From: a virus
Virus record (IMG/VR): IMGVR_UViG_3300032288_002884
Location: 1-22,285 of that record
DNA: 22,285 bases
Strand: one strand, 5' to 3'
The translations under genes were made by a program, and so were the position numbers. Below, piece by piece: positions 1 to 22,285 of this stretch. Under the pieces are notes generated by a model, which searched no databases, was not told the DNA's origin, and saw nothing but the letters and a program-made list of their open reading frames with translations. Position 1 is the first letter of the stretch. Every line of letters begins with the position of its first letter.

Positions 1-2298
1 CACCGCGCCATCGCCGAGGATGGACACCGTCTTGCCTTCCAGATGCGACAGGCCGCCGACCGTGTCTCGCGCCCACGCCCAGGTCGCGGTCGGGACGCCA
101 CGGAACGCGGTGCCGAGCGTCTTGTCGACGCGCGCCGTGGCAACGGTCGTGGACGATGTCGCCGTGATCGTGAGCCTGTACTTGGTTCCGTCCGTGTCCG
201 TCAGGACGATGACGTCGCCGACATCGGTCGTGGCTGGGTATGCGAACGTGGTCGCGCTGGCGGTGATCGTGAGGGTCGCCGCCGGCGTCCAATCGCTCGC
301 GGTCGTGACGGTCACGGTCGTTGCCGTGGTGTTCGTGCCGTCGTAGGTCAGGCCGCTGTCAACGAAGAACGCATCCTCGAGCGCGTCGAAGTTGCGAGAC
401 GCCATGCGCTCGACGTACCGCTTCGTCGAACCACCGATGGTGCGGTTGACCACGACGTACAGGTAGTCCTCGTCGCCCTCGGAGACGACCGTGCAGCTCT
501 CGAACGCGCCGTCAGTCTGGTGCTGGTGCCACGCGCCGACCTGCTGCTCCGGGATGTACGTCAGCCCGAGCAGCTTGCCGCTCGTTGACACGAACCACAG
601 CAGCGGCTGCGGAGCCTTCGCGTAGCACATGTCAACGATCTCGAGGTCGTCGAACAGGTGCGCCGCGCGGATCGACAGGTCGCCCGTGACGAACCCGCTC
701 GACTGCCAGGAGTAGCCGAGTTCGCGCACGTGGCCGCCGCGAGCCGCGCAGTAAACGACCGCGTTGTTCACGACCACGGGCTGCACGTTGTTCGATCCGA
801 TGTACGACTGCGGACGAACCGAGATCGTGGTCGGAGTGAGCGCGTCGCTGTTGATCGGCGAGACTCGCCACTCGGCGGCGTTCGTCAGAGCCAGCAGCTG
901 CGTGAGCGGGACGAGGTGCTGGATCGTGTTGTTCTCGCGCGCGGCGACCTTGATGTTGATGCGGTCTGTGTCAAGCAGCGGAGTGTGGTAGATCATGGAA
1001 CTCTCGGTTCCAGACTCCGTGAACCACATCGACTGCGGTGCCGCGTTCGGGCCGGCGAACACGCGCCGCTGCTCGTAGTAGGCGACCGCTCTTGGGTACT
1101 GCGTGTCCAGAGCGATGTCGTTGTTCGGGAACGTCACGCCGAGATCCGGCGCGATGTTGTTGTCCTCGAACGATGTACCCGTAGTCGTCCCGATCAGGGC
1201 TGCAATGAATCCGGGCGTTTCCTTGTAGATGCGGTACGAGGCTGCCCCGGTGACCGCCGACCACGAAAGCAGGTTGTACGAACCAGGAACGTCGAGATTG
1301 TTGAACACGGATCGCAGATCGATGTCCGTACTCTCGCGGCCGTCTGCCGTGACCGATGTCACGCGGTACGTCTGCTTCGGGTACGCAGTAGATCCAGCCT
1401 GAACATAGCCTCCGCTGACGTATGCGACGAGGGTCGCCGTGTTGATCTGCTGCCCGGTGTCGTACCTCTTGAGTTTGAACGTATTTACAGTTACGTCCCA
1501 AACGATGTAGAAGTTGTTGTTGATCGTGTTCGGGTTGGTGAACGTCAACTCGCCGACGAAGACAACGTCGCCGTTCGTGAATCCGTGATCGGTCACCGTC
1601 GTGAAGATGCCCGGACTGCCGATGGCTACCGCCGTGATGTTGAGCGCCCCGCCACGGTACGGGGTTCCGGTGATCGGCGAAGGCGAGTTGATCGGCGAAT
1701 AGAAGCTGATGCTCGTCAGAGTCCAATCCGTCGCGCCATATCGCCGCAGCTCGCGCGCCGCATAGGACGGATGGACGAGCGTGACGATGTCGCCGCTCTG
1801 CACGTAATGGATGTCGAACAGGTCGGCCGCCGCGTATGGGTTCGGGATCTCAAGAATTCCCGCCGGCATCGCGTACCAGTAGGTTGCGTTCGGCGGCGCG
1901 TTGCCCGTGGTAGCCGCGATGCAGTAGTAGTTCACGCCACCGCTCGAGACGAGGTCGCCGACGTCGTATGCGGTCGCGCCGTTGTAGGCGGCAGGCGTCC
2001 CCGGCCCGACAGTCGCTCCCTGCGTGTGGAACCGGAAGTACCCGGCTCCCATCTCCACGACCAGCGTCTGGGTCGGGCTGAACTGAAACGGGATCAGGCG
2101 TGTCGCGGACGCGCTGTTCTTCACCTCGCGCACGAATGCGAGGCCGGGACGATTCTCCACCGCGCCCTGCGGGAGCGCGATGAAGTTGAGCATCGTCGAT
2201 GCGCCCGTCTGGTACTTGGCATCGTCGATGCGCCCGAACATCTCCGGGCTGATCTCGCCGCCTGCGAACGAGCGATAGTACGTCCGGGTGCTTGGCAT
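1..2298 (-). CDS. Tail nozzle / tubular protein B-like, 3'-truncated by window edge
   Basis: The reading frame is open from ATG at 2298 to base 1 (766 codons, no stop), so the C-terminus lies outside the window. The N-terminus, MPSTRTYYRSFAGGEISPEM followed by a stretch ending NRPGLAFVREVK, is the typical opening of the large tail nozzle-type proteins that follow tail tubular protein A in BPP-1-like podophages. About residues 100-145 hold an aromatic insert (AYDVGDLVSSGGVNYYCIA..ATYWY) resembling a small carbohydrate-binding module. Thr/Val-rich beta segments (fibronectin or Ig-like) recur, for example near residues 270-330 and in the last 100 residues. The start is 3 bases after the TubA stop, which suggests translational coupling. 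It probably forms the distal end of the short tail tube. The family is a confident call; the exact boundary and any fused downstream domain cannot be seen. Confidence 0.85.
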   Translation of the reverse strand, partial: MPSTRTYYRSFAGGEISPEMFGRIDDAKYQTGASTMLNFIALPQGAVENRPGLAFVREVKNSASATRLIPFQFSPTQTLVVEMGAGYFRFHTQGATVGPGTPAAYNGATAYDVGDLVSSGGVNYYCIAATTGNAPPNATYWYAMPAGILEIPNPYAAADLFDIHYVQSGDIVTLVHPSYAARELRRYGATDWTLTSISFYSPINSPSPITGTPYRGGALNITAVAIGSPGIFTTVTDHGFTNGDVVFVGELTFTNPNTINNNFYIVWDVTVNTFKLKRYDTGQQINTATLVAYVSGGYVQAGSTAYPKQTYRVTSVTADGRESTDIDLRSVFNNLDVPGSYNLLSWSAVTGAASYRIYKETPGFIAALIGTTTGTSFEDNNIAPDLGVTFPNNDIALDTQYPRAVAYYEQRRVFAGPNAAPQSMWFTESGTESSMIYHTPLLDTDRINIKVAARENNTIQHLVPLTQLLALTNAAEWRVSPINSDALTPTTISVRPQSYIGSNNVQPVVVNNAVVYCAARGGHVRELGYSWQSSGFVTGDLSIRAAHLFDDLEIVDMCYAKAPQPLLWFVSTSGKLLGLTYIPEQQVGAWHQHQTDGAFESCTVVSEGDEDYLYVVVNRTIGGSTKRYVERMASRNFDALEDAFFVDSGLTYDGTNTTATTVTVTTASDWTPAATLTITASATTFAYPATTDVGDVIVLTDTDGTKYRLTITATSSTTVATARVDKTLGTAFRGVPTATWAWARDTVGGLSHLEGKTVSILGDGAV

Positions 2299-2301
2299 CG
2301 G

Positions 2302-2982
2302 TCAGCGTCCTGAAGTCCAGGGGACGATATGTTCGACCTTGACGTCGCGCTGGTTGGCATCGGACGCGCGCGCCTGCTGAAGATACATCAGCATCATCTG
2401 CGCGCAACGCTTCGCCTCGGCAGCGCCCTGGTCGCCCTTGATGACAGGGCCGGCGAGCATCGACGCGAGGTGCCACGACAGCGCCATCGTGAACAGCGGG
2501 TCGAACTTGGTCGGGTCGTTGACGAGCGCCTGATACCGCAGGAGCGCGTTCTCCTGGTCGGTGTACAGCACCTTGTTCCCGAGCGTGTCCGTCTCAATGG
2601 AATACCGCTGCGGCACGTACTGCCCAGCGGCGAGCATCGGCGAGAAGTTCGCGTTGTAGTACGGGTATTCCGCCGGCGAGAAGCGCGTCGAGTAGTCGTT
2701 CTGCGCCTCGGGCGGAAGGACGGCGACGGCGGTCATCATGTCGCCGGGAACCGCGTATGCGTACTTCCACATGCTGTACGGCATGGTGACCTGCGCGAGC
2801 GAGGCTCGGCGCGAGGCGAAGTTCCATGCGTGCGTCTGGAGGAGCGTGTCGCGCGCGATTGGGTAGAACCGCGCGCAATGCTCGGCCTGCGCCGATCCCT
2901 CCGGAGGGTCAATGCTGGCGACGGTCGCGTCGTCCCCGAGGTGCGCGAGCGCGAGGTTGCAGATGTCAACGACCGATGCCAT
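2302..2982 (-). CDS. Tail tubular protein A-like (adaptor)
   Basis: This 226-aa protein begins MASVVDICNLALAHLGDDATVASI, the signature of the phage tail tubular protein A / adaptor family (T7 gp11-like). That family forms the ring joining the portal to the nozzle. The middle contains HAWNFASRRASLAQV, the usual W-N-F-A-x-x-R element near residue 50, then a tyrosine-rich stretch and a helical C-terminal half. A strong AGGAGG ribosome site lies 6 bases before the ATG. Its neighbours are the cement and capsid genes upstream and the nozzle gene downstream, which is the expected order. Length matches the family. Confidence 0.93.
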   Translation of the reverse strand: MASVVDICNLALAHLGDDATVASIDPPEGSAQAEHCARFYPIARDTLLQTHAWNFASRRASLAQVTMPYSMWKYAYAVPGDMMTAVAVLPPEAQNDYSTRFSPAEYPYYNANFSPMLAAGQYVPQRYSIETDTLGNKVLYTDQENALLRYQALVNDPTKFDPLFTMALSWHLASMLAGPVIKGDQGAAEAKRCAQMMLMYLQQARASDANQRDVKVEHIVPWTSGR

Positions 2983-3000
2983 GCCGGCCTCCTATCAGGA

Positions 3001-3041
3001 ACAGGAGGGGCGTCGAGGTTTCCCGCCGACGCCCCTCCTGT
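3001..3041 (-). terminator. Perfect 15-bp hairpin between head and tail genes
   Basis: Bases 3001-3015 and 3027-3041 are exact reverse complements (ACAGGAGGGGCGTCG arm) with an 11-base loop. The hairpin lies after the stop of the 67-aa gene and just before the ribosome site of tail tubular protein A. No T-run follows on the minus strand, so it is not a canonical intrinsic terminator. It could be a partial terminator, an RNase III site or an mRNA stabiliser that sets the capsid to tail expression ratio. Confidence 0.6.
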
Positions 3042-3059
3042 CGAGTCACAATCCGAGGA

Positions 3060-3263
3060 TCACTCCGTGACGCTGGTTTCGGTTGGCTTTCCCTTCCGCA
3101 GTCGCCGGGTCGGCGCTTCCGGAGCCTTCGCCTCCGGCTCGACTTCGGCTTCCTCGAGATACTCGAGGTTGCCGTTTCGTCGGCCGTCGTACTCGAAGAC
3201 GTCGCCCGGTTCACGCAGGCCGTTTGCCACGAAGCAGAGAACTTTTGCCTTGACCTTCGCCAT
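3060..3263 (-). CDS. Small acidic/basic head-region protein, unknown
   Basis: This 67-aa protein starts MAKVKAKVLCFVANGLREPGDVFEYDGRRNGNLEYLEE. The N-terminal half looks like a short beta barrel or SH3-like strand pattern. The C-terminal half is charged and Ala/Pro-rich with a basic patch (TRRLRKGK). The TAGGAG ribosome site immediately follows the stop of the cement-protein gene, so the two are likely coupled. Small proteins of this kind, starting M-x-K-V..G, are common next to capsid genes in BPP-1-like phages. I do not recognise a defined function; a minor virion or decoration role is inferred from position only. Confidence 0.75.
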   Translation of the reverse strand: MAKVKAKVLCFVANGLREPGDVFEYDGRRNGNLEYLEEAEVEPEAKAPEAPTRRLRKGKPTETSVTE

Positions 3264-3275
3264 GAGTTTCTCCTA

Positions 3276-3743
3276 TCAGGCCACCGTGAAGCCAGACGGG
3301 TAGAACTTACGACCGTCCTGGATGTCGGTGACGATGTCGCAGATCACCTTCGCGGCTCCGACCGTGCCGTTGACAACGATGCGGCCGGACAGGTACCGGC
3401 GACCGAGGCTAGCGACGCGGGGAGGAATCGGGACGACGATGACCGTCCCGTTCGGCGCAGAGGCCGATGGGATGTCGAGCGTGGTGCCGACATACGCGGC
3501 GCTCGAGGCAATGACCTCGGCGTTGGTGGACATCGCCGCATTGTCGGCGATGTAGACCTGGAAGGTTGCGTCGCCGGCTCCGGTGCCGTCCACGGTGACG
3601 GTGTAGACGAGGAACAGGTCACGGCCCTCGCCGATCTCGCGAGCCTGAAGAAGATCGACCACGTTCTCGGTGACACGGGTGGCCGTGATCGCCGAGCTGG
3701 AGCTGTCGCCGTTCTCGAGGCGCAGGAATGCGTCAGTAATCAT
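3276..3743 (-). CDS. Bbp16-like capsid cement protein
   Basis: This 155-aa protein opens MITDAFLRLENGDSSSSAITATRVTENVVDL, with a beta-rich body that includes a G-E-G-R-D-L-F-L-V-Y element and ends DGRKFYPSGFTVA. This matches the Bbp16 family, the jelly-roll cementing protein that binds the outside of the BPP-1 capsid. It sits directly downstream of the Bbp17-type major capsid gene, as in BPP-1. A GAAAGG ribosome site lies about 10 bases before the ATG. The assignment rests on remembered family signature and gene order. Confidence 0.85.
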   Translation of the reverse strand: MITDAFLRLENGDSSSSAITATRVTENVVDLLQAREIGEGRDLFLVYTVTVDGTGAGDATFQVYIADNAAMSTNAEVIASSAAYVGTTLDIPSASAPNGTVIVVPIPPRVASLGRRYLSGRIVVNGTVGAAKVICDIVTDIQDGRKFYPSGFTVA

Positions 3744-3776
3744 GTCGGTGCTGCCTTTCTGTGTTGGACGTTTCGA

Positions 3777-4796
3777 TTACGAAACGAGGTCTTCGGTGTT
3801 GAGGATGGCGTCCACCTTGCGGAGCGGAACGCCCTGGTACGTGAGCCAGCTCATCGGGGTGCCGAACTGCGACAGACCCTGCTGGACGGCAAGCACGTAC
3901 TGGCTGCGATCCATCGCCTGGAGAGCGAGGCCGCTGTACACGGTGCGGTTCATGTAGAACGCTGCGCGACCGTTGCCCCAGGACGGAATCCTGTTCATGG
4001 CGTTGTTCATCAGCTTGATGATCGCCGTGGCGTCGCCGGACTCCTGCGAGCCGCTCTGGCTCATCAGGTCGCTGACGTCGATGTTGCAGATGCGGACGAC
4101 GTAGCGCCAGTCCTTCACGACCAGGCCGTTCTTCCACTGGTAGCGGGTGGCGTAGGCCTGAAGGCGGGTGCCATCGCTGTTGTAGACGGTCTGCTCGCCG
4201 AGATCCTCATGCATGAGGCCGGCCGAGCTGCCCTTCGGGAACGGGCAGTAGACGGTGTTGTCGCCCCACACGACGAGGTAAATCGAGGTATTGTCGGTGC
4301 TGGCGCCGCCGGCCTTGATGACGTTCTGGCCGTTGCCTGCGGTGCTGCTCGAGTAACGCGGAGCAAGGCCGAGGAACTTCTTCGGATCGCTTGCCGGGTT
4401 GCCGTAGAACAGCGTGGACGCCTGCTGCTGGTTCATCGCCTCGAGGAACGCGACGTCCTCGGACAGGCGGAACTGGGCGGTGTTGCCGTTCAGCATCGCG
4501 AGATCCTTGTCAACCTCGCTGCGAGCCTCGAGGATGCCGCAAGCCTCGTCGACCTGCGCGGTCGTCGACTTGCTGCTCGGGATGCCCTGGTTCAGCGCAC
4601 GCCAGTAGACGCTCGGGAGGCCCGTGCGGATGACAACGCGCTCGCCGGTCGGGAGGTTGCCCTCCTTGAAGACGCAGTCCTCGAGGATCTCGTTGGTCTG
4701 CGAGAGGAGTTCCGCGACGACCGGAACGCGGCCCTCGGGATCGGTGCGCTTCGCCCAGTCGGCGAGCGTCAGGTTGTTGCTAGAAAGAGTTGCCAT
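3777..4796 (-). CDS. Major capsid protein (Bbp17-like, HK97-fold family)
   Basis: This 339-aa protein begins MATLSSNNLTLADWAKRTDP and carries VVAELLSQTNEILED, LPSVYWRALNQGIPSSKSTTAQVDEACGILEARSEVD and a C-terminal FGTPMSWLTYQGVPLRKVDAILNTE. These are hallmarks of the BPP-1/Bbp17-type major capsid proteins of podophages, which adopt an HK97-like fold (known for the family). The order scaffold - capsid - cement agrees. A strong AAGGGGA ribosome site precedes the ATG, suiting a highly expressed protein. No N-terminal propeptide is obvious; scaffolding is provided by the gene upstream. Confidence 0.93.
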   Translation of the reverse strand: MATLSSNNLTLADWAKRTDPEGRVPVVAELLSQTNEILEDCVFKEGNLPTGERVVIRTGLPSVYWRALNQGIPSSKSTTAQVDEACGILEARSEVDKDLAMLNGNTAQFRLSEDVAFLEAMNQQQASTLFYGNPASDPKKFLGLAPRYSSSTAGNGQNVIKAGGASTDNTSIYLVVWGDNTVYCPFPKGSSAGLMHEDLGEQTVYNSDGTRLQAYATRYQWKNGLVVKDWRYVVRICNIDVSDLMSQSGSQESGDATAIIKLMNNAMNRIPSWGNGRAAFYMNRTVYSGLALQAMDRSQYVLAVQQGLSQFGTPMSWLTYQGVPLRKVDAILNTEDLVS

Positions 4797-4817
4797 TGCT
4801 TGTCCCCTTTCGTGGGA

Positions 4818-5507
4818 TTAGGTGTTGGAGTAAAGAACGTCAGCGAAATCGGAGAAGCCCTTCGGGGCGCCCTTGCCAACGGCAGGTGCGCCGCCGACGA
4901 ACCGATCCTCGCTGATTGCCTTGCCTGCGCGGTACATGAACCGGATCACCTCCGGGTGATCGCCCAGGCCGGACTGATTGAGCAGACTGCGGAGTTCGGC
5001 GGTGCCGAACGCATCGAGCGCCTTCTTGGCGACGCCGAGGTTCTCGGAGAGCTTGTCGCCCCCGAACTCCTTGTCGCCTTTGGAGTTGGTCACCCACTCC
5101 TTGCGAACGGCCTCGATCTGCGCCTGCTGACGCTGGGCCATCTTGGGGGCCATAGCGTCGAGGACGCGCTGCGCGGCTTCCTGCGACAGGTTCAGCTCTT
5201 TGGCAACCGCGCTATACGCTTCCATGACCTCGGGGTCGAACGCTCGACCTTCCTCGGCCTTGAACTCGTACTTGTCCGGCGCGCCCTGCGGCTTGGTTTC
5301 CGCAGCCGGCGCATCGGTCTTCGCATCGGTCGCCCCGGCCTTGCTCGCAGCGGCCGCGTCTGCGGCTTGCGAGTCCTGGGTCGCGGTCGCCTTCTGCTCT
5401 CCCCCGTACAGCTTCTCGGCCGTCGCCGCGACGCCGGACGGGGACTCTGATGCAGGAGCGGCTTGTGTGGTGGTTTCAGCCGTTTCCATCATCATTGGTT
5501 CGCTCAT
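4818..5507 (-). CDS. Scaffold / head assembly protein
   Basis: This 229-aa protein has a disordered, Ala/Thr/Glu-rich first half (residues 1-80) and a helical second half. The latter contains ELNLSQEAAQRVLDAMAPKMAQRQQAQIEAVRKEWV, then a segment GLGDHPEVIRFMYRAGKAISEDRFV. That last motif is common in scaffold proteins placed directly before the major capsid gene. It would line the inside of the procapsid and leave before DNA packaging. An AAGGAA ribosome site lies 8 bases before the ATG. The start overlaps the end of the Bbp19-like gene by 32 bases. No protease triad is seen. Confidence 0.85.
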   Translation of the reverse strand: MSEPMMMETAETTTQAAPASESPSGVAATAEKLYGGEQKATATQDSQAADAAAASKAGATDAKTDAPAAETKPQGAPDKYEFKAEEGRAFDPEVMEAYSAVAKELNLSQEAAQRVLDAMAPKMAQRQQAQIEAVRKEWVTNSKGDKEFGGDKLSENLGVAKKALDAFGTAELRSLLNQSGLGDHPEVIRFMYRAGKAISEDRFVGGAPAVGKGAPKGFSDFADVLYSNT

Positions 5508-5811
5508 CGGTCTGTTCCTTCATCATGGTCGGGTAATGCTCGGGGCAGCAACCGTGAACGATTGCCAGCATCCGAAGTCCCGAGTTCCGTGCGCCTTCCG
5601 AGAACGCCATCGTCATCGCGTTGGTGTTGAACGATGACCGGAACACGCCTGCCTGGTCGAGCATGCGCCAGACGATCCGCCTACCGCGCCTGCTCGCCAT
5701 GAGCCACTTGACGTCCGATTCCTCGGCCTCCCTCGCCAACCTGTCGCGCAGCTCGCGGTTCTGCTTGTCGCGCTCCTGCCCGCGCAGGTCGAGAGGGTCG
5801 TACTGGCTCAC
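5476..5811 (-). CDS. Bbp19-like phage protein
   Basis: This 111-aa protein contains WLMASRRGRRIVWRMLDQAG, then VFRSSFNTNAMTMAFSEGARNSGLR and HYPTMMKEQ. This is the recognisable Bbp19 family pattern, found between the portal and scaffold genes of BPP-1-like phages, where its role is not established. The start is GTG with no Shine-Dalgarno. A TATCTT box lies exactly six bases upstream of the GTG (5818-5823), so the gene may have its own leaderless transcript inside the operon. The C-terminal residues overlap the scaffold start. Confidence 0.85.
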   Translation of the reverse strand: MSQYDPLDLRGQERDKQNRELRDRLAREAEESDVKWLMASRRGRRIVWRMLDQAGVFRSSFNTNAMTMAFSEGARNSGLRMLAIVHGCCPEHYPTMMKEQTDERTNDDGNG

Positions 5812-5851
5812 GGCCGAAAGATATCTGTGCGTCTATTTCTTACGGTTCCCG

Positions 5852-6430
5852 TCAGGTGTTGTTGCCATCGACCTCGTTGACCGTGAGGATCACGGACGGT
5901 GTCGCCGGTCGCGCCGGCGAAACCTGTTCGGCCTTGTACTCAATCGAAACGTCCGCACTCGGCGACGACCAGTAGATTTCCACGTACTCGCCGGCATTGA
6001 CAGACACGAAGAAGTTCCACGCCGCGACGAGCAGACCGTCGCCGCCGCCGTGCTTCTTCGGGATCGTCAGCTCGGTGTTCGTGTTCGCGAGGTTCGACCC
6101 GCCCTTCGCGAGCCAGACGCTGATGTTCTGCTCGGAGGAGTTGTTGACGTTCTTGAACTGCGCGCTGAACTGGACGTTGTAGACCGAGGTTCGCGGGAAC
6201 GTGATGCGCGTGTTCGACACGACGGAGATGCCGAAGGCGAAGTCCTTCGTGTCAAACTCCATCGCGGTCGCGGTGTTCGCGCTGCACGGCTGGTCAGAAA
6301 GATCGAACCAGGCACCCGTGTACGGGGCGCGAGCGAAATACGTGTCGGTTCCTTCCCGGTCACGGAGTCCGACAACGTCTCCTGTCGTGTTGTCGAACAG
6401 CATGTTGCTGCCGGCCATCAGATATGCCAT
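5852..6430 (-). CDS. Jelly-roll (C1q/TNF-like) virion protein
   Basis: This 192-aa protein is almost entirely beta-strand. Alternating segments run VVSNTRITFPRTSVYNVQFSAQF, NISVWLAKGGSNLANTNTELTIPKK and WNFFVSVNAGEYVEIYWSS, ending with PARPATPSVILTVNEV. The pattern fits the C1q/TNF-type jelly rolls found in many environmental phages as head decorations or fibre tips. It lies between the staple-like and Bbp19-like genes, so a head-associated role is likely. A GGGGG ribosome site lies 5 bases before the ATG, one base after the upstream gene. Its exact virion location is inferred. Confidence 0.75.
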   Translation of the reverse strand: MAYLMAGSNMLFDNTTGDVVGLRDREGTDTYFARAPYTGAWFDLSDQPCSANTATAMEFDTKDFAFGISVVSNTRITFPRTSVYNVQFSAQFKNVNNSSEQNISVWLAKGGSNLANTNTELTIPKKHGGGDGLLVAAWNFFVSVNAGEYVEIYWSSPSADVSIEYKAEQVSPARPATPSVILTVNEVDGNNT

Positions 6431-6431
6431 G

Positions 6432-6746
6432 TCAACCCCCGTTTCCGTAAAGCATGGTCGCAGCGGCGGTCGTGCGCTCCACGCCAGAGATCGCCATGTC
6501 CGTGATCTGGAGCTTCAGCATCGCCTCCGTGCCGCCCTGCGTCTTGACAGCGCCGGCCTCGGAGACGTAGACGCGCGCCTGAATCATCATCTCGCTGCCG
6601 ATCTTCGGCGCGGCGGTGATGTTCAGCTTCTCGAGGTCGTCGGACTCGAGCTTGATGCACAGCCCTTCCGGGTAGCGCGGATCGTCCATCTCGACCTGTC
6701 CCGGCATCTCCTCGCGCTCGGGTTCGCGCTGCATCGAAATCAGCAT
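6432..6746 (-). CDS. Capsid staple-like protein
   Basis: This 104-aa protein contains YPEGLCIKLESDDLEKLNITAAPKIGSEMMIQARVYVSEAGAVKT, then LKLQITDMAISG. This pattern, pairing Y/P-x-G-L-x-I-x-L-x-x-x-D-L-E-K-L with a closing L-Q-I-T-D-M, is shared by the short phage proteins often annotated as capsid staple proteins next to the portal gene. It starts 10 bases after the portal stop with an AAAGGA ribosome site. The predicted fold is a small beta barrel. A structural role is inferred from family and position. Confidence 0.7.
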   Translation of the reverse strand: MLISMQREPEREEMPGQVEMDDPRYPEGLCIKLESDDLEKLNITAAPKIGSEMMIQARVYVSEAGAVKTQGGTEAMLKLQITDMAISGVERTTAAATMLYGNGG

Positions 6747-6756
6747 GTCAGTCCTT

Positions 6757-8469
6757 TCAGAGTTCGACCCCGGACGGCGAGCCGTACCCGGAGAACATGT
6801 TCATCACATCGGTCAGGGCGTTCTGGTTCCCGGTCGGGGCGGCCGCCATGTTGCGGACGGTCTTCGACTGCTGCTCCATCGCGGCAGCCTGCTCCTTCGC
6901 GGCCATCGCCTGGTTGCGAGCCTGCCGCAGCACGGCGACCTCCTTGTCGGCGATGATGAGCGACGGGTCGACGCCGAGCATGTCGGCGTAGATGTCTGCC
7001 CATTGGTCGCTGTCAAACTTGTCGAGGATGTCGGGCTTCATCTGCGCGATGGAGCCGAGGTTCCCGACGAAGCGGTCGACGGCGTTGGTGCCGATGGCGC
7101 GCTGCGCCTGCGCGAGCATTGACACGAACTCGACGTTCAAGTCCATGCCCTGCAATTCCTCCGGTGCCGGCGGCAGCATGCCGCTATGCACCATGCGCGT
7201 GAACGTGATGTCGATGAGCGGGTCGAGCAGCTCGTTGTGCAGGCGCTCAAGGACGGGGCCGAGCATGAGCAACTTCTCCTCATGGCGCTCGGCGACCTCG
7301 GTCGCGGTCATGCGGGTGTTGGGCTGCGTCGCCAGCATCAGGAACAGGTCGGCGTAGAACGCGCCACGGACGCGCTCGCGGACGTCCTGAATGTCCTGGA
7401 GCAGGTAGTTCAGGTTGAGGTTCACCTCGAACGCGCTGCGGATTCCCTGCGACGCGCCGTCGACGAACGTGATCCCGCCGGGGAGCGTGTCAACGTCCCG
7501 GTTCTTCATGCCGGCCGACACCTGAAGCGGCGGCTTGGTCTGGTAGTCGATGGCCTGCGCCTTGCGGAGCTGCTCGTGCTGGAGCTGCTTGATGTCGCCG
7601 AGCGCCTCCATGCCGGGGCTGTTGCCGTAGATGTCGCCTCCGACCACCGACCAGCGGGGGCAGACGGCGGGGAACTGCATGAACCCGCTCTCGCGCAGGA
7701 ACACGCCGTCCTCGCCGCCGACCTCGAAGTACCACGACCCGAACGGCATGTTCTTGCCGTCGCGCTTTGACATGTCGCGGTCGGTGCGAGGCTCGATGGC
7801 GTGGATGACCGGCACCCATTGGTCGAGGTTGCCCGTGCGGTACATGTTCTGCACCGACACGCTGCACTTCTCGAGGCCGAACTCCTTGACGATCTGCGAG
7901 ACGGTCATCTCGAACTCGCGGTACAGGGTGCAGACTCGCCCCTGCGCGTCGGTCGAGATGCAGTACTCGCCCGTCGTGAGCGGGTAGTGGTGGATGACCT
8001 GCTCGAAGTCGGGCAGCACGATGCTCGCGCCCGTGCCGAACGCGCCGAGTTCCTCGTACATCAGGTGCAGCGAGCGGTAGGTGTTTGATTTCTGGAACAC
8101 GCGCTGCATGCGCTTGGTGACGTCGTCGAGCCAGAGCTTGACGGGCTGGTACGAGTTCAGCTCCGGGTCGGGCGTCGCGAGCCGGAACCATTGCCGCGCC
8201 GGCGAGGTTGCGCCGGACATCAGCCCCGCGCCGAGGGTGCGGAGCGCGCGCGTCCCGGTATTGTCGTAGATGGCGTTGTGTCGACGCCAGCCCTTGTCGC
8301 GATCCTGGCGGAAGTAGCGACCGTTACGCGGGAGCAGGTAGGAAGTGATCTCCTGCCAATGCGCGAGCCACGACGCGCGCTCGCTCTTGAGCTGGCCCCA
8401 CCGGGTGAACAGCCGATCCCGCGTGGGAGCATCGGGATACGAGGAGTTGTCTCCGGTGTACTGGCTCAT
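6757..8469 (-). CDS. Portal / head-to-tail connector protein
   Basis: This 570-aa protein starts with an R-W-x-x-L-x-x-x-R helix (residues 20-40). It continues with ITSYLLPRNGRYF, the hallmark AGLMSGATSPARQWFRL (81-97) and the central GDIYGNSPGMEALGDIKQLQ with a following KPPLQV. These identify the head-tail connector family of T7-like portals. The last third is helical and rich in Met, Gln and Ala (KEVAVLRQARNQAMAAKEQAAAMEQQ), expected for the barrel region facing the capsid interior. A GGAGG ribosome site lies 7 bases before the ATG. Length is normal for the family. It forms the dodecameric portal through which the terminase loads DNA. Confidence 0.95.
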   Translation of the reverse strand: MSQYTGDNSSYPDAPTRDRLFTRWGQLKSERASWLAHWQEITSYLLPRNGRYFRQDRDKGWRRHNAIYDNTGTRALRTLGAGLMSGATSPARQWFRLATPDPELNSYQPVKLWLDDVTKRMQRVFQKSNTYRSLHLMYEELGAFGTGASIVLPDFEQVIHHYPLTTGEYCISTDAQGRVCTLYREFEMTVSQIVKEFGLEKCSVSVQNMYRTGNLDQWVPVIHAIEPRTDRDMSKRDGKNMPFGSWYFEVGGEDGVFLRESGFMQFPAVCPRWSVVGGDIYGNSPGMEALGDIKQLQHEQLRKAQAIDYQTKPPLQVSAGMKNRDVDTLPGGITFVDGASQGIRSAFEVNLNLNYLLQDIQDVRERVRGAFYADLFLMLATQPNTRMTATEVAERHEEKLLMLGPVLERLHNELLDPLIDITFTRMVHSGMLPPAPEELQGMDLNVEFVSMLAQAQRAIGTNAVDRFVGNLGSIAQMKPDILDKFDSDQWADIYADMLGVDPSLIIADKEVAVLRQARNQAMAAKEQAAAMEQQSKTVRNMAAAPTGNQNALTDVMNMFSGYGSPSGVEL

Positions 8470-8472
8470 AGA

Positions 8473-8817
8473 TCAGCCTCCGAGGAGCGACGAGCGCCCG
8501 AGCTGGAGATCCTGCGGGTTCACGCCCATCGGCCCGGTCAGCATGGTTCCGGACGGGCCGCCCATGCTTCCCTCGGCGGCGTTGTCCATGATGGCGGCGA
8601 TGTTCGGCTTGCGGCGGTTCGCGGCCGACATGGCGATCTCCGACTGCCGCTGCTGGCTGCGAGCCTGCGCGGCCGCCTCCGTCTGCGCCTGCTGCTGCTG
8701 CTTCATCGCCTTCTCCTGCGCGGCGGCACCGCGCTCGCCGGCGGCGATGGCATAGCCCGTGCCGGCGGCCGCGATGCCCGTAGCGATTCCGGCGATGATG
8801 GTCGAGATTGCTGCCAT
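8473..8817 (-). CDS. Small glycine/alanine-rich, Q-rich protein next to portal
   Basis: This 114-aa protein begins with a hydrophobic Gly/Ala segment (MAAISTIIAGIATGIAAAGTGYAIAAG, residues 1-27) able to span a membrane. A glutamine-rich helix follows (EKAMKQQQQAQTEAAAQARSQQRQSEIAMSAANRR), and the tail is Gly/Met-rich. Comparable small proteins sit beside the portal or terminase in many podophages and are sometimes virion or ejection components. AAGGAA precedes the ATG, and the stop is 3 bases before the portal start. Function is unknown; a membrane-active internal virion protein is a reasonable guess. Confidence 0.7.
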   Translation of the reverse strand: MAAISTIIAGIATGIAAAGTGYAIAAGERGAAAQEKAMKQQQQAQTEAAAQARSQQRQSEIAMSAANRRKPNIAAIMDNAAEGSMGGPSGTMLTGPMGVNPQDLQLGRSSLLGG

Positions 8818-8818
8818 G

Positions 8819-9265
8819 TCAGATTTCCTTCACGTGAGAGCGTTCGGTGTTGACGTATCCCATGCGCGACAGCATCCTCGCGATTGGCGTCTCGCCGTTG
8901 ATGACGAGTTCGCTCATGCACAGGAGCCTCGCGCCAGATTCCCTTGCCCATTCCTCGAGCGCCGCGATCAGGCGGAACGGGATGCGCGTCATGCGGTGCG
9001 CCGGGTCAACCCACCAGGCGAGTTCGACGGCGCACGAAATGCTCGGCGCGAACCACATCGGAGCGATGATCCCCGCGATGACGCCGACCAGCTTGCCGTC
9101 GACCTCGGCGACGAACATCACGCCGGATCGGATGACGGAGATGATGCCCGTGCGTATGTCATCGTCGGCTGGCGCGATCATCGTGCCATACGCGCTGTAG
9201 CCGATGAACTCGCGTGCCATTGCGGTCAATTGGTCGACGTCCTGTTCGGTTGCCTGCCTGACCAT
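8819..9265 (-). CDS. GNAT-family acetyltransferase-like protein
   Basis: This 148-aa protein has the GNAT strand-helix order: VRQATEQDVDQLTAMAREF (first strand and helix), GVMFVAEVDGKLVGVIAGII (strands 2-4), VELAWWVDPAHRMTRIPFRLIAALEEWARESGA (strand 4, acetyl-CoA loop and helix 3), then PIARMLSRMGYVNTERSHVKEI. The acetyl-CoA loop is degenerate (MTRIPFR in place of R-G-x-G-x-G/A), so cofactor binding may be altered. It lies between the large terminase and portal genes, with GGAGG 9 bases before the ATG. The target is unknown. GNAT-like genes at this place are known in other phages; whether it modifies a virion or a host protein is open. Confidence 0.8.
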   Translation of the reverse strand: MVRQATEQDVDQLTAMAREFIGYSAYGTMIAPADDDIRTGIISVIRSGVMFVAEVDGKLVGVIAGIIAPMWFAPSISCAVELAWWVDPAHRMTRIPFRLIAALEEWARESGARLLCMSELVINGETPIARMLSRMGYVNTERSHVKEI

Positions 9266-9288
9266 GACTCTATTCCTCCATGATGCGA

Positions 9289-10617
9289 TTACGGTTCCCG
9301 TTCGTAGGGGTCGTACTCGTTGCCGCGCTTCGTGATGCGGTCGCGCACCTCGCGCGGGAGCTGCTTGCTGACGGCGAACGAGAACGTGAGCGCGAGCGCG
9401 TCGGCGATGTCGGGCGAGCCGCCACCTTGCAGTCGCTTCTTGATCTCGTCCTTCGACTCCAGAACGCGGCGTCCGACCGTGTCGTAGGAGTACGTCGGCG
9501 TCGACAGCTCGACCTTCAGCGTGGAGCTGTCAGGGATCGCGCCGCCGGCCTCGAGCCACTCCTTGACAGCCCACCACATCTCGGCGCGCTTGTTGACGAA
9601 CAGGTTTGGGTACGTCGCCTTGCCGCCGAACGCAACCTCGGTGACGTCGTAGCCGAGCTGCCGCAGACGGTCGATCACGCCGGCACCTGCGCCTGCGTCG
9701 ATGAACACCGCGTCCGGGTCGCGATCCTCGATGACGTTGGCGACCAGGCTCGCGAGCGACATGTTGTCAATGCCGTGGCGGATGATCGGCTCCTCGGCGC
9801 GCAGCCCCTGCCGCAGCATGATGACGCTGCGGTCATCGCCGAACCGGGCGGGGTCGACGCCGATCACCAACGGGGAGTCAATGACGTCGCCGTCCTGGTA
9901 CTCGCGCTCGGACGCGGCCTCGGCGTCGGCGAGCGATATGAGCTGGTCGTCGCCTGCTGCGCTGAAATCGCACAGGAACTCGCGAGAGAACGCCTCGGGG
10001 GACATGTCGCGCTTCAGGCGAGCGACCTCGTCGGGGTCGAGCGCGTCGGTGTCGTTGACGGTGTACCGCTTCGCAACCCAGTCCTCGAGGTTCCCGGCCT
10101 TGTAGTACAGCTCGGCGAACAGGTTCATGCCGGCGGGTGTGCCGATGAACAGCGCCCATCCCTTCCGGTCGGCGAGCGCCGGCTGCACGATCTCCGTCCA
10201 TACCTCGGGCTTGATCTGGGCGACCTCGTCAATGACCGCACCGTCGAGGCGGATGCCGCGCAAGGCGTCGGGGTTGTCGCCGCCGAACAGGCGGATCGTC
10301 GCGCCGTTGTGCTTGAATGTCACGGCGAGATCGACCTCGTTGACATCGACAGCCCCGGTCGCGCGCAGGGGGGCGAGCTTGTCCTTCAGTCGCGCCCACG
10401 CGATGGCCTTCGCCTGCTTCAGGAACGGCGCGACGTACACGAAGAACCCCAGTTCCCGGCTGCACTTGACAGCGCGGTTGATGAGTTCCATGATCGCCAA
10501 CTCCGTCTTGCCAGCGCGTCGGTGCAGCACCAGGACGGTGAACCGCCGCTTCAGGAGGTGGCACTCGCGCTGCCACGCTCGAGGCGCATACGTGAGTTCA
10601 ATGTCCGTCTTCGGCAT
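9289..10617 (-). CDS. terL: Terminase large subunit
   Basis: This 442-aa protein carries both catalytic halves. ATPase: Walker A HRRAGKT (residues 32-38), Walker B AVIDE (127-131) and a coupling motif LFIGTPAG (157-163). Nuclease: GVDPARFGDD with D255, VFIDAGAGAG with D307, and SPDIADAL with D403/D406, together an RNase H-like metal site. It packages DNA into the procapsid and cuts the concatemer. The gene starts inside the end of the small terminase (20-base overlap) without an obvious Shine-Dalgarno, so translational coupling is likely. The packaging mode (cos or headful) cannot be told from this sequence alone. Confidence 0.96.
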   Translation of the reverse strand: MPKTDIELTYAPRAWQRECHLLKRRFTVLVLHRRAGKTELAIMELINRAVKCSRELGFFVYVAPFLKQAKAIAWARLKDKLAPLRATGAVDVNEVDLAVTFKHNGATIRLFGGDNPDALRGIRLDGAVIDEVAQIKPEVWTEIVQPALADRKGWALFIGTPAGMNLFAELYYKAGNLEDWVAKRYTVNDTDALDPDEVARLKRDMSPEAFSREFLCDFSAAGDDQLISLADAEAASEREYQDGDVIDSPLVIGVDPARFGDDRSVIMLRQGLRAEEPIIRHGIDNMSLASLVANVIEDRDPDAVFIDAGAGAGVIDRLRQLGYDVTEVAFGGKATYPNLFVNKRAEMWWAVKEWLEAGGAIPDSSTLKVELSTPTYSYDTVGRRVLESKDEIKKRLQGGGSPDIADALALTFSFAVSKQLPREVRDRITKRGNEYDPYEREP

Positions 10618-11155
10618 CGGGGACGTTGGTCTTCAGGACGATGCTGACGCCGCCGGCGTGGTCGACGCCGACCCGGTCGCCGTACTTGCGCGGGTTCCAC
10701 TTCGCGAGCAGCTTGAGGCGCGTCTCGATCTGGAGCTTGCGCCATTGCACCTCGACGGCATCGCGTGGCCGGGTGTCCGACAGCACCTGGCATTGCTCGG
10801 CCAGCGCGTCGTGTCCATCCTCGCGCGCGCGCGCGATGCGTAGGTTGATGTCCTCGTACTCGTCCATCCAATCGTAAATGACTGTGAAGTGCGGCTTTCC
10901 TTCCTGCCTGCACCACTCGCGCAGGGGCTTGCCGTCCCCGATCCACGCGACCAGTTCGTCAAGCAGGCGCGCTCGGTCTTCCCTGCTCCACGCGCTTCCA
11001 AGCTTTGGGGGTTGCTGCCCTGCGCTGGTAGCGGCAGATTTTCTTGACGGTTTCGATGTGGAGTCCGAACTGCCTTGCGAGGCGTCGGTACCCGATGCCG
11101 TGGTCTTCGTGGAGTTCGCGGATGGCGTTGACGGTTTCGTCCGTGATCGTGGCAT
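10598..11155 (-). CDS. terS: Terminase small subunit (Sf6-like)
   Basis: Of 185 aa, residues 56-185 form a recognisable Sf6-type small terminase. An HTH region is WSREDRARLLDELVAWIGDG with a following IYDWMDEYEDINLRIARARED, and the characteristic C-terminal element is RKLQIETRLKLLAKWNPRKYGDRVG (residues 139-163). It recognises the packaging site and loads the large subunit. The first 55 residues are Ser/Thr/Lys-rich low complexity and overlap the upstream HTH gene in another frame by 197 bases. The ATG at 11155 nevertheless has a good ribosome site (GGAGGG, 8 bases upstream). No ATG, GTG or TTG exists between the end of the HTH gene and the conserved domain. Alternatives are a frameshift fusion with the upstream frame or an assembly indel. 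Confidence 0.85.
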   Translation of the reverse strand: MPRSRTKPSTPSANSTKTTASGTDASQGSSDSTSKPSRKSAATSAGQQPPKLGSAWSREDRARLLDELVAWIGDGKPLREWCRQEGKPHFTVIYDWMDEYEDINLRIARAREDGHDALAEQCQVLSDTRPRDAVEVQWRKLQIETRLKLLAKWNPRKYGDRVGVDHAGGVSIVLKTNVPDAEDGH

Positions 11156-11237
11156 TGTGGTGTCCCTCCCCGATTCGTCTGCCGTTCTCGTTGACGGCGA
11201 CCATCTTGGTTTGCCCAGCAGGGGGGCTAGAAGGCAT
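10959..11237 (-). CDS. Small HTH DNA-binding protein overlapping terS
   Basis: This 92-aa protein contains ITDETVNAIRELHEDHGIGYRRLARQFGLHIETVKKICR (residues 31-69), a clear helix-turn-helix of the type seen in phage HNH-associated and recombinase-like proteins. It is preceded by GEGHHNA and a basic stretch. Its ATG overlaps the stop of the previous gene (TGATG), a coupling arrangement. Its 3' 197 bases lie inside the small terminase gene in another frame. It may be a separate regulator or packaging-site binder, or the true N-terminus of a frameshifted small terminase. Coding quality looks better than that of the overlapping terS N-terminus. Confidence 0.65.
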   Translation of the reverse strand: MPSSPPAGQTKMVAVNENGRRIGEGHHNATITDETVNAIRELHEDHGIGYRRLARQFGLHIETVKKICRYQRRAATPKAWKRVEQGRPSAPA

Positions 11238-11383
11238 CAGGATCGCTTCCGTGCCTTCCGGCGGGTGTCGGCACGGTTGAACTCTCGGGCGACCTTCTGG
11301 GAGATTCCCGCGCGCTTGGCGAAGGCGCTGCTGTGGGCGGCCGCTGCCATGAATCGACGTTGCTTTGGTGACTTGCTTGGCAA
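11237..11383 (-). CDS. Small basic phage protein, TTG start
   Basis: This 48-aa protein, (M)PSKSPKQRRFMAAAAHSSAFAKRAGISQKVAREFNRADTRRK, resembles a short basic protein repeatedly found near phage terminase genes (pattern S-x-x-Q-R-R-F-M-x-A-A-x-x..F-A-K-x-x-G-I-x-x-x-V-A-x-E-F). The start is TTG at 11383: AGGAG lies 9 bases upstream inside the last codons of the previous gene, and upstream in-frame residues look non-coding. Its TGA overlaps the ATG of the HTH gene. Function is unknown; it is probably a nucleic-acid or capsid-associated basic peptide. Confidence 0.65.
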   Translation of the reverse strand: MPSKSPKQRRFMAAAAHSSAFAKRAGISQKVAREFNRADTRRKARKRS

Positions 11384-11388
11384 TGGGT

Positions 11389-11643
11389 TCAGCTCCTGCG
11401 CTGGAGGACGAGGTCGAATCCGGCGGCGTTGGCGATTGTCAACACCGAGTCGAACGCTGGCTTGCGGCGACCGATGACGGTGCCGGGAGAACCGAGCAGG
11501 CATCGGACGGTGTGTGCGCGGAGGAGGCCGGCGGCCTCGAGCTGACGGGCGAGTCCGCTGCGGGTCATGCCCTGGGAGGCGACCTCCTCGGTCACCGCCG
11601 TCTTGAAATCGTCATACGAACGGATATGCATATGCGGGAGCAT
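11389..11643 (-). CDS. XRE-like HTH protein
   Basis: This 84-aa protein contains MTRSGLARQLEAAGLLRAHTVRCLLGSPGTVIGRRKPAFDSVLTIANAAGFDLVL. The arrangement is that of a Cro/C1-type helix-turn-helix (about residues 26-60), followed by the usual L-x-x-I-A-x-A-x-G-F-x-L ending. Two ATGs are possible (11643 and 11631), neither with a clear ribosome site; the first lies 1 base after the previous stop. It is a candidate regulator of the late operon or an antitoxin-like protein. No toxin partner is evident next to it. Confidence 0.7.
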   Translation of the reverse strand: MLPHMHIRSYDDFKTAVTEEVASQGMTRSGLARQLEAAGLLRAHTVRCLLGSPGTVIGRRKPAFDSVLTIANAAGFDLVLQRRS

Positions 11644-11644
11644 A

Positions 11645-11935
11645 TCAATCGGGGTCGACGAGCTGCCCGAAATCTTCGCTCGTTGCCGCCCATACCACGC
11701 GAGCGGTGCCTGGGCCGAGGAAGTTCTGCTCGATGTTGTCCGTCACGAACGCCCGTGCGTCGGGCATTGACATGTTCTCGTCGTCTCGCAGACGGGCGGC
11801 GATCATGTCCCCGCTGTAGACGGCGACCGGGACTCCCTGCTCGTCGTTGGGGTGCGGGAACATCTTGCCGAGCAGGCAGTCGTCGAGGCCGGCGAGGAGG
11901 ATGGATGCCGGCTGCTTTCGTCGACGCTTGCCCAT
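11645..11935 (-). CDS. Conserved phage protein, unknown
   Basis: With the ATG at 11935 this is a 96-aa protein: MGKRRRKQPASILLAGLDDCLLGKMFPHPNDEQGVPVAVYSGDMIAARLRDDENMSMPDARAFVTDNIEQNFLGPGTARVVW. It follows a pattern seen in many phage and plasmid proteins: L-D-x-A/C-L-x-G, then P-V-A-V-Y-S/D, then a helix with M-x-x-x-x-A-x-x-F-x-x-x-N-I, then G-x-T-A/P. An in-frame ATG further upstream (12004) adds 23 residues that overlap the neighbour and look non-coding. No good Shine-Dalgarno is present; a TAAACT box lies 7 bases upstream. Function is unknown. Confidence 0.75.
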   Translation of the reverse strand: MGKRRRKQPASILLAGLDDCLLGKMFPHPNDEQGVPVAVYSGDMIAARLRDDENMSMPDARAFVTDNIEQNFLGPGTARVVWAATSEDFGQLVDPD

Positions 11936-11945
11936 GCACCGCAGT

Positions 11946-12413
11946 TTACCGAGGGGTCGGCCATCTCTCGGGATTTCTGCGGCAGTAGTCGACGGCGACC
12001 GCAAGGACGCGGCGCGACTCGCCCACGGGCATGCGCTGGCGCACGGCGTCGATCTCCGCAGGCGTCGCGGTGGCGAGGACGTCCTCTGCCCACGCGTCCC
12101 AGTCGGCGACCTCGGCGTCGGTCAGCGGCTGCACGTAGGCGGCATCGCGCCGGGTTCGCTCGGTGTCGTGCGTCGTCGTCGACGCGCCGACGAGCGGGGC
12201 GGTGAGCTTGCAGTACGCGCGGTTGATCGCCGAAACGGACGGCTCGCGGCGCGACTGCATGGCGTTGTCCTCGATGCACTTTCGCAGGGTGTCCTGGTGC
12301 AGCAGTCCCCATCGGTCGTTCAGGAGGCGGGCCTGCTCGTCGGTCGGTCGCCACTTCGGCCACAGGGATGCCATGAGTCGCTTGTTGGTCGGCCAGGTGA
12401 TTTCGTCGGTCAT
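11946..12413 (-). CDS. Putative replication accessory protein (helicase-loader-like N-region)
   Basis: This 155-aa protein starts MTDEITWPTNKRLMASLWPKWRPTDEQARLLNDRWGLLHQDTLRKCIEDNAMQSRREPSVSAINRAY. The spacing (W-P-x-W, then a helix ending W-x-x-L-x-x-x-x-L-x-x-x-I-x-x-x-x..P-S-x-x-x-I) recalls N-terminal domains of phage replisome organisers and helicase loaders. No Walker motif is present, so it is at best a non-ATPase loader or adaptor. It follows the DUF1376-type gene, which supports a replication role. An AAGGGA ribosome site lies 7 bases before the ATG. This function is a weak inference. Confidence 0.7.
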   Translation of the reverse strand: MTDEITWPTNKRLMASLWPKWRPTDEQARLLNDRWGLLHQDTLRKCIEDNAMQSRREPSVSAINRAYCKLTAPLVGASTTTHDTERTRRDAAYVQPLTDAEVADWDAWAEDVLATATPAEIDAVRQRMPVGESRRVLAVAVDYCRRNPERWPTPR

Positions 12414-12436
12414 CGGTGTTCCCTTCGCTCGGTTCG

Positions 12437-12985
12437 TCAGAACGGAATCCAGTTCGGATCGGCTGCTGCCTTGTCAAGATCCCTGCGCCGCAGGCGCTGC
12501 CCCCCCTTTGAAGGGGGGGCTTTAGGGGGGATTGGTATCTGACTATGACTGTGACTAGCATTGCTCGCGCTTTGCTCGCGCATATGCGGTCGCATTGCGG
12601 TCGCATCTGCATCCGCATCTGCGGGAGCATCTGCTCCGGCATTGCTCGCGCTTTGCGCGCGCTTCTGCCACGACGCTGCCGCCGCGCGCTTCGCGTTGTC
12701 GGAGCGGGACTTACAGATTCCACGGCATTCCTCGAGCCGCGCGTTCACCATTCGGTCGCTGTCAACGAGCGCGAACTTCGCTCGCACGGCGTCCCAGTCT
12801 GCGTCCTGCATCTGCTCTGCGCCCGCTATGCGCGCGCATTGCTCGCGCATTGCGGGTGCATGCCCGTTCGCCCATTGGTAGGCCAGCAGCGAGATGTAGA
12901 TCCCGCGCTGGGTTGCGTTCATCCCGATCACCGACAGCGTCCAGTCGGCTGCGTAGAAGGGGAACCACGGATAGTTCGTCGCCAT
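12437..12985 (-). CDS. DUF1376 (YdaU-like) replication-associated protein
   Basis: Taken from the ATG at 12985, this is a 182-aa protein starting MATNYPWFPFYAADWTLSVIGMNATQRGIYISLLAYQWANG. This is the typical DUF1376 opening (W-x-P-x-Y-x-x-D-W, then M-x-x-x-x-R-G-x-Y-x-x-L-L), a family found in phage replication regions. A GAGGT ribosome site lies 5 bases before this ATG. A longer in-frame ATG at 13363 would cross the divergent promoter region and is rejected. After the folded part (about 1-105) comes a low-complexity segment (QSASNAGADAPADADADA, then a second QSASNA, then SHSHSQ). Next is a PPKAPPSKGG element encoded by a palindromic repeat, then RLRRRDLDKAAADPNWIPF. Confidence 0.85.
   Translation of the reverse strand: MATNYPWFPFYAADWTLSVIGMNATQRGIYISLLAYQWANGHAPAMREQCARIAGAEQMQDADWDAVRAKFALVDSDRMVNARLEECRGICKSRSDNAKRAAAASWQKRAQSASNAGADAPADADADATAMRPHMREQSASNASHSHSQIPIPPKAPPSKGGQRLRRRDLDKAAADPNWIPF
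12499..12520. repeat. Palindromic G7/C7 repeat of the PPKxPxSKGG type inside a gene
   Basis: Bases 12499-12508 (GCCCCCCCTT) and 12511-12520 are exact reverse complements with two bases between, and a further G6 tract follows at 12525-12530. Read on the minus strand it encodes IPPKAPPSKGG. This closely resembles the dispersed small palindromic repeats that many bacterial genomes carry inside and between genes and that translate as NPPKSPFSKGG-like peptides. Homopolymer tracts of 7 also make the spot prone to slippage. Confidence 0.6.
12539..12660. repeat. Low-complexity GCAT-rich repeat in the DUF1376 gene
   Basis: Imperfect short repeats built from units such as GCATCTGC, GCATTGC and TGCTCGCGC fill this stretch. 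On the coding strand they give two copies of QSASNA separated by alternating Ala-Asp. Similar Ser/Asn/Ala-rich linkers occur at this place in other phage DUF1376 proteins, so this is probably an expanding linker rather than a separate element. Confidence 0.6.
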
Positions 12986-13244
12986 GCGATACCTCGAAAC
13001 GACCGGGGTGGGGCAGGGAGCGGGTGCAGCGCACCTACCCCACCGCCGGCCTTTGGGATGTTGAGCAGTTGCACCCGCTCTGCCGACAGTATACCATCTC
13101 GTTCGGCGCGTTGGCGAGATGCCCAGGATCGTTTCCTGTTCGCCGCGCGCCGCTACGGGTAGCCACGGACGGCTCCCACCTTTGCCCCCGGATGCGCGCC
13201 CTGCTGGCTTCGTGCCGCAGGGCGCGTTTCGTCGCGGATTAAAC
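12986..13244. promoter_or_regulatory. Divergent control region between late (-) and early (+) arms
   Basis: This 259-bp gap holds no convincing gene. A GTATAC core at 13089-13094 gives TATACT on the minus strand (13093 to 13088) and TATACC on the plus strand; the plus side has TTGCAC at 13069-13074 with a short 15-base spacer. Both promoters have weak -35 boxes. On the minus-strand transcript, a perfect 11-bp inverted repeat (13018-13028 with 13070-13080) encloses a 7-bp one (13007-13013 with 13038-13044 partly nested). The leader would therefore fold strongly right at its 5' end. Regulation here, by repressor or RNA structure, is inferred. Confidence 0.5.
13195..13226 (+). terminator. 10-bp hairpin just before the first plus-strand gene
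   Basis: CGCGCCCTGC (13195-13204) pairs exactly with 13217-13226 across a 12-base loop, followed by TTTCGT. It is either a weak terminator/attenuator or a structure that masks the start region of the gene at 13245, which lacks a clear Shine-Dalgarno. Confidence 0.45.
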
Positions 13245-13757
13245 ATGCACGACACCGAGGACAAACGCTGGTGGTGCAAGCACGGGCAGCAGCTCGAGGT
13301 CGCGTTCGTTGACAACTGCGCGAGGATCGGGCTTCGCGCGCGCATCAACCCGGACAAGGCCACGAACGTCTACGCTCCCGACCTCATCGTCAACGACTGC
13401 CTCGCTGACCTGAAGGCGCAGACGACGCCGTTCTTCTCCGCTCGCAAGTACGGCATGAATCCACGGTTCACCGTGACGTTCAACCGCAAGGACTACGAGC
13501 GATACCGCGAGCTGTACCCAGACCTCGTCGTGTACTTCTGGATCAACTGGCAGACGCTTGCATGGCGTGACATAAACGTCAAGCCGCTGTCGGCCGTGTT
13601 TCGCTCGCCGTTTGACCGCATCGCGAGCCTGGTGACGAGCGGCGGAGCGGTCGAACACCGCTACCGCCGGCGCGAGGACGACCGTTCCGGCAACGCCCGA
13701 AGCTCGTTTCTCATTGACGCTCGGGCGCTTGAGTTCATCGCCCCGCTGCACTTGTGA
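13245..13757 (+). CDS. PD-(D/E)XK nuclease-like protein
   Basis: Taken from the ATG at 13245, this is a 170-aa protein. After an N-terminal helix with E18 (HGQQLEVAFVDNCARIGL) comes YAPDLIVNDCLADLKAQTTPFF. Here P45-D46 and D55-L56-K57 match the PD-(x)n-(D/E)-x-K active-site layout of restriction-endonuclease-fold nucleases. VTFNRKDYERYRELYPDLVVYFWINWQ follows, consistent with the later strands. Related phage proteins with an L-A-D-L-K-x-Q-x-T-P-F-F core exist and have no settled function. The upstream in-frame ATG (13119) adds non-coding-looking sequence and is rejected. The gene stands alone, first on the plus strand, with no obvious ribosome site. Confidence 0.75.
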   Translation: MHDTEDKRWWCKHGQQLEVAFVDNCARIGLRARINPDKATNVYAPDLIVNDCLADLKAQTTPFFSARKYGMNPRFTVTFNRKDYERYRELYPDLVVYFWINWQTLAWRDINVKPLSAVFRSPFDRIASLVTSGGAVEHRYRRREDDRSGNARSSFLIDARALEFIAPLHL

Positions 13758-13987
13758 GGATCTGTAGCACTTTTGCCCCATCGGGCGAGGTTGCATCACG
13801 CATGCAACATGGTGCAACATGGGACACAGCGGCGCTTCGCACCGCCTGTCCCCGGCGAAGGGTTGTTGCTACCCCAACGGGTGATCGTCGCGCCGGCGTA
13901 CCTCGCGGCCTTCAGGGCGCGCCCGTGCGGGTGGTTGGCGTCGACTGCCGCAGACCCGCGTCCTCGCGAGCGTAGTATACGCGCACG
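13758..13987. promoter_or_regulatory. Repeat-bearing intergenic region
   Basis: No gene is seen in this 230-bp gap. It contains an inverted repeat GTTGCAT/ATGCAAC (13790-13796 with 13802-13808). Two tandem copies of TGCAACATGG follow (13803-13812 and 13813-13822), then a hairpin with GGGACA/TGTCCC arms (13821-13826 with 13847-13852). A TATACG box (13976-13981) ends six bases before the next ATG, with no good -35. The clustered TGCAAC units look like operator or iteron sites. Confidence 0.5.
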
Positions 13988-14536
13988 ATGCCACGCCATG
14001 CTTCCCTGCCGTATCACCTGTACGTCAACGTCTGCAACTCGGCGCTCGGGCCGAACATGCCGAAGGGAACGACGCGCGGCATCTGGCACGCGGCGTACTG
14101 CCGGCCGGGACAGGCGATGCTCGCGCACGTGCTGCTCGAGAGCGGAGCGAACTGGTGCGGCGTCCCGCTGCACCTCATGTCCACCTCGAAGTCGTTCACT
14201 CACGGAGAACACTCGCTCCAGCCGTGGGGCGGGATGGGCGACCACCTTGAGGTCGTGCATCTGCCGTACCTCGAGGGGCTGTTCTGCATGGCCGTGAACC
14301 GCAACGATGGATTCAGCGGCAGGCATACCGGGTTGACGTTCGATTGGGCTGACGGCTTCAGCCGTTACCCGCAGGAACACAAGCCGCTGAACCTCATCGA
14401 GCGCGACGACGGGCAGTTCATGCTGCTCCCGAACAACTACGTGCAGTACATCGATCAGCACTTCACGAAGTTCTCGCTGGGCGACGAGGACTTCAAGAAC
14501 TACCGCCGTGGCGACAAGGTCTACTGGCTCGACTGA
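13988..14536 (+). CDS. Unknown 182-aa phage protein, probably leaderless
   Basis: This 182-aa protein has a Trp/His-rich, apparently globular sequence: GIWHAAYCRPGQAMLAHVLLESGANWCGVPLHLM, LEVVHLPYLEGLFCMAVNRNDGFSGRHTGLTFDWADGFSRYPQEHKPLNL and FMLLPNNYVQYIDQHFTKFSLGDEDFKNYRRGDKVYWLD. I do not recognise the family. There is no signal peptide or membrane segment. No Shine-Dalgarno is present; TATACG ends six bases before the ATG, so transcription would start at the A of the ATG. The 3' end overlaps the convergent zincin-like gene by 16 bases. No enzymatic motif is certain. Confidence 0.75.
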   Translation: MPRHASLPYHLYVNVCNSALGPNMPKGTTRGIWHAAYCRPGQAMLAHVLLESGANWCGVPLHLMSTSKSFTHGEHSLQPWGGMGDHLEVVHLPYLEGLFCMAVNRNDGFSGRHTGLTFDWADGFSRYPQEHKPLNLIERDDGQFMLLPNNYVQYIDQHFTKFSLGDEDFKNYRRGDKVYWLD

Positions 14537-14790
14537 CGCCTGTATCCCAGGCGATACAGCAGCCTGCTGACGTCGTTCGCGGTCTTCGTAACCGCGTCCT
14601 CGTCAAGCTCCGGGCGCGAGGCGTGCAGGGCTTCGTGGACAATCGTGTCCAACATGTCCTCGGCCGATTGCCCGAGGCGCACGCGGATGATGCGCGACTC
14701 CAGGTTCATGCCGAAATCGACCTCGCCGTCGTTGCGAAGGTTCGGCACGAACCGCAGCGTCCAGTATCGGCCGCCGAGTCGAACGCGCAT
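14521..14790 (-). CDS. Zincin-like metalloprotease-fold protein (HEALH)
   Basis: This 89-aa protein contains DTIVHEALHASRPELDEDAVTKTANDVSRLLYRLGY, with the zinc-protease motif HEALH at residues 52-56. The preceding strands (RYWTLRFVPNLRNDGEVDF..RIIRVRL) are typical of minimal SprT-like/zincin phage proteins. A third zinc ligand could be a later Glu or Asp (E66 or D67), but this is uncertain. AGAGGA lies 6 bases before the ATG, just after the upstream stop. It ends convergently inside the 182-aa gene. Similar small zincins are frequent in phages, with unknown substrates. Confidence 0.8.
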   Translation of the reverse strand: MRVRLGGRYWTLRFVPNLRNDGEVDFGMNLESRIIRVRLGQSAEDMLDTIVHEALHASRPELDEDAVTKTANDVSRLLYRLGYRRQSSQ

Positions 14791-14791
14791 G

Positions 14792-15058
14792 TCATCCTCT
14801 CGAGGTCTTGCCGCTGCACTTCCACTTCGCGCGGGACAGCCGCAGCGGACTGTTCGGGTTCTTCGCCGCAGCCGGGTGCGACTTCATCTGCGCGAAGCTG
14901 CGCGCGCAGTAGGCGTCGCCCTTCGCGGTTCCGGGCTTGATGCGGTCGCCGCCGCCCTTCGCCTTGCCGGCCTGTCCGTAGGAAACCTTGCGCGTGCGTC
15001 CCGTCTCCGGGTTCCGCACGACCTTGACGAATCGCTTGCCCTTCGCTGGCGTCGGCAT
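14792..15058 (-). CDS. Small basic phage protein (DUF6321-like)
   Basis: From the ATG at 15058 (AAGGA 6 bases upstream) this is an 88-aa protein: MPTPAKGKRFVKVVRNPETGRTRKVSYGQAGKAKGGGDRIKPGTAKGDAYCARSFAQMK, then PNSPLRLSRAKWKCSGK. The pattern V-R/K-Y-G-Q-x-G-K-A..D-R-I-x-P-G-T-x-K-G-D-A-Y-C-A-R-S, ending L-S-R-x-K-W-x-C-x-G, matches a conserved phage domain of unknown function that I recall as DUF6321. It is strongly basic, so nucleic-acid binding is plausible. A longer in-frame ATG at 15106 overlaps the metallophosphoesterase end and is rejected. Confidence 0.78.
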   Translation of the reverse strand: MPTPAKGKRFVKVVRNPETGRTRKVSYGQAGKAKGGGDRIKPGTAKGDAYCARSFAQMKSHPAAAKNPNSPLRLSRAKWKCSGKTSRG

Positions 15059-15077
15059 GTCTGTCCTTCTGAAACGG

Positions 15078-16049
15078 CTAGTGTGCGTCCATGATGTCCC
15101 ACGCAATGCGCGGGTGACCTCGAGATCGACCGCCGTGCTGGTCGTTCTCCGTCTCCCATCGTATGAACAACCGCACCCACTTCGCGCGCAGGCTCGTCGG
15201 CCCCGGCCCCTTCTCCACGATCCAGCCGCCCGAGCCGTCGCCCCAATCCTGCTTGTAGGTGCCGCAGCGGACGAAGTCGCAATGGCGGTTTCGGATCTCG
15301 TACACGCCGTTGCGCGTCTCGAGATACTCGCGAGCGACGCCGACGATGTTCGAGTGGTGATTGTGGCCGACCGCGATGCAGTCGACGCCCTCGAGCCACG
15401 ACATCATTCGCCTGCTGTCAAGGACGCCCATCGACATCGGCGCGCCGCCACCCGAACCGTGGTGGTATCGCATCGTCCAGGTGAGTTTGCAGTTGTTGAC
15501 GCCGACGCGCAGCTTGAACCATCCGCCGTAACCGCCGGCACCGATCTGCGACCTGGGGTTGATCGACTTGATGGCGCGGACAAGGTTCGTGGTCGGGCAG
15601 GTTTCGTGGTGCTTGAGCCACGCGGATTCGTGATTGCCCTGCCCCATGAACGCCCAGTTCTGCGCGTATGGCGCGTAGCGTTCGGCCGTCTCGTTGATGA
15701 CGGCGTCGAAGTATGCGGCGGCGGCGTGGCTCGAGCGGAGCTGCGACTTGCATTGCCGGCGGTCGCTCGCGCCCTGCATCAGGTCGAGGCAGTCGCCCAG
15801 GTCGCAGATGATCGCGCCGCGCTCGACGGCCTCGCGCAGGTGCTTCTCCTCGAGGTCGCGGTCGCACTTCTTGTTGTCGGTGTGCGCGTCCGAGCGCAGG
15901 AGAATCCATTGCTCCCACGACCGGAAGTTGTCGCCGACGCAGTCGACGATGTGGATGTTCTTCCCGTGGTGGGTGACCGTCCACGATGGCGCGGCGACCG
16001 TGCCGGCAGTCGGCTTCGCGCGGCGCACGGGCTTGCTGGTCTTGCCCAC
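15078..16049 (-). CDS. Calcineurin-like metallophosphoesterase
   Basis: This 323-aa protein has all five metallophosphoesterase motifs in order: SDAH (D54, H56), GDCLD (D86), GQGNHE (N139, H140, E141), YHHGSGGG (H196/H197) and GHNHH (H230, H232 region). These bind two metal ions for phosphodiester or phosphomonoester cleavage. The first 30 residues are basic and flexible; the last 50 are extra to the core. The start is GTG at 16049 without a Shine-Dalgarno, with TAGGGT six bases upstream (16056-16061), so it is possibly leaderless. It heads a three-gene minus-strand block between plus-strand genes. The substrate is unknown; DNA or nucleotide end processing is possible. Confidence 0.9.
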   Translation of the reverse strand: MGKTSKPVRRAKPTAGTVAAPSWTVTHHGKNIHIVDCVGDNFRSWEQWILLRSDAHTDNKKCDRDLEEKHLREAVERGAIICDLGDCLDLMQGASDRRQCKSQLRSSHAAAAYFDAVINETAERYAPYAQNWAFMGQGNHESAWLKHHETCPTTNLVRAIKSINPRSQIGAGGYGGWFKLRVGVNNCKLTWTMRYHHGSGGGAPMSMGVLDSRRMMSWLEGVDCIAVGHNHHSNIVGVAREYLETRNGVYEIRNRHCDFVRCGTYKQDWGDGSGGWIVEKGPGPTSLRAKWVRLFIRWETENDQHGGRSRGHPRIAWDIMDAH

Positions 16050-16124
16050 GCGCCGACCCTACCACGACTTGCGGCTATTCCGAGATTCGGAAAAAAATCT
16101 TCCAGATTCCTCAAGTTCCGCCAC

Positions 16125-16153
16125 TTGACAGCCGATATACGACTGCATAACTT
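16125..16153 (+). promoter_or_regulatory. Early sigma70-type promoter
   Basis: TTGACA (16125-16130), a 17-base spacer and TAACTT (16148-16153) lie upstream of the early operon. An A-run at 16091-16097 could act as an UP element. Downstream in the leader are a GTCAATG/CATTGAC inverted repeat (16160-16166 with 16184-16190), a good operator candidate, and GGCACGTTGCC at 16170-16180, which recurs before bet. Confidence 0.75.
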
Positions 16154-16210
16154 GCCCCTGTCAATGAACGGCACGTTGCCCGACATTGACGGACAGCAGA
16201 GGAGACAGCC

Positions 16211-16456
16211 ATGCAGGTGATGACCGTCAACCGTGGACTCGAGAACCCCGTGATCCGCAACCGACACCGCGACGTCCTGCTCACCGCCGCCGAGCAGCTC
16301 GCCACGCCGTCCGCAAGCCGCCTGGTTCGCGCGCATCAGGCATTCAACCATGCCGACTACGACAACACGCCGGCCTTCGATGCGGTTGTCGAGGAACTCG
16401 CGCAGGCCGAGGATGCATTCCTCGCGCTGCACGGCGGAACGGAGGTGCGCCTGTGA
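16211..16456 (+). CDS. Small early protein, unknown
   Basis: This 81-aa protein starts MQVMTVNRGLENPVIRNRHRDVLLTAAEQLATPSASRLVRAHQAFNHADYDNTPAFDAVVEELAQAEDAFLAL. It is mostly helical, with no recognised domain. A strong GAGGAG ribosome site lies 6-8 bases before the ATG. It is the first gene of the early operon, behind the TTGACA promoter and its operator-like repeat, so it is a candidate early takeover protein. The stop overlaps the GTG of the next gene. Confidence 0.75.
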   Translation: MQVMTVNRGLENPVIRNRHRDVLLTAAEQLATPSASRLVRAHQAFNHADYDNTPAFDAVVEELAQAEDAFLALHGGTEVRL

Positions 16457-16689
16457 AGAGCGACACCGCCGTCACCATCGACAGGATCTTTGAGATGGTC
16501 ACCGTCCTGCACGCCAAGCCGCTTACGCGCGCCGACCTTGCTCGTCGCTGGAACATCACGCCGAGGCAGGTGTCGAACATCGTTCTCCGCGCACGTGATT
16601 GGTGCAACGTGCAGATCGAACACGAACCCGGCATCGGGTACCGCGTCGTGAATCCCGGCATCCTCAACCCGAAGGCGGTGCGCCGATGA
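16453..16689 (+). CDS. Winged-helix/HTH DNA-binding protein
   Basis: This 78-aa protein starts at GTG 16453, with GGAGGT 6 bases upstream, and overlaps the previous stop. TIDRIFEMVTVLHAKPLTRADLARRWNITPRQVSNIVLRARDWCNVQIEHEPGIGYRVVNPGIL fits a winged-helix domain of the HTH_11/DeoR N-terminal kind: helix 2 LTRADLARRW, recognition helix TPRQVSNIVLRAR, wing GIGYRVVN. It probably regulates early transcription, possibly through the inverted repeat in the operon leader. Confidence 0.78.
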   Translation: MKSDTAVTIDRIFEMVTVLHAKPLTRADLARRWNITPRQVSNIVLRARDWCNVQIEHEPGIGYRVVNPGILNPKAVRR

Positions 16690-16994
16690 ACCTGTTCGAC
16701 GCAGCAGAATCGGAACGCCGCAAGGAGCAGGGCATGGCGCTCGCCGCCGACAACCGCGAGGCGATCCTCGAGGTCGCACGCGAGCGCGCGCGGTTCGTCG
16801 CCCGTGAGCGTGGCGAGGTGTCAATGGACGACGTCGCGGCCGCACTCGCCGTGAACGGGTACGACCCGGCCGAACTCGGCAACGCCGCCGGCAGCGTGTT
16901 CCGTGGCCGCGAGTGGGTGTGGACGGGGCGCTTCGTCAAGAGCGCGCGCGTCGCCAGCCACTCGAACCTTCTCCGAGTCTGGAGGCTCGCATGA
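16686..16994 (+). CDS. Small early phage protein of a conserved type
   Basis: This 102-aa protein from ATG 16686 overlaps the preceding stop (ATGA). MNLFDAAESERRKEQGMALAADNREAILEVARERARFVARERGEVSMDDVAAAL is a long amphipathic helix, then GNAAGSVFRGREWVWTGRFVKSARVASHSNLLRVWRL. The ending G-S-V-F-R..W-x-W-T-G-x-x-x-x-S-x-R..S-H-x-x-L-L-R-V-W-x-L is shared by a group of phage proteins whose role I cannot name. The helix-plus-wing arrangement suggests nucleic-acid binding. Confidence 0.75.
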   Translation: MNLFDAAESERRKEQGMALAADNREAILEVARERARFVARERGEVSMDDVAAALAVNGYDPAELGNAAGSVFRGREWVWTGRFVKSARVASHSNLLRVWRLA

Positions 16995-17335
16995 GCGACC
17001 GCATCATCAACATCGAGCAGACGCTCGACGTCTTCAGCTCCGATGTCGGCAACGACATCGCCGACTACGTCGCATCCAACGACATCACGCTCACCGTGTC
17101 GGCGCGATGGATCGAGGAGGAGTACGAGCTGCACTCAACCTGGGGCAGCCTCACCAAGCTGCGTCGCTACCGCCTGTCGGATTGGACGATCCTGTCCGTG
17201 AACCTGAACGGCGTGCCGCTCACCAACGACAACATGCCGAGCGCGTTCCCGATGCAGGCGGTGATCCAGGCGATGGACGGCAAGCCCGTCCGCGAGCAGC
17301 TCGAGTCGCTCGGGCCGAAGGCGAGGCGCAAGTGA
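16991..17335 (+). CDS. Early protein, unknown
   Basis: This 114-aa protein from ATG 16991 (GGAGG 5 bases upstream) overlaps the previous stop. The sequence is acidic and beta-rich at first (MSDRIINIEQTLDVFSSDVGNDIADYVASNDITLTVSARWIEEEYEL), then KLRRYRLSDWTILSVNLNGVPLTNDNMPSAFPMQAVIQAMDGKPVREQLESLG. No family is recognised. It is the last gene before the two-hairpin leader of the CsrA-like gene. Confidence 0.75.
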   Translation: MSDRIINIEQTLDVFSSDVGNDIADYVASNDITLTVSARWIEEEYELHSTWGSLTKLRRYRLSDWTILSVNLNGVPLTNDNMPSAFPMQAVIQAMDGKPVREQLESLGPKARRK

Positions 17336-17347
17336 GATACAGACAAC

Positions 17348-17401
17348 GGGGTCGCGTTGACCCCACCCCCGCCGGAACAGCCGGAATTGCGCCGGCGGGG
17401 G
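17348..17401 (+). promoter_or_regulatory. Two-hairpin leader before the CsrA-like gene
   Basis: GGGGTC/GACCCC (17348-17353 with 17359-17364) is followed at once by a perfect 10-bp stem (17366-17375 with 17392-17401). Its 16-base loop is AACAGCCGGAATTGCG. GGA occurs twice around the loop, and the next gene's ribosome site AAGGAG (17415-17420 region) supplies another. There is no T-run, so this is an attenuator- or binding-site-like structure rather than a standard terminator. Confidence 0.5.
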
Positions 17402-17425
17402 ACTTGAACCACGAAGGAGATCGTC

Positions 17426-17632
17426 ATGGATGACACGACCAGCGGACAGGGATTTCTCGCCATCAAATTGCGGAAGGACGAGGACTGCATCCTCACGGGC
17501 GCGGACGGGAGGCGCATCGCCGTATTCACGCTCAACGCAAAGGAGCAGCGCGGCGCGCGAATCATCGTCCGTGCCGGTAGGGACGTCCGCGTCTCGCGGG
17601 AAAGGAGCGACCTCCGTGATGGCCCCCGCTGA
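17426..17632 (+). CDS. CsrA-like RNA-binding protein
   Basis: In this 68-aa protein, residues 10-60 (FLAIKLRKDEDCILTGADGR, then RIAVFTLNAKEQRGARIIVRAGRDVRVSRE) follow the CsrA/RsmA strand pattern. It has a first strand L-x-I-x-x-R-x-x-E/D, a G-rich turn, I-x-V-x-x-L, then R-I-I-V-R-A at the place of R-I-G-V-N-A-P, and V-x-V-x-R-E, with R58 at the place of the key RNA-binding arginine. CsrA dimers bind GGA in RNA hairpin loops and block ribosomes. AAGGAG precedes the ATG. The family is inferred from pattern only; sequence identity is low and the usual A-P step is replaced by A-G. Confidence 0.55.
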   Translation: MDDTTSGQGFLAIKLRKDEDCILTGADGRRIAVFTLNAKEQRGARIIVRAGRDVRVSRERSDLRDGPR

Positions 17633-17837
17633 CCAAACGTACTGGTACGAGACGGTCATCAACGAGCGGAACCTGCGGCTGTCCCAGCTGCGCGGACGGC
17701 TCCGCTCGATGCGCGTCCATGTCCCGAACCTCAAGCGCCTTGCCTCCTCGCTGGAGGAGGGGACGGAGATCGACCGCCGGCTCGCGGTCAGGATCGTCAA
17801 CGACACCATCAGAGCCATCGAAAGGGAAGTCGAGTGA
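17619..17837 (+). CDS. Small charged helical protein
   Basis: From ATG 17619 this is a 72-aa protein: MAPADQTYWYETVINERNLRLSQLRGRLRSMRVHVPNLKRLASSLEEGTEIDRRLAVRIVNDTIRAIEREVE. It is basic and helical, without a recognised domain. AAGGAG (17602-17607) lies 8 bases from an in-frame GTG at 17616 and 11 from the ATG, so the GTG could be the true start. It overlaps the CsrA-like gene by 14 bases. Confidence 0.68.
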   Translation: MAPADQTYWYETVINERNLRLSQLRGRLRSMRVHVPNLKRLASSLEEGTEIDRRLAVRIVNDTIRAIEREVE

Positions 17838-18007
17838 CCAAGATCAAGCAGGAGACGGTCGACGCCATCCGCGCGGAGTTCGCGGCAGGAGCGACCCAGG
17901 CGGCCATCGCCCGTAAGTACGGCGTGTCACCGGCGGCGGTGTGCCGCATCGTCAACGGCTCGCGCCACAAGAGCAAGGAGGCGGCGAATGCCGCGACGAC
18001 GCAATGA
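17834..18007 (+). CDS. 57-aa HTH protein
   Basis: From GTG 17834, overlapping the previous TGA (GTGA), the product is MTKIKQETVDAIRAEFAAGATQAAIARKYGVSPAAVCRIVNGSRHKSKEAANAATTQ. Residues 6-44 form a classic helix-turn-helix (A-T-Q-A-A-I-A-R-K-Y-G-V-S-x-x-x-V-x-R-I-V-N-G), like the resolvase/sigma-type DNA-binding domains of small phage regulators. AAGGGA lies 5-6 bases upstream. It probably binds DNA as a dimer; the target is unknown. Confidence 0.72.
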   Translation: MTKIKQETVDAIRAEFAAGATQAAIARKYGVSPAAVCRIVNGSRHKSKEAANAATTQ

Positions 18008-18167
18008 GCGAAAGCCCCCTGTCACGCGCCTACAAGTTTGCCGCATCTGCGGCGAGGCTTTTGAGACTGTCGAGGAAGACCGCGACCGATGCCACGACTG
18101 CCGGCCAAACAGGCACGGAGTCGGGCATGAGCCGCCGAAGCAGAGCCGAGAGGACGAAGACGCTTGA
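17988..18167 (+). CDS. Small zinc-ribbon protein
   Basis: From ATG 17988, with a strong AAGGAGG ribosome site 7 bases upstream, the product is 59 aa: MPRRRNERKPPVTRLQVCRICGEAFETVEEDRDRCHDCRPNRHGVGHEPPKQSREDEDA. Cysteines C18, C21, C35 and C38 make a C-x2-C..C-x2-C zinc ribbon, with a basic N-terminal arm. It overlaps the HTH gene by 20 bases and the next gene by 41. It probably binds nucleic acid or a protein partner. Confidence 0.7.
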   Translation: MPRRRNERKPPVTRLQVCRICGEAFETVEEDRDRCHDCRPNRHGVGHEPPKQSREDEDA

Positions 18168-18474
18168 GGCGTCGGCGACCGATTGGTCGTGCATGCCTGC
18201 GGTGATGGCGATGCTTGCGGAGTGGGATCGCCGGATGGAGGATCGCGGCATCCACGACAACTGCCGGTGCGAGAGCCTGAAGCTGCACATGTACGTCGAC
18301 GGCAGCGGCGAGATCACGGGAACCTACACAAAGGTTCGCCAGGACATGAGCGAGGATGAGCATCTGATCGCCATGCTGCACGGCGAGGATCACGTGCTGC
18401 TTGAGTTCGACTCGCTCGCGGAGCTGCACGGCGCGCTGGTGGCGCAGGTGATGACGGTCGGAGGCAAGCGATGA
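18127..18474 (+). CDS. Early protein, unknown
   Basis: Taken from ATG 18127 (GGAG 6 bases upstream), 115 aa. After a basic start (MSRRSRAERTKTLEASATDW) the body reads SCMPAVMAMLAEWDRRMEDRGIHDNCRCESLKLHMYVDGSGEITGTYTKVRQDMSEDEHLIAMLHGEDHVLLEFDSLAELHGALVAQV. No known family. In-frame ATGs further upstream (18004, 17941) lie in the frame opposed to the HTH and zinc-ribbon genes and are less likely; 18193 is an alternative. The stop overlaps the next ATG. Confidence 0.65.
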   Translation: MSRRSRAERTKTLEASATDWSCMPAVMAMLAEWDRRMEDRGIHDNCRCESLKLHMYVDGSGEITGTYTKVRQDMSEDEHLIAMLHGEDHVLLEFDSLAELHGALVAQVMTVGGKR

Positions 18475-18758
18475 ACGACCTTGCCACGCGGCTTCGACGT
18501 CTCGCCGATACCCGCCGGCGCGGTCACTCCGTGCATCCGGACGTACTGCGTGAGGCGGCCAATGCCATTGACAACCTCACCGCCGAGCGCGACGAGGCGA
18601 GGCGTTCGCTATGCCGCGTAGAGTCGGCTTGCAGAACGGTGACCGTTGAAGAGTGGAGCCGCAACAATGCAGACGGCATTACAAAGTGGATTCCCGTTGA
18701 GCCTGAACGAGTAGCCGCCGAGCGTGGCTGGTCGTGCTTCAAGGAGGACGGCAAGTGA
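18471..18758 (+). CDS. Small coiled-coil protein 1 of 4
   Basis: This 95-aa protein is MNDLATRLRRLADTRRRGHSVHPDVLREAANAIDNLTAERDEARRSLCRVESACRTVTVEEWSR, then WIPVEPERVAAERGWSCFKEDGK. The opening L-A-T-R-L-R and E-A-A-N-A-I-D-N-L-x-A-E-R are typical of phage proteins of the 'LADRLR..AADEIERLRAE' sort, which form short coiled coils. The C-terminal Trp-rich part is specific to this copy. The ATG overlaps the preceding stop. Function unknown. Confidence 0.75.
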   Translation: MNDLATRLRRLADTRRRGHSVHPDVLREAANAIDNLTAERDEARRSLCRVESACRTVTVEEWSRNNADGITKWIPVEPERVAAERGWSCFKEDGK

Positions 18759-19006
18759 GTGACCTCGTTGACAGGCTGCGCGTCCGATGGGAGGCGATGG
18801 GCGACATGGCGAACGACGAGCGCGAGGAAGCGGCCGACGAGATCGTCGCGCTCCGCGCCGAGGTGCGCCGGCTCGTCGAGGCCGAGTGTGAGACGGCCAA
18901 CATGGACGGACAGGTAGAGTCACTCCGTGCGCGCGTCCGCGAGCTGACCGAGCGTAACGCGCGACTTCAGTCCAAGATCCAGGAAACCGAGGTGCGCGAG
19001 ATATGA
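18755..19006 (+). CDS. Small coiled-coil protein 2 of 4
   Basis: From GTG 18755 (AAGGAGG 7 bases upstream), 83 aa: MSDLVDRLRVRWEAMGDMANDEREEAADEIVALRAEVRRLVEAECETANMDGQVESLRARVRELTERNARLQSKIQETEVREI. Heptads run over about residues 24-80, so it is nearly all coiled coil. It shares the L-V-D-R-L-R and E-A-A-D-E-I-x-x-L-R elements with its neighbours. Its GTG overlaps the previous TGA. Confidence 0.72.
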   Translation: MSDLVDRLRVRWEAMGDMANDEREEAADEIVALRAEVRRLVEAECETANMDGQVESLRARVRELTERNARLQSKIQETEVREI

Positions 19007-19245
19007 CCGACCCAGGCGACGAACACAACGACGAGAACCTCGTCACCCGCCTGCGGAGCCTGAAGCTCGACGCGGCCGACGAGGCCGTGCGAGAGATCAT
19101 GCGGCTGCAATCGCTGAACGCATGGACGACCAAGCTCCTCGAGCAGCAGAGCGAGAGGTGCGCCGTACTGTCGCGTGAGGTCGGACGGCTGCGAGCGATG
19201 ATGCCGTCGCATATCGAGCGCATCCTGTACGAAGGGAGCGGCTGA
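19003..19245 (+). CDS. Small coiled-coil protein 3 of 4
   Basis: This 80-aa protein is MTDPGDEHNDENLVTRLRSLKLDAADEAVREIMRLQSLNAWTTKLLEQQSERCAVLSREVGRLRAMMPSHIERILYEGSG. The ATG overlaps the previous stop (ATGA). It has the shared L-V-T-R-L-R motif followed by a helical, probably coiled-coil, body. Function unknown. Confidence 0.72.
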   Translation: MTDPGDEHNDENLVTRLRSLKLDAADEAVREIMRLQSLNAWTTKLLEQQSERCAVLSREVGRLRAMMPSHIERILYEGSG

Positions 19246-19246
19246 C

Positions 19247-19435
19247 ATGAAACCGGGGCGAGGGGAGTACGAGGAGGACATCGTCGACCGGGTGCGCGCC
19301 AGCGCGACCGCCGACCCGCTGACAATCGAGCTGATGCAGGAGGTCGTGTACCTGCGGTCAGAGATCGCGAAGCTGATGCGAGACATCAACAATGCCGCGC
19401 TGCGTGCGGCGAACCATCGGAGGCGAGATGATTGA
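19247..19435 (+). CDS. Small coiled-coil protein 4 of 4
   Basis: This 62-aa protein is MKPGRGEYEEDIVDRVRASATADPLTIELMQEVVYLRSEIAKLMRDINNAALRAANHRRRDD. D-I-V-D-R-V-R and E-V-V-Y-L-R-S-E-I echo the neighbours, in the most degenerate form. GAAGGGAG lies before the ATG. Its stop overlaps the start of the RusA gene by 8 bases. Confidence 0.7.
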   Translation: MKPGRGEYEEDIVDRVRASATADPLTIELMQEVVYLRSEIAKLMRDINNAALRAANHRRRDD

Positions 19436-19838
19436 GTTCGTCGTACCGGGCGCGGCCGCGCCACAGGGCAGCAAGCGACCGATGCGGCTACGCAGCGGAC
19501 GCACCGTGCTGATCGAGTCGAGCAAGCGCCTGAAGCCGTGGCGCGCGGTGTTCGCGCTGGCAGCGAGCGAGGCGTGGACGAACCCGCCCCATGCCGGCGT
19601 GGTCGCGCTCGAGCTGACGTTCAGGTTCGTGCGTCCGCGCTCGCACTTCACGGCGAAGGGCGCGATACGTGCCGGCGCTCCGCTCGCGCCCTCGAGGCCG
19701 GATCTTGACAAGCTCGTCCGTGGCGCGTGCGACTCGATGACCGGGGTCGTGTACGTTGACGACTCGCAGGTCGGCTGCATCTGGGCGGCGAAGGAATACG
19801 GCGACCGCGACGAAACTTTGGTCAGCGTCATCACGTGA
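19428..19838 (+). CDS. rusA: RusA-family Holliday junction resolvase
   Basis: From ATG 19428 (GGAGG just upstream), 136 aa. It starts MIEFVVPGAAAPQGSKRPMRL, with the P-x-Q-x-S-K-R element. It has a central L-T-F-R-F-V-R-P-R-S-H-F and the catalytic region PSRPDLDKLVRGACDSMTGVVYVDDSQV, with D92, D94, D102 and D111/D112. This is the RusA motif P-D-x-D-N/K-x-x-K/R..D-x-x..D-D-x-Q-V. RusA dimers cut four-way DNA junctions during recombination and before packaging. It stands next to bet, as expected for a phage recombination set. Length is normal for the family. Confidence 0.92.
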   Translation: MIEFVVPGAAAPQGSKRPMRLRSGRTVLIESSKRLKPWRAVFALAASEAWTNPPHAGVVALELTFRFVRPRSHFTAKGAIRAGAPLAPSRPDLDKLVRGACDSMTGVVYVDDSQVGCIWAAKEYGDRDETLVSVIT

Positions 19839-19846
19839 AGTAGAAT
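19818..19846 (+). promoter_or_regulatory. Promoter for a leaderless jelly-roll mRNA
   Basis: TTGGTC (19818-19823), 17 bases, then TAGAAT (19841-19846). The ATG of the jelly-roll gene begins six bases after the TAGAAT box, exactly where transcription would start, and there is no Shine-Dalgarno. The -35 part lies inside the end of rusA. Confidence 0.6.
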
Positions 19847-19852
19847 GCGGCG

Positions 19853-20437
19853 ATGCGCCAGGACACGACCGTCGTTACCCTGCAAAGGCAGCTTGCATCG
19901 CTGACATCGACCCTGCTTCGCTCGTCCAAGCGCGGACATACGCATCCGCTTTCGGAGTTGCAGCAAGGGAATGCGGCGAAGGACAACGTCATCGCATGGA
20001 GCGGCACGCAATGGATCGCGACCGCGCCGGCGGGTTCATCGCCCGTAGCCTTGACGAACGCATCGGCGTTCCTCGCCTCCGACGTCTTGATGGCCAGCGC
20101 GAACACCTGGTACAACGGGCCGTCCGTGTCGCTCGCTGCCGGCACGTGGCTCGTCATGGCGAGCGCGACGGTCGGCCGCACGGCCACGACTGCCGGCAAC
20201 TACAACATTCGCATCTCTGACGGACTCACAAACTACGCGAGCGTGCAGCAGTATCACGCGAGCGTCGCGAACAACTGGGCGGCGTTGAGCTGCAACGCGA
20301 TCATCACGCTGGCGTCGACGACGACGATCCTGCTTCAGGCGAACGGGTCAATCGCTGCCGACGTCCTCAAGGCGACGACGCCGAACAACAGCAGCGGCGC
20401 GAACGCGACCGGGATCGTGGCCGTGAAAATCGCCTGA
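19853..20437 (+). CDS. C1q/TNF-like jelly-roll protein, fibre-type
   Basis: This 194-aa protein has an N-terminal helical segment (residues 1-30, TVVTLQRQLASLTSTLLRSSKRG) able to form a trimeric coiled coil. A short G-T-Q-W-I-A-T-A strand like those of tail-fibre repeats follows, then a C1q/TNF-type jelly roll (about 75-194: NTWYNGPSVSLAAGTWLVMASATVGRT, NYNIRISDGLTNYASVQQYHAS, GIVAVKIA). That architecture suits a virion adhesin or decoration protein. It lies between rusA and bet, far from the virion genes and on the opposite strand, with its own promoter. Whether it is virion-borne is unknown. Confidence 0.78.
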   Translation: MRQDTTVVTLQRQLASLTSTLLRSSKRGHTHPLSELQQGNAAKDNVIAWSGTQWIATAPAGSSPVALTNASAFLASDVLMASANTWYNGPSVSLAAGTWLVMASATVGRTATTAGNYNIRISDGLTNYASVQQYHASVANNWAALSCNAIITLASTTTILLQANGSIAADVLKATTPNNSSGANATGIVAVKIA

Positions 20438-20446
20438 TTCACCCAC

Positions 20447-20497
20447 TTGACACGCTGATACCGGGGCGTATACTTATCCCGTCGAAGGCACGTTGCC
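20447..20497 (+). promoter_or_regulatory. Promoter and shared leader element before bet
   Basis: TTGACA (20447-20452), 16 bases, TATACT (20469-20474): a near-consensus sigma70 promoter. The leader contains GGCACGTTGCC (20487-20497), identical to 16170-16180 in the other early leader. Both promoters also share CACTTGACA around the -35 box. Confidence 0.75.
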
Positions 20498-20540
20498 GAC
20501 GACCGGGCGCGGCGTTCCGCGCAGACGAGAGGAGATTGAC

Positions 20541-21539
20541 ATGACTGCATTGGCACGACTCGACGACGACAAGCGCGATCTGCTGTCCCGCACCCTCTGC
20601 GCGGGCGCAAGCCGCGACGAGATGGAACTGTTCTTTAGCGTGTGCGACCGCACCGGACTCGACCCGTTTGCCCGTCAGATTTACGCCGTGAGGCGGTGGG
20701 ATAGCCGCGCAGGCCGCGAAGTGATGCAGACGCAGGTCAGCATCGACGGGTTCCGTTTGGTCGCCCAGCGCAGCGGCGAGTACGCAGGGCAGACGAGCGT
20801 CGCCTACTGCGGCACGGACGGTCGCTGGGTCGACGTCTGGCTCAACAATGAGCCGCCGGCGGCCGCTCGCGTCGGCGTCTACCGCAAGGGGTTCGTTGAG
20901 GCGGTCACCGCCATCGCCCTGTTCAACGAGTACGCGCAGCGCAAGAAGGACGGCAGCCTCTCTGGCATGTGGCCCAAGATGCCGACCGTGATGATCGCCA
21001 AGTGCGCCGAGGCGCTCGCGCTCCGCAAGGCGTTCCCCGCCGAGCTGTCGGGCCTGTACACGCCCGAGGAGATGGCGCAGGCCGACAACCCGCCGGCGGC
21101 ACCCGCCGTTCCCGCTGCCGCCGCGCTCCCGGCTCCCGAGGTCGTGGAAGCCGCCACGATGCCCCAGGACGCGCCCGTCGCCGAGGACGCCCCGAAGCCC
21201 ACCCGCAAGCGCAAGACGCCGCAGAGCGCCCCTGCGGCCGCCCCCGAGGCTCCCGCCGCGCCGGCGGTCGCCGACAACTACCCCGACGAGTACGAGGGGA
21301 AGTTCATGGTGCAGCGTGTCGTGCGCCGTCCCGGCAAGCCCATCGCCATCCAGGCCGCAGGCGAACACGGCACCGCGTGGATCGCGACCTCGGTCGCGGA
21401 GTACGGCGACCTGGCCGAGGCCAACATCGGCAGCGAGGTCACCCTCGAGATCGCGCGCATCGGGACGAGCCTGAACATCATGCGCGTCATCGGCCCGGTC
21501 AAGCCCATCGATGTTGACCCGGCAGACGTCCCGTTTTAG
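20541..21539 (+). CDS. bet: Bet single-strand annealing protein with C-terminal OB-like domain and SSB-like tail
   Basis: From ATG 20541 (GAGGAG 6 bases upstream), 332 aa. Residues 1-180 are a lambda Bet/RecT-type annealing protein: FFSVCDRTGLDPFARQIYAVRRW, QTQVSIDGFRLVAQRSGEYAG, WPKMPTVMIAKCAEALALRKAFPAELSGLYTPEEM. A Pro/Ala-rich linker (about 181-247) contains a basic patch. Then comes a beta-rich domain (249-319: YEGKFMVQRVVRR..GTAWIATSVAEYGDLAEANIGSEVTLEIARIGTSLNIMRVI) with OB-fold character. The last residues, VDPADVPF, resemble the acidic D-D-x-P-F tail of bacterial SSB. Bet anneals complementary single strands in phage recombination. The usual upstream exonuclease is not in the window. 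The earlier in-frame ATG (20493) is rejected because it lies before the ribosome site. Confidence 0.93.
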   Translation: MTALARLDDDKRDLLSRTLCAGASRDEMELFFSVCDRTGLDPFARQIYAVRRWDSRAGREVMQTQVSIDGFRLVAQRSGEYAGQTSVAYCGTDGRWVDVWLNNEPPAAARVGVYRKGFVEAVTAIALFNEYAQRKKDGSLSGMWPKMPTVMIAKCAEALALRKAFPAELSGLYTPEEMAQADNPPAAPAVPAAAALPAPEVVEAATMPQDAPVAEDAPKPTRKRKTPQSAPAAAPEAPAAPAVADNYPDEYEGKFMVQRVVRRPGKPIAIQAAGEHGTAWIATSVAEYGDLAEANIGSEVTLEIARIGTSLNIMRVIGPVKPIDVDPADVPF

Positions 21540-21562
21540 TTCATCACCGAGAGGAGATACCC

Positions 21563-22069
21563 ATGAGCCTGTACGCAATTACGTCCGAACTGGAAACCGT
21601 CCTCGACGCCATCCTCGAGGGTGGCGTCGACAGCCCCGAGGCGCAGGAGGCGCTGAACGAACACCTTGCGGGGCTGGATGCCGCGCTCGAGTCGAAGGCC
21701 GACGACTACGCGGCGCTGATCCGCAGCCTCGAGCTTCGGTCGGCCGCCCGTGTCGCCGAGGCGCGCCGCATCAAGGGACTCGCCGACGCCGACGACGCGC
21801 TCGCCGACCGCCTGAAGGAACGCCTCAAGGCGGCGATGGAGGCGAGCGGGAAGACCAAGCTGGACACCGCGCGGTTCAAGCTCGCGGTCGCCGGCAACGG
21901 CGGCAAGGCGCCGCTCGAGGTCACCGCCGACGCGGCGAGCCTGCCGCCCGAGTTCCAGACGGTGTCGGTCACGTTCAACCGTGACGCGATCCGCACCGCG
22001 CTCGAGGGCGGCGCGGTGATCCCAGGATGCACGATCCTCCCGCGAGGGACGAGCCTGCGTATCCGCTGA
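21563..22069 (+). CDS. Gp157-family protein
   Basis: This 168-aa protein starts MSLYAITSELETVLDAILEG. It has a central helical region (LESKADDYAALIRSLELRSAARVAEARRIKGLADADDALADRLKERLKAAMEASGKTKLDTARFKLAVAGNGG) and ends LPPEFQTVSVTFNRDAIRTALEGGAVIPGCTILPRGTSLRIR. This is the Gp157 family of phages, often placed next to recombination or SSB genes; its role is not settled. GAGGAG lies 6 bases before the ATG. It follows bet by 23 bases and is the last gene before the terminator. Confidence 0.92.
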   Translation: MSLYAITSELETVLDAILEGGVDSPEAQEALNEHLAGLDAALESKADDYAALIRSLELRSAARVAEARRIKGLADADDALADRLKERLKAAMEASGKTKLDTARFKLAVAGNGGKAPLEVTADAASLPPEFQTVSVTFNRDAIRTALEGGAVIPGCTILPRGTSLRIR

Positions 22070-22091
22070 TACGATCCCACTACCTCTTCTC

Positions 22092-22137
22092 CCCCCGCCG
22101 CGCGGTTGCAGGACGCGACCAACCGGCGGGGGTTTTT
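22092..22137 (+). terminator. Rho-independent terminator of the early operon
   Basis: CCCCCGCCG (22092-22100) pairs exactly with CGGCGGGGG (22124-22132), followed directly by TTTTT (22133-22137). This is the best intrinsic terminator in the window. Confidence 0.88.
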
Positions 22138-22144
22138 CAATGGA

Positions 22145-22187
22145 CAGGCGCGGCGAACCGGGGCGAACCCGCAGTCGGCCGCGCCTG
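22145..22187. repeat. 10-bp inverted repeat beyond the terminator
   Basis: CAGGCGCGGC (22145-22154) and GCCGCGCCTG (22178-22187) are exact reverse complements 23 bases apart. They lie between the plus-strand terminator and the end of the incoming minus-strand gene. It could aid termination on the minus strand, though no T-run follows in that direction. Confidence 0.4.
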
Positions 22188-22207
22188 CGCGAGAGGACGG
22201 GACGGCG

Positions 22208-22285
22208 TCACTTCTTGCCGAAGAGCTTGCCGAGGGAGCCGATGGGGACGACCTGCCCGAGGATGTAACCCGCGAGGAAGGTAAG
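22208..22285 (-). CDS. C-terminal end of a minus-strand gene, truncated by window edge
   Basis: The frame read leftward from base 22285 gives LTFLAGYILGQVVPIGSLGKLFGKK and a TGA at 22210-22208. The hydrophobic stretch LAGYILGQVVPIG followed by a basic tail suggests a membrane or lysis-type protein, but only 25 residues are seen. It converges on the early operon, with the terminator between them. The identity is unknown. Confidence 0.5.
   Translation of the reverse strand, partial: LTFLAGYILGQVVPIGSLGKLFGKK

Follow-up and report, generated by a model that had tools for sequence, protein, structure and literature searches.

A phage Bet annealing protein with a predicted OB-fold domain and a conserved SSB-type C-terminal tip

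Why should a phage annealing protein of the Bet family continue beyond its annealing domain and end in the manner of a bacterial SSB? The question is raised by a gene in a stretch of 22,285 nucleotides, called the window here, which is a 22-kb IMG/VR virus fragment from a freshwater phage. A preliminary description had proposed that the gene product joins a Bet annealing protein, a Pro/Ala-rich linker, an OB-like domain and an SSB-like ending, and that strand annealing, ssDNA binding and docking of host SSB-interacting proteins might thus be combined in one polypeptide. The structural genes of the window are podovirus-like, and its portal protein shares 74% identity with its counterpart in Limnohabitans phage DC33 and 64% with that in Bordetella phage BPP-1. 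On the capsid genes, Limnohabitans or another of the freshwater Burkholderiales may be guessed as host. A PADLOC search gave no match. A gene at 13988-14533 matches a ferredoxin family (PHROG 3704, 1e-12), an odd cargo near the replication genes. The features of the locus are collected in Table 1.

Table 1. Coordinates of the annealing protein gene, its parts and its neighbours in the window
Feature	Coordinates	Strand	Basis
RusA Holliday-junction resolvase gene, upstream	19392..19838	+	Pfam 4.9e-13
ORF without family match, between RusA and annealing gene	19853-20437		
Ribosome-binding site AGGAG upstream of ATG	20530..20534	+	sequence
Bet-OB-tip annealing protein gene, 332 aa + stop	20541..21539	+	ORF, family matches
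Annealing domain (RecT/Red-beta fold), residues 1-183	20541..21089	+	Pfam RecT, Foldseek
Segment exchanged for a different annealing domain in L038/L039/L041; flanks ~95% identical	20544..21117	+	blastn, alignment
Disordered Pro/Ala linker, residues 184-244	21090..21272	+	pLDDT ~40-50 over most
OB-fold domain (predicted), residues ~245-319	21273..21497	+	AF2 pLDDT ~90-97; VIA-align matches
SSB-type tip VDPADVPF, residues 325-332	21513..21536	+	conserved in 70/79 distinct homologues
Gp157 / Mu Gam-like (Sipho_Gp157) gene, directly downstream, possible partner	21563..22069	+	Pfam 1.4e-30

Judged by family match and predicted fold, residues 13-183 are a Bet/RecT annealing domain, the same as that of the Red-beta/RecT SSAPs (PF03837, TIGR01913), and the N-terminal assignment of the preliminary description is upheld. 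This segment matches Pfam RecT PF03837 at 3.5e-31, NCBIfam bet_lambda TIGR01913 at 1e-30, which is above the family cut-off, and PHROG 2780 (RecT-like) at 1.9e-64. With the full-length model, Foldseek retrieved Red-beta (7ujl, E 4.1e-7) and Listeria RecT (7ub2, E 3.2e-3). The protein and a profile of its C-terminal module, the OB domain and tip, gave chance hits only when searched against PDB sequences. In Red-beta, exonuclease and SSB are bound by a C-terminal domain built as a three-helix bundle (PMC8303780), whereas the C-terminal domain of the window protein is predicted to be an OB fold and the protein has an SSB-like tip of its own.

The two intervening parts are also as proposed: a Pro/Ala linker that is predicted to be disordered, followed by a domain that is confidently predicted to adopt an OB fold. 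Residues ~245-319 belong to no family in Pfam, NCBIfam or PADLOC. The AlphaFold2 topology is beta1-beta2-beta3-alpha-beta4-beta5, with a pLDDT of ~91 when the domain is modelled alone and ~95 in the full-length model; a fold unrelated to OB domains was not seen. VIA-align matched the domain to the RecO OB (Z 9.8), LEF-3 (9.6), a small SSB (8.6) and PriB (8.3). The top row was SilF (Z 10.5), a metal chaperone with a similar barrel, which was rejected as a functional relative. Foldseek with the OB domain returned OB proteins including RPA, at modest E values of 4e-3 and weaker, and a BFVD fold search returned LEF-3 and small phage OB proteins, a strong match being absent. The OB fold is common to the module and to SSB, and descent of the one from the other is not detectable at the level of sequence. 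The Pfam search did not place the domain in PF00436, and profile comparison with phage SSBs gave an alignment limited to the last six residues. Among the Gp2.5-like families only phrog_7011 was matched (E 0.017), and the aligned residues, 141-247, lie outside the OB domain.

Binding of ssDNA by this OB domain is uncertain. Five basic or aromatic positions are invariant in the family (R263, K/R266, W280, R306 and R/K315). Read from the order of strands in the model, the first four fall in the beta1-beta2 loop, in beta3 and at the end of beta4-beta5, and they would thus sit at the usual nucleic-acid site of OB folds. The domain is acidic, with a net charge of -3.1 in the window protein and a family mean of -3.3, and may therefore bind ssDNA only weakly by itself; the seven cores of phage SSB or OB proteins used for comparison range from -1.5 to +2.6, all less acidic than the module. 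A domain of this charge might, rather than bind DNA, mediate contacts between proteins, with Gp157 for instance or in oligomerisation. The presence of a Sipho_Gp157 gene in 33 of the 35 module-bearing contigs would fit such a role, but the four invariant residues at the presumed nucleic-acid face and the presence of RPA, RecO, SSB and PriB among the best fold matches argue against it. We regard an interface function as rather unlikely, and since the tip might dock in that case as well, it overlaps with the adaptor function discussed below.

The ending was compared across 79 distinct module C-termini, collected from two scans of viral contigs and one scan for ERF proteins. An acidic residue followed within two residues by [LIVM]PF is found in 70 of them, a count that is not made up of independent cases because many of the homologues are close relatives of each other. 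The stretch between OB domain and tip differs in both length (10-25 residues) and sequence. All four proline codons are used in the tip (CCC/CCG/CCT/CCA, 35/21/9/5), the phenylalanine is written TTC or TTT (56/14), and the residue before the proline is V, L, M or I (33/25/6/6). Varied synonymous codons, exchange among V, L, M and I, and variable spacing indicate that it is the peptide and not the DNA that is conserved. The tip is, on these sequence grounds, under selection, and the SSB-like ending noticed in the single protein proves to be a property of the family. An accidental and functionless P-F ending, for which the 9 distinct homologues without a tip could be cited, is barely credible: the tip is kept in the other 70 across three fusion partners while synonymous codons and linker length vary, and elsewhere in this DNA such endings are found for the most part on SSBs or next to annealing genes. 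Chance alone was rejected as the origin of the ending, on the conservation across homologues.

The nine C-termini without the tip are those of L024, L027, L159 and L034 and of five ERF proteins. The five ERF-module proteins (L129, L137, L138, L169 and L183) end in EEVF or EEIF as against EEVPF, the proline being lost and the terminal phenylalanine kept. L034, together with L096, was rejected as a case of real tip loss: there are several frameshifts in the contig, affecting the annealing domain, the C-terminus and a split Gp157 gene, and these point to an assembly fault. The module tips, PADVPF and KQEVPF for example, are less acidic than the E. coli SSB tip (DDDIPF in the literature), and the window tip is modelled at a pLDDT of ~66-70.

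Annealing proteins without the module lack the tip, save for a few independent cases. A distant Bet protein (L042:1702-2700) has a different C-terminal domain and ends in PDDLPF, possibly an independent fusion of like kind; profile comparison gave no link to the OB-tip module, and no further relatives of this protein are among the sequences collected. Two ERF proteins without the OB module (L214 and L216) end in NEDDIPFA and DAKDIPF. A small protein (104-codon frame) of no assigned family, encoded near an ERF-OB-tip gene (L202:507-818 and L203:507-818), ends in DTDIPF and so adds a second phage protein with a tip.

Where the phages that carry the module keep their SSB was asked of 35 contigs with the module, 31-41 kb long, and 35 control contigs, which have annealing genes and lack the module. 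A PF00436 SSB was detected in none of the former and in 12 of the latter (Fisher p 1.6e-4), absence being judged by family HMM on contigs of unproven completeness. A separate ORF with a tip lies near the annealing gene at 2 of 83 module loci, as against 21 of 76 control loci (5e-6); the control figure includes tips on the annealing protein itself (L042 and L216), which leaves the direction unchanged. No YqaJ or DUF3799 exonuclease was found in the module phages by family HMM. YqaJ is also rare in the controls (3/35), and since most of these lack it too, the absence of an exonuclease from the module phages is weak evidence.

Isolated relatives show the two functions apart. Their annealing proteins are tipless, and the tip is carried by an adjacent or nearby SSB: DEDVPF in S-H1, DDEEVPF in S-LBS1, FDEDIPF in CHRF_10034, GDDLPF in 11b and EEDIPF in Rogue1. 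Among the phages closest to the window in their capsid genes, DC33 and ctEw122 each encode an exonuclease and a tipless RecT, with one tip-bearing protein several kb away from the latter, an SSB in DC33 (MDDDIPF) and a 106-aa ORF in ctEw122 (DDDLPF). BPP-1, another capsid relative, uses a Gp2.5-like protein instead. Annealing and SSB functions that are separate in other phages thus seem to be joined in the window protein. The database record of DC33 (L285, PQ492659) bears the taxonomy line Inoviridae, yet its gene content is that of a tailed, podovirus-like phage of 39 kb.

The module is not tied to one annealing domain. It is fused to three annealing families, namely Bet, a second RecT-like family and ERF (PF04404). 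The second family (MELARIGQ...GLGLSDYDAM; L038, L082-L095, L139 and L143) has no Pfam match and only weakly matches PHROG 561/4171. On a tree of the modules the annealing-family label changes at least 11 times, as against 31 in shuffles. The exchange can be read directly by comparing the window with L038, one of the contigs carrying the second family. In blastn and alignment the two are ~95% identical over 18761-20543 and again over 21118-22285, with no similarity between; the first tract, up to position 20543, stops exactly where the start codon of the annealing gene is complete. With flanks this close and nothing in common between them, it is the annealing domain alone that has been replaced. 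A second pair with related modules, L010/L116, shows a like pattern, and L016/L143 and L026/L139 have matching modules behind different annealing domains, with flanks that align less completely. The module was not found in a scan of bacterial and archaeal genomes, nor in the isolated phages or plasmids searched.

Computation shows the domain architecture, the OB fold, selection on the tip, portability of the module, replacement of the annealing domain and the lack of a separate detectable SSB, whereas contact of the OB domain with ssDNA, binding of the tip to host SSB-interacting proteins and the identity of such partners are inferred. It is fairly probable, in our judgement, that the module serves as an SSB-like adaptor in cis, by which host SSB-interacting proteins are docked onto the annealing filament. 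The N-terminal domain would bind and anneal ssDNA, and the flexible linker would project the OB domain and the acidic x-P-F tip away from the filament, much as SSB presents its tips. The tip could then enter the pocket for the SSB C-terminus on host genome-maintenance proteins, with RecO, RecJ, ExoI, RecQ and PriA as candidates. In this way phages without an SSB or a recognisable recombination exonuclease of their own might bring host nucleases and mediators to the annealed ends. As to the combination of annealing, ssDNA binding and docking in one protein that had been proposed at the outset, the joining of annealing to an SSB-type docking tip gains strength from the portable module, the lack of a separate SSB and the swaps; ssDNA binding by the OB domain, at a net charge of ~-3, stays in doubt.

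The tip might, however, act within the annealing complex, by binding a pocket of its own or a neighbouring annealing domain or by shielding the DNA groove, and so control filament assembly. SSB tails are read in trans by RecT (PMC10711431) and by Sak4 (PMC5928155), and a tail tethered in cis could fill such a site. A nearly unchanged module is found behind three annealing families and is kept through domain swaps, and a tip that stays the same through such exchanges is not what a docking site on a single kind of annealing domain would lead one to expect; a role confined to the complex is therefore unlikely. A decoy is another conceivable use, in which the tip would compete with host SSB and divert host nucleases and helicases from the phage DNA. 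Free SSB-Ct peptides do compete for the pockets of SSB-interacting proteins, and the neighbouring Gp157 family is annotated as Mu Gam-like end protection. But a decoy would have no need of an OB domain or of being joined to an annealing protein, and we consider it quite improbable.

Among known systems, T7 gp2.5-type phage proteins also unite an OB fold with annealing in a single chain, but there the OB itself anneals, while the window protein anneals through a Rad52-superfamily domain. The bacterial-type SSBs (PF00436) encoded near annealing genes elsewhere have the same OB fold, disordered linker and acidic x-P-F tip; the window OB differs in being covalently attached to the annealing protein, not detectably homologous, shorter and more acidic. 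In HK620 the SSB recruits the annealer Sak4, and stimulates it, through its last six residues, NDYPPF (PMC5928155), so that a tail links the annealing protein to ssDNA metabolism in both systems, in trans in HK620 and in cis in the window. SSAP families share a helical, Red-beta-like C-terminal domain (HTH), which has been attributed to domain shuffling, and in Firmicutes phages erf usually adjoins ssb (PMC8093625). The shuffled HTH domain is likewise one C-terminal domain on different annealing families, but in the window a predicted OB fold and an SSB-type tip take its place, and the exchange is readable at base level. No description of an OB-tip module on annealing proteins was found in the open-access literature searched.

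RecT function depends on or is linked to the SSB C-terminus, whose recognition in the host has also been connected with the host range of recombineering annealers (PMC10711431). In the phages described here an SSB-type tip has apparently been placed by nature on the annealing protein itself, and annealing domains have been exchanged ahead of it. We see about an even chance that the portable OB-tip module makes any phage annealing domain, whether Bet, RecT-like or ERF, a self-contained annealer and SSB hub, with the annealing domain swapped as a cassette from start codon to linker and with the tip, rather than the annealing fold, as the seat of host compatibility. Should the tip indeed dock host factors, modules fused to other annealing proteins could show which part sets host compatibility, and the window protein would be a natural case of an SSB hub function moved onto a recombinase.
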